DNA of 64,000 nucleotides from Georgenia subflava (GTDB lineage: Bacteria > Actinomycetota > Actinomycetes > Actinomycetales > Actinomycetaceae). Below, in pieces: positions 1 to 64,000 of the stretch. The stretch covers positions 372,001 through 436,000 of the forward strand of contig NZ_VUKD01000001.1 in NCBI RefSeq assembly GCF_009193155.1, written 5' to 3'. Each line of letters opens with the position of its first letter. Positions within the stretch are counted from its first letter, which is position 1. Under the pieces are notes generated by a model that saw only the letters and a program-made list of their open reading frames with translations, searched no databases and was not told where the DNA came from. The translations under genes were made by a program, and so were the position numbers.

Positions 1-234
1 GAGCGCGTCTTCGCGGTCGTCGCCCAGTCCACGCTCGAGCATGTAGTGGTTCGCAGGGACCCAGAGGGTGCCACCGGAGATGGCCGACGTGCCGCCGAGC
101 AGCGCAGAGCGCTCGAGGACGACGACATCGCTACCGTTCTTCGCGGCCGCGATGGCGGCGAGCAGACCGGCCGCCCCGGACCCCACGACGACGACGTCGT
201 AGGTGTCCTGCTCTTCTGCGTTCCAGAACTTCAT
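1..234 (-). CDS. FAD-dependent oxidoreductase (flavoprotein dehydrogenase), 5' part only
   Basis: The first 78 codons of a flavoprotein are present; the rest lies beyond the left edge. The protein starts MKFWNAEEQ and has the dinucleotide-binding motif VVVVGSGAAGLLAAIAAAK (residues 14-32), the acidic end of beta-2 (VVVLER) and the GGTSAISGG segment. These are typical of the fumarate reductase/3-ketosteroid dehydrogenase superfamily, which oxidises or reduces C-C bonds with bound FAD. The upstream genes on the same strand are a cupin and an FAH-family hydrolase, so a role in the same catabolic route is likely, but the substrate cannot be read from 78 residues. A perfect operator-like palindrome lies about 125 bp upstream of the start. 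Confidence 0.85.
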   Translation of the reverse strand, partial: MKFWNAEEQDTYDVVVVGSGAAGLLAAIAAAKNGSDVVVLERSALLGGTSAISGGTLWVPANHYMLERGLGDDREDAL

Positions 235-358
235 CCGTCAGCTCCCTTGCCGAGTTCAAGACGACTCCGAAGAGAATGACCACCCCTGTGCGGGGTGCCA
301 AGAATCTCTCCTTGCCCGTCCTGCACGGCGGTACGAAGAGCCACGCACACCAGGAGTG

Positions 359-377
359 TGTCCCGCTGTGCGGGACA
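359..377. promoter_or_regulatory. Operator-like palindrome, copy 1 (TGTCCCGC-N3-GCGGGACA)
   Basis: Perfect inverted repeat with 8-bp arms and a 3-bp spacer, upstream of the flavoprotein gene. A second copy with one mismatch lies at 1130-1148 ahead of the cupin gene. A weaker CACCCC/GGGGTG palindrome at 281-297 shares the TGTGCGGG half. Two copies in front of two genes of the same set suggest binding sites for one repressor or activator, whose gene is not visible here. Confidence 0.6.
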
Positions 378-467
378 GTTCCGCTACCTGGGTAGGCCGT
401 TGGTCCCGCGCGCCGGCGCCGGCCGCGTGCTAGGCACACGTCGGCGGCGGAGTGAGAGCGAGCATGG

Positions 468-500
468 CGAAGCCCCTCCGGAAACACCGGAGGGGCTTCG
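468..500 (-). terminator. Hairpin terminator downstream of the cupin gene
   Basis: Perfect 13-bp stem (CGAAGCCCCTCCG and its complement) with a 7-nt loop, starting 39 bp after the cupin stop codon. There is no U-tract, as is common in GC-rich actinobacteria. It would end cupin transcription before the flavoprotein gene, which then needs its own promoter in the remaining 230 bp. Confidence 0.7.
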
Positions 501-538
501 GGCGATCGGCGTGCGGCTGTGCCGGCACGCGCTCTGGG

Positions 539-967
539 TCAGCGGATGTCGAGCTCGATGTCGGCGATGTCCTGGTCCTCGAGATTGACGACGATGTTGT
601 CCGGCGTACGGGTCGTCAGCCAGATCAGGTCCTCCGTCGCGCTCGCGTTGCCCTCGATGTGCGGCACGAAGGGCGGCACGTAGACGAAGTCGCCCTCTTC
701 CAGGTACTCGACCGTCTCGTACCGCTCCCCGTAGCGGATGAAACCGCGGCCCTGCAGGACGTATCCGCCCGTCTCGGCCTCACCGTGGTGGTGGGCGTCG
801 GACACCTCGCCCACCTTCGTGACGACCCGTCCGTACCACAGGCCTTCCACCTCGGAGTTCTCCTTGGCCACACCCGAGAGACGCAGCGCGTTGAGCGTCT
901 GGCCGGGTGCCGCCTCGAGTGCGTCCTTGCGGTTGACCTTCAGCTGCTTGAGCTCGGTCTTGATCAT
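539..967 (-). CDS. Single-domain cupin protein
   Basis: A 142-residue protein of the cupin_2 type. The metal-binding signature is visible as AHHHGEAETGGYVLQG (His-x-His and Glu ligands) followed by GDFVYVPPFVPH with the last His. Such small cupins act as metal-dependent dioxygenases, isomerases or sugar/aromatic binders, and the sequence alone does not fix which. The ATG at 967 is chosen over upstream in-frame starts because AGGAGGACGC sits directly before it. It lies between an FAH-family hydrolase and a flavoprotein on the same strand, which suggests catabolism of an aromatic or cyclic acid. A 324-bp region with operator-like sites separates it from the FAH gene. Confidence 0.8.
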   Translation of the reverse strand: MIKTELKQLKVNRKDALEAAPGQTLNALRLSGVAKENSEVEGLWYGRVVTKVGEVSDAHHHGEAETGGYVLQGRGFIRYGERYETVEYLEEGDFVYVPPFVPHIEGNASATEDLIWLTTRTPDNIVVNLEDQDIADIELDIR

Positions 968-1012
968 GCGTCCTCCTGTGTTGACTCCGCCCCCGTCGCC
1001 AGGTGCTGTCCC

Positions 1013-1039
1013 GAGATCCCGACAGCTGTCCGGGATCTC
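1013..1039. promoter_or_regulatory. Interrupted palindrome in the cupin leader
   Basis: GAGATCCCGACAG is followed directly by CTGTCCGGGATCTC, an inverted repeat with a single bulged base, 46-72 bp upstream of the cupin start. It could be an operator or a leader hairpin. Nothing else recognisable was seen in the 968-1291 intergenic region apart from the palindrome at 1130-1148. Confidence 0.4.
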
Positions 1040-1129
1040 CCAGGAGGATGCGGCATGCCCGTGCCGACGCCAATGGGCGCGCGGTCCACGTCCCGCTGCC
1101 CGGTACGACGGCCATACGCCCCGAGAAGT

Positions 1130-1148
1130 TGTCCCGCGGTGCGGGTCA
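1130..1148. promoter_or_regulatory. Operator-like palindrome, copy 2
   Basis: TGTCCCGC-GGT-GCGGGTCA matches the perfect palindrome at 359-377 in both arms except one base. It lies 163 bp upstream of the cupin start and 144 bp downstream of the FAH stop, so it probably controls a promoter for the cupin gene. Confidence 0.55.
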
Positions 1149-1291
1149 GCCACGACGTATCGGCGAGCGTTCGGACAGCCCCGTTCGCGACTCCATGTTC
1201 GTCGCGCTTGTCGTTTCCGTAGGCTTCGCGCGAACACTGCCTGGTGACGGCCGCGGCGCGGCACGTCGTCAGATGCCCCGCACCTCGTCTG

Positions 1292-2143
1292 TCAGGCGTC
1301 GCGCGCTGCGGGGGCGGTGACCTGCTCGGTGACGGCGACGTTGACGAGCTCGCCGATCCCGTCGATCGCCGTCGTGAGTGTCTGACCGGCCTGGAGATAA
1401 CGGCCGGGCTCGCGCGCGTGCCCGACCCCGCCCGGGGTTCCGGTCGCGATCACGTCGCCCGGCTTGAGGGTGACGATCGTGGAGATGTACTGCACCAGCG
1501 CGACGGTGCCGAAGACGAGGTCGTCGATCCCGGTGCGCTGCACCTCCTCGCCGTCCAGGCGGGTGACGAGCTGGGCGCCGTCGGGAATCTCGTCACCGGT
1601 GACCATCACCGGGCCGAGCGGCGTGCTGTTCTCCCAGGTCTTGCCCTGGAACCACTGCGTGCTGCGGTACTGGTAGTCGCGCGCAGTGACGTCGTTGAGC
1701 ACCGAGTACCCGGCGATGGCCGCGGCCGCCTGCTCGGCATCCGCCCGGCGGACGGTCTGGCCGATGATCACCGCGAGCTCTCCCTCCCAGTCGATCTTGT
1801 CCGACTCCGGCGGGAGCTGGATCTCGTCGCGCGGTCCGATCAGCGCCTCCGGGTACTTCGCGAAGAGCGTCGGATGCTCGGGCAGCTCACGACCCATCTC
1901 CAGGATGTGGTTGCGGTAGTTCAGGCCGACGCACACGATCTTTCCCGGGGCGACGACCACCGGGGCGAGGTCGGCCGAGTCCAGGTCGTGCGCCGCACCG
2001 GTCGCACCGGCGACCGCAGTCAGGTCGCCACGGCGCAGGAGATCACCGACGTCGGCGAAACCCTCCAGCTCGACGGCGGTGTCACCGTCAACTCGGGCGG
2101 CAACGGTCTTTCCGCCGGTCAGGCGAATGGTGGTGAGCTTCAT
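1292..2143 (-). CDS. Fumarylacetoacetate hydrolase (FAH) family protein
   Basis: A 283-residue FAH-family enzyme, normal for the single-domain bacterial group that hydrolyses or decarboxylates acylpyruvate-type products late in aromatic catabolism. Visible family features are KIVCVGLNYRNHILEMG, the metal-ligand region DWEGELAVIIG, the segment LNDVTARDYQ and the C-terminal GDVIATGTPGGVG. The ATG has GGAGGCAACCG before it. It is the first gene of the minus-strand set that continues with the cupin and flavoprotein, separated from the upstream epimerase gene by a hairpin. The exact substrate (maleylpyruvate, oxohepta-dienedioate or other) cannot be assigned. Confidence 0.88.
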   Translation of the reverse strand: MKLTTIRLTGGKTVAARVDGDTAVELEGFADVGDLLRRGDLTAVAGATGAAHDLDSADLAPVVVAPGKIVCVGLNYRNHILEMGRELPEHPTLFAKYPEALIGPRDEIQLPPESDKIDWEGELAVIIGQTVRRADAEQAAAAIAGYSVLNDVTARDYQYRSTQWFQGKTWENSTPLGPVMVTGDEIPDGAQLVTRLDGEEVQRTGIDDLVFGTVALVQYISTIVTLKPGDVIATGTPGGVGHAREPGRYLQAGQTLTTAIDGIGELVNVAVTEQVTAPAARDA

Positions 2144-2173
2144 CGGTTGCCTCCATCGGCACGCACGGGTAAG

Positions 2174-2193
2174 GACGCCCCTGACGGGGCGTC
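2174..2193 (-). terminator. Hairpin between the epimerase and FAH genes
   Basis: Perfect 8-bp stem GACGCCCC/GGGGCGTC with the tetraloop TGAC, 49 bp after the epimerase stop and 30 bp before the FAH start. It is best read as the terminator of the epimerase gene. Confidence 0.6.
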
Positions 2194-2242
2194 TGAATGG
2201 GCAGCTTGCTGCGGCTACTTTGTCGGAGTCACGACCAGCACG

Positions 2243-3481
2243 TCACAGATCAACCAGTCCTCGGACCAGCGCGGCCGACAGTGCCGGGCTGAGCGGCAGT
2301 CGCGGGATGAGCGTCGCCTGGAGGGCGTGGTAGACGTCCGGCTTGCCGGACCAGGTCTTGGCACTGGGACCGTTGGTGGGACTGAGCTCGTGGATCCACG
2401 CACCGGGACGCTCGATGTGGTGGACGGCGGCGTGGTCCCACCAGGTGCGGTACCAGTCGTCGTACTCGGTCTCGCCGGTGGCGCGGTGCAGGGCGGCGGC
2501 AGCGGCGACGGCCTCGGTGACCACCCAGTGCATGCGCTCGCGCACCACCGGGATGCCGTCGAAGTCGACGGTGTAGACGAACCCGTCGGCGCCGTCGACG
2601 GCCCAGCCCTCGGCCGCGCCCGCGGCGAAGAGCTGCCGCGCGCCGTCGAGCATCCACTCCCCCGCCGCGCGGCCCCGCCTGGTGAGAGCGTCCCGGGCCT
2701 GCAGGGTCAGCCGCGCCCACTCGAACCAGTGGCCCACCGTGGCGCCGAAGGGCCGGAAGGGGTGCGCCGGCTCGTCCTTGTTGTACTCCGGCAGCGGCGC
2801 CCAGTCCGGGGTGAAGTGCTCGGGGATGCGCCAGGACGAGCCACGGGCGAAACCGTCGACGACCCGCTCGACGATCCGTACCGCCATGTCGAGCCAGGCG
2901 TCGTCACCGGTCACGTCGGCGGTGGCCAGGTACGCCTCGACGGTGTGCATGTTGGCGTTGACGCCGCGGTAGTCCTCGCACTCGGTGAAGGTCCGGTCCC
3001 AGCCCTCGACGACCATGCCCTCGTCCTCGCGCCAGAAGTGCTCGAGCGAGACCGCCTGGGCGCGGGCGAGGAGCCGGTCCGCGCCGGGACGGCCGGCCGC
3101 CGTCGCCGAGGAGGTGGCCAGCAGGACGAAGGCGTGCGGGTAGGCCTCCTTGCGTTCCGCCGTCGCGCCGTGGGGCCCGACGGCGGCGAACCAGCCGCCG
3201 TGCTCGGGGTCGGCGAAGACCTCGGTCAGGGCCTGCAGCCCGTGGTCGACGAGCGGGGCGCAGCCGGGACGGCCGAGCAGTGCGCCCAGGGCGAAGACGT
3301 GGGTCATCCGGCAGGTGAGCCAGAGCTCCGAGCCACGGGCAGGGTCGACCCGGCCGTCGGCGTCGAGGTAGCCGAAGCCCTGATCGGTGCGGGAGCCACG
3401 CGCGAACTCGAGGAGCGCGTCGGTCTCCTGCTCGAGCCAGCGGGAGTGCGCGGGATTGCCCAGCCATGTCGCCGTCGTCAT
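2243..3481 (-). CDS. N-acylglucosamine 2-epimerase (AGE) family protein
   Basis: A 412-residue (alpha/alpha)6-barrel protein of the AGE family, whose members epimerise or isomerise sugars such as mannose/fructose, sulfoquinovose or N-acylglucosamine. Diagnostic stretches are CRMTHVFALGALLG, GGWFAAVGPHG, the catalytic-region segment VNANMHTVEAYLAT, FEWARLTLQARDAL and HELSPTNG. The start MTTATWLGN at 3481 is preferred to longer in-frame starts because family homology begins there, with a modest AAGGACGGG upstream. It is monocistronic by appearance, with a hairpin after the stop. A mannose isomerase role would fit the nearby alpha-mannosidase locus, but this is inference. Confidence 0.85.
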   Translation of the reverse strand: MTTATWLGNPAHSRWLEQETDALLEFARGSRTDQGFGYLDADGRVDPARGSELWLTCRMTHVFALGALLGRPGCAPLVDHGLQALTEVFADPEHGGWFAAVGPHGATAERKEAYPHAFVLLATSSATAAGRPGADRLLARAQAVSLEHFWREDEGMVVEGWDRTFTECEDYRGVNANMHTVEAYLATADVTGDDAWLDMAVRIVERVVDGFARGSSWRIPEHFTPDWAPLPEYNKDEPAHPFRPFGATVGHWFEWARLTLQARDALTRRGRAAGEWMLDGARQLFAAGAAEGWAVDGADGFVYTVDFDGIPVVRERMHWVVTEAVAAAAALHRATGETEYDDWYRTWWDHAAVHHIERPGAWIHELSPTNGPSAKTWSGKPDVYHALQATLIPRLPLSPALSAALVRGLVDL

Positions 3482-3563
3482 CGGGACCCGTCCTTGTCGT
3501 TGATCGGCCGTCGATCGTGGTGGGCGCCTGCCCCGGCCACCCGGGTCAGCGTATCGATCCGGG

Positions 3564-4667
3564 TCAGCCGGCCCGCAGCTGCCAGGCAGTGACCGTGACG
3601 GCGCCGCCGGTGATGTCGGTGTCGACCTGGACCATCTGCCGCTCGGCGCCGTGGTAGGCGGCGATGTGCAGCCAGCCGGCACCCTCCCGACCGGCGGTCG
3701 ACATTGCGCCCCAACCGAGAGTGGTCCGCGCGTGGCTGCCGGGCGCGATCTCGATCCTGACGGGACCGGCGTCATCATTGAGCATGGTGCCGCCGTGGTC
3801 GATGCGGACGTCGAGGGCGCTCGTCACCGGGTCGCTGAAGGCGATGTCCGGGTAGCTCTCGAGGACGCAGGCGGCGTCGGAGACGTTGGTGGCGGTGACC
3901 GTCATGGCCCGGCTGCCCAGGGCCGGCTCCACCGGCGAGGCCGCGAACTCCAGCTGGCCCGTGGTGCACCACAGCGGGTCGATCTGCCACTCACCCAGCG
4001 CGACCGGTGGGACCGGGGTGCCGGTCGGAGCCGGTTCGGGCTCCGCTGTCCCGGTCGGGATCGCGGCCTGGCGGGCGGCGTCGGCCTGCGGGGCGGCGAT
4101 GAGCAGGCCGACCGCGGCGACCACGAGGACGGCGGCGGCGGGCACCGCAGATGCTCTGCGTCTGTGTGCGGGTCGGGAGCCGTCTTGACGCATGTCCAGG
4201 GCGAGAGCCAGCAACGCCGGTGCCCAGCCCCAGACCAGGCCCCAGTGCGCGACACCGACCAGGTGCTCGCTCGCCAGGCCGAACGGGACTGATCGCTCCC
4301 GAAGGGCGACGACCAGCTCGGCGAGCACTGGGATCGCTGCCACGACGCTGCCGGCAGCCACGGCGCAGAACCAGTAGGCCGCGAGCGCCGTCGGCCCGGT
4401 GCCCGGCTGCGGGCTGCGGCGACGGACCAGACTCAGGATCACGGCGTACGCGGCAGCGACCGCGACGCAGGACAGTCCGGCCATGACCACGCCCCAAGGC
4501 GCCGGGGCGGTCAGCTCCCCGACCGGGATCGTCTCCGGGGCCACGAGGGACAGCATGTGACGGACCGGTCCGGACAGGGTCCGCCGGCCGGCGTACTCCA
4601 GGCCGGCGCTGCCCAGCCAGAGCGCGGCGGCGAGGAGAGCGGGTGCCCAGGCTCGAAGAAGGCGCAC
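3564..4667 (-). CDS. Membrane-anchored DUF4232 protein
   Basis: A 367-residue protein with about five hydrophobic segments in the first 190 residues (starting MRLLRAWAPALLAAALWLG), a Pro/Thr-rich linker near 200-215 and an extracellular C-terminal domain. That domain begins with LWCTTGQLEF and contains TVTATNVSDAACVLESYP. The paired cysteines and the N-x-S-x-x-x-C-x-L pattern match the DUF4232 beta-sandwich found in many actinobacterial surface proteins of unknown function. Its role is not known, and neither neighbour gives a clue. Confidence 0.7.
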   Translation of the reverse strand: MRLLRAWAPALLAAALWLGSAGLEYAGRRTLSGPVRHMLSLVAPETIPVGELTAPAPWGVVMAGLSCVAVAAAYAVILSLVRRRSPQPGTGPTALAAYWFCAVAAGSVVAAIPVLAELVVALRERSVPFGLASEHLVGVAHWGLVWGWAPALLALALDMRQDGSRPAHRRRASAVPAAAVLVVAAVGLLIAAPQADAARQAAIPTGTAEPEPAPTGTPVPPVALGEWQIDPLWCTTGQLEFAASPVEPALGSRAMTVTATNVSDAACVLESYPDIAFSDPVTSALDVRIDHGGTMLNDDAGPVRIEIAPGSHARTTLGWGAMSTAGREGAGWLHIAAYHGAERQMVQVDTDITGGAVTVTAWQLRAG

Positions 4668-4714
4668 CTGCTGAGGTTATCCGTCCGTCTCGGTGCGGTC
4701 CGCGGGCGTGACTT

Positions 4715-7700
4715 CTAGCCGTGCTGCGGGGTCAGGCGCAGAGTGATGAGCTGGAAGGGGCGCAGGCGCAGCCGGATCCCGCCGTCGGCGGTCGTCGCCA
4801 GCGACGTGGCTTCGACCGGCTGCTCGTGCAGGTCCGTCTCGATCACCGCGCCCACCGGGAAGCCGGCCGTCAGCGTCGCGGTGGCGCGGCCACCGTGCGC
4901 CTCGTAGAGCCGGACGACGACGTCGCCGCTGCGGTCCTCGGCCAGCTTCACCGCCTCGACCACCACGGCGGGGTTGTCCACGGACAGCAGCGGCTCGACG
5001 GCGTGGGCACCGGTGGTCGCGCGAAGCGGCACGTTGAGCCGGTACCCCTCGCTGATCGCGTCCTCGATGCCCGCCCCCACCCGCAGCGAGACGCTGAAGG
5101 TGTGCTCGCCCTGGTCCGCGGACGGGTCCGGGAACAACGGTGCCCGCAGCAGCGAGAGGCGCACCAGGGTGGTGGTGCCGCCGCCGTCGCGGGTGGCGCG
5201 GGTGATGTCGTGGCCGTAGACCGAGTCGTTGGCGACGGCGACGCCGTAGCCGGGCTCGCCCACGTGCACCCAGCGGTGCGCGACGGTCTCGAACCGGGCG
5301 GCGTCCCAGGACGTGTTGGCGTGGGTGGGCCGGTGGACGTGGCCGAACTGGATCTCCGAGGCGGCCCGTTCGGCGTGGACGTCGAGAGGGAAGGCGAGCT
5401 TCAGCAGCTTCTGTCGCTCGTGCCAGTCCACGGTCGTCCGGAGGTCCACGGTGGGCTGGTCCGGGCGGAGCCCGATCTGCTGGGTGATCGTCGAGGCGCC
5501 GACGGTGCGCACCACCCGGATCGTCGGGCCGTGGTCCGACTCCACGACCTCGACGGTGTCCGCGGAGTCGAGGTCGCGGCCGTGGCGGCGGTAGTGCTCG
5601 TCGATGTCCCAGGCGTCCCACTGGTTGGGGGTGTCTCGGAAGATCTGGAGCAGGTTCGCGGCCTGTCCCGGGGGGACCACCTCGCGGTCGGCGGCGAGGT
5701 CGTGGATCGAGGTGATCAGGCCGCGGGCGTCGACCGTGACGCGGACGTGCGCGTTGGCGAGGACATGGCCGCCGTCCGGTGCCACCCCGCCGTCCGGGGT
5801 CACGCCGCCCGGCTCGGCTCCGCCGGCGGTCCGGGCGGCTGTCGCACCGGCGAGCGCTGGGACGCCCGCGACCGGGCGCGGGCCGGCGTTGAGGAGCAGG
5901 GGTGTCTCACCGTCGCCGACCAACGCCGTCAGAGACTCGGCGATGACGGTCTCGAGGTCGGCGGCGACCTCGGCGTAGCGTCGCTCGGCCTCCTGGTGCA
6001 CCCAGGCGATCGAGCTGCCGGGGAGGATGTCGTGAAACTGGTTGAGCAGCACCGTGTGCCAGGCCCGCTCCAGCTGCTCGTACGGGTAGGCGGCGCCCGT
6101 ACGGACCGCCGCGGCGCTCGCCCACAGCTCGGCCTCGCGCAGCAGGTGCTCGCTGCGGCGGTTGCCGGCCTTGGTGCGCGCCTGGGAGGTGTAGGTGCCG
6201 CGGTGGAACTCCAGGTAGAGCTCGCCGGACCACACCGGCGGGTTCTGGTACTCGGCCTGGGCGCGCTCGAAGAACTCGCGCGGGCTGCCCAGGGTCACCG
6301 CCGGGGAGCCCTCGAGGTCCTTGGTCCGGGCCGCGGCGGCGAGCATCTCGCGCGTGGGCCCGCCGCCGCCGTCGCCCCACCCGAAGGGCACGAGGGAGGT
6401 GGTGCCCGCGCCCTTCTCGGCGTACTGGCGCTCGGCGCGGGCAAGCTCGACGGCGGAGAGCTCGGCACCGTAGGTGTCCACCGGCGGGAAGTGCGTGAAG
6501 ATCCGCGTGCCGTCGATGCCCTCCCACCAGAACGTGTGGTGGGGGTGCTTGTTGGTCTCGTTCCAGGAGATCTTCTGGGTGAGGAACCAGCGGGCGCCGG
6601 CAGCCCGCATGATCTGCGGGAGCGCGGCGGAGTATCCGAAGGAGTCGGGCAGCCACACCTCGGGCTGGTCGACGCCGAGCTCGTCGCGGAAGAAGCGGGT
6701 GCCGGCCACGAGCTGGCGGGCCATGGCCTCGCCGCCGGGCAGGTTGGTGTCGGACTCGACCCACATCCCGCCGACCGGCACGAACCGGCCCCGGGCTACC
6801 TGCTCCTTCAGCCGGGCGAACAGCTCCGGCTGGTCCTCCTTGAGCCAGGCGTACTGCTGGGCGGAGGAGGCGGCGAAGACGAGGTCGTCGGAGTCCTCCA
6901 TGAGTGCGAGGACGTTGGAGAAGGTCCGGGCGACCTTCCGGCGGGTCTCGCGGGTGGGCCACAGCCAGGCGGAGTCGATGTGCGCGTGGCCGACGGCGAC
7001 CACCTGGTGCGCGCTGGCGTGCGCGGGGCTCGCCAGGGCCGGCTCGAGGGCCGCCCGGCCCGCGGCCGCCGTGCCGGCGACGTCGTCCGGGTCGACGGCG
7101 TCGACCGCGCGCTCGAGGGCCCGGAGGATCACCGCGCGACGGGTGGAGTCCGCGGGCAGCACCTCCATGAGCCCGTGGAGGGCGACGACGTCCTGGACCA
7201 GCTGCCAGACCGTCTCGTCGAGGAGGCCGATCGCGAGCTGCTCGAGGCGGTAGACCGGCTCCGCGCCCGCCGTCGCCCTGTCGCCGAGCGGGGTGGGTGC
7301 GAACCGCCAGCCCCCGGAGAGGTCGGGGTTCGCGGCCGCCTCGAGGTAGAGGTCGACGGCGGAGCCCGGCCCGTCTGGCAGCGGCACGTACCGGTTGCGC
7401 GGCTCGACCGCCTTGATGATGACGCCGTCGGGCGTGTAGGCGGTGCCCTCGGCCTGGAACCCGGACTGGGCGTCGGTGAAACCGAGGTCGACGACGAGCT
7501 CGGGCCGGGTGCCCGGCTCGGACCAGTCGGCCGGGACGGTGCCGGTGACGTGGAACCAGGTGGTGGACCACGGCCGACCCCACGCCGACCCGACGGCGAA
7601 CGGCGCGTACTCGGCCCGGACCGCCTCGGCGAAAGGCACCGGCTCCCCGGCCAGCGGTGCACCGTCGTGCCGACCCACCGGTGCGCCGTCGCCCCTGCCG

Positions 7701-7900
7701 ACAGGGGGCGCGCCGCCGCCCACCGAGCCACCCACGACACGAGCGCCGCCGTCACCCGCCCCGGGTGCGCCGTCGTGCTCGTCGGGCACCGTCCAGGCGG
7801 TGACCTCGACGGGCGCCAGCTCGCGGTACTGCGCCGGGACGAGCCGCTCGCGCAGGAACCGCTCGATACGGGTGGTGACGAGGACGGAGTTGTCGTGCAT
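4715..7900 (-). CDS. Alpha-mannosidase, glycoside hydrolase family 38
   Basis: A 1061-residue GH38 enzyme that releases mannose from alpha-mannosides; no signal peptide, so it acts in the cytoplasm on imported oligosaccharides. The zinc-binding start of the catalytic domain is GHAHIDSAWLW (around 304-314). The nucleophile motif WLPDSFGYS lies around 416-424 (Asp 419), followed by the C-terminal beta domains. The start has GAGGAGCTC before it. Residues about 41-85 are an unusual Gly/Ala/Asp-rich low-complexity insertion ahead of the family's N-terminal domain. It is the last gene of an operon with two ABC permeases and a binding protein, 25 bp from the permease gene, so its substrates are probably the sugars that importer brings in. 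Confidence 0.92.
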   Translation of the reverse strand: MHDNSVLVTTRIERFLRERLVPAQYRELAPVEVTAWTVPDEHDGAPGAGDGGARVVGGSVGGGAPPVGRGDGAPVGRHDGAPLAGEPVPFAEAVRAEYAPFAVGSAWGRPWSTTWFHVTGTVPADWSEPGTRPELVVDLGFTDAQSGFQAEGTAYTPDGVIIKAVEPRNRYVPLPDGPGSAVDLYLEAAANPDLSGGWRFAPTPLGDRATAGAEPVYRLEQLAIGLLDETVWQLVQDVVALHGLMEVLPADSTRRAVILRALERAVDAVDPDDVAGTAAAGRAALEPALASPAHASAHQVVAVGHAHIDSAWLWPTRETRRKVARTFSNVLALMEDSDDLVFAASSAQQYAWLKEDQPELFARLKEQVARGRFVPVGGMWVESDTNLPGGEAMARQLVAGTRFFRDELGVDQPEVWLPDSFGYSAALPQIMRAAGARWFLTQKISWNETNKHPHHTFWWEGIDGTRIFTHFPPVDTYGAELSAVELARAERQYAEKGAGTTSLVPFGWGDGGGGPTREMLAAAARTKDLEGSPAVTLGSPREFFERAQAEYQNPPVWSGELYLEFHRGTYTSQARTKAGNRRSEHLLREAELWASAAAVRTGAAYPYEQLERAWHTVLLNQFHDILPGSSIAWVHQEAERRYAEVAADLETVIAESLTALVGDGETPLLLNAGPRPVAGVPALAGATAARTAGGAEPGGVTPDGGVAPDGGHVLANAHVRVTVDARGLITSIHDLAADREVVPPGQAANLLQIFRDTPNQWDAWDIDEHYRRHGRDLDSADTVEVVESDHGPTIRVVRTVGASTITQQIGLRPDQPTVDLRTTVDWHERQKLLKLAFPLDVHAERAASEIQFGHVHRPTHANTSWDAARFETVAHRWVHVGEPGYGVAVANDSVYGHDITRATRDGGGTTTLVRLSLLRAPLFPDPSADQGEHTFSVSLRVGAGIEDAISEGYRLNVPLRATTGAHAVEPLLSVDNPAVVVEAVKLAEDRSGDVVVRLYEAHGGRATATLTAGFPVGAVIETDLHEQPVEATSLATTADGGIRLRLRPFQLITLRLTPQHG

Positions 7901-7925
7901 GGATGAGCTCCTCGGGGGCTGCGGC

Positions 7926-8825
7926 TCAGCCCTTGACGGCTCCGGACATGGCGAACGATCCGCCGATGCCGCGCGAGACGATGACGTACAGGACGATGAC
8001 GGGTAACGAGTAGAGCAGCGAGAACGCGGCGAGCTGGCCGTAGTGGATGGCCCCGAACTGGCCGAAGAACTGGTAGATCGTCACCGCCGCCGGCTGCTTC
8101 TCGGGACTGCGCAGCAGGAGGAACGGCACGAAGAAGTTGCCCCACGCCTGCATGAACACGTAGATGAAGACCACGGCCAGGCCGGGACGCATGAGCGGGA
8201 CGACGATGCGGCGCAGCGCGGACATGGCCGACGCGCCGTCCATCCACGCGGCCTCCTCGAGGGAGACCGGCACCGAGTCCATGAAGTTCTTGGTCATCCA
8301 GATCGCCATCGGCAGCGACGTCGCCGCCATGAAGAGCGCCGTCGCCCAGAGGGAGTCGAGCAGGTTGGTGCGCACCGCGAGCGAGAACACCGGGACCATG
8401 ATCGCCGTCACGGGCAGACAGGTGCCGAACAGCACCGTGTACATGAACGGCTTGGAGAAGCGCATCTGGTAGCGCGAGAGCGGGTAGGACGCCAGGACCG
8501 AGGCGAGCACGGTGACCGCCGCCGCGCCGAAGGACAGCACGAAGCTGACGAGCAGCGGCCGCAGCGCGATGTCCGCGGTGAGGACTGCGCTGAAGTTCTC
8601 GGTCGAGACCGTCTCGGGCAGGCCGGTGCGGGCCGTGGCTGCCGGGTCGACCGCGGAGAGGAACAGCCAGGCGAGGGGCACGACGAACGCGACGCCGACC
8701 AGCAGCAGGACGGCGTTGGCCGCGGTCCGGCTCGGGCGGCGGCCGGGGGACGCCAGCGCGGCCCTTCCCGGGGCGGCCGGCGTCGCGGACGAGCCCGGGA
8801 GGTCCGGCGTGGTGGTGACGGCCAT
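7926..8825 (-). CDS. Carbohydrate ABC transporter permease, MalG type
   Basis: A 299-residue inner-membrane permease with six predicted transmembrane segments. The cytoplasmic EAA loop EEAAWMDGASAMSALRRIV lies around 200, where the ATPase subunit docks. The first 35 residues are a Pro/Ala-rich cytoplasmic tail. GGGAGGGACT precedes the ATG, and the gene starts 3 bp after the partner permease stop. No ATPase gene is in the operon; such CUT1 importers in actinobacteria commonly share one MsiK-type ATPase encoded elsewhere. Confidence 0.9.
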   Translation of the reverse strand: MAVTTTPDLPGSSATPAAPGRAALASPGRRPSRTAANAVLLLVGVAFVVPLAWLFLSAVDPAATARTGLPETVSTENFSAVLTADIALRPLLVSFVLSFGAAAVTVLASVLASYPLSRYQMRFSKPFMYTVLFGTCLPVTAIMVPVFSLAVRTNLLDSLWATALFMAATSLPMAIWMTKNFMDSVPVSLEEAAWMDGASAMSALRRIVVPLMRPGLAVVFIYVFMQAWGNFFVPFLLLRSPEKQPAAVTIYQFFGQFGAIHYGQLAAFSLLYSLPVIVLYVIVSRGIGGSFAMSGAVKG

Positions 8826-8828
8826 GGC

Positions 8829-9779
8829 TCAGTCCCTCCCCGGGCGCAGCATGCGGATGTAGACCACGGAGAACAGGACACCGACGAGGAGCATCACCGT
8901 GGCGATGGCCGTGCCGTACCCGACGTCGAGGAAGTTGAAGGCCTCCTCGTAGGCGAGCAGCGGGAGCGTCATGGACCGGTTCGACGGCCCGCCGGCGGTC
9001 ATGACGAAGATGAGCGTGAAGACCGACAGGGTCTGCAGCGTGATGAGCATGAGGTTCGTCGCGATGGTGCCCTTGATGACCGGCAGGGTGATCCGGAACA
9101 GCCGCTGCGCCGGCCCGGCCCCGTCGATCTGGGCCGCCTCGACGATCTCCGGCGGGACGTCGTCGAGCGCGGCCCGGTAGACCATCATCGAGAAGGCCGT
9201 CCCGCGCCAGATGTTGGCGAGGATGACGGCGAACATCGGCGCGACGAACAGCCAGTTCGGCCCGTCGACGCCGACGAGGCCCAGCAGCTGGTTGAGCGTG
9301 CCCTCACCGGTGAAGAACGCGTACATCACGAACGCCGCCACGATCTCCGGCAGCACCCACGCCGCGACGACGACGCCGCCGATGAGCGCCGAGACCCCGC
9401 CGCTCGCCCGGGTCATGAGCAGCGCGAGCGCCATCCCGAGGACGTTCTGCCCGATGACGGCGGAGAACAGGACGAACACGACGGTGAGCACGACCGACCG
9501 CGGGAAGTCCGGGTCCTGCAGGAGGCGGACGTAGTTGTCGGCGCCGATCCACTGCGGGTCCTTCGCGTTCGGACCGGTCAGCGCCGCGTTGGTGAACGAG
9601 CCGTACAGCGACCACAGCACCGGCCCCGCCATGAAGAGCAGGAGCAGCACGACGGCGGGAGCCAGCGGCAGGATCCGCACCACCGTGCGCGCCACCTTGC
9701 GGGGCCGCCGCTGGGCGGTCCCGCCGGGGCGGGAGACGGACTCCCGCCCCGGCGCGACGCTCGTGCTCGTGGTCGACAT
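8829..9779 (-). CDS. Carbohydrate ABC transporter permease, MalF type
   Basis: A 316-residue permease with six predicted membrane spans and the EAA loop EIVEAAQIDGAGPAQRLFRI around 220. The N-terminal 35 residues are polar and rich in Arg. It sits 5 bp downstream of the binding-protein gene and 3 bp upstream of the MalG-type gene. Together they would form the membrane channel of a CUT1 oligosaccharide importer feeding the alpha-mannosidase. The ribosome site is weak (TAGGCGCG), consistent with translational coupling to the preceding gene. Confidence 0.9.
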   Translation of the reverse strand: MSTTSTSVAPGRESVSRPGGTAQRRPRKVARTVVRILPLAPAVVLLLLFMAGPVLWSLYGSFTNAALTGPNAKDPQWIGADNYVRLLQDPDFPRSVVLTVVFVLFSAVIGQNVLGMALALLMTRASGGVSALIGGVVVAAWVLPEIVAAFVMYAFFTGEGTLNQLLGLVGVDGPNWLFVAPMFAVILANIWRGTAFSMMVYRAALDDVPPEIVEAAQIDGAGPAQRLFRITLPVIKGTIATNLMLITLQTLSVFTLIFVMTAGGPSNRSMTLPLLAYEEAFNFLDVGYGTAIATVMLLVGVLFSVVYIRMLRPGRD

Positions 9780-9784
9780 CGCGC

Positions 9785-11164
9785 CTAGGACCCGCTGACG
9801 CCGTCGTCGCCGACGATGCCGACGAGGGCGTCGTCGTAGGCGGCCGCCGCCTCGGCCGGCTCGGCGGCGCCCGTGACGACCTGCTCGGTGGCCTCCTGGA
9901 TCGCGGCGGAGATGCGCGGGTAGTCGGCGGTGGCCGGACGGAAGTGGGTCACCTCGACCAGATCCGTGAAGAACTCGACGTACGGGTTGGCCTCGAGGTA
10001 GGACGCGTCGGCGGCGACGTCGTCGCGCACCGCGATCTGGGAGTTCTGGATCGTGTAGGCGAGGGAGTTCTCGAAGTTCATCGCCATGGCCAGGAACTCG
10101 AACGCCAGGTCAGGTGCCTCGCTCTGGGCACCGACGGCGAGGGTCCAGCCGCCGGACATGCTGACCTTCCCCGGTGCCTGGCCGTTCTGCGTCGGGAAGG
10201 CCGCGACGCCGATGTCGTCGGCGTACTCGGGCCACGGGAACGGGCCGCTCTCCTCCCAGAACGACGAGCCGTAGCTGCCCTCGACCACGCCGCCGAGCTG
10301 GGCGTCCGGCAGGCGGGTGTCGAAGATCGTCTGCCAGAGGTTGGCGTCGAGCGCCTCCTCGACCGGCACGGCGTAGCCGTCGTCGTAGAGGGTGTCGAGG
10401 AAGGTCAGTGCGTCCTCGAAGCCCTGCGTCCCGGTGTTCCAGGTCTGGCTCTCCTCGTCGTAGAGGCGGTCCTCGGTGCCGTACATCAGCGGCAGGAAGC
10501 TCTGCATGAGGGTGCCCTCGCCGGCCGGCTTGCCGGCGTACATGTGGAAGGGCACGACGTCGGGGTCGTGGGTCTTGATCTGCTCGGCGGTGTCGAGGAT
10601 GTCCTGCCACGACTCGGGCTGCCAGGGCAGCTCGACGCCGACGGCCTCCAGCAGCGGCTCGGAGTAGAAGATGCCGCGGGTGTCGGTGCCGAGCGGGATG
10701 GCGTAGATGCTGCCGTCGTCGCCCCGGCCGGCGCCGCGGGCGCCCTCGTTGAACTGCTCCCAGTCCTCCCACTCGGCGACGTAGTCGTCGAGGTTGAGCA
10801 GGTAGCCCGCCTCGACGTCGGAGCGCACGCGGAAGGTGTCCTCGTAGAACACGTCCGGGGCGGTGTCCGCCGACTGGTGCGAGAGCGCCAGCTGCGTGGC
10901 GTAGTCGTCCTCGGCCGCCTCGATGGGTGTCAGCTCGACGGTCACACCCTCGTGCGCGGCCTCGAACTCGGGCTTGATCTGGTTGAACAGCTCGTCCAGC
11001 GCGGTGATGCCCTCGGTGCGCTGGTACATGACGGTGATGGTCTCGGCCTCGCTGCCGCCCGTCTCACCGCCGTCGCCCTCGTCGTCGCCGCTCGAGCTGC
11101 AGCCGGCGAGTGCGAGCGTGCTCGCCAGAGCGAGCACGGAGGTGTTCCTGATGACGTGACGCAT
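9785..11164 (-). CDS. Sugar-binding lipoprotein of a CUT1 ABC importer
   Basis: A 459-residue extracellular solute-binding protein (family 1). The start MRHVIRNTS at 11164 is chosen over a longer in-frame start because GAAGGAGCACC precedes it and a lipoprotein signal follows directly, ending in the lipobox LALAGC (Cys about 21). The mature protein begins with an acidic Gly/Asp linker and carries the usual segments TDTRGIFYSEPLLEAVG and GKVSMSGGWTLAVG. First gene of the mannoside operon, divergent from a ROK regulator across an AT-rich 229-bp promoter region. Alpha-manno-oligosaccharides are the inferred ligand because of the GH38 gene. Confidence 0.9.
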   Translation of the reverse strand: MRHVIRNTSVLALASTLALAGCSSSGDDEGDGGETGGSEAETITVMYQRTEGITALDELFNQIKPEFEAAHEGVTVELTPIEAAEDDYATQLALSHQSADTAPDVFYEDTFRVRSDVEAGYLLNLDDYVAEWEDWEQFNEGARGAGRGDDGSIYAIPLGTDTRGIFYSEPLLEAVGVELPWQPESWQDILDTAEQIKTHDPDVVPFHMYAGKPAGEGTLMQSFLPLMYGTEDRLYDEESQTWNTGTQGFEDALTFLDTLYDDGYAVPVEEALDANLWQTIFDTRLPDAQLGGVVEGSYGSSFWEESGPFPWPEYADDIGVAAFPTQNGQAPGKVSMSGGWTLAVGAQSEAPDLAFEFLAMAMNFENSLAYTIQNSQIAVRDDVAADASYLEANPYVEFFTDLVEVTHFRPATADYPRISAAIQEATEQVVTGAAEPAEAAAAYDDALVGIVGDDGVSGS

Positions 11165-11220
11165 GGTGCTCCTTCGCTCCGGCCGCGGCACGACCCCCCG
11201 GTTCACCGGTCCGCGGTGCG

Positions 11221-11249
11221 TGGTTTACTACATCGTGTTGATTTAATCA
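11221..11249. promoter_or_regulatory. AT-rich promoter/operator between importer and ROK gene
   Basis: This is the only markedly AT-rich patch in the divergent intergenic region. It contains the palindrome TGATT-T-AATCA (11239-11249), next to TGGTTTACTACATCG. It is 57-85 bp upstream of the binding-protein start and 145 bp or more upstream of the ROK start, a good position for the ROK regulator to control both. Confidence 0.5.
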
Positions 11250-11393
11250 CGGGTGCGAGCTGCGTCACAATGCCCTGGTGGTCACCGATCGGTCACGATC
11301 TCTGGTTGTCCCGACGTCGACGGCCAGGAACGACCACACACGCGACCGGAACTCGTCGACCGAGAGGCGTCGGCCCGAGAGGAGGTGCACGCC

Positions 11394-12653
11394 GTGGTGC
11401 GCAGAGGAACCAACCCGGTACGGATCGGCTCGTACAACCAGACGGTGGTGCTCGACGCGATCCGCCGGTCCGGCGGCCTGAGCCGCGTCGAGCTCGCAGC
11501 GGCCACGGGCCTGTCCGCGCAGGCGGTCACGAACATCTGCCGCCGCCTCCTCGCCGCCGGCTTCGTGCAGGAGGCGGGCACCACGAACGTCGGGCGCGGC
11601 AAGCCGCGCACCCTGCTGCGGCTGGACGCCGACGCCCGTCTCGCCGTCGGGGTGCACGTGGACCCGGCGGTCGTCTCGGTGGGGCTGCTGAACCTCGAGG
11701 GTGCCCTGCTGGCCGAGGAACGGGTCGCGACCCCGTCGGCGCTCGACCCGCCCCGCGCCATCGCCACCATCACCGACGCGGTCGACGCCGCCATCGCTGC
11801 CGGACAGGCCGACCGCGGCCGGATCCTCGGTGTCGGTGTCGCCGCGCCCGGGCCGGTCGACCTCAGGCGCGGCGTCGTCGCGAACCCGCCCAACCTGCCG
11901 CAGTGGCACCACGTGCCGCTGCGCAAGGACCTGGCTGCCACCACCGGTCTGCCAGTGCTGCTGGACAAGGACGTGACAGCCGCCGCCGTGGCGGAGACCT
12001 GGTGGGGCAGCCCCGGCCGCGGCGGCACCATGGCGGTGCTCTACATCGGTACCGGCATCGGCGTCGGCCTCGTCGTGGACGGCAAGGTCGTGCGCGGCTC
12101 CTCCGGGAACGCCGGCGAGATCGGGCACGTCGTCGTCGACCCGGACGGACCGTACTGCGCCTGCGGCCAGCGGGGGTGCGTCGCGGTCACGGTGGCACCG
12201 GTGGCGCTGGTCGAGCAGGGCCGGCGAGCCGGCGTGCTCGACGCCCGGACGCCGTCGGACACGGCGGGAGCCGTCGTCGCCCTGTTCGACCGGGCCGACG
12301 CCGGCGACGTCGTCGCACGCGGGATCGTCGAGGACGCCGCGGCGGGCATGGCGCGTCTCGCGCTCGTCGTCACGAACTTGCTCGACCTGGACCGCCTCGT
12401 GCTGGGCGGGCCCTTCTGGAGCCGGCTGGAGCCCTACTACGCCGGGGCGGTGGCCGGCTTCCGGTCCGGCGCGGCCGCGCACCAGATCCACGACGTCGAG
12501 GTCGTCGGGACGAGCTTCGGGGAGCACTTCGGTGCCGTCGGTGCCGCCAGCCTCGTGCTCGACCAGGCCTTCTCAGCCCATCCCACGGCGCTCGTGGAGG
12601 ACCTGCGCGACGACAGCCCGCGCGCGCGGACCCGGCGGGCCGTCGCGAGCTGA
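11394..12653 (+). CDS. ROK-family transcriptional regulator of the mannoside operon
   Basis: A 419-residue regulator with an N-terminal winged helix (LSRVELAAATGLSAQAVTNI, about residues 27-46) and a C-terminal sugar-kinase-like ROK domain. The GTG at 11394 is chosen because AGGAGG lies 8 bp before it. The ROK domain shows GNAGEIGHVVVDPDG with the ExGH sugar-contact motif, and the zinc motif CACGQRGC. The catalytic-base region of true ROK kinases (LDKDVTAAAV) reads DKD where kinases usually have ND, so a regulatory rather than kinase role fits. Such proteins usually release DNA on binding a sugar or sugar phosphate. Divergent position makes it the likely local repressor. Confidence 0.88.
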   Translation: MVRRGTNPVRIGSYNQTVVLDAIRRSGGLSRVELAAATGLSAQAVTNICRRLLAAGFVQEAGTTNVGRGKPRTLLRLDADARLAVGVHVDPAVVSVGLLNLEGALLAEERVATPSALDPPRAIATITDAVDAAIAAGQADRGRILGVGVAAPGPVDLRRGVVANPPNLPQWHHVPLRKDLAATTGLPVLLDKDVTAAAVAETWWGSPGRGGTMAVLYIGTGIGVGLVVDGKVVRGSSGNAGEIGHVVVDPDGPYCACGQRGCVAVTVAPVALVEQGRRAGVLDARTPSDTAGAVVALFDRADAGDVVARGIVEDAAAGMARLALVVTNLLDLDRLVLGGPFWSRLEPYYAGAVAGFRSGAAAHQIHDVEVVGTSFGEHFGAVGAASLVLDQAFSAHPTALVEDLRDDSPRARTRRAVAS

Positions 12654-12817
12654 CGCATGGCCCCGAGCTCAGCGCCCGCCCCCAGCCCAGCCGCCCACCA
12701 CAGCTGAGCAACCCAGCGCCGCCGATCGTGCCCCCTCTGCACCTCGTCCTCGACGCACCGGCGGGTACTGTGCCGCATCGTGCGATGTCACTGTGCGAGC
12801 TGTCGCGGGAGCCCGAT

Positions 12818-13315
12818 CTACGTGCTGCCGGCGGTGTCGACGTCCTGGACCAGTCGGGGCGTGCGCCGCTCCCCGACCAGGCGGAACCACTCGGAAGCGG
12901 GGTACGAGAGCCGCACCACGAAGTAGTTGAGGTACTCCACGACCCCGAACGCCCAGACCGCGAGGACGAGCACGGTCACGTCGGCTCGGTCGGGCAGCCG
13001 CACGAGGATGCCGACCAGACCGGCCGCCAGAATCAGGGGGTCGATGACTCTGAACCCGCGGTAGAGCCGCGCGAGCCGGGCAGGCATCGGCCGCCGCCCC
13101 ACCCAGGTGCGCGCGAGCAGCCAGTAGGCGCCGGCCTGCACGAGCACGACGAGCAGCGGGACGAGCGCGCACCACAGGGCGGTCGTGCCGTCGATGCCGA
13201 GCCGTGGCGCGACGGCCCACGCGGCGCCACCGGCGAACAGGGCGGCAGCCACGAGCTCGCCGGCGCCCAGGCTGAGGTACTTGCGCCGCAGCCGGTCGCG
13301 CCGATCGTCCATCAC
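12818..13315 (-). CDS. Small membrane protein of unknown function
   Basis: A 164-165-residue protein with four hydrophobic segments (around 20-38, 44-66, 88-104 and 112-132) and Arg-rich loops (RRDRLRRKY at the N-terminus). The start is either GTG at 13315 or ATG at 13312; both are preceded only by a weak AGGGTCG. It is flanked by convergent ROK and same-strand aldolase genes and separated from the aldolase by a hairpin, so it seems to be its own unit. I do not recognise a family beyond a general conserved membrane protein. Confidence 0.65.
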   Translation of the reverse strand: MMDDRRDRLRRKYLSLGAGELVAAALFAGGAAWAVAPRLGIDGTTALWCALVPLLVVLVQAGAYWLLARTWVGRRPMPARLARLYRGFRVIDPLILAAGLVGILVRLPDRADVTVLVLAVWAFGVVEYLNYFVVRLSYPASEWFRLVGERRTPRLVQDVDTAGST

Positions 13316-13367
13316 CGAACGACCCTAGCTGCGCGCCGTCGTCACTCATCTCGTGAACGAGGGCGGG

Positions 13368-13391
13368 CAGACCGCCACCGACAGCGGTCTG
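13368..13391 (-). terminator. Hairpin ending the AI-2/aldolase operon
   Basis: 8-bp stem CAGACCGC/GCGGTCTG with an 8-nt loop, 34 bp after the class II aldolase stop. It closes the long minus-strand Lsr-type gene set. Confidence 0.55.
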
Positions 13392-13424
13392 ACGTGGCAG
13401 GAGAGCTCGGCGCACCCGGCTGGG

Positions 13425-14636
13425 CTACGAGGCTCCTGGCGCCGTCGCGCCCCGCAGCCGGCGCTGCTCGAGCTCCCAGTACTCGATGTCGAAGGCCTGC
13501 CCCTCGGTCACCGTCCGGTACCCGCCGAGCCGCTCGGCGGCGGCGATGATGCGGATCGTGTGCCGGTAGATGTCCATCACGGCGTGCGCGGTCTTCGCGT
13601 CAGGGCCGGTCGTGACCAGACCGAGCTCGGGATCGAGGATGACGCGCGGGGTCGGGTCGAGCATGACGACCCCCGGTGAGCGCTGTGCGTGGCGCTCGAA
13701 GTAGTCGACGTAGTCGCTGACGTAGCGGGCCACGTCCCGGCCGAGCATCGGTACCCGCTTCGTGCGGATGACGTGCTCGAGCGTGGTGGGCCCCTGCTGC
13801 GACACCACCGGGAGGTCCTCGCGGGCGACGAAGTGGCGGACCGCGGCGTCGGTGCACACCGCCACCGACAGCCCTCGCCCGGCGTGGCGGTCCAGCTCCT
13901 CGCGCAGGTCCGCCGGGACCAGCGCCGGGGCGTCGAGCTCCGCGAACGGACGCGTCAGGGGTGCCGCCTCTCGGGCGAGGAAGTCCTCGGCCCGCTCGAC
14001 CAGCTCGACGTGGCGGTCGTACGCGTCGGAGACGTTCTCACCCATCGTAAAGAGCCCGTGGTGCGCGAGGACGATGGCCGTGGGGCGCTCGTCCCGGCGC
14101 TCGTGCCAGGCGGCGGACGCCTGCACCGCCAGGTCGAAACCGGGCATCACGTACGGCACGACGATGACGTCGTCGCCGAGCACGTCCGTCACGAGGTCGA
14201 GCCCGTGCACCGTGTCCGTGAGCGCCACGATCGCGTCCGCGTGGGTGTGGAGCACGGAGCGGAACGGCAGTGCGTGGTGCAGGAGACTCTCGATCGTCGG
14301 CGCCGGTGAACCCTCCCGGCTCGCGTCCTCGTACCCGGCCATCATCTCCAGATCGCCGAGCCGGGGGCCTGCGAGCATCGCCGCCAGCCGTGCCCGGTCG
14401 AGCTGGACCAGCCCCTCCGCGTCCAGGCTGCCGAGGTCGAAGCCCGAGGCCTTCGCCCAGAGGTCGTCCGCGGTCTTGACCGAGGTGTTGCCGCCCCCGT
14501 GCAGCACGAGGAAGGGGTCGCGTCCGAGCAGCCGGGAGGCGTGCAGCGTCTCGGCCCGGCCCCGTCCGGCCGACTGTTCCGCCTGTGCGGTCAGATCGAT
14601 CCCGGTCGGCGTCCCCCACCGCATCAGCCGGCGCAC
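13425..14636 (-). CDS. Class II (zinc) aldolase/adducin family protein
   Basis: A 403-residue protein of the class II aldolase family, close in layout to the N-terminal aldolase half of rhamnulose-phosphate aldolase/dehydrogenase fusions. Features are HGGGNTSVK (substrate phosphate loop), the zinc ligands in HTHADAIVALTD and the third His in LAHHGLFTMGEN. The GTG at 14636 is chosen for the AAGGAGAACAG in front of it. Such enzymes cleave ketose phosphates to dihydroxyacetone phosphate and an aldehyde. It is the last gene of the Lsr-type set, 105 bp after lsrF behind a hairpin, so expression may be lower or separate. A class II aldolase is not part of the enterobacterial Lsr pathway. Confidence 0.85.
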   Translation of the reverse strand: MRRLMRWGTPTGIDLTAQAEQSAGRGRAETLHASRLLGRDPFLVLHGGGNTSVKTADDLWAKASGFDLGSLDAEGLVQLDRARLAAMLAGPRLGDLEMMAGYEDASREGSPAPTIESLLHHALPFRSVLHTHADAIVALTDTVHGLDLVTDVLGDDVIVVPYVMPGFDLAVQASAAWHERRDERPTAIVLAHHGLFTMGENVSDAYDRHVELVERAEDFLAREAAPLTRPFAELDAPALVPADLREELDRHAGRGLSVAVCTDAAVRHFVAREDLPVVSQQGPTTLEHVIRTKRVPMLGRDVARYVSDYVDYFERHAQRSPGVVMLDPTPRVILDPELGLVTTGPDAKTAHAVMDIYRHTIRIIAAAERLGGYRTVTEGQAFDIEYWELEQRRLRGATAPGAS

Positions 14637-14705
14637 CTGTTCTCCTTCCACGGGACGGCACACTGCGTCCACCATAGGCAACCGTCGTCCCCGTCGAGGA
14701 CGCGG

Positions 14706-14736
14706 CGGTGTGCCCGCCGCGCGGACGGGCACACCG
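14706..14736 (-). terminator. Hairpin between lsrF and the class II aldolase gene
   Basis: Perfect 11-bp stem CGGTGTGCCCG/CGGGCACACCG with a 9-nt loop, starting 6 bp after the lsrF stop codon. It could stop or attenuate transcription before the aldolase gene. Confidence 0.6.
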
Positions 14737-14741
14737 GTCGG

Positions 14742-15629
14742 TCAGTCCTGCGCGCCGCCGGAGAGGTTGGCGTACATGGCTGACGCGTCGTCGGCGCTCA
14801 TCCCCGTGTGGACGACGGCGCGAACGGCCTGGATCATCGCCTTCGGGTTCTGCCGCTGGAAGATGTTCCTCCCCATGTCCACCCCCGCCGCGCCCTGGTC
14901 GATGGCGCGCCGGGCCATGGTCAGCGCGTCACGCACGGGCAGCTTCTTGCCCCCGGCCATGATCACCGGCACCGGGCAGGCCGAGGTGACCTGGTCGAAG
15001 CCCTCGTCGCAGTAGTAGGTCTTGACCATCTGCGCACCGAGCTCGGCGATGATGCGGGTGGCGAGACCGAGGTACCGGGCGTCGCGGACGAGCTCCTTGC
15101 CCACCGCGGTCACGCCGAGCACCGGGATGCCGTGCTGCAGCCCCGCGTCCACGAGCCGGGTCATGTTGTGCACGGACTGCGTCTCGTTCTCGCCACCGAC
15201 GAAGACCTGGACCGCCACGGCGCTGGCGTCGATCCGGACCGCGTCGGAGATGTCCATCGCGATGCGCTCGTCTGAGAGCTCCTTGAGGATCGAGGGGCCG
15301 CCGGACGCGCGCACGACCAGGGCGTTGGTGCTGCTCGGCGGGATGACGGTGCGGATGATCCCGCGGGTGGCCATGAGGGCGTCTGCCTCCGGGGCGAGCG
15401 GCACGATGTTCAGGTCCACCCGCTCGAGGCCGCTGGTCGGGCCCTGGAAGTACCCGTGGTCGAAGGCCAGCATGACCGTCTTGGCCGAGTCGGCGTCGAA
15501 GATGCGCCCGAGCCGGTGCTTCATGCCGAAGTCGAGGCTGGCCGCGCCCTTGACGTGGAACCCTCCTGACTCCTGCGGGGTGTCGACGTGGTAGTGCTTC
15601 GCGGCGAGGTTGCCTTCGAGGTCAGCCAT
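14742..15629 (-). CDS. lsrF: LsrF-type 3-hydroxy-5-phosphonooxypentane-2,4-dione thiolase
   Basis: A 295-residue class I aldolase-fold protein that closely follows E. coli LsrF (291 residues) throughout. Landmarks are KTVMLAFDHGYFQGPTSGLER, DALMATRGIIRTV, GVTAVGKELVRDARYLGLAT, AQMVKTYYCDEGF, PVIMAGGKKLP and AAGVDMGRNIFQ. LsrF transfers an acetyl group from the isomerised phospho-AI-2 to coenzyme A, giving acetyl-CoA and dihydroxyacetone phosphate. The Lys of KTYY and the Asp/His of FDHG are in place. It lies 50 bp behind the cupin gene in the lsrR-K-cupin-F unit. A related DeoC/LacD aldolase role is possible, but the match is specific to LsrF. Confidence 0.9.
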   Translation of the reverse strand: MADLEGNLAAKHYHVDTPQESGGFHVKGAASLDFGMKHRLGRIFDADSAKTVMLAFDHGYFQGPTSGLERVDLNIVPLAPEADALMATRGIIRTVIPPSSTNALVVRASGGPSILKELSDERIAMDISDAVRIDASAVAVQVFVGGENETQSVHNMTRLVDAGLQHGIPVLGVTAVGKELVRDARYLGLATRIIAELGAQMVKTYYCDEGFDQVTSACPVPVIMAGGKKLPVRDALTMARRAIDQGAAGVDMGRNIFQRQNPKAMIQAVRAVVHTGMSADDASAMYANLSGGAQD

Positions 15630-15679
15630 CTGTCAGGTTTCCGTTTCTCTCAGTGCGGTACGGGGGGTAGGGCGGGGCG

Positions 15680-16066
15680 CTAGCGCGCGCTCTTCACGAC
15701 GTCCGGGACCGGCTCACCCGGGGTCCACGGCACCTGCACGCCGTCGTCCGGGTCGTACGGCGCCTTGACGAACAGCGCACGGAAGTCGGCGTCCGACTCG
15801 TTGACGAAGTAGTGCATCTCGCCGGGTTCGCACCGGTAGACGTCGCCGGCGCGGACCGTGTAGCTGTCCGTGCAGTCGATCCACATGGTCGCCTCCCCCT
15901 CGAGGACGACGAACGTCTCCTCGATCGCGGCGTGGTAGTGGTTCGACGCGTCGTCCCCGGGGCGCAGGCGCACCACCCCGAAGTCGGTGCGCGGGCCGCG
16001 CAGCAGGTACCCGGGGCCGTACTCGCCGAACCGGTACGGCGCGTCGTCGACCTTGCTGGTCTCCAT
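15680..16066 (-). CDS. Cupin protein in the position of LsrG
   Basis: A 128-residue cupin whose metal ligands are visible in NHYHAAIEETFVVLEG (His, His, Glu) and PGEMHYFVNES (final His). It lies 18 bp after the kinase gene and 50 bp before lsrF, so it is almost certainly co-translated with the AI-2 pathway enzymes. In enterobacteria the step between LsrK and LsrF is isomerisation of phospho-DPD by LsrG, a small ferredoxin-fold protein that is absent here. A metal cupin is chemically able to isomerise such a hydroxy-ketone, so a non-homologous LsrG replacement is a reasonable hypothesis, not an established fact. The ATG is preceded by GAGGATCGAGAAC. Confidence 0.8.
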   Translation of the reverse strand: METSKVDDAPYRFGEYGPGYLLRGPRTDFGVVRLRPGDDASNHYHAAIEETFVVLEGEATMWIDCTDSYTVRAGDVYRCEPGEMHYFVNESDADFRALFVKAPYDPDDGVQVPWTPGEPVPDVVKSAR

Positions 16067-16084
16067 GTTCTCGATCCTCTTCTC

Positions 16085-17641
16085 TCAGGTTCCGGGGGCT
16101 TGCCACATGGGGGTGGTGACTCCCGCTGTCATCAGTTCGCGCTGGGCGGTGTACGCCTGCGCCCACCGCTCGATCACCGGCGCGTACGCCTCGTGGTTGT
16201 CCGCCACCGGCTCGACGTCGCGGTCCCAGCGGATCCAGCTCGCGGCGGCCTCCGCCGGGCCCGCGTACTCGCCACCGGCGCTGGCGGCGCAGGCGGCGGC
16301 ACCCTGGGCGGTCGCCTCCGTCACCACCGGGATCCGCAGCGGTCGACCGAGGACGTCGGCGACGATCTGGGTCCACACCTCGCTCCTCGCGGATCCTCCC
16401 GCGAGGACCACCTGCTCGGGGTGCGCGCCGCTGAAGTCCTCGACGAGGGCGAGGTTGGCGCGGGCCACGATCGCCGCGTTCTCGAGCAGCGAGCGGAACA
16501 TCGCGGCACGGAGCCGGGCGCCGCCGTCGAGCGGCAGGTTGAGGAACGACGGGGCCGCGTGCTTCCAGCGCCGGTAGTTCATGACGTCGGAGAAGATCGG
16601 GATGACGCCGTCGGACCCGATCGGGATCTCGGCGGCGGCCTCGGCGAGCAGGTCGAGGGGGTTGCGGTTCTGCTCGGTCGCGGCGGCGACCTCGGGGCCG
16701 GCGAAGGTGTCGCGGAACCACCGCACCGCGGTGCCCGCGTGGAACGCGATGGCCTCGGCCTGCCACAGTCCGGGCACCGCCGCGGCGTTGACCCGCACCC
16801 GCATCTGCGGATCCGTGACCGGCTCGGCCAGGTTGACCATCTGCTGCCAGAAGGTGCCGGCGACGACGAGTGCCTGCCCGGGCTCGACCAGGCCGACCCC
16901 GAGGGCGGCGAGCTGTGCGTCCCCACCACCGACAACGACGAGGGTCCGCGTCGACAGGCCGGTCTCCTCGGCCGCCCGGGAGGTCACGGGGCCGAGGACG
17001 GTCCCCGGTTCGACGACCTGGGGCAGCAGGTCGCTGCGCAGGCCGCAGACGGCGGCGAGCTCGGCGTCGGCGTCCCGGGTGGCGAGGGACAGCAGGCCGG
17101 ACGTGGAGCCGTTCGAGGGTTCCATCGCCCGGACGCCGGAGAGCCGGTACAGGACCCACTCGCTGAGCATGAGTACCGTGCTGGCGCGTTCGTAGAGCTC
17201 GGGCCGGTGGCGTGCCAGCCACAGCAGCCGGGGCTGGGCGGCAAGGGCGAAGGTCTGGCCGGACCGGTGGTAGACCAGCTCCTCCACGGTGGCGTCCCCG
17301 GCGAGCTCGGCGACCTCGGCACCCGCCCGGGCGTCGACGTTCGCGCAGGCCCAGATCTCGTCGCCGGCGGCGTCGAGGACCACGAGCCCCTCGCGCATCG
17401 ACGTGGCGCTGACGGCCCGGACGTCCGTGGGCCCGAGGCCGGCGGAGCCGAGCGCCTCGCGCACGACCTCGACGACGAGCGACCAGTTGCGCTCGACGGC
17501 GAATCCCATCGACGCCGGCACACCCGGCTCCGGGTCGTGCTCCCACGACCGGCTGGCCGTCGCGGCCACGGCGCCCGCGGCGTCGAAGACCACCGCGCGC
17601 ACCGATCCGGTGCCGGCGTCGATCGCTACGACATGACTCAT
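16085..17641 (-). CDS. lsrK: LsrK-type autoinducer-2 kinase (FGGY family)
   Basis: A 518-residue FGGY-family kinase that tracks E. coli LsrK along its length. Shared blocks are AIDAGTGSVRAVVFD (phosphate-1 loop), SATSMREGLVVLD, WACANVDARAG, GQTFALAAQPRLLWLARHRP, VVGGGDAQLAALGVG, GTFWQQMVNLAEPVTDPQM, GVIPIFSDVMNYRRW and the C-terminal MWQAPGT. LsrK phosphorylates imported DPD at C5, trapping it and making the inducer that inactivates LsrR. The start MSHVVAIDAGTGS at 17641 is set by homology and GGAAGAGGAACGAG upstream; the frame is open far upstream but without homology. It lies 43 bp after lsrR and 18 bp before the cupin gene. Confidence 0.92.
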   Translation of the reverse strand: MSHVVAIDAGTGSVRAVVFDAAGAVAATASRSWEHDPEPGVPASMGFAVERNWSLVVEVVREALGSAGLGPTDVRAVSATSMREGLVVLDAAGDEIWACANVDARAGAEVAELAGDATVEELVYHRSGQTFALAAQPRLLWLARHRPELYERASTVLMLSEWVLYRLSGVRAMEPSNGSTSGLLSLATRDADAELAAVCGLRSDLLPQVVEPGTVLGPVTSRAAEETGLSTRTLVVVGGGDAQLAALGVGLVEPGQALVVAGTFWQQMVNLAEPVTDPQMRVRVNAAAVPGLWQAEAIAFHAGTAVRWFRDTFAGPEVAAATEQNRNPLDLLAEAAAEIPIGSDGVIPIFSDVMNYRRWKHAAPSFLNLPLDGGARLRAAMFRSLLENAAIVARANLALVEDFSGAHPEQVVLAGGSARSEVWTQIVADVLGRPLRIPVVTEATAQGAAACAASAGGEYAGPAEAAASWIRWDRDVEPVADNHEAYAPVIERWAQAYTAQRELMTAGVTTPMWQAPGT

Positions 17642-17684
17642 GCTCTCGTTCCTCTTCCCGTTGTGCCGACGGACCTCTCCACGG

Positions 17685-18659
17685 TCAGTCGACGGTGACT
17701 CCCTCGGCGGCGAGCAGCTCCCGCGCGACCTCCTCGTTGGTGACGAGCACGTCGAGGTACCCGCCGCGGAGCGCTCCCCGCACCGCGGCGATCTTGTTCG
17801 ACCCGCCCGCCACGCCGATGACGTTGCGGATGCCGCGGAGCTCGTCGATCCCGATGCCGATGCGGCGGTCGTGGATCGGCAGGTCGACCACCTCGCCGTT
17901 CTCGTCGTAGAAGATGCCGAGGATGTCGCCGACGGCACCGGCACCTGCGATGACCGCCAGCTCCTCGTCGGTGACGTACCCGAGCTGCGCGAGGGTGGCC
18001 TGGCCGGTGACCGCACCGATCCCGACGAGCGCGTGGTCGCTGCGGTGCGAGAGCTCCATGACCTCACGCACGCCGTTCTCGCGCCGCAGTGCCTCGGCGA
18101 GCGTCGACGAGGACACCACGATGGGGGCCGGGATGACAGCGTCGGTGCACCCTTCGGCGGCTTCGCCACGCACCCGGCGGAGCGTGCTGACGTAGGCGTT
18201 GACACCGCCGGTGAGGGTCACCGTGCTGACCCGCGTCATGAGGTCGACGGCAACGAGGTCCACCGTCGCCTGGACGGTCTCGCCCCAGCCCATCGCGAGC
18301 ATCTCGCCCGGCTTGAGGTGGTTCTGGAGGTACTGGGCACCGCCGCGCGCGAGCCTCCGGTTGATCGCACTCTGGTCGAGGTTCGTGCCGTTGAGCGCGG
18401 GCGGGACGAGCGCCTCGCGCAGGCCGAACGTCTCCTTGAGCTTGCGTCCCACCTTGAACGCGTCGAAGTGGTCCGACCCGATCGTGAACGAGACGATCCC
18501 GCTCTGCCGGCACCGCTCGAGCAGTCGCCCGGCGGAGGGCCGCGACACGGCGAGCCGCCGTGCGATCTCGTCCTGGGTGAGCTGGTCGACGTAGTAGTAC
18601 CACGCGACCCGGAGGAGCTGCTCCTCCGCCTCCCAGTCCTCGCCCGCTCTCTTGAGCAC
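17685..18659 (-). CDS. lsrR: LsrR-type SorC/DeoR-family repressor
   Basis: A 324-residue SorC-family regulator. An N-terminal helix-turn-helix (QLTQDEIARRLAVSRPSAGR, about residues 23-42) is followed by the sugar-phosphate-sensing domain with GWGETVQATVDLV and VTLTGGVNAYVS. E. coli LsrR (317 residues) is released from DNA by phospho-AI-2. The GTG at 18659 is chosen because AGGAAGG lies before it and homology begins there; the longer in-frame start would run through three palindromic repeats that belong in the promoter. The gene heads the lsrR-K-cupin-F unit, behind a terminator hairpin that closes lsrACDB, so it probably has its own promoter. Confidence 0.88.
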   Translation of the reverse strand: MLKRAGEDWEAEEQLLRVAWYYYVDQLTQDEIARRLAVSRPSAGRLLERCRQSGIVSFTIGSDHFDAFKVGRKLKETFGLREALVPPALNGTNLDQSAINRRLARGGAQYLQNHLKPGEMLAMGWGETVQATVDLVAVDLMTRVSTVTLTGGVNAYVSTLRRVRGEAAEGCTDAVIPAPIVVSSSTLAEALRRENGVREVMELSHRSDHALVGIGAVTGQATLAQLGYVTDEELAVIAGAGAVGDILGIFYDENGEVVDLPIHDRRIGIGIDELRGIRNVIGVAGGSNKIAAVRGALRGGYLDVLVTNEEVARELLAAEGVTVD

Positions 18660-18679
18660 GGCCCCCAGCCTTCCTGTCG

Positions 18680-18754
18680 TATCCCGTGGTGGCCACGGGT
18701 TCTGCATCCCGTGGTGGCCACAGGTTCTGTATCTCGTGGTGGTCACGGTTCTGC
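18680..18754. promoter_or_regulatory. Three tandem palindromic operators before lsrR
   Basis: Three 24-26-bp units in tandem (about 18680-18705, 18706-18730 and 18731-18754). Each contains CCCGTGG-TGG-CCACGGG or a close variant: unit 1 is perfect, unit 2 has one mismatch and unit 3 three. They fill the gap between the lsrB terminator and the lsrR start. The regular spacing suggests cooperative binding of a dimeric regulator. The motif differs from the TGAGC-type palindromes before lsrA. Confidence 0.65.
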
Positions 18755-18757
18755 CGG

Positions 18758-18786
18758 GGGTGGGGCGCGCTCGGCGCGCCCCACCC
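18758..18786 (-). terminator. Terminator hairpin after lsrB
   Basis: 13-bp perfect stem GGGTGGGGCGCGC/GCGCGCCCCACCC with the loop TCG, starting 9 bp after the lsrB stop. It has no U-tract. It separates the transporter unit lsrACDB from lsrR-K-cupin-F. Confidence 0.7.
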
Positions 18787-18794
18787 GGGGCCGG

Positions 18795-19853
18795 TCAGAA
18801 GTCGAAGTCGTCGATGTTCTCCGCGGTGAAGACGGTCCGCTCGGGCATGACGATGATGCCGTTGCCGTCCGCCTCGTAGTCGTAGCCCTGGACCGAGTTC
18901 GGCTGCACCTCGAGCGTGCCGAAGCCCTCCGCCTCGAAGGTGTCGCCGACGTTGAGCTCGTTGCCCTCGAGCAGGTGCGCGGCCACGGCGACGGACAGGG
19001 CGCCCTGCTGCTCGACGTCCCAGAGCGCGAAGCGGTCGAGGGTGCCGTTCTCGATGTACCCCTTCATCACGTTCGGCGTTGAGAAGCCGACGAGGATGAT
19101 GTCCTCGCGGCCGAGGTTCTCGAGCGCCTGCGCGGTGCCCGGCAGCGCGTTCGCGTCGGGCGCGATGATGGCCTTGAGGTCAGGGTTGGCGTTGATGAGC
19201 GCCTCGGCCTGCTGCACCGCGAGCTCGGTCTGGTTCTCCGAGAAGATGGTGTCGACGATCTCCCAGCTCGTGTCGTCGGCGATGATGCCCTTCGCGACCT
19301 CGGCCCACTGGTTCTGGTCGGTGACGGTGGGGCTGGAGTAGTGGAAGGCGACCTGGGCCTCCTCGTCGGCCGGGAGGTTCTCGGTGACCATCTCCACCAG
19401 CAGGGAACCCAGCTGGTCAGGGGTGCCCTGGCTGATGTAGAACTGCCGGCACTCGGGGTTGGTGTCCGAGTCCCAGGTCAGGACCACGGCGTCCTGCTCC
19501 ATCGCCGTCTCGAGCGACTGGCACAGGCCGTCCGGGGAGACGGACGAGACGATCAGCGCCTCGTACCCCTGCTGGGTGTAGGAGTTGATCAGCTCCACCT
19601 GCTTCGCGACCGAGGCCTCGGGCGATCCGAGGTACTGGACGTCCAGGCCGTAGTCCGGCCCGGCAGCCTCGGCACCCGCGCCGCCCCCCTCGAAGAAGCC
19701 GACACCGGTCAGCTTGGGGATGAACGCCACCTTGGCCCCGTCGCCGGAGCCGGTCGCGCCCTCGTCTCCTTCGCCGTCGGCCGAGGAGCACGCCGAGAGG
19801 GCGAGCGCCGCGACGGCGATTCCTGCCACTGCGAACTGCAAGCGATTCTTCAT
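18795..19853 (-). CDS. lsrB: LsrB-type autoinducer-2 binding lipoprotein
   Basis: A 352-residue periplasmic-binding-protein-like lipoprotein; the signal peptide ends in the lipobox LALSAC (Cys 22), with an acidic Gly/Asp linker after it. It aligns without difficulty to E. coli LsrB (340 residues). All six residues that contact AI-2 there (K35, D116, D166, Q167, P220, A222) have identical counterparts here: K47 in FIPKLTGVGFF, D128 in LTWDSD, D179 and Q180 in TVTDQNQW, and P232 and A234 in IAPDANALP. The start at 19853 is set by GGAAGG and the signal peptide. It lies 93 bp behind lsrD and ends the transporter unit. Confidence 0.94.
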   Translation of the reverse strand: MKNRLQFAVAGIAVAALALSACSSADGEGDEGATGSGDGAKVAFIPKLTGVGFFEGGGAGAEAAGPDYGLDVQYLGSPEASVAKQVELINSYTQQGYEALIVSSVSPDGLCQSLETAMEQDAVVLTWDSDTNPECRQFYISQGTPDQLGSLLVEMVTENLPADEEAQVAFHYSSPTVTDQNQWAEVAKGIIADDTSWEIVDTIFSENQTELAVQQAEALINANPDLKAIIAPDANALPGTAQALENLGREDIILVGFSTPNVMKGYIENGTLDRFALWDVEQQGALSVAVAAHLLEGNELNVGDTFEAEGFGTLEVQPNSVQGYDYEADGNGIIVMPERTVFTAENIDDFDF

Positions 19854-19946
19854 CGAACCTTCCAATCGTCGCGCGGCGCCGCTGTGGCGGGCCGCTGCTG
19901 CCTGCACGCACCGCCTACGCGGTGCGTGTCTCTCTCCCCGCCGGCC

Positions 19947-20999
19947 TCAGGGGGCCGAGGCGGGGACTCCTTCTGTGGCCGGCCGGGCCGCGCCGTCGCC
20001 GATCCGACGTGCGCGCCTGTTCTTCCACGACTCCGACAGGTGGCCGGTCCACCAGCGGAGGCTGGCCACCAGCACCAGCGCCGCCCCGGTGGCGACCGCC
20101 ACCTGGTTCTCGGACAACCCCATGAACCGCAGGCCCTGCTGCAGGAACCCGATGACGAACGTCGCGATGACGACGCCGCCGATGCTGCCCTCGCCGCCGT
20201 ACATCGACACGCCGCCGATGACGACCAGCGTGAGCGTCGGCATCAGCAGACCTGCGCCGATGTCCGCACGGGCCGACCCCACGTAGGACGTCAGGAGCAC
20301 CCCGACGAGGCCGGCAGCAAGGGCGGTGAGCAGGTACGTGCTCACCAGGACCTGCTGCGAGCGGAACCCCGCGTACCGGGCAGCCTGAGGGTTCGCACCG
20401 ATCAGGCGTGCCTGCCGGCCGAAGGCGGTACGCCCGAGCAGGACGGCTGCCGCGACCGCGAGGACGGCGAAGATCACCAGCATGTTGGGCAGGCCCAGGG
20501 TCTCCCCGCCGGCCAGCTCGAGGAAGCTCTCCGGAAGGCCGGAGATGCCCTCGAAGGACGACACGCCGCCGAGCCCCGATGCGCCGAGCGCCAGCCCGGC
20601 GAAGAGGAACTGGGAGCCGAGCGTGATCACCATGGGCTGCGCACCGGTGATGAGGATCGCGGAGCCGTTGACGACGCCGGCGAGGGCGGCGGCGAGCAGC
20701 CCCACCAGCACGGCGAGCCAGATGTTCAGCCCCGTCTGGAACGTCACGCCGGTCACGATCGCGGCGAGCGAGGCGACCGAGCCGAAGCTGATGTCGATCC
20801 CGCCCGTCATCATCACCACCGCCAGGGGCAGGGCGACGATGCCGAGGTAGACGAAGTCGGACATGGCGAAGAGCAGCCGGTCGGGGTCGATGAACCGGGG
20901 GTTCATGGCACCGAAGAAGGCGAGCTCCGCGACGAGGACGAGGACGAGTGCGGACTCCCACCGCGGCAACGCGCGCACGCGGCTCAGGACGGCGTTCAT
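19947..20999 (-). CDS. lsrD: LsrD-type AI-2 ABC transporter permease
   Basis: A 350-residue permease of the ribose/AI-2 (CUT2, BPD_transp_2) type with eight to ten hydrophobic segments. Family landmarks are VMMTGGIDISFGSVASL, GVVNGSAILITGAQPMVITLGSQ, ANPQAARYAGF and GGVSMYGGEGSIGG. The ATG overlaps the lsrC stop as ATGA, so the two are translationally coupled and probably form the heterodimeric channel. The C-terminus is a short basic tail ending WKNRRARRIG plus about 20 further residues. Assignment as D rather than C follows gene order and length. Confidence 0.88.
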   Translation of the reverse strand: MNAVLSRVRALPRWESALVLVLVAELAFFGAMNPRFIDPDRLLFAMSDFVYLGIVALPLAVVMMTGGIDISFGSVASLAAIVTGVTFQTGLNIWLAVLVGLLAAALAGVVNGSAILITGAQPMVITLGSQFLFAGLALGASGLGGVSSFEGISGLPESFLELAGGETLGLPNMLVIFAVLAVAAAVLLGRTAFGRQARLIGANPQAARYAGFRSQQVLVSTYLLTALAAGLVGVLLTSYVGSARADIGAGLLMPTLTLVVIGGVSMYGGEGSIGGVVIATFVIGFLQQGLRFMGLSENQVAVATGAALVLVASLRWWTGHLSESWKNRRARRIGDGAARPATEGVPASAP

Positions 21000-22003
21000 C
21001 GGACCTCGCTCTCGAGACTCGGGGCAGGCGCTGTGTGCCGTGCTCGGTAGCGGTCGACGAGGCGCCGGCGGTCGAGCGCCGCCCGCACCCGCGCGTCGGC
21101 GAAGAGGGCAACCAGCAGGATCGCGCCGATCACGGTGTCCGCCCAGAACCCGGGTATCCCGAGGAAGCTCAACGAGCTCGTCGCCGTGGTGATGAAGACG
21201 GCACCGACGACGGCACCGGCGATCGTCCCGACCCCACCGGTGAGCGCGACGCCCCCGATGACGGCCGCTGCGATCGCGCGCATCTCGATGCCCTGGCCGG
21301 CCTGGTTGCTGATCGATCCGATCTGGGCGAGGAACACCAGGGCGGCGGCCGCCGCGAGCAGGCCGGACGCGGCGAAGGCGAAGATGACCACCGCGTTGGT
21401 GCGCACCCCGATGAGGTGGGCGCCCCCCAGGTTGTCCCCCACCGCGTACACGTGCCGACCGACGCGGGTGCGGGACATCAGGACGGCGACGGCGACGAGC
21501 ACGAGGAGTGCACCCCACACGAGCACCGGCAGCCCGAGCAGCTCCAGCGTGCCGATCCCGCGGTAGGCGGAGGGGATGTTCTCCACCGAGTACCCGCCGG
21601 TGATGAGGAACGAGATGCCGCGGTACGCGGCCAGCGTGCCGAGCGTCATGACGATCGACGGCACGTGCCCGTACGTGACGCCCAGCCCGTTGACCGCACC
21701 GAGCACGGCGCCGAGGACGAGCACCGTGAGGACCGCGAGCGGGATCGGCACACCGTCCCGCAGCATCAGCGCCCCCACGATCCCCGACAGGGCGAGCGTC
21801 GAGCCGACCGAGACGTCGATGTTCCGGGTCATGATGACGATCGCGCTGCCGGCCGCGAGGAGGGCGAGGATCACCGCGGAGTTGGCGATACGCGCCGGGT
21901 TCCCGCCGGTGACAAAGCTCGGGTGGACGATCGCGACGACCGCGACGAGAAGGACGACACCGAGCACGGTGACGGCCTCACGGTGCTTGAGCAGCTGCCT
22001 CAT
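20996..22003 (-). CDS. lsrC: LsrC-type AI-2 ABC transporter permease
   Basis: A 335-residue CUT2 permease with the expected motifs IVIMTRNIDVSVGSTLALSG, GAVNGLGVTYGHVPSIVMTLG and GGVALTGGVGTIAGAVVGAV. The start MRQLLKHREAVTVL at 22003 is chosen because GAGGAGG lies at the end of lsrA and the start is separated from the lsrA stop by one base; longer in-frame starts lie inside lsrA. The N-terminus even resembles the E. coli LsrC start in having a short basic helix before the first membrane segment. It overlaps lsrD by 4 bp. Confidence 0.88.
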   Translation of the reverse strand: MRQLLKHREAVTVLGVVLLVAVVAIVHPSFVTGGNPARIANSAVILALLAAGSAIVIMTRNIDVSVGSTLALSGIVGALMLRDGVPIPLAVLTVLVLGAVLGAVNGLGVTYGHVPSIVMTLGTLAAYRGISFLITGGYSVENIPSAYRGIGTLELLGLPVLVWGALLVLVAVAVLMSRTRVGRHVYAVGDNLGGAHLIGVRTNAVVIFAFAASGLLAAAAALVFLAQIGSISNQAGQGIEMRAIAAAVIGGVALTGGVGTIAGAVVGAVFITTATSSLSFLGIPGFWADTVIGAILLVALFADARVRAALDRRRLVDRYRARHTAPAPSLESEVR

Positions 22004-22004
22004 G

Positions 22005-23516
22005 TCAGGCGACCTCCTCGATGGTCCCGAAGGCGCCGTCCCGGACGGCGGCAAGGGTGATCTGCTCCGCGGGAAGGTGACCGGTCACCCGGCCGTCGCG
22101 CATCACGAGGACCCGCGTGCTGAGCTCGACGATCTCCTCGAAGTCCGAGGAGATGAGCACGACGGCGAGCCCCTGCTCGGCCAGGTCCCCGACGAGCCGG
22201 TAGAGGTCGGCCCGCGCGGCCACGTCGACGCCACGCGACGGCTCGTCGAGGATGATCACCTTCGGCTCCGGTGCGAGCGCCTTGGCGAGGGAGACCTTCT
22301 GCTGGTTCCCGCCCGAGAGGTTGCCGACCTTGCGGCTGCGGCTGCCTGCCTGGAGAGCGAGGCCCTGCGCGAACCGGTCCGTGACCTGGTGGTCGAGCTC
22401 CGCACGGATCAGGCCGGCGCGGGTGATCCGGTCCATGACCGTCGAGCTGCAGTTGTCGACGATCGTGCCGAGCAGGAAGACACCGTGGGCGTGCCGGTCC
22501 TCGGGCACGTAGGACAGCCCACGGTCCAGGGAGTGCCGTGGCGTCCGGTCCGCGTACTCCTCGCCGTCGAGGATCACCGTGCCCGTTCCCGGCCGGAGCC
22601 CGTAGACGGTCTCGGCGAGCTCGGTGCGTCCGGTCCCGACGACACCGGCGATGCCGAGGACCTCGCCCGGGAAGACCTCGAGGTCGACGTCCAGGAAGCC
22701 CTGGCCGGTCAGTCCGCGGACCTCGAGCGCCGGACGCGCCCCCGCGTGGGCCGTCGCCCGCGCGCGCGGAGCCGCCTCGTGCCGCACGGTGTCCGGGACC
22801 ATGGCCCGGACCAGGTCGTCGACCGACACCTCGTCGGTCCGCGACTGGAGCACCATCGCGCCGTCGCGCAGCACTGTGACGCGGTCGCACAGGGCGAAGA
22901 TCTCGGACATGCGGTGCGAGACGTAGAAGATCCCGACGCCGGTGGCGGCGAGCGACCGCAGCTGGGTGAAGAGCTGGTCGACCTCGCGGGCCGTGAGCGC
23001 GGCCGTCGGCTCGTCCACGATGAGCAGCCGCGCCTCGCGCAGGATGCCGCGGACGAGCTCGATGAGCTGCTGGTCGGAGATCGAGAGCTCGCCCGCCCTC
23101 GCGTCGAGGTCGATGGGGTGGGCGAGGGAGTCGATGACCTCCTGGACGCGTCGCCGGCCGACGCGCTGTCCGCCGAGGGAGAGCGTGACGTTCTCGAGCA
23201 CCGAGAGGTTCGGGAACAGCTGGGGCTCCTGCGGCACCATGTACACCGCGTTGGCGTGGGCGGCCCGCGGCGACAGCTTCTTGACCTCGCGACCACCGAT
23301 CACGATCCGACCGGAGTCCGGTGCGACCACACCGGTGATGGCCTTCATCAGTGTCGACTTGCCGGCCCCGTTCCCGCCGACGAGGGCGTGGATCTCCCCG
23401 GGCTGGACATCGATGTCCACGCCCTTGAGCACGGGGACACCGCCGTAGGACTTCCAGAGTCCGTCCACCACGGCGACCGGCTCGCGCCGATGGTGGCTGG
23501 TGCTGTTCTGCAACAC
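22005..23516 (-). CDS. lsrA: LsrA-type AI-2 ABC transporter ATPase
   Basis: A 503-residue protein with two fused ATP-binding cassettes, as in LsrA (511) and RbsA. Cassette 1 has GGNGAGKSTLMKAITG, the signature region LSISDQQLIELVRGIL and Walker B LLIVDEPTAAL. Cassette 2 has the usual degenerate Walker A (GVVGTGRTELAE), LSGGNQQKVSLAKAL and VIILDEPSRGVD. The GTG at 23516 has GAAGGGTCGAG before it. First gene of the operon; two TGAGC-type palindromes lie 24-56 bp upstream, where a SorC-type repressor would block the promoter. The degenerate signature of cassette 1 is normal for this subfamily. Confidence 0.9.
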   Translation of the reverse strand: MLQNSTSHHRREPVAVVDGLWKSYGGVPVLKGVDIDVQPGEIHALVGGNGAGKSTLMKAITGVVAPDSGRIVIGGREVKKLSPRAAHANAVYMVPQEPQLFPNLSVLENVTLSLGGQRVGRRRVQEVIDSLAHPIDLDARAGELSISDQQLIELVRGILREARLLIVDEPTAALTAREVDQLFTQLRSLAATGVGIFYVSHRMSEIFALCDRVTVLRDGAMVLQSRTDEVSVDDLVRAMVPDTVRHEAAPRARATAHAGARPALEVRGLTGQGFLDVDLEVFPGEVLGIAGVVGTGRTELAETVYGLRPGTGTVILDGEEYADRTPRHSLDRGLSYVPEDRHAHGVFLLGTIVDNCSSTVMDRITRAGLIRAELDHQVTDRFAQGLALQAGSRSRKVGNLSGGNQQKVSLAKALAPEPKVIILDEPSRGVDVAARADLYRLVGDLAEQGLAVVLISSDFEEIVELSTRVLVMRDGRVTGHLPAEQITLAAVRDGAFGTIEEVA

Positions 23517-23539
23517 GGGCTCGACCCTTCACAACTGTG

Positions 23540-23572
23540 TGAGCATCTGATCATCGCGTGAGCGATTGCTCA
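23540..23572. promoter_or_regulatory. Paired SorC-like operators upstream of lsrA
   Basis: Two 14-bp palindromes 19 bp apart: TGAGCATCTGATCA (one mismatch, 23540-23553) and TGAGCGATTGCTCA (perfect TGAGC-N4-GCTCA, 23559-23572). They lie 24-56 bp upstream of the lsrA GTG, overlapping the expected promoter. Spacing and position fit LsrR binding, which is inference. Confidence 0.6.
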
Positions 23573-23816
23573 GAGCATGGCACACAGACGCAGGGCGGTG
23601 GGAGATGTCGCTGATAACGATCCGGTCACGGAGGAATTGATCGGCACGGGTCGCAGGCCCCAACGGCGAGCGCGTCGGGCCGCGACCCCGAGTCGTTCCC
23701 GGCGGGCGCGACGCGGGTGCCGGGGGGCGCTTCGGCAGGAACGTCCGAGCCAGGTTCGGCGACCGCCCCACTGGCGCGCGGAACTTCCGTACGGACTATC
23801 CAGACGGACATTCCGT

Positions 23817-23980
23817 AACCGCGCCGGTCCTGCCGCCCACAACCGCGCTGGTCCTGCCGCCCACAACCGCGCCGGTCCTGGCGCCCACAACCGCGCCGGT
23901 CCTGCCGCCCACAACCGCGCCGGTCCTGCCGCCCAAACCCGCGCCGGTCCTGCTTCCCACAACCGCGCCGGACCTGCTTC
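23817..23980. repeat. 24-bp tandem repeat, about 6.8 copies
   Basis: Head-to-tail copies of a 24-bp unit beginning AACCGCGCCGGTCCTGCC at 23817, 23841, 23865, 23889, 23913 and 23937, with a partial copy at 23961-23980. Copies differ at one to three positions. The array lies in the 496-bp gap between lsrA and the glycosylphosphotransferase gene. It is open in several frames because 24 is a multiple of 3, but no ribosome site or homology supports a protein. The rest of the gap (23577-23816) shows nothing recognisable. Confidence 0.9.
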
Positions 23981-24012
23981 GGCGATCCCGGTGGGAGCTC
24001 ACGCGTGCGGAG

Positions 24013-25683
24013 TCAGTAGGCCCCGCGCGGGCGAATCACTGCCCGGACTGTGCGCAGGATGAGCATGAGGTCCCCGCTGACCGACCAGTTCTCCACGTAG
24101 CTGAGGTCCAGCCGGACGCTCTCCTCCCAGCTCAGGTCCGAGCGGCCGGAGACCTGCCACAGGCCGGTCACGCCGGGCTTCGTCAGCAGCCGGCGGTGCA
24201 CGTGCCGCTCGTAGCACTCGACCTCGCTGGCCAGCGGGGGTCGGGGCCCGACGACGCTCATCTGCCCCGTCAGGACGTCGAAGAACTGCGGGAACTCGTC
24301 CAGGGAGTACCGGCGCAGGAACTTGCCCACCCGGGTCACGCGCGGGTCGTCCTTGAGCTTGAAGAGGACGCCGTTGCCGTCTCCCTGTCCCTGCAGTGCC
24401 GCCAGCCGGGCCTCGGCGTCGACGGCCATGGTGCGGAACTTGTGCATCATGAAGGACGTGCCGTTCTGGCCCACCCGCTCCTGCCGGAAGAAGACCGGTC
24501 CACCGTCGTCGGCCTTGATCGCGAGCGCGATCGCGCCGTAGACCGGGGCGAGCAGCAGCAGCGCCGTCGCCGCGAAGACGACGTCCATGGACCGCTTGAG
24601 CACGTGCGCCCACCCGGAGAACCGGGGCAGGTCCACCTGCACCATGGGCAGCCCGTCGACGGGGACCTGGTGGATCCGGGGGCCGGCGACGTCGGTGAGC
24701 TGGGAGACCAGCAGCAGCTCGGCGCTGCCGACCTCGAGGTCCCAGGCGAGCTGGCGCACCTCGGCGCGCGAGATCCCGCCCGCGATCATCACCGCCCCCA
24801 GGCGCGGGTCCTCGGCCGCCGCGCTCAGCTCGGGCAGCGAGATGCGCGGGAGCTCGGGCAGCACCTCGTCACGCGGATCGGCCTCCCCGGACCTCGAGAG
24901 CGCGATGGCGACCGGGACGTACCCCGCCTCGCGGTGCCGGCGCATCTCCGCCACGGTCGCGACCACGTCGTCGGCGTCCCCCACCACGACGGTGCCGGTC
25001 AGGGCGTGCCCGCGGCTGCGGACCTGGCGCAGACGCAGGCGCCAGGCGAGCCGGCCCACCAGCAGCAGCCCCAGGCCGACCGGGAGGGCGACGACGAAGT
25101 AGAGGCGGGAGAGGGTGACCTCACCGAGATAGGACAGCATCGCCAGCGCACCGAAGGCGGCGACGGTGCCGGTGAGGATGCGGCGGTACTCCTCCAGCCC
25201 GGCGCCGAGCACCCGTCGCTTGCGCGAGTCGTTTGCGGTCAGCGTGAGGAACCAGAGGATCGTGATCACGACACCGACGACCTGGTAGTCCACGGACCGC
25301 GGCCCCACCGTCAGCTGGGTCGCGCCGAGATCCCCGAACCGGACCACCCGCGCGACGACGAGGGCGATCACGATGAGGGCGAGGTCGGTGAGTGCCATCC
25401 CGGCCCGGATGCTGCGGTCCCACGGCTTCGAGATCGCCGGCGCGAGCGCCGGCCAGAACCGTGGCGGCGTGCGCCGGCTCGTGCGCGTCGCCGGGTCGGC
25501 GGAGGACGCGAGCTGCCGCCGCCCCCCTGCAGCGACGGCCGCACCGACGGTACCGGCGGTCGCGAGCCGACCGCCGTCCTCGGTCAGCGCCGCCGCCTCG
25601 AGGATCCGGTCCATCGTCGCTCGCGCGCTCGACGACGCTGCCCGGGGGTGTCCGGGGCGTCGAGCCGTCGAGCGCTTGAGCAT
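24013..25683 (-). CDS. Polyprenyl glycosylphosphotransferase (WbaP/ExoY-type)
   Basis: A 556-residue membrane enzyme that transfers a sugar-1-phosphate to undecaprenyl phosphate, the first step of capsule or exopolysaccharide repeat assembly. Four membrane segments occupy about residues 95-215, followed by a Rossmann-like CoA-binding-type domain (TGTVVVGDADDVVATV) and a fifth membrane helix. The bacterial sugar transferase domain follows, with KRSMDVVFAA, FFRQERVGQNG, KFRTMAVDAEARL, RYSLDEFPQFFDVL, MSVVGPRPPL and KPGVTGLWQVSGRSDLS. The ATG at 25683 has GAGG before it; MDRILEAAAL at codon 24 is an alternative start. No other polysaccharide genes lie beside it, so its polymer is unknown. Confidence 0.92.
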   Translation of the reverse strand: MLKRSTARRPGHPRAASSSARATMDRILEAAALTEDGGRLATAGTVGAAVAAGGRRQLASSADPATRTSRRTPPRFWPALAPAISKPWDRSIRAGMALTDLALIVIALVVARVVRFGDLGATQLTVGPRSVDYQVVGVVITILWFLTLTANDSRKRRVLGAGLEEYRRILTGTVAAFGALAMLSYLGEVTLSRLYFVVALPVGLGLLLVGRLAWRLRLRQVRSRGHALTGTVVVGDADDVVATVAEMRRHREAGYVPVAIALSRSGEADPRDEVLPELPRISLPELSAAAEDPRLGAVMIAGGISRAEVRQLAWDLEVGSAELLLVSQLTDVAGPRIHQVPVDGLPMVQVDLPRFSGWAHVLKRSMDVVFAATALLLLAPVYGAIALAIKADDGGPVFFRQERVGQNGTSFMMHKFRTMAVDAEARLAALQGQGDGNGVLFKLKDDPRVTRVGKFLRRYSLDEFPQFFDVLTGQMSVVGPRPPLASEVECYERHVHRRLLTKPGVTGLWQVSGRSDLSWEESVRLDLSYVENWSVSGDLMLILRTVRAVIRPRGAY

Positions 25684-25848
25684 CTGAGAACCTCGCAGTA
25701 GCCGTCAGGGTGCAAGGTCACCAGTCGGGAAAGTTCAGCGAGGCGGGCTCAGTGATGAACCCCGGATGAATCAGGCCCCCGGCCTCGATCGCGGCGCGGG
25801 GTGGCGAGGGTGACGGCTGCGGCCCGTCGATGTGATGTCACCCACCCG

Positions 25849-25875
25849 CCGCCTCACCCCCGGAGGGCGAGGCGG
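25849..25875 (-). terminator. Hairpin after the MFS gene
   Basis: 7-bp stem CCGCCTC/GAGGCGG with a 13-nt GC-rich loop, 42 bp after the MFS stop. It is a plausible terminator in the 233-bp gap before the glycosylphosphotransferase gene; the rest of that gap shows nothing else. Confidence 0.4.
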
Positions 25876-25916
25876 GACGTTACCGGCCGTGTGCCTGCAG
25901 GTCGGCCGACGGACCG

Positions 25917-27236
25917 TCAGGGCAGCAGGCCGGCCTCGCGACGGGTGCTGCGGTTCGCGTGCACCGACCATCGCGGCACCCACCGCGCCAGCGCGCCGGC
26001 CGCTGCCGCGCCGAGGGCCCCGGTCACCCAGATCCCGGCGGCGAGGGACCCGAGCGCGGCCCCCGCGGAGACGACGAGCGGGCCGAGCGCCCCGCCGCTG
26101 TCCTGCAGCACCCGCCACATGCCGAGGAACTGGGCACGGCCGGACGCGGGGGCGACGTCGGACCCCAGCGTCATCAGGATGCCTGAGCTCATCCCGTTGC
26201 CCAGCCCCATCAGCGCGGCGACGACGGAGACGGCGGCCACCGTGTCCGTGAGGGGCAGCAGCACCATCGACGCGCCCAGGACGAGCATGGACGGCACACC
26301 GATCCACAGCCGGCCCAGCCGGTCCATGACCTTGCCCGCCGGGTAGAAGAGCAGCATGTCCACCCCGCCGGCGAGGCCGAAGATCAGCGAGATGGTCGCC
26401 GGGTCGAGGCCGACGTGCTCGCCCCACAGCGGGATGACGGTCTGCCGGGCGCCCCGCACAGCACCCACGAGGAGGACCGCGACCCCGAGCGAGGTGAAGA
26501 CCTTGCGGTGCTCGCGCAGCACCTTGCCCATCCGCGGGCCCAGAGGTGCCTCGCGGCGTGCGGCGCGCGCGGCGCGCCTGGCCGCGGCCCGGGCGCGCAG
26601 GGAGCCGGCCGGCACCCGCTCGGCGGGCGCCGTCTCGCGCACCAGGAGCACCGTCAGCGTCGCGGCCGCGGCGGTCGCCACCCCGAGGAGGTAGGCGTTG
26701 CGCACGTCCCCGCCGTGGATGACGAGGGCGCCGACGAAGGGGCCGAGGAACTGCCCGATGCGGTGCACCCCGGCCAGGGTCGAGAGCACCCGTGCCCGCC
26801 GCAGCGGCGGGGTGATCTCGGTGAGGTAGGAGTGCCGGGCGAGGTTGAACACCGCCGAGGCGGCCCCGGTGGCCAGGACCGCGACGCTCAGGGTGACCAG
26901 CCCGGGGGCGAGCGCCGCACCGAGGAAGGCGAGGACGGCGACGAGCCCGGCGAGGACCATGGCGCGCCGGTCGCCCACCTTGGCCGCGAGCGCCCCGGCC
27001 GGCAGGTCGGCGATGATCTGACCGATCGGCAGCATCGCCGCCACCACGGCGGCGACCGCCAGCGACGCGCCCAGGCCCACCGCCGTCGGCGCGATGATCG
27101 GCAGCATCGCCCCGACACCGATCTCGAAGACCAGCGACGGCACGAAGGCGCCGAGCACCACGGTACGGACCGGGAACATCGGGGCGTCGTACGGGTCGGG
27201 CGAACCGGGTGGCGCGGGCATGATGGGCACCATCAT
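25917..27236 (-). CDS. Major facilitator superfamily transporter
   Basis: A 439-residue protein with about twelve hydrophobic segments and a long Arg/Ala-rich central loop (around 215-245), typical of MFS drug or metabolite exporters. The GDRRAMVLAG stretch after helix 2 matches the MFS loop motif, and GKVMDRLGRLWIG is the equivalent in the second half. Ligand unknown. The start is ambiguous: AGGGGAG touches the first ATG (27236), so GTG at 27230 or ATG at 27221 may be the real start. It is divergent from the response regulator gene with only 77 bp between them, so regulation by that regulator is possible. Confidence 0.85.
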   Translation of the reverse strand: MMVPIMPAPPGSPDPYDAPMFPVRTVVLGAFVPSLVFEIGVGAMLPIIAPTAVGLGASLAVAAVVAAMLPIGQIIADLPAGALAAKVGDRRAMVLAGLVAVLAFLGAALAPGLVTLSVAVLATGAASAVFNLARHSYLTEITPPLRRARVLSTLAGVHRIGQFLGPFVGALVIHGGDVRNAYLLGVATAAAATLTVLLVRETAPAERVPAGSLRARAAARRAARAARREAPLGPRMGKVLREHRKVFTSLGVAVLLVGAVRGARQTVIPLWGEHVGLDPATISLIFGLAGGVDMLLFYPAGKVMDRLGRLWIGVPSMLVLGASMVLLPLTDTVAAVSVVAALMGLGNGMSSGILMTLGSDVAPASGRAQFLGMWRVLQDSGGALGPLVVSAGAALGSLAAGIWVTGALGAAAAGALARWVPRWSVHANRSTRREAGLLP

Positions 27237-27301
27237 CTCCCCTGCGCGCGCGGATGCCGCGGTCCGACGCCGCCACGGCGGCGACCGGCGTCGGCAGTTG
27301 T

Positions 27302-27307
27302 TAGATT
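27302..27307 (+). promoter_or_regulatory. -10 box of a leaderless response-regulator transcript
   Basis: TAGATT is followed by six bases and then the GTG at 27314. No ribosome-binding sequence is present. This puts the expected transcription start on the first base of the start codon, the usual arrangement for leaderless mRNAs in actinobacteria. Confidence 0.6.
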
Positions 27308-27313
27308 CACCAC

Positions 27314-28093
27314 GTGAGCGAGACGGACGGGGAGCGGGCGGCAGTGGTCGTCGAGGACGACGCCGACATCCGCTTCCTGCTCGAGGCGACGCTCGGGCAG
27401 GCGGGTTTCGCCGTGCACTCCGCCACCACCGGCGCCGAGGGGGTGGAGCTGGTTCGTGCGCACGAGCCGTTGGTGACGACGCTGGACATATCCCTGCCGG
27501 ACATCGACGGGTTCGAGGTGGCGCGGCGGCTGCGGACCTTCTCCAGCACGTATCTCGTCATGCTCACCGGCCGCGCCGAGGAGATCGACACGCTCCTGGG
27601 TCTGGAGGCGGGCGCCGACGACTACGTGACGAAGCCGTTCCGCCCGCGCGAGCTGCGTGCCCGGATCGAGGCGATGCTGCGCCGGCCGCGCCACCGCGTC
27701 ACCGCGGGTGCCGCGCCGGCCCCACCGGGAACCGGCGGGACCGCGGCGAGTCCGCCGACGGCCGCGCGGGTGCTGACCCACCGCGGGCTGCGGATGGACG
27801 TCGACGCCCGTCTCGTGGACCGCGACGGCACGCCCGTGCACCTGACCCGGAGCGAGTTCGACCTGCTCGCCGCCCTGCTGTCCGCGCCGCACCGGGTGCT
27901 GGCGAAGGCCGAGCTCGTCCGTCGGCTGTGGGGCGACGACTACACCGCCGGTGCTGCCGTCACCGACGCCGACCGCCGCACCGTCGAGGTCCACCTGGCC
28001 AACCTGCGACGCAAGCTCGGGGACGACGCCGCAGCACCGCGCCTGATCGAGACCGTGCGCGGTGTGGGGTACCGGCTCACGTCAGATCGCTGA
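27314..28093 (+). CDS. OmpR/PhoB-family response regulator
   Basis: A 259-residue two-domain regulator. The receiver domain has the acidic pair EDD (14-16), phospho-acceptor Asp 58 in TTLDISLPDIDG and Lys 107 in DYVTKPFRP. An Ala/Pro-rich linker (about 120-150) leads to a winged-helix output domain with LTRSEFDLLAALLSAPHRVL, VEVHLANLRRKLGD and LIETVRGVGYRL. Such proteins bind 11-bp direct repeats, and one is present at 32014-32035 in this locus. It is the only response regulator in the block, while the only histidine kinase is 5 kb away. The mRNA appears leaderless. Its end overlaps the convergent HPt-like gene by 17 bp. Confidence 0.92.
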   Translation: MSETDGERAAVVVEDDADIRFLLEATLGQAGFAVHSATTGAEGVELVRAHEPLVTTLDISLPDIDGFEVARRLRTFSSTYLVMLTGRAEEIDTLLGLEAGADDYVTKPFRPRELRARIEAMLRRPRHRVTAGAAPAPPGTGGTAASPPTAARVLTHRGLRMDVDARLVDRDGTPVHLTRSEFDLLAALLSAPHRVLAKAELVRRLWGDDYTAGAAVTDADRRTVEVHLANLRRKLGDDAAAPRLIETVRGVGYRLTSDR

Positions 28094-28418
28094 TCGCCTG
28101 TCGCAGGGCGAGCGCCACCGCCGGCACCAGCTCCTCCAGAGCAGGCAGCGTGTGACGCGCACCGGCCAGGTCCTGGCGGCGGGCGAGATCGGCCAGCCCG
28201 CGGACCGCCTCGGCCATGCCGTCGGCACCGACCATCCAGCTGGCGGTGTGGAGGCTCACCGCCGAGGTGAGCGTGGCGGCCGGGTCGTCCGCCGCGAGCG
28301 CCGTGCGCAGCTTCTCGAGACGGTCGTCGAGCATGTCGAGGTAGAGGAGCGCGAAGTTGCGGGCAACCTCCGCCCCGAGGTCCGCCGCCATCTCGTGCAG
28401 TGCGTCGGTACGCACCAT
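28077..28418 (-). CDS. HPt-like helical protein 1 (His retained)
   Basis: A 113-residue all-helical protein. The pattern FALLYLDMLDDRLEKLRTAL followed by AVSLHTASWMVGADGM is the layout of actinobacterial histidine phosphotransfer (HPt) domains, with the His in SLHTAS as the possible phospho-acceptor (about residue 56). It has two clear paralogues in this window, where the His is replaced. ATG 28418 is chosen for GAGGGAGGCGCG before it rather than a longer start. It is convergent with and overlaps the response regulator gene by 17 bp. Phosphotransfer between the nearby kinase and regulator is the obvious idea but is not shown by sequence; the canonical Lys/Gly after the His are absent. Confidence 0.7.
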   Translation of the reverse strand: MVRTDALHEMAADLGAEVARNFALLYLDMLDDRLEKLRTALAADDPAATLTSAVSLHTASWMVGADGMAEAVRGLADLARRQDLAGARHTLPALEELVPAVALALRQAISDLT

Positions 28419-28570
28419 CGCGCCTCCCTCGTCCGGCGACCAGCACAGCACCGCACGCGGCTGAGGTCCGCGGCCGACCCGGACGATTGCGGGATGAGGA
28501 CGCCGGCTCACCCTCCTGCGCCGCGGTCGCCACGTGGGGTGAGGCCGGCGGCTCAGAGGTCACCGGCGCC

Positions 28571-28670
28571 GCGGATCGTGCTCAACCTGCAGTGCAGCGG
28601 ATCGCGCTCAGTCCGCGATGCGCAGGCGATCGTGCTCAGCCCGCCTCGTGCCGCGGATCGTGCTCAGCCT
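28571..28670. repeat. 26-28-bp tandem repeat, four copies
   Basis: Four degenerate copies of a unit with the core GCGGATCGTGCTCAGCC, starting near 28571, 28597, 28625 and 28653. The last copy overlaps the 3' end of HPt-like gene 2. On the minus strand it lies between the two HPt-like genes, so it forms the leader of gene 1. Confidence 0.75.
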
Positions 28671-29023
28671 CGGCGCGCCGTGGCCGCCATCGCGTCGGTC
28701 AGCTCCGACGTCGTCATCCGTGCGGTGGTCGTGAGCTCGGCGAGCGCACGCAGCGCGGGCCAGCCGAGCCCCTGCAGGGCGGCCCGGGCGAAGACCTGGG
28801 CATGCCGGGCCAGCAGCTCGGCGCCAACCATCAACGACGAGGTCTGCAGGCTGAGCGCCGCGGCATAGCTCTCGTCGACGTCCCCCTCGAGGACCGCCTG
28901 GCGCAGGCGCGTGACGCGCGGTTCGAGGGTGTCGAGCCAGCGGCCGGCGAAGTCCTTCGCGGCGTACGGACCGACGTCGTCGCAGAGGCAGCGCAACGGC
29001 GTGGGGTCGAGGATTGCGCTCAT
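28664..29023 (-). CDS. HPt-like helical protein 2 (phospho-acceptor His replaced)
   Basis: A 119-residue paralogue of the proteins at 28077-28418 and 35114-35503. The shared pattern is DFAGRWLDTLEPRVTRLRQA followed by ALSLQTSSLMVGAELL. Gln stands where HPt-like protein 1 has His, so it cannot relay phosphate by that residue and is more likely a binding or inhibitory partner. The ATG overlaps the signal peptidase stop as ATGA, so the two are translationally coupled. Confidence 0.65.
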   Translation of the reverse strand: MSAILDPTPLRCLCDDVGPYAAKDFAGRWLDTLEPRVTRLRQAVLEGDVDESYAAALSLQTSSLMVGAELLARHAQVFARAALQGLGWPALRALAELTTTARMTTSELTDAMAATARRG

Positions 29024-29652
29024 GCGCGCAGCTCGTGCTCGGTCATGACCCGTTCCTTTCGCCGTCTCCCCCGGCCGCGCCCGCGTCGGCGTCGCTCTCG
29101 GACGGCCGAGAGCAGCTGCATCCCGGCGTAGCTGAACAGGGCCGCGGCTCCGACGACCGCCCCGGTCCGCTTCTGGTCGCCGTCGAGGACGGTGGCGAGA
29201 TGCCCGGCGTACGGCACATGGTAGTGCGCGACTCCGCGGATCTGGACCGTTGTCACCGTCCACGGGTCGGCCGCGTCGTTGGCGTCGCCCTTGGTGGTGA
29301 AGGCCACCGTGCCGTCCGCGGCCAGGGTGCGTCCGACGATGCGGTGGGTGACCAGGGTGGTGTCGTCCGGGAAGGGCATGAAGGTGATGACGTCCCCCAG
29401 GGCGAGCTCGGCGGCATCCGCGTCGCTCTCGACGGCCTCGACGACCACCTGGCTCCCGGTGGGGATCGCCGGCTCCATCGAACCGCTGAGGACAGACAGC
29501 GGCACCCAGCCCAGCAGGCGAGGCAGCAGGACGACGGCGAAGGCGACGGCGGCCACCGTCGCCAGCAGCAGCCACAGCACCGCGTTGCCGACCCGCCGGA
29601 GGATCACCTGCGTGCTCGCGGTGCCCTGGGCACGGGTGTGGCGGCCCCTCAT
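29020..29652 (-). CDS. SipW-like signal peptidase I
   Basis: A 210-residue ER/archaeal-type signal peptidase. A membrane helix (about 22-46) precedes the catalytic Ser 58 in LSGSMEPAIPTGSQVVV. His 103 in LVTHRIVG replaces the Lys of normal bacterial leader peptidases, the mark of the SipW class, and Asp residues follow in KGDANDAADP. A second hydrophobic segment (about 172-190) precedes a very basic tail with RRRRGRGRGRRRKER. SipW enzymes process a few dedicated substrates encoded beside them, and three such secreted proteins lie directly upstream. The ATG overlaps the preceding stop (ATGA), and its own stop overlaps the HPt-like gene 2 start. Confidence 0.9.
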   Translation of the reverse strand: MRGRHTRAQGTASTQVILRRVGNAVLWLLLATVAAVAFAVVLLPRLLGWVPLSVLSGSMEPAIPTGSQVVVEAVESDADAAELALGDVITFMPFPDDTTLVTHRIVGRTLAADGTVAFTTKGDANDAADPWTVTTVQIRGVAHYHVPYAGHLATVLDGDQKRTGAVVGAAALFSYAGMQLLSAVRERRRRGRGRGRRRKERVMTEHELRA

Positions 29653-30590
29653 CGGGCGCACCATGCGGTGCCGACGAGCGCGCCGACCCGCAGCTCGTCG
29701 CTCGTGATCGTCGTGCCGCCCTCGAGGACCGCCACGATCCGCAGGTCGTAGACGATCTCCCAGTCCTGCTGCGGGAAGTCCCAGCCCGTCACCGTGGTGG
29801 CCGCGGTGTCGGCCGCCAGGTCCGCCCCGACGGGCTCCCACCCGTCCCCGGCCCGTCGCTGCACCTGCCAGAGCGCGATCGACTGCGTGGTGGCACCGTC
29901 TGTCTCCGACAAGCCCCACGCGAGCTGGACGTGCGACCGCTTCCACCATGGTCCACGCTCCGTCACCGTCGCGCACGTGGCGGTGACGGTCGGCAGCGCC
30001 GGGACGAGGACCTCGCCGGTCCACGCGGCGCTCGAGGTCCACGAGGCCGGACCGCGAGCACGACTGGCGACGGCGGTCGTCACGCGGAGCGACGTGCCGG
30101 GGTGCGCCGCGCGCAGCGCGCTGCCAGGCTCCACGACGAGGCACAGCGCCGCCACGCCCCCGGGCTCGAGCGGGACCGGCGAGCCGCCGGTCACCGGGAA
30201 GGTGGTCGCCGTCGGCGGCACCGCCGTCAGGTCTGCGGCGAAGTCCGGCACCTGCCCGGGGAGGCACGCTCCGGCGTCGGGCAGGGCGTAGCCGACGGTC
30301 GACCCGGCGAGGTCGGCAGCCGTCAGGGGGATGGCGCCGGCCGCGACGGACACCTCGCGAGGCGCCCACTCGACGGCGCTGGTCCCGGCGAGCGCGAAGG
30401 TGGCCCGGCTCTCGCCCGGGGTGACGTGCAGCGCCACCGTGTCGGTCGCGACGGCGACGGCGATCGTCTCCTCGTCGTGCCACCGTGCCTGGGTGGTCGA
30501 GGTCGGCCGCAGCACGGTCGCCGCGCACACCAGGACGACGGCGAGTGCGAGCAGCGCGACGAGGGGCCGACGGCGGTGCGAGCGGTGCAT
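29649..30590 (-). CDS. Secreted protein, probable SipW substrate 3
   Basis: A 313-residue exported protein. The N-terminus MHRSHRRRPLVALLALAVVL is a signal peptide followed by TTQARWHDEET, which shares A-x-W-x-D-x-E with the two other exported proteins of this operon. The mature part is rich in Val, Thr and Ala and probably beta-sandwich; CATVTERG and DLRIVAVLEGG suggest an immunoglobulin/fibronectin-like domain at the end. AGGAGGCGTGAG precedes the ATG; it starts 1 bp after the upstream stop and overlaps the signal peptidase gene by 4 bp. The precise function is unknown; a minor structural or anchoring subunit of a surface fibre is a guess. Confidence 0.7.
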   Translation of the reverse strand: MHRSHRRRPLVALLALAVVLVCAATVLRPTSTTQARWHDEETIAVAVATDTVALHVTPGESRATFALAGTSAVEWAPREVSVAAGAIPLTAADLAGSTVGYALPDAGACLPGQVPDFAADLTAVPPTATTFPVTGGSPVPLEPGGVAALCLVVEPGSALRAAHPGTSLRVTTAVASRARGPASWTSSAAWTGEVLVPALPTVTATCATVTERGPWWKRSHVQLAWGLSETDGATTQSIALWQVQRRAGDGWEPVGADLAADTAATTVTGWDFPQQDWEIVYDLRIVAVLEGGTTITSDELRVGALVGTAWCAR

Positions 30591-30591
30591 C

Positions 30592-31185
30592 TCACGCCTC
30601 CTGGGTGAGGGACCAGCGGACTGCGCCGGCGGTGGAGCGGCCCTGGAGCGCGGTGCCCCAGGCCGCGCCGTCCGGCGCCGTCGCGGGAAGGGTCGTCTCG
30701 ATCGTCGCGGTCACCGTCGCGCCGTGATCGGCCTCCGTGACCGACCATGGCCCGCCGGCCGGCGCCTGCCGCACCGAGCCGCTCGGGCCGCGCATCTCGA
30801 CGTCGACGACGAGGTCGCGGCGCAGCACCTCCGCGAGCTCCGGCGCCTGTGTCCCGAAGAGGCCGTCGAGGTCGAGCAGGAGGGTCGCCGCCAGGCTCGT
30901 TCCCCGCGCCCGGACCGTGACCTCCGTCGTGATGCGCAGGGTGTCGCCGGCGACGAGCGGTGCGTCCCCCGGGAGGGTCGCGGGGGCCGACCCGTCGGCG
31001 CTCGGCCTGATGACGGCGATCGTGGTGCTGCCGGCATCCAGGCCGAGCTCGCCGGCGGCGACCCGGCCGGCGTGGGTCTCGGTGTCCGACCAGGCGGCAT
31101 AGGTTCCCGCGCCACCGCCGAGCAGCCCGATCGCCAGCACACCGGCGACGCAGGCACGCACGAGGTGCCCGGGGACGACGCGCAC
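30592..31185 (-). CDS. Secreted protein with SipW-type signal, substrate 2
   Basis: A 197-residue exported protein. The hydrophobic segment VAGVLAIGLLGGGAGTYAAW ends in the processing motif AAWSDTET, followed by AGRVAAGELGLDAG. This AG-x(4)-AGEL repeat after the cleavage site is the hallmark of proteins with alternate, SipW-dependent signal peptides such as TasA/camelysin relatives. The GTG start has GAGGAGCTGAC before it. The mature domain is a predicted beta-sandwich of about 160 residues with no cysteine. Middle gene of the secreted trio. Confidence 0.78.
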   Translation of the reverse strand: MRVVPGHLVRACVAGVLAIGLLGGGAGTYAAWSDTETHAGRVAAGELGLDAGSTTIAVIRPSADGSAPATLPGDAPLVAGDTLRITTEVTVRARGTSLAATLLLDLDGLFGTQAPELAEVLRRDLVVDVEMRGPSGSVRQAPAGGPWSVTEADHGATVTATIETTLPATAPDGAAWGTALQGRSTAGAVRWSLTQEA

Positions 31186-31278
31186 GTCAGCTCCTCTGGT
31201 GGTCGGTGCCCGGGTCGCCCTGGCTCGGGGGCGACCGGACGGGCTCTGGGTCGTGGCCTGGTCGGTGCGGTGCGGTGC

Positions 31279-31884
31279 CTACTGCTGCGTGAGGTTCTGC
31301 TCGAGCACGAGGCCGGTGTTCTCGAAGCTGATCCACTCACCCTGGCCGCCCTGCCCCTCCCGGTCCGGGAAGGTCACGGTCGCGCTGATGTCGATGGTGC
31401 CGGTGACCGGCTCGTCGATGTGCATGATCTCCGCGTCGGAGGCGTTCACGGTCCTGCCGCCGACGACGACGTCTCCCGCGTCGTTCTTCAGGCCGCTGAT
31501 CGAGAACGTGGCCACGAGGTCGTCCCTGAGGTCACCGTGCTCGCCACCACCCGTGATAGTGCCGAGCTGCGTCCTCAGGGTGGCGTCGATGTTGTCGCCG
31601 GTCGCCGTGAGCGTGACGGTGTCGGAGTAGGTCAGGACGTCGCCCGGGACGATGGTGAAGGAGTCGACGGAAGCTGCGGAGCCGACGCCGTTCAGGGTCC
31701 AGGTGCCGCCCGCGGACTCCAGGCTCAGCTCGCCGGCCCGGATGGCGCCCGCACGCATCTCCGAGTCCTGCCAGGCGGCGAACGAGGCGCCGCCGCCGGC
31801 GAGCAGGACGATGCCTCCGATCCCGGCGGCGATGGCCTTGGTCTTGCGGCTGCGGGCGACGTGGGCAGAGGCGTGAGTGGGCAT
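31279..31884 (-). CDS. TasA/camelysin-like secreted protein with SipW-type signal, substrate 1
   Basis: A 201-residue exported protein. A basic start (SRKTKAIAAG) and hydrophobic stretch lead to GGGASFAAWQDSEMRAGAI, giving the same A-A-W-x-D-x-E and AG-x(4)-AGEL marks as the next gene. The mature domain resembles TasA-type fibre proteins in length and in the pattern VDSFTIVPGDVLTYSDTVTL, where a first strand is followed by a TATGDNIDATL segment. ATG 31884 has GAAGGACACCC upstream. First gene of the operon; an 11-bp tandem repeat lies 119-151 bp upstream at the end of the GGDEF gene. It is the best candidate for the main surface-fibre subunit. Confidence 0.8.
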   Translation of the reverse strand: MPTHASAHVARSRKTKAIAAGIGGIVLLAGGGASFAAWQDSEMRAGAIRAGELSLESAGGTWTLNGVGSAASVDSFTIVPGDVLTYSDTVTLTATGDNIDATLRTQLGTITGGGEHGDLRDDLVATFSISGLKNDAGDVVVGGRTVNASDAEIMHIDEPVTGTIDISATVTFPDREGQGGQGEWISFENTGLVLEQNLTQQ

Positions 31885-32002
31885 GGGTGTCCTTCGAGAC
31901 GATCGCGGTGGGGTGCCGGCGATCCGTCGCCGCTGCCTGGGCGAGTCCTTCGCCCGGCACCGACGCCCATCGTGGCGTGCCGACCTCAACCTCGGCCCAG
32001 GC

Positions 32003-32035
32003 CGACCTTCAGGTCACCTCAAGATCACCTCAAGA
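32003..32035 (-). promoter_or_regulatory. 11-bp direct repeats upstream of the secreted-protein operon
   Basis: TCACCTCAAGA occurs twice without gap (32014-32024, 32025-32035), preceded by a weaker third copy (32003-32013, 6 of 11 matches). A period of 11 bp is the binding pattern of OmpR/PhoB-family response regulators. The repeats overlap the last codons of the GGDEF gene and lie 119-151 bp upstream of the first secreted-protein start. Confidence 0.6.
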
Positions 32036-33241
32036 CTGCACGTCAGGGCCGTCCGCACCGGGCGATCTGTCCGTTCTGTCGGACTCGCCGGCCACGAGCA
32101 CCCGGTTCCCGCCCGCGCCGAGCGCCGCCTGCGAGGTCCGCCGGGCGGAGTCGCAGAGCGCCTCGAGGGCGTAGCCGTCCGTCCGGTCCGTGGCGATGCC
32201 GACGCTCGCCGTGAGCCGGAGCCGGCTGCCGGGCACGTCCAGCGGGGTGTCGATGAGCTCCTTGCGCACCTGCGTCGCCCAGGCCTGCGCATCCGCCGCG
32301 CTGTACCCGGGCAGCAGCACCTGGAACGCCTGCCCGTCGAGCTCGTCGCGCCCGATCAGGGCACGCGGTGGCAGCAGCATCTGCGTGATCTCGCCGGCCG
32401 TCACCAGCGCCTGGTCGGCGAACTCGCGGCCGAAGGCCACCGCGATCTGCCCCACGCCCTCCGGCGCGATCGCCACCAGCGCGACCGGCCGACCGCTCGC
32501 CGCGGCGTCCCGCAGCTGCTCGTGCGCGCGAGGCTGGAACGAGACGCCGGTGCGGGCACCGGTCATCGGGTCGAAGTTGCGGGCGGCGTCCTGGCGGTCA
32601 CGCGCGTACCTGCCCCGCAGCACCACCATCGAGAACGCGGCCCCGTTGACGAGCAGCACCACCACGACCGTGGTGACCTCGGTGCCGAGGTACAGCCGGA
32701 AGGCGGCCGACTCCGGTCCCGCGACGAGGTAGACGACGGCGCGTACCGCGTAGAACACCCCGGCGGTGATCAGCACGACGGCGAGGAGGACCGCGGCGCG
32801 CAGGCGCACCGCACCGCCGCGCACGAGTGCCGCACCTCCGAGCAGGCCGCCGGCCGCGGTGCCGAGCAGGACCACGATGCCGCCCGCCCACGGTCCGCCG
32901 TCGGGCCCCTGCACGACGGTGGCGAGCAGCGCCACGACGGCTGCCGCGAGCGAGACCTCGACCAGCGGACGGCGTCCCAGGTGTGCCCGCACACCGCTCC
33001 ACATCGCGAACGTGGTCAGCACGCTCGCGCCGTTGCCCACCGCGTTGGCCCACCACAGCGCCGGGTCGATCGTGGCGGCCAGGTAGGCGACGCCGGTCGC
33101 CACGGCGGCGAGGAAGGCCATAGACCACAGCCGGTCGACCGTGTCACCGTCGCGCGCCCACACCTCGGAGAGGAACACCACCGAGCTGGTGAGGACGACG
33201 ACGGCGGCGACCGCCTGCACGGTCGTCAGGTCCAGGATCAT
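32030..33241 (-). CDS. Membrane protein with degenerate GGDEF domain
   Basis: A 403-residue protein with seven or so hydrophobic segments in the first 215 residues and a C-terminal diguanylate-cyclase fold beginning NFDPMTGARTGVSFQPRA. At the active-site position the sequence is ELDGQAFQVLLPG: the GG[DE]EF motif reads DGQAF, so metal and substrate binding are probably lost. It is then more likely a c-di-GMP or protein-binding sensor than an active cyclase. The ATG overlaps the histidine kinase stop as ATGA, so both proteins are made together, which suggests a membrane complex controlling the fibre operon that follows. Confidence 0.82.
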   Translation of the reverse strand: MILDLTTVQAVAAVVVLTSSVVFLSEVWARDGDTVDRLWSMAFLAAVATGVAYLAATIDPALWWANAVGNGASVLTTFAMWSGVRAHLGRRPLVEVSLAAAVVALLATVVQGPDGGPWAGGIVVLLGTAAGGLLGGAALVRGGAVRLRAAVLLAVVLITAGVFYAVRAVVYLVAGPESAAFRLYLGTEVTTVVVVLLVNGAAFSMVVLRGRYARDRQDAARNFDPMTGARTGVSFQPRAHEQLRDAAASGRPVALVAIAPEGVGQIAVAFGREFADQALVTAGEITQMLLPPRALIGRDELDGQAFQVLLPGYSAADAQAWATQVRKELIDTPLDVPGSRLRLTASVGIATDRTDGYALEALCDSARRTSQAALGAGGNRVLVAGESDRTDRSPGADGPDVQS

Positions 33242-34968
33242 GCCTCCGCCACCTCCGTGGGCAGGACGATCTCGACGGTCGTGCCGACGCCTAGCGTGCT
33301 GGCCAGCTCGATGCGGCCGCCGTGCCGCTCGACGATCAGCTGCGAGATGTGCAGCCCGAGCCCGATGCCGGCGACCGGGCCCTGGCGCACGGTCTCGGCG
33401 CGGTAGAACCGGGAGAACAGCTTCTCCTGGTCGGCCTCGGCGATGCCGATGCCGCGGTCCGCGACGACCAGCCGCACCGACGTCGCGTCGCGCTCGAGGC
33501 TGAGAGTGACCGTCCCGCCGGGCAGCGAGTACTTGATGGCGTTCGAGACCAGGTTGTCCACCACCTGGGTCAGGCGGGTCCGGTCGCCCCCGATCACGCA
33601 GGACGTCGCGACGTGGTTCCTCAGGGTGACCTCTGCGGCGTCCGCGCGCGGGAGCTGGTTCTGGACCGCCTCGGCCACCACCTCGCTCAGGTCCAGCGCG
33701 GCGCGCACGAGCTGCACGGGTGCGGAGCGGGCCTCCGCGGCCGTGAGCAGGTCGGCGATCAGCCGCTCGAGCCGCTCGGAGTTGCGCTCGACCACCTGCA
33801 GATGGCTGCGCACGGGCCCGGGCAGGTGCGGATCGTCGAGAGCGAGCTCGAGGTAGCCGAGCATCGACGTCAGCGGGGAACGGAGCTCGTGCGAGACGGA
33901 GGAGACGAAGTCCTCGCGCTGGGCCAGCGCCGCCATCTCGTCGGTGAGGTCCTGGTAGGCGACCACGGCGCCCGCCCAGGCACCGTCGTCGTCCCGCAGG
34001 CCGGCGCCGGAGATGCGGAACGCCCGGCGGGTGCCGTCGCCCTGGTCCCACCAGGTGAGCTCGCGCTCGAGCGCCTCGCCGCGGCTGACGCGCACCAGGG
34101 GCGAGCCCTCGGTGCCCAGCGGCGTGGTGCCGTCGGCCGCGTACCCGTCGACTCCGCCGTGGACGGTCACGTGGTCGCCGATCTTGAGCCGGCTGCCGAC
34201 CACGGCGGCGTGCGCACGGTTGATCGTGGTGATGCGGCCGTCGGCGTCGAGGGTGACCACGCCGACGTCGATGGTGTTGAGGATCCCCTCCAGGATGCGC
34301 TGCTGGCGGCGGGCGTCGCTCAAGGCTTCCTCGACCAACGCGCTCTGGCGTCCCAGCAGGTCCCGGCGTGCGGTGGAACGACGTTCGGCAAGATGGACGT
34401 AGAGGCCGACGGCGGCCAGGACCGCCGGCATCAGGAACAGGCGCTGCACCTCGAGCGGCTCGAAGCCCGTGGGGTCCAGGAGGTCGGACCCCCACGCGGC
34501 GGCACCGCCCGCCAGGACGGCCAGCACCAGTCCCCGGGCGCCGAAGGAGGACGCCATCCAGAGCACCGGCAGCACGAGCAGCGAGCTGGAGCGGAACCCG
34601 GACTCCCCGAGGAAGGCGATCGCGACCATGTCCAGCAGCGGGACCAGCGCGACCCAGGGCCGGGGCATGCGGCGCCACGGCACGATGATCGACAGGGCGG
34701 TCGCGGCCAGAGCCAGGATCAGGCCGGTGAAGAAGTGGTCGTCGCTCAGCAGGAGCGCGTCGAAGACCGCGACGCCCACCACGATCACCAGCATCACCGA
34801 GGCGAACGGCAGCTGGCGCAGGAAGACGCTCAGGTGGCCGCCGGCGGCACGCGGAGCGGCCACGCGGCGTGAGCGGTCGGCCGGGCGTGCCGGCACAGCG
34901 CGCGTGGCGGGCGGCTCGGCCGGCGCCACGGGACTGCTGCGCTCACCCGTGGGTCTGCCCGGCGACAT
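33238..34968 (-). CDS. PAS-containing membrane histidine kinase
   Basis: A 576-residue sensor kinase: a Pro/Arg-rich cytoplasmic start, six hydrophobic segments (about 50-205), a short coiled coil and a PAS domain (ILNTIDVGVVTLDADGRITTIN). The HisKA phospho-acceptor His is in FVSSVSHELRSPLTSMLGYL, followed by an HATPase domain with DNLVSNAIKYS (N box), VADRGIGIAEADQEKLFSRF (G1/F) and GIGLGLHISQLI (G2). It lacks a receiver domain, so the separate response regulator at 27314 is the natural partner. No ribosome site is present; TATCCT lies six bases before the ATG, as for the response regulator, so both mRNAs look leaderless. Confidence 0.92.
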   Translation of the reverse strand: MSPGRPTGERSSPVAPAEPPATRAVPARPADRSRRVAAPRAAGGHLSVFLRQLPFASVMLVIVVGVAVFDALLLSDDHFFTGLILALAATALSIIVPWRRMPRPWVALVPLLDMVAIAFLGESGFRSSSLLVLPVLWMASSFGARGLVLAVLAGGAAAWGSDLLDPTGFEPLEVQRLFLMPAVLAAVGLYVHLAERRSTARRDLLGRQSALVEEALSDARRQQRILEGILNTIDVGVVTLDADGRITTINRAHAAVVGSRLKIGDHVTVHGGVDGYAADGTTPLGTEGSPLVRVSRGEALERELTWWDQGDGTRRAFRISGAGLRDDDGAWAGAVVAYQDLTDEMAALAQREDFVSSVSHELRSPLTSMLGYLELALDDPHLPGPVRSHLQVVERNSERLERLIADLLTAAEARSAPVQLVRAALDLSEVVAEAVQNQLPRADAAEVTLRNHVATSCVIGGDRTRLTQVVDNLVSNAIKYSLPGGTVTLSLERDATSVRLVVADRGIGIAEADQEKLFSRFYRAETVRQGPVAGIGLGLHISQLIVERHGGRIELASTLGVGTTVEIVLPTEVAEA

Positions 34969-34974
34969 GGGCCA

Positions 34975-34980
34975 AGGATA
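34975..34980 (-). promoter_or_regulatory. -10 box of a leaderless histidine-kinase transcript
   Basis: On the minus strand TATCCT is followed by TGGCCC and the ATG at 34968, with no ribosome-binding sequence. This is the same geometry as at the response regulator gene. Confidence 0.55.
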
Positions 34981-35081
34981 TCGGGACGGCGGTCGTCCGC
35001 GGGCGTGCGCGGCCGGTCGGCCGTGGCCGGGAGCGTGGCGCTGGGGGCGAAGTGGCGTCGTCGTTGGAGGCTCGGGCCGTC

Positions 35082-35100
35082 AGCCTCAGGCAGTGAGGCT
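35082..35100 (-). terminator. Hairpin after HPt-like gene 3
   Basis: 7-bp stem AGCCTCA/TGAGGCT with a 5-nt loop, 14 bp after the stop codon. Related GTGAGGCTCAGG and GTCAGCCTCAGG phrases are repeated around it. Confidence 0.5.
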
Positions 35101-35113
35101 CTAGCCGTGAGGC

Positions 35114-35503
35114 TCAGGCCCTGGCGTGGCCGAGCGTGCGCGGCGCCACCCGCTCCCGGGGTGCCCGGAGCTCCGCTGCCAGGGCCTCCGCGGTGCCGAC
35201 CGCGAGCATCCTGATCTGCGGGAGCGCTGCACGGGCGGGTGCGACGTCCCCGGCGCGCAGCGCGGGCACGATCGCGCCGGCCTGCTCCGACAGCGCCCCG
35301 GCCCCCACCATGGCGCTCGCCGTGGCGAGCCCGAGGGAGACGGTGAGCGCCCGCTCGGCGTCGGCCCGTTCGAGGGCGCGCGAGAGGTGGACGAGCCGGC
35401 GGTCCAGCATCTCGAGGTAGCGTCGGGCGAACTGCCTCGCGTGGGCGTGCCCGATCTCCTGCCCGAGGGTGCGCAGCACCCGCGTCCGGACCAGTGCGTC
35501 CAT
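35114..35503 (-). CDS. HPt-like helical protein 3 (phospho-acceptor His replaced)
   Basis: A 129-residue paralogue of the two HPt-like proteins near 28-29 kb. FARRYLEMLDRRLVHLSRAL and LGLATASAMVGAGAL align with their cores. The position of the His in protein 1 is Ala here. Start ATG 35503 is preceded by GGGGAGGAG; a longer in-frame start would read through non-homologous repeat DNA. It lies upstream of the histidine kinase gene on the same strand, separated by a small hairpin, so it may modulate kinase signalling by binding rather than by phosphotransfer. Confidence 0.65.
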   Translation of the reverse strand: MDALVRTRVLRTLGQEIGHAHARQFARRYLEMLDRRLVHLSRALERADAERALTVSLGLATASAMVGAGALSEQAGAIVPALRAGDVAPARAALPQIRMLAVGTAEALAAELRAPRERVAPRTLGHARA

Positions 35504-35689
35504 ACGTCGACTCCTCCCCGCCGTGCAGGTTCCCCAGCCCACCAGCGCACCAGCGTGCTGGTGCTGCGCCCCGGGGGTGATCGGGGGGTGAATCGCGCGG
35601 CTCCCACCCAGGGGTGGGCGGGTGAGGGCCCGGTCGAGCTGCCGGGGAAGGGTCTGTCCGTCCGGGGTCCGCCCGGTGCGGCATCTGTC

Positions 35690-35935
35690 CAGGCGGCGCG
35701 TTCCCGGAGAGGCAGCGCCGAGACCACCCCGCCCAGGGGAGGCGGCGCCGAGGTCGCCCGCGTCAGCGGCGTCGTTCGGCGGCGTGCTCAGAGCGGCGGA
35801 GACCACCCGTCGCAGGGCGTTGCGGTACGAGGTCGCCCGCGTCGGCAAGCGGCGGCGTGCCTGGGCCGCAGCGCCGAGCCCCCTCTCCGCAGGGGGTGGT
35901 GGCGCTGAGGTCGCCCGCGTCAGCGGGCGGCGGCG
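35690..35935. repeat. 78-79-bp degenerate tandem repeat, about three copies
   Basis: The 15-bp core GAGGTCGCCCGCGTC recurs exactly at 35750, 35829 and 35907 (spacings 79 and 78 bp). The sequence between the cores is imperfectly repeated (GGCGGCGTGC, CGCCGAG, CGCAGGG). It fills most of the 454-bp gap between the DUF3027 gene and HPt-like gene 3. No coding sequence is supported in that gap. Confidence 0.7.
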
Positions 35936-35957
35936 TCCTCGGGGCTACGAGCCGCCG

Positions 35958-36950
35958 TCAGCGGTCGGGCCGGTCGACGTCGGACACGGCGTCGGCCGTG
36001 GACTCCGACTCGCCCTCCGCGGCGAGCTCGCCGGGCACGTCGGGCACGTCCGGCTCGCTGGCCACGTCCGTCTCGCCGGGTACATCCCGCTCACGGGACG
36101 CATCCGGTTCGCCGGGCTCCCGCGCGGTGATCCCGCGGCTCGGCGCTGCGCCGTCGACCACCGACGGCAGCACCGGGCGTGCCTCGATCACCTCGAGGTC
36201 ACGCTCGTCGACCACCGGCCGGGAGGACTGCCACAACGGCGCCGGCTCGGGCGCCTGCGTCTCGGAGTGCGCGCCGCAGCCGTGGTCCATCGAGACGACG
36301 CGACCGTCGTCGGGCGACCACTCGTTCGCGCAGACGCCGAAGACGGTGCGCGGCGAACCCGCGAGCTTCATGAAGAAGCCACAGGTCGAGCAGGGCGCGG
36401 CAGCGGCCCGGGCGGCCGGGGCCTGCGGACCCCGGTCGCCGTCGTACCAGCGGGTCAGCGCCTGGGCACGTCCCTCGGCGGAGAGCACGCGCGCACGACC
36501 GAGCCCGAGCTCGAAGATCGCCAGCTCGTCGGCGTCCTCGCCGGTGGCCTCGTAGCCCTGCTCGAGGCGCTCGTCGTCCTCGACGTAAGGCAGCACGTCG
36601 GTCGGGCCGACGTCCTCGGGTCGGAGGCGCTCGGACCACGGCACCCACTGCGGGGCGAGGAGCGCGCCGTCACCGGGCAGGAGCTCGGCCTCGCACACGG
36701 TGGCAGTGCGTCCGCGCGGCGGCCGGGCGACCGTGACCGCCCAGTGCCAGCCCTTGTAGCCAGGAACGAGCGACTCGAAGACGTGGGTGAGCAGCCGTTC
36801 GCCCTCGACCACGACGCCCCGGTGGTCGCCGACCTGGCCGGGCAGCGCGAGCTCCTCGGCGGCGGCACGGGCGAGGTCGACCGCACCGGCGAGGATCGCT
36901 TCCTTGGCAGGACGTGCGGTCGCGCGGGGGGTCTTCGTGGCAGGAGGCAC
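35958..36950 (-). CDS. DUF3027 family protein
   Basis: A 330-residue actinobacterial protein of the DUF3027 family, function unknown. Conserved segments are TRWYDGDRGP, CSTCGFFMKLAGSP, FGVCANEWSPDDGRVVS and DHGCGAHSE; the four Cys and two His could bind zinc. The last 110 residues are an acidic, Glu/Pro/Asp-rich tail. The GTG at 36950 has no good ribosome site but a TAGACT seven bases upstream (36958-36963), so it may also be leaderless. It is commonly found near the cold-shock and XPB-type genes in actinobacteria, as here. Confidence 0.85.
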   Translation of the reverse strand: MPPATKTPRATARPAKEAILAGAVDLARAAAEELALPGQVGDHRGVVVEGERLLTHVFESLVPGYKGWHWAVTVARPPRGRTATVCEAELLPGDGALLAPQWVPWSERLRPEDVGPTDVLPYVEDDERLEQGYEATGEDADELAIFELGLGRARVLSAEGRAQALTRWYDGDRGPQAPAARAAAAPCSTCGFFMKLAGSPRTVFGVCANEWSPDDGRVVSMDHGCGAHSETQAPEPAPLWQSSRPVVDERDLEVIEARPVLPSVVDGAAPSRGITAREPGEPDASRERDVPGETDVASEPDVPDVPGELAAEGESESTADAVSDVDRPDR

Positions 36951-37029
36951 GGGATCCAGTCTAGAGGTTGGCCGCGACGCACGAGGGCACCGTCCGCCTG
37001 GACGGCGCCCCCGCGGGACGGTGGGGAGA

Positions 37030-37404
37030 TCAGGCGTCGAAGGAGTCCGCGACGACCCGCAGGACCTGGGCGAGCTGGCGGCCGTTCTCGGGGTAGCGGC
37101 CGCGGTGCAAGGAGTTCGACGCGCGGTCCAGCGCCTTGATGAGGTCCTCGACGATCGGCACCATGTCCTCCGCCGGGCGACGGTGCGCCTTGGCGACCGA
37201 CGGCGGCTCCTCCAGCACCGTCACCGACAGGGCCGAGGGGCCGCGGCGGCCGTCCGCGACGCCGAAGTCCAGCTTGGCGCCGGGCTTGGGGACCACACCG
37301 TGCGGCAGCGCGGAGGCGTGCAGGAACACCTCGCCGCCGTCGTCGGCGGCGATGAAGCCGAAACCCTTGTCGGCGTCGTACCACTTGACCTTGCCGGTAG
37401 GCAC
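37030..37404 (-). CDS. Cold-shock domain protein with C-terminal extension
   Basis: A 124-residue protein. The first 65 residues are a complete cold-shock domain with VKWYDADKGFGFIAADDG (RNP1) and EVFLHASAL (RNP2), which binds single-stranded RNA or DNA. About 55 further residues (from RRPAEDMVPIVEDLIKALDR) form a helical extension ending GRQLAQVLRVVADSFDA. This longer form is typical of an actinobacterial CspA-like subgroup. The GTG at 37404 has GAGGTCTG upstream; the longer in-frame start has no homology. It is divergent from the gene at 37661 across a 256-bp gap in which nothing else was recognised. Confidence 0.9.
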   Translation of the reverse strand: MPTGKVKWYDADKGFGFIAADDGGEVFLHASALPHGVVPKPGAKLDFGVADGRRGPSALSVTVLEEPPSVAKAHRRPAEDMVPIVEDLIKALDRASNSLHRGRYPENGRQLAQVLRVVADSFDA

Positions 37405-37660
37405 GGGACAGACCTCAGTTCTACTCACGTGACGAAGGCGCCGGCTCACCGGCGCCACTTCTGCTCTCAAGAGTACCGGTCGCAGCGGCCGACAGCGGCG
37501 AGATTCTCCCGACGGCGGACGTGAGCTTCGCGCGGACCGTCGCGTCTTCCTCGGCGGTCGGGTGGGTAGTTCTCCCCTGCCAGGCGGTCGCGTCCGGGAC
37601 CGCCCGTGCGAGAGGGTCGGGGAACCGTGCGCACCGCACGGCAGTGAACCCGGAGAGCCG

Positions 37661-38791
37661 ATGCCCGACGTCCCGCCGATGATCCGCCAGCAGCAGATCC
37701 TGTCCGAGATCTCCCGGTGGGCCGCCGGCCAGGGGACGCCCGGATGGGACCAGATGCAGGTGCATCTCACCGCGCGGGGTCGCGCCTGGGACGTCGGGTT
37801 CGTCGTCCGGCACGGGACCCGGTCGACCGGCTGGGTGGGTCCCGTCGAGCCCGGCGGACCGCTCCAGGCGGACGCGGACGAGCTGCGGCAGGTGACCTAC
37901 CGGCACCCGGTGGGGGCGCCGCAGTCGGCGATCGTCACACTCGGCGCCACCGGCTGGCCGGACCCCCGGATCTCGATGGACGCCTCGTTCAACTACGACG
38001 ACGAGCCGCACTACGTCGTGGACGACCAGCCCCGGGTGAGTGCCGAGGACCTCGTCGACGACTACTCGCGGTTCCCCAGGACCCGTGCGGCGACGCCGGC
38101 CTGGGTGCTCGAGCGAGTACAGAGCGCCGGTCTGCGGCTGCCGTTCGTCGAAGAGCCGGCTCCGCCGGCCCCGGACTGGTCGGCGGGGACGGCCGAGGAT
38201 GCCGCGGCCACGGTCGGCTCGCAGACCGACGAGACCGTGCCGGCCAGGGAGGAGCAGACGCTGCCGTCCGCGGAGAGAGCGGCGCTCACGGAGCGGCCGG
38301 CCGACATCGACCTGCTCGTCGACCGTGACGGCATCCCGCCCAGCGATGGCCGTCGTCCGCACCAGCGCCGCGGCCGCATCGACGGTCGAGCGTCCTGGCG
38401 CGACATCCTCGTGAGCATCGGGACACCGCTGGTGCTCGTGGACGGCGCCGGCGTGTGGGTCGTCGTGCGGCGCGCGGCGGGGTTCGCGGACGTAGTGGTG
38501 GGCGTCGTCGAGCAGACTGCCATCACGACGCAGGGCCTCCCGGAGGTCAGCGTGCATCCCGTCAGCGGGCACGACCCGTGGGAGCTGGCCGATGCCGACG
38601 CACACCTGGAGCTCCACTACCTCTCGGTACCAGGGCCGGTCGAGGAGGTGCTCGAAGCGGCGCACGACGGGCACGTCTGGCAGAGACCCGCCACCCGCGG
38701 CGTCGCACCCGACAACGCGGCGGTCCGCGCGGCACTGGCCGCACACGAGATCTCGCGCGACCAGCGCGGTCTCGAGACCCCGCGGGCCTGA
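37661..38791 (+). CDS. Hypothetical protein, two-part, function unknown
   Basis: A 376-residue protein that I do not recognise with confidence. The N-terminal half (about 1-160) reads MIRQQQILSEISRWAAGQG, then GWDQMQVHLTARGRAWDVGF and MDASFNYDDEPHYVV; the SFNYD phrase recalls YezG/DUF600-like immunity proteins, but this is weak. A disordered, acidic and Gln/Glu-rich linker (about 165-250) leads to a second domain from ASWRDILVSIGTPLVLVDGAG. No signal peptide or membrane segment. The ATG has GGAGAGCCG upstream. It stands between the cold-shock and helicase-associated genes. Confidence 0.65.
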   Translation: MPDVPPMIRQQQILSEISRWAAGQGTPGWDQMQVHLTARGRAWDVGFVVRHGTRSTGWVGPVEPGGPLQADADELRQVTYRHPVGAPQSAIVTLGATGWPDPRISMDASFNYDDEPHYVVDDQPRVSAEDLVDDYSRFPRTRAATPAWVLERVQSAGLRLPFVEEPAPPAPDWSAGTAEDAAATVGSQTDETVPAREEQTLPSAERAALTERPADIDLLVDRDGIPPSDGRRPHQRRGRIDGRASWRDILVSIGTPLVLVDGAGVWVVVRRAAGFADVVVGVVEQTAITTQGLPEVSVHPVSGHDPWELADADAHLELHYLSVPGPVEEVLEAAHDGHVWQRPATRGVAPDNAAVRAALAAHEISRDQRGLETPRA

Positions 38792-38913
38792 CCGAGCACG
38801 TCCCCGGGGTGGCGCCACACTACGCTCGCTCTTGGCACTGCCTCGCCACCGCGCGAGGAACCGGCCGAGCGCCCCAGGTGATCGCCGCACCCGCCCGCCG
38901 TAAGGTGGTGCGG

Positions 38914-41517
38914 ATGACTACGGACGGGGTGGCGCAGCGGCGTGCGGAGCGCTCCCGCGGCACGTCTGGCCGCCCTGCCGCCCATGACGCCGGGCGCGGC
39001 CGCGGCGTCGTCCACCGCACCGCGCAGCACTCGAGGGTGGCGACGACGGCGGCGCTGGTCGCCGAGCTGACCGGCCGGGACGACGCCGCGCTCGCCCGGC
39101 TGCTGGCCGCCCGTCCGGACCTCGCCACACCTGCCCCCTCGTCGCTCACCGGCCTGGCGGCGCGCGCGTCCGCCCGGCCCAGCGTGGAGCGGGCGCTTAG
39201 CACGATGGACACGGTCGAGATCGCCGTCGCCGAGGCCGTGGCGGCCCTCGCACCCGTCAGGGCGGTGACTGCGGCCGCACTGGGCAAGGCCGTCGGGGTC
39301 GACGCCGGACCGGCCCTGTCCCGCCTGCGGGAGCTCGCGCTCGTGGTCGACGGCGAGCCGGTCGCCGCCCTCGTGGAGGCGCTCGGGCCGCACCCGGTCG
39401 GTCTCGGACCGACGCTCGCCGACCTCGACGCTGCCGGCGCCCACGCGACGACGCCACCGGCACCGACCTCGGGCGACGTCGTCACCCGAGGGCGCGCCGC
39501 GACGAGCACTGCCCCCACCCCGACGGACACGGCAGAGACCACGACGACGGGCCCGGGCGGCACCACGACGACGGACGCGGCCGGCACCGCGACGAGCACC
39601 GTCACGGCGCCGCCGACGACGGCCGGGGCCCTGCGCCGGACGATGAAGGAGGCACCCCCGTCCGCCGTCGGCACCCTGGACGCACTGACGTGGGGACCGC
39701 CGGTCGGCACGGTGAGTGCCGGCGCACCGCCCGAGGGAGCCGCCTGGCTGCTGGAGCACGGGCTGCTGCGCCGCCTCTCCCCCACCCAGCTCGTGCTGCC
39801 CAGGGAGGTCGCGCTGGCCGCCCGCGGCGGGCGCACGCACCGATCCGCCCCTGAGCCGCCGACAGTCGACGACCTGCGACGCATCCCCGCCGTGGTCGTC
39901 GCCGCCGAGGGCGCCCGGGCGGCGGAGGAGATCGTGCGACTGGTCGCCGCGCTGCTCCGGACCTGGCAGCACGAGCCCGCGACCGTGCTGCGCGCCGGCG
40001 GGGTCGGGGTGCGTGAGCTGCGCCGCACCGCCGCCGCCCTCGAGGTGGACGAGACCCGGGCAGCGCTGGTCGCCGAGCTCGCCGCCATGGCCGGGCTGCT
40101 CAGCCAGGACGGCGACGAGCAGGTGGTCTGGACGCCCGCGCGGACGGCCGACGACTGGCTCGCCGACCCGCTGCCGCTGCGGTGGACGCAGCTCGCGCGG
40201 GCCTGGGCAGCGACGCCGCGCACCCCGTGGCTCATCGGTACCCGCAGCGACCACGGCTCTGCCCTGAGCGCCGCGCTGGAACCCACGCTCGAACGCGGCT
40301 GGGCGCTCGAGCTGCGCCGGCGCATCCTGGCGACGCTGACCACGGTGCCCGCGGGCCGGGCCGCGAGCGCCGCACAGGTGCACGAGCTCCTCGTCTGGGA
40401 CCGGCCGCGCGCGACCGCCCCGGCGTCGACCGTCACCGCGGTCCTCACCGAGGCCGAGACCCTGGGCATCACCGGCGCGGGAGCGCTGACGGCGGCGGGC
40501 CGCACGCTCGCCGGGGGCGGGTCCGAGGACGAGATCGCGGCGGCTCTCGAGGCGGCGCTGCCCGACCCGGTCGGCGACCTGCTCGTCCAGGGCGACCTCA
40601 CCGCCGTCGTCCCCGGGCGGCCGCTGCCGGAGCTGGCCGCGCTGCTGACGCTGTGCACCGAGGTGGAGTCCCGCGGCTCGGCGCTGACCGTGCGGTTCAC
40701 GCCCGAGTCGGTGCGCCGTGCGCTCGACGCCGGCGTCGGCGCGACCGAGCTCCTCGACGCGCTCGCCGGCTACTCCCGGACACCTCTGCCCCAGGCGCTG
40801 GAGTACCTGGTGCGCGACGCGGCACGGCGCCACGGACAGGTGCGAGTCGGTGCGGCAGGCGCCTACCTGCGCGTGGACGACGGCGCGCTGGCGACCGAGC
40901 TGACCGGCAACCCGGCCCTCGCCTCGTTGGGCCTGCGGACGATCGCACCGACCGTCCTCGTCTCGCCGGCTCCGCCCGGCGAGGTGCTCGACGTGCTGCG
41001 CGAGGCGGGGCTGGCCCCGGTGCTCGAGGGTCCCGACGGCGTCGTGGTGCTGGACGGGTTCGACGGCGGTCCCGTGCCAGCTCGCGGCGCCGGTGCGGCA
41101 CGACCGTCCCGCGGCATCGGCAGGCGGGGTCACCGGGTGCCACGCGGGCTGCCCACCTATCCCGGCGCGTCGGCCGGCACCTACGCCCGGGTGCTCGACG
41201 ACGCCCACCTGGGCGACGTCGTGGCCCGCCTGCGTGCTGGTGAGGAGCAGGCGCGCCGCGACGCCGAGCGCCGCGCGGACGGCGCCCCCGCCGCCACCGA
41301 CCCGGTCCACGCCCTGACGATCCTTCGCGAGGCCGCGGGCACCGGGGAGACGCTCGAGATCGTCGTCGTCGGCGCCCGTGGCACCCCCGAACGGCGCCGC
41401 GTGCGCGCGCTCAGCGTCGACGGCGGCCGGGTGCGCATGGCGGACGCCGACCGCGAGACCGAGATGACCGTCGCGATCCACCGGATCTCCGCCGTCGCCC
41501 CCTTGCCCGCCGACTGA
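38914..41517 (+). CDS. Helicase-associated (Helicase_C_3-type) protein, XPB partner
   Basis: An 867-residue protein of the actinobacterial helicase-associated family (the Rv0862c type). It has winged-helix-like repeats in the N-terminal part (RLLAARPDLATPAPSSLTGLA, VGVRELRRTAAALEVDE), a Thr-rich linker near 185-235, and the conserved core LLVQGDLTAVVPGRPLPE plus LTVRFTPESVRRALDAG. In mycobacteria this gene sits beside XPB; here XPB is 14.4 kb away. It probably assists XPB in DNA unwinding or repair. ATG 38914 is preceded by AAGGTGG; GTG 38908 is an alternative. Confidence 0.85.
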   Translation: MTTDGVAQRRAERSRGTSGRPAAHDAGRGRGVVHRTAQHSRVATTAALVAELTGRDDAALARLLAARPDLATPAPSSLTGLAARASARPSVERALSTMDTVEIAVAEAVAALAPVRAVTAAALGKAVGVDAGPALSRLRELALVVDGEPVAALVEALGPHPVGLGPTLADLDAAGAHATTPPAPTSGDVVTRGRAATSTAPTPTDTAETTTTGPGGTTTTDAAGTATSTVTAPPTTAGALRRTMKEAPPSAVGTLDALTWGPPVGTVSAGAPPEGAAWLLEHGLLRRLSPTQLVLPREVALAARGGRTHRSAPEPPTVDDLRRIPAVVVAAEGARAAEEIVRLVAALLRTWQHEPATVLRAGGVGVRELRRTAAALEVDETRAALVAELAAMAGLLSQDGDEQVVWTPARTADDWLADPLPLRWTQLARAWAATPRTPWLIGTRSDHGSALSAALEPTLERGWALELRRRILATLTTVPAGRAASAAQVHELLVWDRPRATAPASTVTAVLTEAETLGITGAGALTAAGRTLAGGGSEDEIAAALEAALPDPVGDLLVQGDLTAVVPGRPLPELAALLTLCTEVESRGSALTVRFTPESVRRALDAGVGATELLDALAGYSRTPLPQALEYLVRDAARRHGQVRVGAAGAYLRVDDGALATELTGNPALASLGLRTIAPTVLVSPAPPGEVLDVLREAGLAPVLEGPDGVVVLDGFDGGPVPARGAGAARPSRGIGRRGHRVPRGLPTYPGASAGTYARVLDDAHLGDVVARLRAGEEQARRDAERRADGAPAATDPVHALTILREAAGTGETLEIVVVGARGTPERRRVRALSVDGGRVRMADADRETEMTVAIHRISAVAPLPAD

Positions 41518-41522
41518 ACCGC

Positions 41523-41556
41523 CCGGCCCGCGGCACCCGTCCGCCGACCGGGCCGG
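41523..41556 (+). terminator. Hairpin after the helicase-associated gene
   Basis: 8-bp stem CCGGCCCG/CGGGCCGG with an 18-nt loop, 6 bp after the stop codon. Confidence 0.4.
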
Positions 41557-41734
41557 CCTGTCGAGCCGCCACCGGCCGCCGCCGTCGCCGTCTAGCCGTC
41601 GAGCAGGGCGCCGGCCCGCCAGGTGTTGCGGCGAGCGGGTGGCGGGTGTTGCCTGGCCAGCAGTGCCGGCTCCCTCCAGGGCCGTCAGAGGCGGCTCCCG
41701 CCCGGGGTCGTCGCCAGGCATGAGGAGGTGCCGG

Positions 41735-44194
41735 ATGACCGAGGTCGACCGGATCGCGGACGTGTGGGGCACCCGGACCCCGTACGCGCGCGGGCAGGAG
41801 TGGCCCGTCCGGGTGGATACGCATCTCGCCGAGGGCGTCGCGCCCGCGGACGTCGACCGCTGGGTGCAGTCCGCCTCGATCCTGCACTCGAACGGCGACG
41901 CGCTGGACATCGCCGTGCGGGGCGACCGGATGGTCGGGGTGCGCGGGCGCGCGGCGGACCGCGTGAACCACGGCCGTCTCGGCCCGAAGGACCTGTTCGG
42001 GTGGCAGGCGAACGCCTCGCCGGACCGGCTCACCCGCCCGCTCGTGCGGAAGAGGGGCAAGCTCGTCGAGGCGTCGTGGGAGGAGGCGATGGGCCGCGTC
42101 GTCGACCGGACGAAGGAGCTGCTCGAGGAGCAGGGGCCGAGCGCCCTCGGCTTCTACACAACCGGTCAGCTCTTCCTCGAGGAGTACTACACCCTCGGGG
42201 TCGTCGCCCACGGCGGGCTGGGGACGAACCACGTGGACGGGAACACCCGGCTCTGCACCGCCACGGCGGCCGCGGCCCTGAAGGAGTCCTTCGCGTGCGA
42301 CGGGCAGCCCGGCTCGTACACGGACGTCGACCACGCCGACGTGATCGCCCTGTTCGGCCACAACATGGCCGAGACGCAGACGGTGCTGTGGGCGCGGGTG
42401 CTGGACCGTCTGGCGGGCCCGAACCCGCCCGCCGTCGTCTGCGTCGACCCCCGCCCCACGCCTGTCGCCCGCGCCGCCACCGTGCACCTGGCGCCGCGGC
42501 CGGGGACGAACGTCGCGCTGATGAACGGGCTCCTGCACGAGATCGTCGCCAACGACTGGGTGGACCACGACTACGTCGACGCCCACGCCGTCGGCTACGA
42601 CGAGCTCGTGAAGCGGGTCGCGGACTACCCCCCGGAGAAGGTCGCCACGATCTGCGACGTGCCGGCGGCCGACCTGCGCGAGGCGGCCCGACTGATCGGC
42701 ACCACCGAGCGGCTGATGTCGACGGTCCTGCAGGGCTTCTACCAGTCGCACCAGGCCACGGCGGCGGCCGTGCAGGTGAACAACATCCACATCCTCCGCG
42801 GCATGCTCGGCCGGCCAGGCTGCGGGCTGCTGCAGATGAACGGCCAGCCGACGGCGGAGAACACCCGCGAGGCCGGCGCCGACGGCGACCTGCCCGGGTT
42901 CCGGAACTGGTCCAACGACGCCCACGTGGCGGACCTGGCGCGGGTGTGGAACGTCGACCCTATGGACATCCCGCACTACTCCCCGCCGACGCACGTGATG
43001 CAGATGATGCGCTACGTCGAGGAGGGCTCGATCCGCCTGATGTGGGTCCAGGCCACCAACCCGGCGGTCTCCCTGCCCGAGCTGCACCGCATCCGCTCGA
43101 TCCTCAGCCAGAAGAGACTCTTCCTGGTGGTGCAGGACATCTTCCTCTCGGAGACGGCGCAGCTCGCCGACGTCGTCCTGCCTGCCGCGACATGGGGCGA
43201 GAAGACCGGCACCTTCACCAACACCGACCGCACCGTCCACCTCTCCGAGAAGGCGGTCGAGCCGCCCGGCGAGGCGCGCCCCGACCTCGACATCTTCCTC
43301 GACTTCGCCCGTCGCATGGAGCTGACCGACAAGGACGGCGCCCCGCTCGTGAAGTGGTCGACGCCGGAGGAGGCGTTCGAGGCGTGGAAGGAGTGCAGCC
43401 GCGGCCGGCCCTGCGACTACACCGGCATCAGCTACGGCAGGCTCCGCGGCGGCAGCGGCATCCAGTGGCCGTGCACCGACGACGCCCCCGACGGCACCGA
43501 ACGGCTCTATGGCGACGGACGCTTCTTCGCCGACCCGCAGTACTGCGAGAGCTACGGCCGCGACCTCGTCACCGGGGCACCGGTGGAGCCGACCGAGTAC
43601 AAGGCCCTGAACCCGGAAGGCCGGGCGATCATCAAGGCCGCCGCGTACGTCCCGCCGCACGAGCTGCCCAGCCCGGACTACCCGCTCCAGCTCATCACCG
43701 GCCGCACGGTCTACCACTTCCATACCCGGACCAAGACCGGCCGCGCCCCACAGCTCCAGGCCGCCGCCCCCGAGGTCTGGGTGGAGGTCTCCGCCGGCGA
43801 CGCCGAGCTGCTCGGCCTGCACGAGGGCGACCTCACCGAGATCACCACGCCTCGCGGCAGCGTGCGCGCGAGGGCTCGGGTCACCGGCATCCGCGACGGT
43901 GTCGCGTTCCTGCCGTTCCACTACGGCTACTGGGACCGCGGGAGCCACGAGCCCGACGGCCCAGGTCGGGCCGCCAACGAGCTCACCATCACCGAGTGGG
44001 ACCCGGCGTCGAAGCAGCCGATCTTCAAGACGGCGGCCTGCCGGGTGTCCCTGGTCGAGGCCGGGGACGGCACGCCGTCGTCCGCCCCCACGACCACCGC
44101 CTCGGCACCTCTCGCGGACGACGTCCCGCCGACTCGCGGGGACGCGGGCTCCGGCGTCGAGGAAGAGCCGGCCACAACCGGAGGCACGCGATGA
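41735..44194 (+). CDS. Molybdopterin oxidoreductase lacking the N-terminal Fe-S motif
   Basis: An 819-residue member of the DMSO reductase/formate dehydrogenase superfamily. The Mo-bis-MGD core is clear: NTRLCTATA with Cys 174 as the probable Mo ligand, ALFGHNMAETQTVLWARVLD, GMLGRPGCGLLQMNGQPTAENTRE, ATNPAVSLPEL, VLPAATWGEKTGTFTNTDRT and the C-terminal dinucleotide-binding domain with LITGRTVYHFHTRTKTGR. The first 90 residues contain no cysteine, so the usual 4Fe-4S cluster is absent. No signal peptide, so cytoplasmic. AGGAGG precedes the ATG. It is coupled by ATGA overlap to a small helical protein. Substrate unknown; nitrate or formate cannot be assumed. Confidence 0.88.
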   Translation: MTEVDRIADVWGTRTPYARGQEWPVRVDTHLAEGVAPADVDRWVQSASILHSNGDALDIAVRGDRMVGVRGRAADRVNHGRLGPKDLFGWQANASPDRLTRPLVRKRGKLVEASWEEAMGRVVDRTKELLEEQGPSALGFYTTGQLFLEEYYTLGVVAHGGLGTNHVDGNTRLCTATAAAALKESFACDGQPGSYTDVDHADVIALFGHNMAETQTVLWARVLDRLAGPNPPAVVCVDPRPTPVARAATVHLAPRPGTNVALMNGLLHEIVANDWVDHDYVDAHAVGYDELVKRVADYPPEKVATICDVPAADLREAARLIGTTERLMSTVLQGFYQSHQATAAAVQVNNIHILRGMLGRPGCGLLQMNGQPTAENTREAGADGDLPGFRNWSNDAHVADLARVWNVDPMDIPHYSPPTHVMQMMRYVEEGSIRLMWVQATNPAVSLPELHRIRSILSQKRLFLVVQDIFLSETAQLADVVLPAATWGEKTGTFTNTDRTVHLSEKAVEPPGEARPDLDIFLDFARRMELTDKDGAPLVKWSTPEEAFEAWKECSRGRPCDYTGISYGRLRGGSGIQWPCTDDAPDGTERLYGDGRFFADPQYCESYGRDLVTGAPVEPTEYKALNPEGRAIIKAAAYVPPHELPSPDYPLQLITGRTVYHFHTRTKTGRAPQLQAAAPEVWVEVSAGDAELLGLHEGDLTEITTPRGSVRARARVTGIRDGVAFLPFHYGYWDRGSHEPDGPGRAANELTITEWDPASKQPIFKTAACRVSLVEAGDGTPSSAPTTTASAPLADDVPPTRGDAGSGVEEEPATTGGTR

Positions 44195-44673
44195 AGATCG
44201 GGCTCGCCCTCAAAGAGCTGCACCGCTCGGAGAACGACCTGGCCCACGAGCTGCTCCAGGTCGCCGATCGGCACAAGGCCGACCACGACATCTTCCACGT
44301 CGGCCGGGACCTCGCCGAGTGGTCGCAGCGCCACGTGCGCGAGATCGCCGAGATCGCCGCGGACTACGGCGAGAAGCTCGACCCGGACCCGAAGGGCGAG
44401 CTCACCGTCGTGGAGCGGGCGCTCGACAAGGGCAGCGAGCTGGCCGGCCGGGCCAGGACCCCCGGGCTGCTGCTGCTGCGGGACCTGCGCGAGCTCTACA
44501 TGAAGGCCGCCGGGGTGTCGGTGGACTGGGAGCTGCTGGCCCAGGCGGCGCAGGGCATCAAGCACCGGGACCTGCTCGCTCTGTGCGAGCGGTGCCACCC
44601 CGACAACCTCCGCCAGATGCGGTGGGCCAACGCCAAGCTGAAGGAGTCCGCGACCCAGGTGCTGGTCAGCTGA
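44191..44673 (+). CDS. Small helical partner of the molybdopterin oxidoreductase
   Basis: A 160-residue, mainly helical protein of unknown family. It begins MKIGLALKELHRSENDLAHE, contains several His in the first half (HELLQVADRHKADHDIFHVG, which could bind metal) and ends with LCERCHPDNLRQMRWANAKL. Its ATG overlaps the oxidoreductase stop, so the two are made together. With the large subunit lacking its Fe-S cluster, this protein might serve as electron-transfer partner or maturation chaperone; neither is proven. Its 3' end lies inside a tandem repeat. Confidence 0.7.
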   Translation: MKIGLALKELHRSENDLAHELLQVADRHKADHDIFHVGRDLAEWSQRHVREIAEIAADYGEKLDPDPKGELTVVERALDKGSELAGRARTPGLLLLRDLRELYMKAAGVSVDWELLAQAAQGIKHRDLLALCERCHPDNLRQMRWANAKLKESATQVLVS

Positions 44674-44790
44674 CCGCCTGACCGCTGACCGTGCTGGTGG
44701 TCAGTTGACCGCCTGACCGCTGACCGTGCTGATGGTCAGCTGACCTGACCGCTGACCGTGCTGGTGGTCCGCTGACCGCCTGACCGGTCC
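44659..44790. repeat. 32-35-bp tandem repeat with GGTCAGCTGACC palindrome, four copies
   Basis: Four head-to-tail copies at 44659-44690, 44691-44725, 44726-44757 and 44758-44790. Each contains GGTCAGCTGACC or a one-base variant (a perfect 12-bp palindrome in copies 1 and 3), then TGACCGCTGACC or similar. The first copy encodes the last residues and stop of the upstream gene, so the array probably grew from the gene end. Confidence 0.85.
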
Positions 44791-44810
44791 CGGGAGCCGG
44801 GCAGGAGACT

Positions 44811-44832
44811 CGGGCGCCGTTCTCGGCGCCCG
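44811..44832 (+). terminator. Terminator hairpin after the oxidoreductase operon
   Basis: Perfect 9-bp stem CGGGCGCCG/CGGCGCCCG with the tetraloop TTCT. Confidence 0.65.
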
Positions 44833-44994
44833 TCGGAAGTGGTCAGAACGCCCGCCGCTCGCTCTCCCCGTACCCCGTGGCCGGATGTACGGGTTGAACC
44901 ACCACCGACGACGCCGGTGACAGCCCGGATGCCGCCGGCATCCGTGTCTCCCCCGGCCAGCACCCCCGACCCTTGCGGTTGGCGCCACGTCGGG

Positions 44995-45014
44995 ATTACA
45001 GTCCAGACCGTATT
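44995..45014. promoter_or_regulatory. Shared 20-bp operator, copy 1
   Basis: ATTACAGTCCAGACCGTATT lies 85 bp upstream of the secreted enzyme start. The reverse complement of the operator at 53325-53344 matches it at 19 of 20 bases. The motif is itself an imperfect palindrome. It is AT-rich at its ends in otherwise GC-rich DNA. No other element was recognised between the terminator and the start codon at 45099. Confidence 0.75.
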
Positions 45015-45098
45015 CCCGTCCGGACGTCGTCGTCCTGACAGTCGCCTGCGTCGTCGGCAGGCCATCCGGAGCATCCGCATCGACAATCGAGGATCCCT

Positions 45099-47537
45099 GT
45101 GAACCCGAAACAACGACGTCTCGTCACATCCCTGCTCAGCCTCACCGCCGCGCTGCCGCTCATCCTGCTCGGCGCCGTCGTCGGCCCCGGTGCTGCCGTC
45201 GCCGATCCCGGTCGAGCGGCCGCCGCCGACCCACCCCCCTGGGCCGGGGGCCCCGGAGGCAACGTCCGCAGCGGCTGGGAGGACCGCCTCGAGATCCACC
45301 GCGGCGGCGTCCAGGAGGCCATCGACCGGACCGCAGAACAGATGTGGGACCGCGAGGCGACGGTGACCTCACGCGCCCTCATGAGCGTCGTGGCGTCCGA
45401 GCTTCGCGACCATGAGGATCCGGAGGCTGCCTGGGAGGTCCTCCGGCTCGTGTTCGACCACCAGAACATGGACCCGACGGCCGAGGACTACGGGATGTTC
45501 ACACAGAACCTCTGGGGGAACTGCTGGTACGGGCTGAGCTGCTACCAGCTCGCCGTCGCCCCGTACACCCGCACGACTGCCGGAAGCTCGGCCTCGATCA
45601 GCCAGACCGCGGACGTCACGCCTGGCAGCCACGTCCTGACGGCACGGCTACGCACCACCTACCTGTACGCCAGCCAGAACTACCACTTCCTCCAGGCCCT
45701 CGTGAACGGCCAGGTCGTGTGGCAGGAGGACGTCACCACGACCGACGAGAGCTGGCGCGAGATCTCGGTGGACGTGACCGACGCCGTCGGCGACGCCGGC
45801 GAGGCGACGGTCGAGTTCCGGCTGCTCGAGAACCGCGGCGTCGCCCAGCTCCCCGTGTCCATCCACTTCGACCAGATCGGCCTTAGTGGGTCGGACCTCG
45901 TCGGCGACGTGGACGAACCCGGCGTCTGGACCGAGAGCACCACCGGCGAGGGAGTCACCGTCGGCCTGACCCGGAACGGCTCGACCGACATCAACTCGAC
46001 GTCCTTCACGCTCCTGATGCTCGCCGGCATCCTGAACTCCGACGACGTCCAGCTCTTCACCGCCGCCCAGCGTGACGAGATCGAAGAGCGAGTGCGCGCC
46101 GCCTCGTACTTCACCGTCGACGAGCCGCACGCCCAGCTCGGCTACACCAACGCCCGGCTGCTCCGAGACATCCAGATGATCCTCGTCGGCCAGGCGATCG
46201 GCGACGACGTGCTCTACCAGCAGGGGCTCGACTACTGGCGCGCCTGGGTGGACTACACCCGCGAGCACGGCATCAGGGAGTACGGCTCCCCGGTCTACTA
46301 CGGCATCGATCTCGGCGCGCTCATGATGGGCCACTCGTACGTCACGGACGACGACCTCCGCTCGGAGCTCGCCCAGGTCCTGGACCTCTTCTGGTACGAC
46401 ATCGCGGCGAACTACTTCCCCGGCCGGGAGTCGCTCTCCGGGTCGCACTCGCGCGACTACGACTTCACCCACGGCACGGGGCCGGTCTCGTACTTCCTCA
46501 CCATCGAGGGCTGGCAGTCGATGCCGCTGCCGGTCGCGTACACCACGTTCAACTACCAGGTGATCCAGAGCTACTACGGCGAGCACGTCTACCACCCCGA
46601 CCACCGCATGTACGCCCTGGCAGTCGCCCCGGTCAAGGAGGTCACCGCGCGCACGGACGCCAACGCGTTCCTCGACCGGTACAACTACGTCACCCCGCGC
46701 TGGGCGCTGGGCAGCACCAGCGAGACGTTCACCAACGTCATCCCGGGTGCCGGCGGCCCCACCCCGTACGACAAGCCGATCAACCTGGAGCTGGCCGGGG
46801 ATCGCACGACGGGCACCATCTCGATCGTGCCGTCCTGGAACACCGACCCGTAAGGCAAGACCTACTCCGGGTCGGCGCCGCTGCACGCGCCGCTCTTCCC
46901 GACCACCGCCCAGCACAAGGGATCGCTGCTGACCCAGCTCGACCTGAATCCGTCGGGCCAACGGGTCCCCAGCTACACCACCAGCGTCCTGCTCCCGGCC
47001 ACGGCCGACCTGGTTCTCCTGGACGGCGAGCCGGTCGACACGTCGACCGTCGGCGAGACCCCGGCGTCGCTGACCTCCACCGTGGTCGTGCAGGTGGGAC
47101 AGGCGTGCGCCGCCATCCGCTCGATCGGCGCGGCGGGCATCCACGGCCAGACGCCGACCGCCTCCCTGGTCGTCGACGAGGCGGGCCTGGAGCACGGGAT
47201 GGCGCGATTCACCATCACCCAGTTCACGTCGGCGACGCCGATACGCCTGGAGACCGACTCCGCACCGGTGACGGCATACCTCCAGGCGGCAGACTGCGCC
47301 GACGCGGAGGAGGCGCACGCTCTCGGCGAGGCGGTGGCCGCCGCCCCGGTGTCGATGGCCGCCACCGAGACGGTGCGCACGGCGAGCATCACCACGCCCG
47401 CCGGGACGGTCCTGGAGGTCGCGACGGACCTCGTCGCCCGGGACCCGCTGTACCGCCTCGTCGACGGCGAGCCGATGCGTGCGCCGTCGCTGCTGACGGT
47501 CAGCGGCGCGGACTACAGCCACGTGCTGTCCGACTGA
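45099..47537 (+). pseudogene. Secreted candidate polysaccharide-active enzyme interrupted by one in-frame TAA
   Basis: An 812-residue secreted protein split by a single stop. The GTG at 45099 follows GAGGATCCCT. A signal peptide ends near GPGAAVADP, then come a helical part, a beta-sandwich or CBM-like region (DVTPGSHVLTARLRTTYLYA), an (alpha/alpha)-barrel-like region (GYTNARLLRDIQMILVGQAI, YGSPVYYGIDLGALMMG) and the start of a C-terminal beta domain. Codon 585 is TAA (46851-46853) inside TDP-stop-GKTYSG; the same frame then runs open for 227 codons (46854-47534) with consistent composition to a TGA. A Tyr codon TAC to TAA change would explain it; recent decay, readthrough or a sequence error are the options. 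It resembles polysaccharide lyases of the toroid type, but no family is certain. Confidence 0.75.
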
Positions 47538-47569
47538 CGACCCCGGCCCCCGGCCGGCGGGCGGACAGA

Positions 47570-47629
47570 CCGGCCGGGCGGGTGGGCAGACCGTCCGGCC
47601 GGCCGGGTGGGCAGCCCCCGCCCGGCCGG
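47570..47629. terminator. Bidirectional inverted repeat between convergent genes
   Basis: 13-bp perfect arms CCGGCCGGGCGGG/CCCGCCCGGCCGG separated by 34 nt, between the secreted enzyme (plus) and the regulator (minus). The loop repeats GGTGGGCAGACCG-like phrases. Confidence 0.5.
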
Positions 47630-47637
47630 CCGGCCGG

Positions 47638-48858
47638 TCACGGCAGCAGCAGCTCGTACGTCTCCAGAGGCCTGCCCGCGACCCCGCTGCGCAGCGTCCC
47701 GGTCCGACGGGCGAACCCGCCGTTCTCGAGGCTGGTCAACCACCGGCGTGCGGTGCGCGGCTTCACCTCGAGCACCTCGGCGAGGCTCTGCGTGGTCACC
47801 CCGTCGCGCTCCGGGCCGACGGCGTCGCGCACCTTGACGAGGGTCTGCACCGACAGTCCGGTGCGGTGCGCGATCGTCGACAAGGACTCCTGGGGAGGCT
47901 CCGCGGCGGCCGGTCGCCCCGGGGTCAGCACGACCGAGCTGCCGCGCGTCTCGACCACGGCCGCCGACCCGGGGCGCGTCGCCGCCCGCGTCATCGCGTG
48001 CCCGGCCAGCCGGAACGACTCCCCGGCCGTGTTGCCGATACCGACCCCGATGTGGACGTCGTAGGCATCGGCCACCCACAGGCCGGAGAGCCGGCTCAGC
48101 CCCTCCGAGGCCTGCAGGAGCATCCCTCGCGTGGTCACGACAAACTGCCGACCCTCGAGGTCGCTGACGGCGGTCCCGGCGAGCCGCACCGCCATGCCCT
48201 GCAACGCCTCGTCCGTGACTCTGCGGTCGTCCCGGCGCCGGACCTGGGCGATCACCACCGAGGAGTCCGCACCGAGCGCGCTGTTCGCCTCCTGGAGCAG
48301 GAGGCGGGCCGCGCCGACGATCGACGTCTCCGACGGCACCAGATGGACGGCGGGGACGCCCGCCCCGACCAGCGCGGCAAACGTCTGGGAGTGGCACGTC
48401 ACTGTCAGTGCGTCGGGGTGCGCCGCGGCGAACGCGGTGTGGAAGTCCACGAACTTGGCCGTGTCCCCGTCGCGCCGGAACGGCAGGACGTCGATCTTGT
48501 CGGCGTCGTAGCCGGACTGGACCAGGGTTCCGATCGTGTCCGCTGCCGGCAGCGTGTCGATCGAGAGCCACTGCAGCGCCGGACGGGCGACCTGGTGGAG
48601 CAGCAGTGCACGGAGCAGCGTCGTGCCGGTGTAGTCGACGAACGTGGCCGGTCTGGTGAGCGACCCGCTGGCGACCGTGTACGGCGCGATGCCTGTGAAC
48701 AGCAGCGCGTCGACCTGCGGGGTCACGGATGCGACGGCGTCGAGCGTGTCCTCCTCACGGGCGACACCGGCTTCCACCGTCCGGACGCCGAGGGCGTCGC
48801 GCACCGCGACGCTGACGACGGGGACGAGATCCTGGGCACCGACCACCCCGATGATCAC
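47638..48858 (-). CDS. Multidomain transcriptional regulator of uncommon architecture
   Basis: A 406-residue protein. The N-terminal 110 residues look Rossmann-like (IIGVVGAQDLVPVVSVAV, VDALLFTGIAPY). A central part carries VVIAQVRRRD, then VHIGVGIGNTAGESFRLAGHA, the layout of a catalytically silent nucleotidyl-cyclase/GGDEF-like fold as in PucR/CdaR-type regulators. The C-terminus is a winged helix (LSTIAHRTGLSVQTLVKV, LEVKPRTARRWLTSLENGGF). The GTG at 48858 has GAGAGGGGACGAG upstream. I do not know a named family with this exact layout. Lying between the secreted enzyme and the importer genes, it is the best candidate to bind the shared operators at 44995 and 53325. Confidence 0.7.
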   Translation of the reverse strand: MIIGVVGAQDLVPVVSVAVRDALGVRTVEAGVAREEDTLDAVASVTPQVDALLFTGIAPYTVASGSLTRPATFVDYTGTTLLRALLLHQVARPALQWLSIDTLPAADTIGTLVQSGYDADKIDVLPFRRDGDTAKFVDFHTAFAAAHPDALTVTCHSQTFAALVGAGVPAVHLVPSETSIVGAARLLLQEANSALGADSSVVIAQVRRRDDRRVTDEALQGMAVRLAGTAVSDLEGRQFVVTTRGMLLQASEGLSRLSGLWVADAYDVHIGVGIGNTAGESFRLAGHAMTRAATRPGSAAVVETRGSSVVLTPGRPAAAEPPQESLSTIAHRTGLSVQTLVKVRDAVGPERDGVTTQSLAEVLEVKPRTARRWLTSLENGGFARRTGTLRSGVAGRPLETYELLLP

Positions 48859-49054
48859 GCTCGTCCCCTCTCCGGATCGGTCCCGCGTCCGGGCGCGGTC
48901 ACAGCTCGCCCGCCGTCGGCCTCCGATCCACGGTCGCCGCCTCGGCACCTGGACCGACCGAGCCCGAGGATCCGCCCACTATAGGGAACGCCTGCGGTGC
49001 GCCGGCTGCCGAAGGACGCCGGCGCACGTCCGTCCGTGCGGCCGGGGCGGCAGG

Positions 49055-50122
49055 TCACAGGGGTGCTGAGGTCGCCGCAGCACCGGTGACGACGGTCGGG
49101 CGGCCGCCCAGGGCCGGCGTCTCGACCTCGACCGGCGAGCCACCGCGGGCCGCGGACGTCAGCAGGGCCGACGCCGTGAGCACCGTACGTGCGCCGGCCG
49201 CGAGGCCGACCCGCGGTGACCGCACGCCGGCCACCACGTGGACGAGGTCTTCGTACTGGGCGCGCAGGGCGGTGTCGGGATCGGCCGAGGGCCAGGACCT
49301 GCGGACGACCTCGCCGGTCACTGCATCGAGGTGCACGAGCGTCGCATCCCCACCGTCGAGGTCGAGGGTGCCCCGTTCGCCGGTGACGGTGAGTCGCATC
49401 CGGTTGCCCGGGAACGAGACGAGGCTGGCGTGCAGAGTGGCCAGCACCTCGTCGAAGCGGAGCGTCGCGACGAGCAGCTCCTCGACCGCAACGCCCGGGA
49501 CGCGGCTCGCCGACCGCCATCCCGCCACCTCCTGGGCGTCACCGAGGAACCACAGCAGCAGGTCCAGCGCGTGCATCCCGTGGTTGAACAGGTTCCCGCC
49601 GCCGCGCGCGGGGTCGCCGCGCCAGGGCGACTCGGTGAAGTAGGTCGCGTCCCGCCACACGCTGGTGTCGCACTGGGCACTCGTGACTCGACCGAGCACG
49701 CCGGCGTCGACCGCCTGCTTGGCCGCGTAGATCCCGGCCTGGAACCGTCTCTGGCTGATGACGTCGATGACCTTGCCCTGGCGAAGTGCCTCCGCGTCGA
49801 GGCGGTGGACGTCGGCCATGTCGAGGCAGACCGGCTTCTCGACGACGACGTGGAGGCCCCCGCGCAGCGCGTGGGCGGCGACGTCGGCGTGGTGGACCGT
49901 CGGCACCACGACGGCTGCGACGTCGGCCCCGGACTGCTCGATCGCGACGTCGAGGTCCGTCCATGCGGGCACGTCGTGGTGGCCGGCCAGGCGGTGCGCC
50001 CGCCGGGCGTCGTCGTCGACGACGCCGGCGAGGCGGACTCCGGCCGCCCGGGCGAGCGCGTCGGCGTGCACGGAGCCGTAGTGCCCCGCGCCGACGACGA
50101 GCACCCCGAGACCACGGCTCAT
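49055..50122 (-). CDS. Gfo/Idh/MocA-family NAD(P)-dependent oxidoreductase
   Basis: A 355-residue sugar dehydrogenase of the Gfo/Idh/MocA family. The Rossmann motif is VLVVGAGHYGSVHADAL, the family signature VVVEKPVCLDM (Glu-Lys-Pro, catalytic Lys) lies near 95, and GGGNLFNHGMHALDLLLWF holds the His pair of the substrate domain. It oxidises or reduces a sugar or sugar-derived ring hydroxyl. The ATG overlaps the permease stop (ATGA), so it is the last gene of the importer operon and probably handles the imported sugar. It is separated from the regulator by about 200 bp with no feature seen. Confidence 0.9.
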   Translation of the reverse strand: MSRGLGVLVVGAGHYGSVHADALARAAGVRLAGVVDDDARRAHRLAGHHDVPAWTDLDVAIEQSGADVAAVVVPTVHHADVAAHALRGGLHVVVEKPVCLDMADVHRLDAEALRQGKVIDVISQRRFQAGIYAAKQAVDAGVLGRVTSAQCDTSVWRDATYFTESPWRGDPARGGGNLFNHGMHALDLLLWFLGDAQEVAGWRSASRVPGVAVEELLVATLRFDEVLATLHASLVSFPGNRMRLTVTGERGTLDLDGGDATLVHLDAVTGEVVRRSWPSADPDTALRAQYEDLVHVVAGVRSPRVGLAAGARTVLTASALLTSAARGGSPVEVETPALGGRPTVVTGAAATSAPL

Positions 50123-50991
50123 CCCTTGATCCCGCTCGACGCGAACCCGCTGATGACCTGCTTCTGCAGCACCATGAACAGGATGAGCAGCGGGATGGTG
50201 GCCATGACGCTGCCGGCCATGATGACCGGGTAGTCGGTGATCTGGTCGCCCTGCAGGGTCGCCAGACCGGCCGTGAGCGTCATCGAGGACTGCCTCGTGT
50301 TGACGATCAACGGCCACATGAGCTCGTTCCAGGAGTAGAGGACCGCGAGGACCGCGACCGTGACCAGGCCGGGCCGGGCCAGCGGGAGCAGGACGTGCCA
50401 GAACACCTGCCCCGGGTTGCACCCGTCGAGCTCGGCAGCCTCGTCGAGTGCCCTCGGCAGCGTCAGGAAGTACTGCCGCAGGAGGAACGTGCCGAACACG
50501 TTGAACATCCCCGGCGCGATGAGGGCCTGGATCGTGTTGAGCCAGCCGAGGCTCGCCATGATCTGGTACTGCGGGAGCAGCAGCAGCTCGACGGGCACCA
50601 TGAGCACCGACAGGAAGACGATGAACAGGACGTCGCGACCGGGAAAGGTCAGCCGGGCGAACGCGTACGCCGCCATGGCGCAGAACGCGAGCTGCGCGAC
50701 GGTCCGCCCGAGGGTCATGAGCACCGTGTTCAGGAACATCTGCCCGAACGGCAGGATCTCGAACACCTCGGCGTAGTTCGCGAAGTCCCAGAGCTCGGGC
50801 AGGATCGTGAGGGGCACGCGGATGGACTCGGTGTACGTCTTCAGACTCGTGAGGAGCTGCCAGACGAACGGCACGACCATGAGCACCGCACCGACGCCGA
50901 GCACGACGTGTGACGCGACGTCGGCGCCCGCGCGACCACGCCGGCGCTGGACACGATCGTCGTGGACGCGCCGTCGTACGCGTTCACTCAT
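50119..50991 (-). CDS. Carbohydrate ABC transporter permease, MalG type
   Basis: A 290-residue permease with six predicted membrane spans after a basic N-terminus (MSERVRRRVHDDRVQRRRGR) and the EAA loop LDEAAELDGCNPGQVFWHV. The C-terminus SGFASSGIKG is typical of CUT1 MalG proteins. Its start lies 7 bp inside the end of the MalF-type gene and its stop overlaps the oxidoreductase start, so the four genes form one tightly coupled operon with the binding protein. No ATPase is encoded with it. Confidence 0.9.
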   Translation of the reverse strand: MSERVRRRVHDDRVQRRRGRAGADVASHVVLGVGAVLMVVPFVWQLLTSLKTYTESIRVPLTILPELWDFANYAEVFEILPFGQMFLNTVLMTLGRTVAQLAFCAMAAYAFARLTFPGRDVLFIVFLSVLMVPVELLLLPQYQIMASLGWLNTIQALIAPGMFNVFGTFLLRQYFLTLPRALDEAAELDGCNPGQVFWHVLLPLARPGLVTVAVLAVLYSWNELMWPLIVNTRQSSMTLTAGLATLQGDQITDYPVIMAGSVMATIPLLILFMVLQKQVISGFASSGIKG

Positions 50992-51967
50992 AGTGGACCA
51001 TCCGTTTCTGCAGGGAGAACTGCACCAGGGTGAGCGCCATGATCACGACGAACAGCAGCACCGCCACGGCCGCCCCGGACCCGCGGTCGTTCTCCTGGAA
51101 CGCCTGCTCGAAGAAGAGGAAGACCACCGTCTTCGCCTGCGGGAGCGCGGGGTTGATGCGTCCGATCATGATGAACACGAGGTCGAAGACCTGCAGCGCG
51201 CGCATGGTGGTGATGACGAGCAGGAAGAACGTCGTCGGGCTCAGCAGCGGCAGGGTCACCGACCGGAAGCGCCGGAACGGCCCGGCACCGTCCAGCTCGG
51301 CCGCCTCGTACAGCTCGGCGGGGATGCCCTTCATGCCGGCGGAGAGGATGACGACGTTGTACCCGATCACCGACCAGATGCCGACGATCACCATCGCGAA
51401 CCGGACGGTGTCCGGATCGGTGATCCAGTGCGGCCCGTCGATACCGACCAGCGCCAGGGCGCTGTTGAGGATCCCGTAGTCACCGTTGTAGATCCACCGC
51501 CACATGATCGCGACGGCCACCGGCATGGTGACCATGGGGATGAAGTAGAGGGTCTGGTAGAGCCCGGCCGCCCTGAGCCCGGGGCGGTTGACGATCGCGG
51601 CGATCGCGATGCTGATCGGGATGGAGAGGATGACCCCGGCGGTGTAGATCACCGAGTTCCACATCGTCCGCACGAACTCGGCGTCGCCGAAGAGGTTCCG
51701 GTAGTTCTCCAGACCGTTGAAGGTCTGCCCGCCGAAGGCCCCCCACTCGGAGAAGCTGTAGACGAAGGTCTGCACGGCCGGACCGAGGTAGAAGATGACG
51801 AGCCCGATACCGAGGGGCGCGATCATGAGGTAGCCCCACAGGGTGTGACCCCGCACGCGCCTGCGACTGCCGCGGCCTCGGCGGGCGCCCCGGCCCGGCC
51901 GCCCCGCGGGCACGCCCGCCCTCGCCGTGGCGAGGGCGGGCGTGGCCGGTGCCTGGGTCTCGATCAT
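50984..51967 (-). CDS. Carbohydrate ABC transporter permease, MalF type
   Basis: A 327-residue permease: a Pro/Arg-rich tail of about 40 residues, six predicted membrane segments and the EAA loop YEAAELDGAGPFRRFRSVTL. The ATG at 51967 overlaps the binding-protein stop as ATGA. Partner of the MalG-type protein in the same operon. Confidence 0.9.
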   Translation of the reverse strand: MIETQAPATPALATARAGVPAGRPGRGARRGRGSRRRVRGHTLWGYLMIAPLGIGLVIFYLGPAVQTFVYSFSEWGAFGGQTFNGLENYRNLFGDAEFVRTMWNSVIYTAGVILSIPISIAIAAIVNRPGLRAAGLYQTLYFIPMVTMPVAVAIMWRWIYNGDYGILNSALALVGIDGPHWITDPDTVRFAMVIVGIWSVIGYNVVILSAGMKGIPAELYEAAELDGAGPFRRFRSVTLPLLSPTTFFLLVITTMRALQVFDLVFIMIGRINPALPQAKTVVFLFFEQAFQENDRGSGAAVAVLLFVVIMALTLVQFSLQKRMVHYE

Positions 51968-53259
51968 TTCGCGTCGGCGAGGATGTCGTCGACCTCCGCC
52001 TTCAGGCCGGTCAGACCGTCCTCGAGGTCGAGCTGCCCCGAGTAGATCTGGGTGAGCGTGTCGAGCTCGACGTTGGTCCACTCCGCCGTGTTGAGCGATG
52101 CCGGGAGCTGGTGCGAGGCAGCCAGCGACTCCTCCATCAGCGTCTCGAGGGCGAACGGCGAGGACGCGGCCCACTCGCGCCACAGCTCCCCGTAGGCCGG
52201 AGCCTTGTCCTGCATCTCGACGCGGATGCGGGCCGCCGTCTCCGAGGCGACGAACGCCGCGAACTCCGCGGCGACCTCGGGGTTGGCGCTCTCGGCGTTG
52301 ACCACCGACGTCAGCGAGCCGACGACGACCGCCTCCTGCTCGCCGGCGGGAAGAGGTGCGACGTCCGCCATCTCGGCGATGGCCGGGTCGTCCGTGTAGG
52401 GACCGACGTTCCAGGTGCCGCTGTAGTACATCGCGAGCTTCCCGCTGGGGAACATCTGGTCCGCGGTGGTCTCGCTCAGCTGGGCGAGGGTGGGTGAGTA
52501 GCCCTGGTCGATGAAGTTGGTCCAGTACTCGATGCCGGCCCGGTTGGCCTCGGTGTCCCAGCCGCTCGCCGTGTCGTCCTCGTTGAGGATCTCGCCACCG
52601 GCCTGCCAGATGGTGTTGTAGTAGTTCGACTGCGAGTCCAGGCTCGAGGCGATGCCGAAGACACCGTTGTCCGCGTCCGTCAGCTCTGCGGCGGCGGTCT
52701 CGACGTCGTCCCAGGTCCAGTCGGCGTCCGGGTACTCGAGCCCGGCGGCGTCGAAGAGGTCCTTGTTGTACCAGAGGCCGATCGTGTCGAGGTCCTGCGG
52801 GAGGCCGTACTGGGCACCGTCGAACGTGTAGAGGCCGAGGCTCGTCTCGGGGTACTGGGAGGTGTCGATGCCGGCGGAGGCGATGAGATCGTCGATGGGC
52901 GTCACGACGCCGTTCGTGGCGTAGAGGGGGAGCTGGAGGTGGTTCATCCAGAAGACGTCCGGCGCCGATCCACCCTGGACGGCGGTCTGCAGCTTCGTCC
53001 AGTACTCGCTGACCGGTGTCAGCTCGATCTCGACGGTGACGTTGGGGTGCTCGTCCTCGAAGGCGTCGGCCATCGCGCGGAAGGTGGGCTCCTGGTTGAC
53101 GTTCCACATGCCGTAGACGAGCGTGACGGGGTCGTTCTCGTCCGAGCCGGCGGACGTGGCCGATCCCCCGGGGCTCGCGCCCGCGCCCCCCGAGCAGGCC
53201 GTCAGGCCGAGCGCGAGGACTGAGACCACCAAGCCACCGAGGGCTGCTTTCGATTTCAC
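51964..53259 (-). CDS. Sugar-binding lipoprotein of the polysaccharide-locus importer
   Basis: A 431-residue family 1 solute-binding protein. The signal peptide ends in the lipobox LGLTAC (Cys 22), then a Gly/Ser linker. Typical segments follow: YGMWNVNQEPTFRAMADAFE, APDVFWMNHLQLPLYATNG, GLPQDLDTIGLWYNKDLFDA and SGKLAMYYSGTWNVG. The GTG is preceded by AGGAGGAACC. First gene of the importer operon; a 20-bp palindrome shared with the secreted enzyme gene lies 66-85 bp upstream. Ligand: probably the oligosaccharide products of that enzyme, by inference from the shared operator. Confidence 0.92.
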   Translation of the reverse strand: MKSKAALGGLVVSVLALGLTACSGGAGASPGGSATSAGSDENDPVTLVYGMWNVNQEPTFRAMADAFEDEHPNVTVEIELTPVSEYWTKLQTAVQGGSAPDVFWMNHLQLPLYATNGVVTPIDDLIASAGIDTSQYPETSLGLYTFDGAQYGLPQDLDTIGLWYNKDLFDAAGLEYPDADWTWDDVETAAAELTDADNGVFGIASSLDSQSNYYNTIWQAGGEILNEDDTASGWDTEANRAGIEYWTNFIDQGYSPTLAQLSETTADQMFPSGKLAMYYSGTWNVGPYTDDPAIAEMADVAPLPAGEQEAVVVGSLTSVVNAESANPEVAAEFAAFVASETAARIRVEMQDKAPAYGELWREWAASSPFALETLMEESLAASHQLPASLNTAEWTNVELDTLTQIYSGQLDLEDGLTGLKAEVDDILADAK

Positions 53260-53324
53260 GGGTTCCTCCTGGATCGGCCTCGCCGACCGGCACGGCTGTG
53301 TGCTGCGAGACGGATGAAGTCTTA

Positions 53325-53344
53325 ATTACGGTCTGGACTGTAAT
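53325..53344. promoter_or_regulatory. Shared 20-bp operator, copy 2
   Basis: ATTACGGTCTGGACTGTAAT, an imperfect palindrome (16 of 20 positions symmetric), 66 bp upstream of the importer operon. It is the reverse complement of the site at 44995-45014 at 19 of 20 bases. Confidence 0.75.
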
Positions 53345-53489
53345 CAGGTAGCCGGGGCCCGTCAAGCACTTCACCGGGACGATCGTGGCCACTGCCCGCT
53401 GCAGGCCCGGCGAGGCGGCCCACACCTGGGGAGTCCGGTCGGTCGGGTCCAGCCGCACCCCGAGACCGGGCGGTCCGCAGTCGTACTTG

Positions 53490-53495
53490 CATAAT
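53490..53495 (+). promoter_or_regulatory. -10 box of a leaderless transcript (DUF2237 gene)
   Basis: CATAAT followed by GGCGAG and the ATG at 53502, with no ribosome-binding site. The geometry matches the leaderless starts at 27314, 34968 and 55902. Confidence 0.6.
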
Positions 53496-53501
53496 GGCGA
53501 G

Positions 53502-53906
53502 ATGGAGCGCAACGTCCTCGGCGAGAACCTGGGCGAGTGCGGCACCGACCCGGTGACGGGCTACTACCGGACCGGACGCTGCGTCGCGGGCGAGGAGGAC
53601 CTCGGCAACCACAGCATCTGCGTCGTGATGACGGCGGAGTTCCTGGCGTACCAGGCCCAGGTGGGCAACGACCTGAGCACCCCGCGGCCGGAGTGGCTCT
53701 TCCCGGGACTGCGACCGGGCGACAGGTGGTGCGTGGTGGCCGTCCGCTGGTTGCAGGCGCACCAGGAGGGGGTGGCCGCCCCGGTGGTGCTGGCGTGCAC
53801 GCACGAACGCGCGCTGGAGGTCGTCCCGCTCGACGTGCTGCGCCGGTACGCCGTCGACGTCCCGGACGACGTCGCGGCCCTGGACGACCCGGAGCCGCCG
53901 GCGTGA
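53502..53906 (+). CDS. DUF2237 family protein
   Basis: A 134-residue conserved protein of the DUF2237 family. Characteristic segments are NVLGENLGECGTDPVTGYYRTGRC, of which the Cys pair may bind metal, then GNHSICVVMTAEFLAYQ and GLRPGDRWCVVAVRW. The function is unknown. The ATG at 53502 fits homology and a probable leaderless start. Its stop overlaps the GTG of the HIT gene (GTGA), so the two are co-translated. Confidence 0.85.
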   Translation: MERNVLGENLGECGTDPVTGYYRTGRCVAGEEDLGNHSICVVMTAEFLAYQAQVGNDLSTPRPEWLFPGLRPGDRWCVVAVRWLQAHQEGVAAPVVLACTHERALEVVPLDVLRRYAVDVPDDVAALDDPEPPA

Positions 53907-54403
53907 CGCCGTCCCGGCCCGCCGCCGGCAACAGCCAGGACGACGCCCGCTCGAGCCCGGGCGCGAGCCGATCGGCGACGTCATCCGCCGGCTGCCTGTT
54001 CTGCCGGATCGTGGCGGGCGAGGAGCCGGCCCACGTGGTCCTGGAGACCGACGACGCCGTCGCCTTCCTCGACGCGCGGCCGGTGTTCAAGGGCCACACG
54101 CTCCTCGTGCCACGCCGGCACGTGGTCACGCTCCCCGATCTGCCGGCCGACCTGCTCGGCCCGTACCTGGCCGCCGTGCAGCGCCTCGCCGCCGGGGTGG
54201 TGGACGGTCTCGGTGCGCAGGGGTCCTTCGTCGCCGTCAACAACGTGGTCAGCCAGTCGGTTGCGCACCTGCACGCGCACGTCGTGCCGCGCACGAAGGG
54301 CGACGGCCTGCGCGGCTTCTTCTGGCCGCGCACGAAGTACGCCGACGACGCCGAGGCCGCGGACTACGCCGAGCGGCTGCGCGCCGTGCTCGAGCCGGAC
54401 TGA
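53903..54403 (+). CDS. HIT-family nucleotide hydrolase/transferase
   Basis: A 166-residue histidine-triad protein. The CLFCRIVAGEEPAHVV start of the domain has the CxxC zinc pair usual in bacterial HIT proteins, and the active site is VAHLHAHVVPR. The first 30 residues are a Ser/Ala-rich extension. HIT proteins hydrolyse nucleoside phosphoramidates or dinucleoside polyphosphates in the cytoplasm. The GTG at 53903 overlaps the previous stop. Confidence 0.88.
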   Translation: MTPSRPAAGNSQDDARSSPGASRSATSSAGCLFCRIVAGEEPAHVVLETDDAVAFLDARPVFKGHTLLVPRRHVVTLPDLPADLLGPYLAAVQRLAAGVVDGLGAQGSFVAVNNVVSQSVAHLHAHVVPRTKGDGLRGFFWPRTKYADDAEAADYAERLRAVLEPD

Positions 54404-54518
54404 GCGGCTCCGCGTGTACGGCGGGCGGAGGTGCTCGTCATGCTCCCTGTCGACGTGGCGCGCCGCCCGGCCGGTCACGGCGCCGCGTGGCGCCGGGCGG
54501 CGCCCGTGCACGCGTCGG

Positions 54519-55721
54519 TCAGTGACGTTCCTGGAACCGCACGATCCGGTCGACAGCCTCGGCCACCGCTGGTGAGCCGGCCGCGAGCGAGAGCCGGACG
54601 AAGCGGCCGCCGTTGACCGCGTCGAAGTCGTTGCCCGGCACGACCGCGACACCTTCCTCCTCCAGCAGCGCGGTGCACCAGGCGGCGGAGTCGGCGAAGC
54701 CCGCGAGGCGCGTGCCGAGGTCGGCGTAGAGGTAGAACGCGCCGTCGGCCGGGGCCACCGGTCCCCAGCCCAGCCGGTCGAGCCGGCCCAGCAGCAGCTG
54801 ACGCGTCTCGGCGAAGCCGGCCACCCGCTCCTCCGCCTCGGCGTACGCGGACTCGGAGAACGCCTCGGCGGCGGCGAGCTGGGCCGGCACCGGCGGGCAC
54901 AGGGCGACGTTGCCCGCGAGCGCGTCGAAGGCCCCGGCGAGGTCGGGCGGCATGAGCGCCCAGCCGAGCCGCCAGCCGGTCATGCCCCAGTACTTGCTGA
55001 ACGAGGAGATCACGACGCCGGAGCGGTCCAGCTCCCAGGCGCAGACTCCCTTGGCGTCCGGGGCGGCGGGGTCCTCGGGGTACGTGATGCCGTGGTAGAT
55101 CTCGTCGCTGACCAGGCGTACGCCGTGCTCGGCGCACCAGCTCGTGATCGCCGCGAGCTCGGCCCGGGAGACCATCGTGCCGGTCGGGTTGGCGGGCGAG
55201 GCGAGGATCAGCCCGTCGAGCGGTCCGCCGAGGGCGACGGCGGCGTCCAAGGCTGCCGGTGTGGGCTGGAAGCGCTCGGCCGGCCCGCAGTCGATCTCGA
55301 CGACCTCGCACCCCAGGGCATTCAGGATGTTGCGGTAGGCGGGGTAGCCGGGCCGGGCGAGCGCCACCCGGTCGCCGACGTCGAAGGCGGCGAGGAAGGC
55401 GAGCACGAACGCGCCGGACGAGCCGGTGGTGATGGCCACGTCCTCGGCCGAGACCTCGAGGCCGTACCAGCGGCGGTAGTGCCCGGCGATGGCCGTCCGC
55501 AGCGGCCGCACCCCGAGCGCGGAGCTGTAGCCGAGCTCGGTGCGGTCGGTGTGGATCTGCGCGGCCCGGCGATGGACGGCTTCGGGGGCCCCGCTGGAGG
55601 GCTCTCCCGCGCAGAGCGAGACGACGTCGCGACCGGCTGCCCGCAGCTCGGCGACCCGGTCGAGGATGCGCATGACCTCGAACGCGGGCACAGCCGCACG
55701 GGCGGCGACCTTGGGACTCAC
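54519..55721 (-). CDS. Class I/II PLP-dependent aminotransferase
   Basis: A 400-residue fold-type I aminotransferase of the aspartate aminotransferase superfamily. Visible features are VVSLCAGEPSSGAPEAV, ELGYSSALGVRPLRTAIA, LILASPANPTGTMVS (Asn contacting PLP), RLVSDEIYHGITY (Asp/Tyr) and the PLP Lys in ISSFSKYWGMTGWRLGW. The GTG at 55721 has AGGAGGTCAGCC in front. Amino acid specificity is not evident. It is convergent with the HIT gene and divergent from XPB. Confidence 0.92.
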   Translation of the reverse strand: MSPKVAARAAVPAFEVMRILDRVAELRAAGRDVVSLCAGEPSSGAPEAVHRRAAQIHTDRTELGYSSALGVRPLRTAIAGHYRRWYGLEVSAEDVAITTGSSGAFVLAFLAAFDVGDRVALARPGYPAYRNILNALGCEVVEIDCGPAERFQPTPAALDAAVALGGPLDGLILASPANPTGTMVSRAELAAITSWCAEHGVRLVSDEIYHGITYPEDPAAPDAKGVCAWELDRSGVVISSFSKYWGMTGWRLGWALMPPDLAGAFDALAGNVALCPPVPAQLAAAEAFSESAYAEAEERVAGFAETRQLLLGRLDRLGWGPVAPADGAFYLYADLGTRLAGFADSAAWCTALLEEEGVAVVPGNDFDAVNGGRFVRLSLAAGSPAVAEAVDRIVRFQERH

Positions 55722-55889
55722 GGCTGACCTCCTGCTCGGCCACCAGACTCCCACATGGCGCCCGGGTCCGACCGTGCCGCGACCTCACCGGCCCCTGCCG
55801 CGACGAGTACACGCGCCACCGACCGTGGCCCGGGGCGCGAGTGATCGGCCGCACGTGACCTGCCCCTGCACAGGACCGCACGCGCAGGG

Positions 55890-55895
55890 GACAAT
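55890..55895 (+). promoter_or_regulatory. -10 box of a leaderless XPB transcript
   Basis: GACAAT followed by GGCCGG and the ATG at 55902, with no ribosome-binding site. Confidence 0.5.
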
Positions 55896-55901
55896 GGCCG
55901 G

Positions 55902-57545
55902 ATGCCCGACGGCCCATTGATCGTCCAGTCCGACAAGTCACTCCTCCTCGAGGTCGACCACCCGCGCGCGACCGAGGCGCGGCGCGCGATCGCCCCCTTC
56001 GCCGAGCTCGAGCGCGCGCCCGAGCACGTGCACACCTACCGGCTCACCCCGCTCGGCCTGTGGAACGCCCGGGCCGCGGGGCACGACGCCGAGCAGGTGG
56101 TCAACGCGCTCATCGAGTACTCGCGCTACCCGGTCCCGCACGCGCTGCTGGTCGACGTCGCGGACACGATGGACCGCTACGGGCGTCTGCAGCTGGTCAA
56201 GCACCCCACCCAAGGGCTCGTTCTGCACGCGCTGGACAAGCCCGTCCTCGAGGAGGTGCTGCGCTCCAAGCGGGTCAAGGGCCTGCTGGGCGAGCGGCTC
56301 GACGACGAGGACGTGGTGGTCCACCCCTCGGAGCGCGGACACCTCAAGCAGGTCCTGCTCAAGCTCGGCTGGCCCGCGGAGGACCTGGCCGGGTACGTCG
56401 ACGGCGAGGCGCACCCCATCGCGCTCGACCAGGACGGCTGGCACCTGCGGCCCTACCAGGAGGAGGCCGTCGACACGTTCTGGCACGGCGGCTCCGGCGT
56501 CGTCGTGCTGCCCTGCGGGGCCGGCAAGACCCTGGTCGGCGCCGGTGCGATGGCCCGGTCGAAGACCACGACGCTGATCCTCGTCACCAACACCGTCTCC
56601 GCCCGGCAGTGGCGCGAGGAGCTCGTGCGGCGCACCACGCTGACCGAGGACGAGATCGGCGAGTACTCCGGCTCCCGCAAGGACGTCCGCGCCGTCACGA
56701 TCGCCACGTACCAGGTGCTCACGACGAAGCGGAAGGGCGTGTACACCCACCTCGAGCTGCTCGACGCCCACGACTGGGGCCTGATCCTCTACGACGAGGT
56801 GCACCTGCTGCCCGCGCCGATCTTCCGGATGACGGCCGACCTGCAGGCGCGCCGGCGCCTCGGGCTGACCGCGACGCTCGTGCGCGAGGACGGCCGCGAG
56901 GACGAGGTGTTCTCGCTCATCGGGCCGAAGCGCTACGACGCCCCGTGGAAGGACATCGAGGCGCAGGGGTACATCGCGCCGGCAGAGTGCATCGAGGTGC
57001 GGCTGACCCTGCCGGACCACGACCGCATGGTCTACGCGACCGCCGAGCCCGAGGAGCGCTACCGCCTCGCCGCATCGGCGCCGGGCAAGACGCGGGTCGT
57101 CAAGCAGATCCTCGACAAGCACCCGGGCGAGCAGACCCTGGTGATCGGGCAGTACATCGACCAGCTCGAGGAGCTCGCCGAGTCCCTCGGCGCGCCGCTG
57201 ATCACCGGCCAGACCACCGTGACCGAGCGGCAGCGACTGTTCGAGGCGTTCCGCACCGGGGAGGTCCAGGTGCTGGTGGTGTCTAAGGTCGCGAACTTCT
57301 CCATCGACCTGCCGGAGGCGTCGGTGGCCGTGCAGGTCTCGGGATCCTTCGGCTCGCGCCAGGAGGAGGCCCAGCGCCTCGGCCGACTGATGCGCCCGAA
57401 GGCCGACGGCAAGACGGCGCACTTCTACGCCGTCATCGCCCGCGACACGGTTGACCAGGACTTCGCCGCCCACCGCCAGCGGTTCCTCGCCGAGCAGGGC
57501 TACGCCTACACGATCGTCGACGCCGAGGACCTCGCACCCGCCTGA
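55902..57545 (+). CDS. XPB-type DNA repair helicase
   Basis: A 547-residue superfamily 2 helicase of the bacterial XPB group. An N-terminal helicase-associated domain (about 1-170) is followed by the Q-motif region HLRPYQEEAVDTF, Walker A LPCGAGKT (Lys 209), the DEVH box at 298-301, motif III LGLTATLVREDGRED with the RED sequence typical of XPB, and motifs V/VI VSKVANFSIDLPEASVAVQV and EEAQRLGRLMRP. It unwinds DNA with 3'-5' polarity, probably in nucleotide excision repair. The usual partner gene (helicase-associated protein) is 14.4 kb upstream on the same strand. The mRNA appears leaderless. Confidence 0.95.
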   Translation: MPDGPLIVQSDKSLLLEVDHPRATEARRAIAPFAELERAPEHVHTYRLTPLGLWNARAAGHDAEQVVNALIEYSRYPVPHALLVDVADTMDRYGRLQLVKHPTQGLVLHALDKPVLEEVLRSKRVKGLLGERLDDEDVVVHPSERGHLKQVLLKLGWPAEDLAGYVDGEAHPIALDQDGWHLRPYQEEAVDTFWHGGSGVVVLPCGAGKTLVGAGAMARSKTTTLILVTNTVSARQWREELVRRTTLTEDEIGEYSGSRKDVRAVTIATYQVLTTKRKGVYTHLELLDAHDWGLILYDEVHLLPAPIFRMTADLQARRRLGLTATLVREDGREDEVFSLIGPKRYDAPWKDIEAQGYIAPAECIEVRLTLPDHDRMVYATAEPEERYRLAASAPGKTRVVKQILDKHPGEQTLVIGQYIDQLEELAESLGAPLITGQTTVTERQRLFEAFRTGEVQVLVVSKVANFSIDLPEASVAVQVSGSFGSRQEEAQRLGRLMRPKADGKTAHFYAVIARDTVDQDFAAHRQRFLAEQGYAYTIVDAEDLAPA

Positions 57546-57622
57546 GGAACCGGCGCCGGCACTGACGGCCCGCCCGTCGTGGAGGCACGACCGGCGGGAC
57601 ACGCCGCTCGACCGACAGACAC

Positions 57623-57652
57623 CGCGGGCCCGTCCGGACGGACGGGCCCGCG
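57623..57652. terminator. Strong bidirectional terminator hairpin
   Basis: Perfect 14-bp stem CGCGGGCCCGTCCG/CGGACGGGCCCGCG with a minimal loop, between the convergent XPB and TIM-barrel genes. Confidence 0.75.
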
Positions 57653-57719
57653 ATGCTTCGTTCTGCGTCGCCAGGTGCTCAGGCGTCAGGCGCCAGGCGT
57701 CCGACGCCGCCGGTCCGGG

Positions 57720-58646
57720 TCAGAAGCTGAAGCAGGTGAGGAAGTCGAAGCTCTCCTCGGCGAAGTCGATGCTCGGCTCCGCGCCGTCCTGCTCGATGAC
57801 GTAGTACTTCACGTGGCCCTGGGCGGCCTCGAGGATCGGCCCCCACTCCATGACGCCCTCGCCGACGTCCGTCTGGGTGCCGTTCAGGTCGCCGTCCTTG
57901 ATGTGGAGCAGCTCGATACGGTCGCCGTGCTCCTCGATGAGGGCGGCGACGTCGACCCCGGCGTCGGCAGCCCAGTAGGTGTCGAGCTGGAAGGTCACGT
58001 ACCGGGGGTCGGTGTTCTCGACGATGATCTCCCAGGCGCTCTTCACGTCGCCGGTCTCCGGGTCGGTGTACGTCGTCGTGAACTCGGACCCGTGGTTGTG
58101 CCCGAAGATCTTGCCGGTGCCGTTCTTCACCGACCTCTCGCCGAGGCGGTCGAGCGTCGCCGCGGTGGCGAGCACGTCCTCGTACGTGCCGATCCCCGGC
58201 GAGGCGAACCCGCCGGAGCCCATGTATCTCTGACCGACCTCTTTGGCGTAGTCCAGGGTGGTGTCCCAGCTCGCCTCGTCGGTGCTGCCGTGCGAGGTCG
58301 GTGCCTTCAGTCCGTACTCGTCGAGCAGGTCTGTGACCTCGCCGGCGCTGAGCCCGTCGAAGGTGCCTCCGAAGGGCTCGATGTTCCGGTAGCCGACCTC
58401 GGCCAGCTCGGCGAGAACCTGTTCGGTGTTCTCTCCGCCCCAGCCGGTCCAGCCGGCGTAGCTGTACATCTGGAACGAGATCTTGCTCGCCGGCACGCTG
58501 CGGCCGGCGCACTGGGCGTTGCTGTTGGCGTTGTCGCTGGCCGGAGCCGCCACGGCGGGTGCCGCGGCGAGGAGGCCGGCGGCCATGGCGATGGTGCCTG
58601 CGGCCCCGACGACGGCGTTGCGACGGTTCTTTGTGGACAGGGTCAA
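57720..58646 (-). CDS. Exported TIM-barrel sugar isomerase/epimerase-like protein
   Basis: A 308-residue protein of the xylose isomerase-like TIM-barrel (AP endonuclease 2) family. The barrel includes KISFQMYSYAG, YRNIEPFGGTF, GKIFGHNHGSEF, FQLDTYWAADAG and ELLHIKDGD; His, Asp and Glu residues at these strand ends form the metal site. The start is TTG at 58646, chosen because AGGAGG lies four bases before it and it gives a signal peptide (STKNRRNAVVGAAG with a twin-arginine-like pair, then AAAPAVAAPAS). Unlike the cytoplasmic relative next door, this one is exported, as in actinobacterial enzymes that process glycosides outside the cell. Substrate unknown. Confidence 0.82.
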   Translation of the reverse strand: MTLSTKNRRNAVVGAAGTIAMAAGLLAAAPAVAAPASDNANSNAQCAGRSVPASKISFQMYSYAGWTGWGGENTEQVLAELAEVGYRNIEPFGGTFDGLSAGEVTDLLDEYGLKAPTSHGSTDEASWDTTLDYAKEVGQRYMGSGGFASPGIGTYEDVLATAATLDRLGERSVKNGTGKIFGHNHGSEFTTTYTDPETGDVKSAWEIIVENTDPRYVTFQLDTYWAADAGVDVAALIEEHGDRIELLHIKDGDLNGTQTDVGEGVMEWGPILEAAQGHVKYYVIEQDGAEPSIDFAEESFDFLTCFSF

Positions 58647-58757
58647 GATTCCTCCTGGGTGTCGTTCGACGGCGACGGTGTCGTCGTCCTGGCGGGTGCT
58701 CACGCACCCTGGCCACGCCGCGAGCGCGACGTGCCCTGGCGCCTGGGCGCCGTCTTT

Positions 58758-58777
58758 GTCCGGATGGCCATCCGGAC
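58758..58777. promoter_or_regulatory. Perfect 20-bp palindrome between two TIM-barrel genes
   Basis: GTCCGGATGG directly followed by its exact complement CCATCCGGAC, 112 bp upstream of the exported TIM-barrel gene and 81 bp after the next gene's stop. It is a likely operator, since as a hairpin it would lack a loop. The rest of the 211-bp gap is GC-rich without another clear element. Confidence 0.6.
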
Positions 58778-58857
58778 GAGCGCGTGCTCGGGAGGGTCGA
58801 GCGCACGCCACAACGAGCGCGCCGGCGTCGGCGGGGCCGGCACGGGCGCGGTGCGGG

Positions 58858-59862
58858 TCAGCGGGTGGAGAAGGCTGCGTCGAAGGCGGCCGACGGCGGG
58901 TCGAAGGCGTTGCGACGGATGAACTCCAGCGCCTCGGGCGCACCGACGAGACGGTCCATGCCGGCGTCCTCCCACTCCACCGAGATCGGCCCGTCGTAGC
59001 CGATGGTGTTGAGCATCCGGAAGGAGTCCTCCCACGGGACGTCGCCGTGCCCGGTGGAGACGAAGTCCCAGCCGCGGCGCGGGTCTGCCCAGGGCAGGTG
59101 CGAGCCGAGCCGGCCGTTGCGCCCGTTGCCGACCCGGCGCTTCGCGTCCTTGCAGTCCACGTGGTAGATCCGGTCCTTGAAGTCCCACATGAACCCGACC
59201 GGGTCGAGGTCCTGCCAGACGAAGTGGCTCGGGTCCCAGTTCAGCCCGAAGGCCTCGCGGTGCCCGATGGCCTCGAGGGTGCGCACGGTCGTCCAGTAGT
59301 CGTAGGCGATCTCCGACGGGTGCACCTCGTGGGCGAAGCGCACGCCGACCTCGTCGAAGACGTCCAGGATCGGGTTCCACCGGTCAGCGAAGTCCTGGTA
59401 GCCGGCGTCGATGAGGTCCTGCGAGACCGGCGGGAACATCGCGACGTACTTCCAGATCGACGAGCCGGTGAAGCCGACCACGGTCTTGACGCCCAGCCGG
59501 GCGGCGGTCCGGGCGGTCAGCTTCATCTCCTCGGCGGCCCGCTGCCGGATGCCCTCGGGGTCGCCGTCGCCCCAGACCTTGTCCGAGAGGAGGTCGCGGT
59601 GCCGCTGGTCGATGGGGTCGTCGCAGACCGCCTGGCCCTTGAGGTGGTTGGAGATCGCCCAGACCTTGAGGCCGTACCGCTCGAGGACGTCGAGCTTGCC
59701 CTGGACGTAGTCGGCGTCCTCTGCGCCGCGCCACGGGTCGAGGTGGTCGCCCCAGCAGGCGATCTCGAGGCCGTCGTAGCCCCACTCCGACGCCAGGCGC
59801 GCGACCTCCTCGAACGGCAGGTCGGCCCACTGGCCGGTGAACAGGGTGATCGGTCGTGCCAT
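58858..59862 (-). CDS. Cytoplasmic sugar phosphate isomerase/epimerase (TIM barrel)
   Basis: A 334-residue xylose isomerase-like TIM-barrel protein similar to IolE/IolI-type and other sugar epimerases. Strand-end motifs are [46 protein letters not shown] and [11 protein letters not shown], which together give the Glu, His, Asp and Glu metal ligands. GAGGAGCGTGAG precedes the ATG. It lies 1 bp behind a Gfo/Idh/MocA dehydrogenase gene, the usual pairing in inositol-like or keto-glycoside catabolism. Confidence 0.9.
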
Positions 59863-59863
59863 C

Positions 59864-61129
59864 TCACGCTCCTCTGCTCTGCCCCGCGGGAGCGGGGACC
59901 TCGTCGCCCACCGCGCCGGTGCTGCCCGTGGCCGGAGCCGGACGGTGGGCGGGGATCTCGGTGTACACGCTGCGGTTCCCGGCGGAGCGCTCGACGGCGT
60001 CGAGCACCCGCTGCACCGCCAGCCCGTCGGCGAAGGACGGCGTGGGCTGCTCGCCCGCGCTCAGCGCCCGGACGAGGTCGACGGCCTGGTGGACGAAGCC
60101 GTGCTCGTAGCCGAGCCCGTGACCGGCCGGCCACCAGCTGCCGACGTAGGGGTGGTCGGGCTCGGTGACGATGATCCGTCGGAAGCCACCGGTGCGGGCG
60201 TCCTCGCGCGCGTCGTAGAGGCTGAGGACGTTCATGTCCTCGAAGTCGAAGGCCAGGGAGCCCTCGGACCCGTTGACCTCGATCCGCATGGCGTTCTTCC
60301 GGCCCCACGCGAACCGGGTGGCCTCGAAGATCGCGGGAGCGCCGCCGGTCAGCTCACCGGTGAACATGGCGACGTCGTCGACGGTCACCGGGCCGCGCTC
60401 GCTGCCGCCCCGGCCGCTGAGGCCGGAGAAGCTCTCCGCCACCGGCCGCTCGGCGACGAGGGTGTCGAGCCGTCCGGAGACGCCGGCCACCCTCTGCCCG
60501 GTGATGAAGTGGGTCAGGTCGACGATGTGGGCGCCGATGTCGCCGAGTGCGCCAGATCCGGCCTTGGCCTTGTCGGTGCGCCAGGACAGCGGGGCGCCGT
60601 CGTCGGCGAGCCAGTCCTGCAGGTACTGGCAGCGCACCTGCCGGACCTTGCCGATCCGTCCCTCGGCGACGAGGTCGCGGGCCAGGGCGATCGCCGGCAC
60701 CCGGCGGTAGGTGAACCCGACCATCGCCATCGTGCCACCGGCGGCCGCCCGGTCGGCAGCGGCGGCCATGGCCTCCGCCTCGGCCAGCGTGTTCGCCATC
60801 GGCTTCTCGACGAGGACGTGCTTGCCGGCGGCGAGCGCGGCGGTCGCGATCTCGGCGTGGGTGCTGCCGGGCGTGCAGATGTCGACGAGATCGATGTCGT
60901 CGCGCTCGAGGACGCGGCGCCAGTCGGTCTCCACCTCCGCCCAGCCGAGGGTGTCGGCGGCGGCGCGGGCCCGGTCGGCGGAGCGGCCGACGAGCACCTG
61001 CATCACCGGCTCGCTCGGCAGGTCGAAGAACCGCGGTGCCCCCCGCCAGCCCTGGGAATGGGCGCGCCCCATGAAGGCGTACCCCACCATCGCCACCCGG
61101 AGCGGGGGGCGTGCTGCTGCTTGGCTCAT
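59864..61129 (-). CDS. Gfo/Idh/MocA-family oxidoreductase
   Basis: A 421-residue NAD(P)-dependent sugar dehydrogenase, somewhat longer than usual because of a Pro/Ala-rich tail. Features are [18 protein letters not shown] (Rossmann), [30 protein letters not shown] (catalytic Lys) and [18 protein letters not shown] (Asp and His of the active site). It oxidises a ring hydroxyl, and the product would be passed to the TIM-barrel enzyme encoded next. Seventy-odd bases and a hairpin separate it from the binding-protein gene. Confidence 0.9.
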
Positions 61130-61171
61130 GATGTGTCTCCCTCTCCGGCGCCGGCGCGCCGGGTACCGGCC

Positions 61172-61199
61172 GGCCCGGGCCGCGCGTGCGGCCCGGGCC
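61172..61199 (-). terminator. Terminator or attenuator hairpin after the binding-protein gene
   Basis: Perfect 12-bp stem GGCCCGGGCCGC/GCGGCCCGGGCC with loop GCGT, 13 bp after the binding-protein stop. Because the enzymes follow on the same strand, it may reduce rather than abolish their transcription. Confidence 0.65.
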
Positions 61200-61211
61200 G
61201 GTCCGGCGACG

Positions 61212-62267
61212 TCAGGACTCGAACGCGGTCGGCAGGTACTGGTCGACGTTGTCGGCCGTGACCACCGGGGCGTAGAGCTGGACGAGGCGCGGCACCTCGA
61301 CCTCGACGAGGTCGGACATCGCCTTGTCCTGGGCGAGCAGGCGGGCCAGGCGGATGCCGTCGGCGGCCTGGGTGGCCGGGTAGATGACGGTCGCCTCGAC
61401 GACCGAGTCGCCGTCCTGGATCTCCCGCATCATGTTGGCCGAACCGGCGCCACCGACCAGGAAGAACTCGTCGCGGCCGGCGTTCTCGATCGCCGCCAGG
61501 ACGCCGATGCCCTGGTCGTCGTCGTGGTTCCAGATCGCGTCGATCTGCGGCGCGGCCTGGAGCAGGTTGGACGTGGCGGACTCGCCGCCCTGGGGGGTGA
61601 AGTCACCGGCGACGCGACGGTCCACGTCCAGGTCGCACTCGGCCAGCGCGTCCGCGAAGCCCTGGCTGCGGTCCTGGGTCAGCGGCAGGTTGTCGATGCC
61701 GGCGATCTCGGCGACCACGGCGTCCTCCTGGCCGTCGAGCCGCTCGCAGATGAACTGACCGGCGCTGCGGCCCATGCCGTAGTTGTCGCCGAGGACGGTC
61801 ACGCGGGCGGCCTCGGGACGGGAGAACTCGCGGTCGACGTTGATCACCGGGATCCCGGCCTCCATCGCCTCGACGGCCACCTCGGTGAGGGCTGCGCCGT
61901 CGTAGGGCAGCAGGACGATGGCGTCGACGCCGTCGTTGATGAACGTCTCCACCTGGGAGATCTGCGTGTTGACGTCGTTCGTGCCCTCGGCGACCTGCAG
62001 GTCGATGTCCTCGAAGCTCTCGGCCTCCGCGATGGCGGCGGTGGTGATGGCACCCATCCAGCCGTGGTCGGCGGCGGGGGCGGAGAAGCCGATGGTGACG
62101 GTCTCGCCGGACTCGTCGTTGCTGCTGCCGGCGTTCGTGTTCTCGGTCGTCCCGCCGTTCGCGGTCTCGGTGGTCTGTTCCGGGGTGTTGGACGTGCACG
62201 CGGCGAGCAGGGCCACGGAGGCGAGCAGCACCACAGGGGTGGCGATGCGACGGGTGGTCGCGGACAT
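61212..62267 (-). CDS. Ribose-type (family 4) sugar-binding lipoprotein
   Basis: A 351-residue periplasmic-binding-protein-like lipoprotein of the RbsB class. Lipobox LLAAC near residue 24, then a long Thr/Asn/Glu linker. Conserved segments are TIGFSAPAADHGWMGAITTAA, DGVDAIVLLPYDGAALTEV, GIPVINVDREFS, GDNYGMGRSAGQFI and IWNHDDDQGIGVLAAIENAG. AAGGAGACCCACC precedes the ATG at 62267; longer in-frame starts are not supported. Last gene of the RbsACB-type importer unit. Confidence 0.92.
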   Translation of the reverse strand: MSATTRRIATPVVLLASVALLAACTSNTPEQTTETANGGTTENTNAGSSNDESGETVTIGFSAPAADHGWMGAITTAAIAEAESFEDIDLQVAEGTNDVNTQISQVETFINDGVDAIVLLPYDGAALTEVAVEAMEAGIPVINVDREFSRPEAARVTVLGDNYGMGRSAGQFICERLDGQEDAVVAEIAGIDNLPLTQDRSQGFADALAECDLDVDRRVAGDFTPQGGESATSNLLQAAPQIDAIWNHDDDQGIGVLAAIENAGRDEFFLVGGAGSANMMREIQDGDSVVEATVIYPATQAADGIRLARLLAQDKAMSDLVEVEVPRLVQLYAPVVTADNVDQYLPTAFES

Positions 62268-62400
62268 GGTGGGTCTCCTTCGACGGATGAGCTGGTGGGG
62301 ATGCGGATCGGGGTGTCGCTCGGTGCGACGGCTGCGCGGACCGTGTGGTCGGGGCCCGGCGGCGGCGGACGGTCCGCCTCCTGCGCCGCCGGGCCGGCGG

Positions 62401-63477
62401 TCAGGTGGATGACCTCGCACGGGAGGCGAAGCGCTGCTGGAGGAGGACGGCGATCACGATGATCGCGCCCTTGGCCAGCTGCTGGGCGGAGGGGGACAGG
62501 TTGTTCTGGATGAAGATGTTCGTCAGGACGGCGAAGACGAGGACACCGAGGACGGTGCCGACGATCGTGCCGCGTCCGCCGATGAGGAGCGTCCCGCCAA
62601 CCACCACCGCTGCGATGGCGTCGAGCTCGTAGAGGAGGCCGTTGGTGGAGGTGCCGGCGGTGGTCCGGCCGAGCATCATGAGCGCGGCGATGCCGGCGGT
62701 GAGCCCGGAGAGCGCGAAGACCCACATGGTGTGCCGCTGCACCTTGATACCGGCCAGCCGGGCGGCCTCCGGGTTGCCGCCGACGGCGATCGTGCGCCGC
62801 CCGAACGTCGTGCGAGCGAGCAGGACCCACCCGCCGACCGCCACGAGGAAGAAGATCCAGACGATCACCGGGACGCCGATGACGTCGGCCCGGAAGAAGT
62901 CGAGGAAGCCCTCGACCGTGACGATCTGGCTGCGGCGGTTTGAGATGATCTCCGCCAGGCCCCGGGCGGCGACGAGCATCGCGAGGGTCGCGATGAACGA
63001 GACGACCCGGCCGTAGGCGACGATCACCCCGTTGACGAGCCCCGCGGCGGTGCCGACGGCGAGCGCGGTGAAGACCATGACGACCCAGTGGGTGTCCGTC
63101 GCCATCGTCTGGGTCGCCAGCGTCGACGCCCATACGGTCGCCAGCCCCATGACGGAGCCGACCGACAGGTCGATCCCGCCGGCGGTGATGACGAACGTGA
63201 CACCGATGCTGATGACGCCGATGACGGCGGCCTCGCGCAGGATGACCATGACGTTGTCGATGCTGACGAAGCGCTCGCCCGAGGTGAGGACACCGATGAG
63301 CAGGAGCGCGGCCAGGGCGATGATCAGGCCCAGGCTGTGGCCCAGGCCCCCGAGCCGGAACGTGGGCAGGCGCCCGCTCCGCTGCGGGGGTGGGCTGAGG
63401 TCGCGGTTGCTCGGCGGCAGCCCGGTCTCGGGAGCGCCGCCGGCCGGGACGGTGCCCGCCGACTGGTTCTCGGTCAT
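62401..63477 (-). CDS. Ribose-type ABC transporter permease
   Basis: A 358-residue CUT2 permease. A cytoplasmic Pro/Gly-rich start of about 45 residues is followed by eight or more membrane segments. It carries VTFVITAGGIDLSVGSVMGLA, GLVNGVIVAYGRVVSFIATLA, GGNPEAARLAGIKV and VVGGTLLIGGRGTIVGTV. GGAAGGAACC precedes the ATG, which overlaps the ATPase stop by 4 bp. Partner of the binding protein downstream and the ATPase upstream. Confidence 0.92.
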   Translation of the reverse strand: MTENQSAGTVPAGGAPETGLPPSNRDLSPPPQRSGRLPTFRLGGLGHSLGLIIALAALLLIGVLTSGERFVSIDNVMVILREAAVIGVISIGVTFVITAGGIDLSVGSVMGLATVWASTLATQTMATDTHWVVMVFTALAVGTAAGLVNGVIVAYGRVVSFIATLAMLVAARGLAEIISNRRSQIVTVEGFLDFFRADVIGVPVIVWIFFLVAVGGWVLLARTTFGRRTIAVGGNPEAARLAGIKVQRHTMWVFALSGLTAGIAALMMLGRTTAGTSTNGLLYELDAIAAVVVGGTLLIGGRGTIVGTVLGVLVFAVLTNIFIQNNLSPSAQQLAKGAIIVIAVLLQQRFASRARSST

Positions 63478-64000
63478 GCGTGGGTTCCTTCCATGACGAG
63501 GTCGAGCACGCGGTGCTCGTCGATCTGGTCCGCCGGGCCGGCGTGGGCGACGTCGCCGTCGGCGATGACCAGGACGTGGTCGGCGAGGCCGAGCACCTCC
63601 TCGATCTCGCTGGAGACCACGACGATCGCGGCTCCCTCGGCGGCGAGCCGGCGGACAAGGGTGTAGATCTCGGCGCGGGCGCCGACGTCGACGCCCCGGG
63701 TGGGCTCGTCCAGCAGCAGGACGTTGCAGCCGTGGACGAGCCAGCGGGCGAGCATCGCTTTCTGCTGGTTGCCGCCGGAGAGGGTGCGGGTGGTGCGTCG
63801 CGGGTCGGCCGGGGCCAGCTGGAGCGCCGTGATCTGCTGCTCGGCGGCGGCGCGCTCGGCACGCTCGTCGAGGAAGCCGCCACGGGCGAACCGCCCGAAG
63901 GTGGACAGGGTGATGTTGCGGAAGACGGGCTCGTCGAGAAGGAGCCCCTGGCTCTTGCGCTCCTCCGGTGCCAGGCCGATCCCCGCGTCGACCGCGGCGG
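63474..64000 (-). CDS. Ribose-type ABC transporter ATPase, 3' part only
   Basis: The last 175 residues of a sugar ABC ATPase; the start lies beyond the right edge. The segment is the second cassette of an RbsA-type double ATPase: GLAPEERKSQGLLLDEPVF, the signature TLSGGNQQKAMLARWL, Walker B VLLLDEPTRGVDVGARAEI and the switch region VVVSSEIEEVLGLADHVLV. It overlaps the permease start by 4 bp, making it the first visible gene of the importer operon. Confidence 0.92.
   Translation of the reverse strand, partial: AAVDAGIGLAPEERKSQGLLLDEPVFRNITLSTFGRFARGGFLDERAERAAAEQQITALQLAPADPRRTTRTLSGGNQQKAMLARWLVHGCNVLLLDEPTRGVDVGARAEIYTLVRRLAAEGAAIVVVSSEIEEVLGLADHVLVIADGDVAHAGPADQIDEHRVLDLVMEGTHA

Follow-up and report, generated by a model that had tools for sequence, protein, structure and literature searches.

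AI-2 is a signal common to many bacteria. Among actinobacteria, the use of this signal is unsettled: a 2008 survey reports no lsrB in two bifidobacteria (PMC2561040), and a paper from 2025 claims that LsrB receptors occur throughout the actinobacterial phylum (PMC12268683). A 64,000-nucleotide stretch of the Georgenia subflava genome (the window) carries homologues of LsrA, C, D, B, R, K and F on its minus strand at 13425–23572. Is this a true AI-2 system or a generic pentose importer, and which protein would take the role of LsrG, which the locus lacks?

Gene content and candidate operator

An earlier note on this DNA had placed the seven Lsr homologues in one minus-strand locus, and all seven are indeed found there (Table 1). 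The genes lsrA, lsrC and lsrD share one operon with lsrB in an order conserved in six genomes, while lsrR and lsrK follow 3' of lsrB within the same single, co-directional operon. The order of all nine genes is identical in six genomes from five genera, comprising the window genome and five other actinobacteria. The note had overlooked the absence of LsrG and two of these genes: the open reading frame between lsrK and lsrF encodes a cupin, and the final gene, at 13425–14732, is that of a class II aldolase. A double palindrome that finishes exactly at the end coordinate 23572 had likewise escaped attention.

Table 1. Features of the lsr operon, in window coordinates.
Feature	Position	Strand	Basis or remark
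Double palindrome TGAGCAATCGCTCA-N5-TGATCAGATGCTCA	23540..23572		Lies 23 nt before lsrA; probable operator for LsrR
lsrA, ABC transporter ATP-binding protein, 503 aa, GTG start	22005..23516	-	NCBIfam LsrA best match
lsrC, permease	20996..22003	-	NCBIfam LsrC best match; start chosen
lsrD, permease	19947..20999	-	NCBIfam LsrD best match; start chosen
lsrB, AI-2-binding lipoprotein (predicted)	18795..19853	-	NCBIfam LsrB, above cut-off
lsrR, SorC/DeoR-type repressor, true start uncertain	17685..18746	-	NCBIfam LsrR best match; Pfam Sugar-bind PF04198
lsrK, AI-2 kinase (predicted)	16085..17641	-	NCBIfam LsrK, above cut-off
Cupin, 128 aa, found instead of LsrG (proposed isomerase of phospho-AI-2)	15680..16066	-	Pfam Cupin_2
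lsrF, class I aldolase-fold thiolase	14742..15629	-	NCBIfam LsrF, above cut-off
Class II aldolase, last operon gene	13425..14732	-	Pfam Aldolase_II; start may be 14675

A chromosomal neighbourhood common to the window and Georgenia sp. EYE_87 was considered and dropped, since the operon flanks of EYE_87 (3.1 and 3.9 kb) yield no tblastx piece of more than 150 residues against the 64-kb window. Shorter scattered pieces do occur, measuring at most 58 residues among the 15 listed. The lsr block may have moved as a single unit.

The double palindrome precedes lsrA in all six operon-bearing genomes. With up to three mismatches allowed, five of the six genomes contain it once and the sixth at two adjacent places, with no occurrence in the reversed control; the pattern was drawn from the same six genomes that were scanned. 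Within the 64-kb window, it is present at one place, counting both strands, and is absent from 100 shuffles. Moreover, a matrix built from four non-Georgenia genomes only, and hence from neither Georgenia sequence, scores 23540–23572 at 30.9 bits and the next best site in the window at 7.4. LsrR is quite likely to act at these palindromes. A search for a wider LsrR regulon gave no further double sites when up to three mismatches were allowed, and single palindromes are too common to judge: with at most one mismatch they are not rare (6 observed, 2.7 expected). In proteobacterial lsr promoters, scanned at eight of the ten loci, the pattern matches once (Thalassospira, one mismatch), and therefore the motif as written is actinobacterial.

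Ligand specificity of the importer

Family membership was assessed with NCBIfam equivalogs and their curated bit-score cut-offs. LsrB (480 bits, cut-off 384), LsrK (692, cut-off 528) and LsrF (458, cut-off 297) pass. For the remaining four proteins, the respective Lsr family is the best match, at a score just below the cut-off for LsrA (554 of 586) and under it for LsrC (277 of 388), LsrD (292 of 500) and LsrR (257 of 486). The three transporter subunits share 42% (LsrA), 40% (LsrC) and 45% (LsrD) identity with their E. coli counterparts.

LsrB carries a signal sequence with an LSAC lipobox, read by eye, and its closest solved relative is SmLsrB of Sinorhizobium meliloti (PDB 3ejw, E 2.8e-121). 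In a tree of 23 sequences, it joins the LsrB proteins of E. coli and S. meliloti with support of 98/99; the program flagged long outgroup branches in the trees (RbsB, XylF and others). The earlier note had stated that all six residues contacting AI-2 are kept (K47, D128, D179, Q180, P232 and A234), numbered from the ATG at 19853, so that K47 is residue 65 of the longest open reading frame and K35 of E. coli. This holds, and the six positions read KDDQPA in all nine aligned LsrB proteins. Rhamnose-binding relatives keep at most four of the six. Eight such relatives, all above the cut-off of the RhaS (rhamnose) equivalog, read KDNQPT at the same positions, and window LsrB lies outside their clade and does not pass as RhaS (194 bits, cut-off 342). 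Matching four of six LsrB residues is therefore a poor marker when surveys count Lsr systems.

Taken together, the scores against the equivalogs, the LsrB tree and the residues of the ligand site lead us to assign the locus to the AI-2 type of Lsr system. This bears out the view of the earlier note that it is a true AI-2 system and not a pentose importer of generic kind, and, given the tree and the ligand site, a generic sugar importer is not supported. We consider it very probable that the operon truly serves AI-2 uptake, and hold with high confidence that AI-2 is its predicted ligand.

Further, the window genome encodes luxS with pfs adjoining it. The earlier note had seen no luxS in the window, which is correct, and had suggested that the cell may live off AI-2 from other producers; with luxS found outside the window and pfs next to it, such scavenging is unsupported for this genome. 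With both genes present, the cell can make the signal that it would take up. Besides the window genome, three of the five other operon-bearing genomes have luxS, leaving two of the six without it, and in three of the luxS-bearing ones pfs scores over its cut-off and is adjacent to luxS.

Kinase, thiolase and the step of LsrG

LsrK and LsrF match their namesakes end to end, as the earlier note had maintained, but the two names alone are weak evidence for AI-2, both being seen also without LsrB. At nine of ten published putative DPD-site residues LsrK is identical to the E. coli kinase; xylB keeps two of the ten, glpK four and rhaB one. Kinases of other operons have the same putative DPD-site residues as LsrK, and those of three loci exceed the LsrK cut-off (L048, 754 bits; L061, 625; L112, 575), with no LsrB of Lsr type at these loci within the stretch read. 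A grouping of LsrB and LsrK with non-AI-2 sugar systems, which the earlier note had named as an outcome against its view, was not seen; the LsrK group of the tree does, however, also contain kinases of other operons, the forks inside it being open.

LsrF retains K203 and D57 of the E. coli enzyme. Of 394 genomes of the class, 7 have an LsrF above the cut-off, the window genome among them, and the stretches read in the other six (one contig of only 10 kb) contain no LsrB of Lsr type. In the LsrF tree, actinobacterial copies of lsr and non-lsr origin are intermingled within one clade and are not separated from each other. Relatives of at least 60% identity occur in many phyla, and a Geobacter copy above the cut-off (476 bits) resides in a locus without Lsr genes across 20.9 kb. 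For these reasons LsrF was rejected as an indicator of AI-2 systems; surveys that count Lsr systems are poorly served by the names LsrF and LsrK on their own.

An LsrG hidden elsewhere in the genome was sought and the idea dropped. The E. coli LsrG protein matched none of the six operon-bearing genomes in a search without a positive control. Family NF007791 also matched none of the six, the window genome included, and detected both rhizobial plasmids used as positive controls, at 106 and 107 bits, below its cut-off of 135. E. coli, one of 14 standard control genomes, gave no LsrG match and no LsrB or LsrF over cut-off; this control genome seems to be a strain without lsr.

Between lsrK and lsrF lies a small cupin of the metal type. 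It matches only Pfam Cupin_2, with no NF007791 match in the genome, and is not an LsrG, whatever its activity. All six actinobacterial lsr loci have the cupin and lack LsrG, and all ten proteobacterial loci have LsrG and lack the cupin; as these 16 loci represent only three lineages, the mutual exclusion reflects few evolutionary events. H43, H45, E50 and H85 are invariant in 21 relatives, among 22 invariant columns, and the AlphaFold2 model has a pLDDT of 94.1. The closest matches in sequence (E 2e-12) and fold (E 3.6e-9) are archaeal phosphomannose isomerases, a weak match in so common a fold (715 PDB matches at E<=0.001).

We favour, as the probable reading, an Lsr variant that takes up and phosphorylates AI-2, with the cupin in the role of LsrG. 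LsrB would bind AI-2 outside the cell, LsrACD would import it and LsrK would phosphorylate it. Phospho-AI-2 would then release LsrR from the double operator before lsrA, and the whole operon, with lsrR among its genes, would thereby induce itself. Standing in for LsrG, the cupin would convert phospho-AI-2 (P-DPD) to its 2,4-dione form, which LsrF would split into acetyl-CoA and dihydroxyacetone phosphate, while the class II aldolase, common to rhizobial lsr loci, may have an auxiliary role. Uptake and phosphorylation are read from the sequence; the assignment of LsrG's step to the cupin is an inference and, taken by itself, evenly balanced. More tentatively, the cupin could be a metal enzyme unrelated to LsrG, a second type of phospho-AI-2 isomerase, that replaced LsrG when the Lsr importer and kinase joined a pre-existing actinobacterial cupin–LsrF module; elsewhere, this module would feed in other deoxy-sugar phosphates via the same dione intermediate. 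If the cupin does convert P-DPD, phospho-AI-2 would be cleared by enzymes of two kinds.

It is less likely that AI-2 is taken up but that the cupin is not an isomerase and acts before or after LsrF, opening or dehydrating cyclic phospho-AI-2 or cleaving the dione oxidatively, with isomerisation left to chance or to another enzyme. The fold matches of the cupin include the RemF cyclase and a putative cysteine dioxygenase. Dioxygenases and cyclases also use the His/His/Glu/His set, and an enediol or beta-dione is the type of substrate cleaved by metal cupins such as acireductone dioxygenase and acetylacetone dioxygenase. Against this stands the link to LsrF, which oxidative cleavage would make needless: among 392 genomes of the order, a cupin profile (E<=1e-15) has six matches, spread over 5 genomes, and lsrF adjoins each of the six. 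The phosphomannose isomerases, as best matches in both sequence and fold, also argue for an isomerase, although the yeast cupin Cff1p is reported to be needed to make the AI-2 mimic MHF (PMC8092285).

It appears improbable that the compound imported and phosphorylated is not AI-2 but a deoxypentulose resembling it or another sugar, with the cupin, LsrF and the aldolase forming a general module for deoxy-sugar phosphates. The cupin–LsrF pair also turns up in operons that lack both LsrB and LsrK, or next to an LsrK-like kinase where LsrB is missing, and may therefore serve another substrate. Such pairs adjoin other importers and, in locus L033, also a bifunctional aldolase/dehydrogenase. The Geobacter LsrF, the mixed LsrF clade and the high-scoring kinases without LsrB in the stretch read point the same way. 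The ligand site and clade of LsrB, by contrast, favour AI-2, as do luxS and pfs in the same cell, and the aldolase adjoins lsrB in S. meliloti, the source of the closest solved relative, as well.

Least probable is a role for the cupin in regulation or binding, for instance in presenting the ligand to LsrR, with LsrG dispensable. Its sole NCBIfam match, a weak one, is to the cupin portion of PuuR, a regulator (25.6 bits, cut-off 211). Against such a role, Pfam found no DNA-binding domain in the 128 residues, and the metal-type residues are invariant across the 21 relatives, whose operons differ in their regulators (LsrR, or in L033 a GntR protein).

Relation to known systems

E. coli K-12 (NC_000913) has all seven of LsrA, C, D, B, R, K and F in common with the window, with identities of 54% for LsrB, 50% for LsrK and 56% for LsrF. 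In K-12, lsrK-lsrR is divergent from lsrACDBFG, whereas in the window lsrR and lsrK are co-directional after lsrB. Measured against the enterobacterial lsr gene set, the window has LsrF and lacks LsrG (an ABM family isomerase), with the cupin and the class II aldolase in addition.

S. meliloti 1021 (pSymB) and seven other alphaproteobacterial lsr loci share LsrACDB, R, K and the class II aldolase with the window, and the S. meliloti LsrB is 58% identical. In contrast to the LsrF and cupin of the window, all eight of these loci have LsrG and no LsrF. The aldolase, which resembles the N-terminal half of bifunctional aldolase/short-chain dehydrogenases, has a relative in all eight, S. meliloti 1021 included, situated directly 3' of lsrB in the six loci where the order was seen.

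For the cupin, the archaeal phosphomannose isomerases (PDB 7zvy and 7zvm) are the best matches, at about 26–31% identity in the fold matches and acting on a different sugar phosphate. Yeast Cff1p, by its description in PMC8092285, shares the cupin fold and a chemistry near AI-2, but makes an AI-2 mimic and does not degrade phospho-AI-2. Among the matches listed from open-licence papers, judged by title, opening lines of the abstract and word counts, none reports a cupin within an lsr operon or an Lsr system in Georgenia or Timonella.

Among actinobacteria, a Streptomyces coelicolor 'LsrB' is reported (PMC12268683) to bind AI-2 and to have four conserved sites, compared with six of six in window LsrB; both share the claim to be an actinobacterial AI-2 receptor. 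Going by that paper's description only, the two may be different proteins, because four of six is the pattern of the eight RhaS equivalogs. The terms LsrK and LsrF each occur zero times in the main text of the paper. In the window genome, a single actinobacterium combines a full set of importer, kinase and repressor with luxS and pfs, and is told from rhamnose importers by all six ligand residues.

Layout of the lsr operon and its probable operator

The seven Lsr genes that the earlier note had placed in one minus-strand run are real, as judged from their NCBIfam best matches and gene order. Transcription passes from a double palindrome through lsrA, lsrC, lsrD, lsrB, lsrR, lsrK, a cupin gene and lsrF to a class II aldolase gene, with the genes overlapping or at most 93 nt apart (starts as chosen in this analysis). 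LsrB (480 bits, cut-off 384), LsrK (692, 528), and LsrF (458, 297) pass the NCBIfam AI-2 equivalog cut-offs. LsrA (554, 586), LsrC (277, 388), LsrD (292, 500), and LsrR (257, 486) stay below theirs, though the Lsr family is the best NCBIfam match of each.

Features of the lsr operon and of the AI-2 synthesis genes
Feature	Location	Strand	Remark
Double palindrome	23572-23540	-	first element in transcription direction
Class II aldolase gene	operon end at 13425	-	last gene
luxS	G000:C3:1027168-1027596		own genome (G000), same contig as window (C3:372001-436000)
pfs	C3:1027689-1028348		same contig as window

The gene order lsrA-C-D-B-R-K-cupin-lsrF-aldolase is common to six distinct genomes (6/6), including that of the window. 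LsrB exceeds its cut-off in 4/396 genomes of the order, 2/9 of the genus, and 3/221 of one family, while some LsrB relative occurs at E ≤ 0.001 in 275/396 genomes of the order. LsrF of Georgenia sp. EYE_87, a genome of the same genus, is 92% identical to the window LsrF; between the operon flanks in EYE_87 (3–4 kb) and the window, no long match was found. A 24-bp unit is repeated in ~6.7 tandem copies (23816-23976) in the stretch separating the lsrA promoter from the neighbouring gene. Another sugar ABC transporter with low-identity likeness to LsrA and an Lsr permease lies at 62437-63983.

Ahead of lsrA, all six genomes carry two 14-bp palindromes spaced by 5 bp, with the consensus TGAGCANNYGCTCA. 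The first palindrome is imperfect in some of them, and a −10-like hexamer, read by eye, directly precedes the pair. With as many as 3 mismatches allowed, five of the six genomes have the pair once each, and G448, the sixth full-operon genome, has it twice at a distance of 73 bp; beyond these sites, no further double site was seen in any of them, and the reversed control gave 0 matches. In Ruania, the seventh genome searched, the pair is found once, with 3 mismatches and ~10 kb from lsrK, and single palindromes lie closer to the lsr genes. A matrix built from the four non-Georgenia genomes scores the window site at 30.9 bits and the next best in the window at 7.4. SorC-family repressors are described as tetramers on paired half-operators, those of DeoR containing TTGAACA (PMC11229326). 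Since LsrR is a member of this family, it likely acts at the double palindrome before lsrA.

Evidence for AI-2 as the ligand and its source

The best solved relatives of the window LsrB are LsrB proteins, with SmLsrB on top (E 2.8e-121). A tree of 23 proteins groups the six actinobacterial LsrB with those of E. coli, S. meliloti, and Rhizobium (support 98/99) and leaves 12 weaker LsrB relatives of the same order outside, as well as E. coli RbsB and XylF. Eight of the ten weaker relatives scored against equivalog cut-offs pass that of RhaS, the rhamnose-binding family, and two are under both. At the six positions that we take to be the known AI-2 contacts, all nine LsrB read KDDQPA, bearing out the residues claimed before; the others read KDNQPT (eight RhaS proteins), KDNLQT (twice), ADNMIS, and KETHSS. 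The RhaS equivalogs at L124, L125, L127, L132, L138, L139, L144, and L149 carry KDNQPT and thus four of the six AI-2 positions.

LsrK and LsrF are more equivocal. Of the ten putative DPD-site residues of LsrK listed in PMC8016206, the window kinase keeps nine (XylB 2, GlpK 4, RhaB 1), and K203 and D57, discussed as catalytic in PMC2728841, are kept in LsrF. The window kinase falls into a 16-row LsrK group (87/99, inner forks open), but so do kinases of loci with no Lsr-type LsrB in the stretch read. Among these, the kinases of Ruania (754 bits), L061 (625), and L112 (575) pass the cut-off; they keep nine of the ten residues, as do four aligned Microbacterium and Agromyces kinases. LsrF passes its cut-off, yet its tree unites actinobacterial lsr and non-lsr copies (100/97). 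LsrK is less telling than LsrB, and the AI-2 case therefore rests on LsrB, the whole gene set, and luxS.

The search for luxS elsewhere in the genome was successful. With luxS and pfs on the window's contig, the cell can make AI-2 itself, and the proposed scavenging of AI-2 from others is not supported for this genome. luxS occurs in four of the six full-operon genomes (own, G764, G535, and G917), and pfs over its cut-off adjoins it in three (own, G764, and G917). In G618 and G448, luxS was not found; these two relatives may hence live on AI-2 of others. Taken as a reading of sequence, AI-2 is very likely the right assignment for the operon.

Cupin–LsrF pairs outside lsr operons

Loci of Actinotalea, Cellulomonas, and Propionibacteriaceae have the cupin and LsrF genes after one for a class II aldolase; they lack Lsr-type LsrK and LsrB, and many carry another sugar importer. 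Such aldolase-adjoining loci, none with an Lsr-type LsrK, are L033, L035, L037, L041, L044, L045-L047, L049, and L050. By family scan, the L033 aldolase is a bifunctional aldolase/dehydrogenase, and the L041 copy is similar in length. Loci of the L033 type encode a putative sugar pathway. In Microbacterium and Agromyces, an LsrK-like kinase gene (448 bits in the one scored, cut-off 528) precedes LsrF and cupin, sometimes with another importer; no Lsr-type LsrB occurs in the stretch read at L056, L058, L060, L062-L064, L072, L076, and L083.

The cupin may thus not be solely an AI-2 enzyme. On a simple account, the Lsr importer and kinase would have been combined with an existing cupin–LsrF module, and if so, all cupin–LsrF operons would meet at one dione phosphate.

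Further arrangements were observed. In L186 (Ruania rhizosphaerae), LsrR-cupin-LsrF-aldolase, with an operator-type palindrome before lsrR, faces the LsrK gene; genes for a dehydrogenase and an aldo/keto reductase come after lsrK, and no LsrB lies nearby. L061 and L112 combine LsrK with LsrF, and L061 has a ribulose-phosphate 3-epimerase-family gene, the kind to which Salmonella LsrE belongs. LsrF relatives from many phyla (L057, L070, L092, L101, and others) have no Lsr genes in the locus, and a class II aldolase is often their neighbour; LsrF is probably too narrow a name for the family.

The cupin in place of LsrG

The cupin comprises 128 residues, matches only Cupin_2 in Pfam, and is predicted with confidence (pLDDT 94.1). 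H43, H45, E50, and H85 are among 22 columns invariant across 21 relatives. The closest PDB sequences and folds are archaeal phosphomannose isomerases, within a common fold (715 PDB matches at E ≤ 0.001). At E ≤ 1e-15, its profile finds six places in 5/392 genomes of the order, all adjoining lsrF. Cupin genes also lie 21–212 nt from lsrF in 27 of 80 loci fetched by LsrF, none with an E. coli LsrG match at E ≤ 1e-5; the nearness follows in part from this way of fetching. The 80 loci are the top-ranked of 575 candidates, which biases them towards relatives of the window, and several are short contigs.

Outside the lsr loci, too, the six actinobacterial genomes gave no LsrG-family match; in this search, both rhizobial plasmids used as positive controls were hit, at 106 and 107 bits against a cut-off of 135, and the usual E. 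coli control gave no match. We compared 16 LsrB loci: six are actinobacterial, one is that of E. coli K-12, and the other nine lie on plasmids and were hand-picked for taxonomic spread from 387 and 74 matching records. All six actinobacterial loci have cupin, LsrF, and aldolase without LsrG; the eight alphaproteobacterial loci have LsrG and aldolase without LsrF or cupin; the two enterobacterial loci have LsrF and LsrG without cupin or aldolase. As the 16 loci represent only three lineages, this exclusion is suggestive of, rather than proof for, replacement of LsrG, the usual phospho-AI-2 isomerase, by the cupin.

LsrB receptors in actinobacteria have already been claimed in PMC12268683, which reports AI-2 binding for two proteins of S. 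coelicolor that conserve four sites and does not mention LsrK or LsrF in its main text; these published 'LsrB' could be of the RhaS kind. Lsr gene order was surveyed in PMC3420918, with no word starting 'actinobacter' in the main text. Among the matches listed from the open-licence literature, none reports a cupin in an lsr operon, which does not prove absence. As read from the loci compared, an Lsr system with LsrG missing and a cupin in its place is new, and the point of interest is this absence of LsrG together with the cupin standing there.
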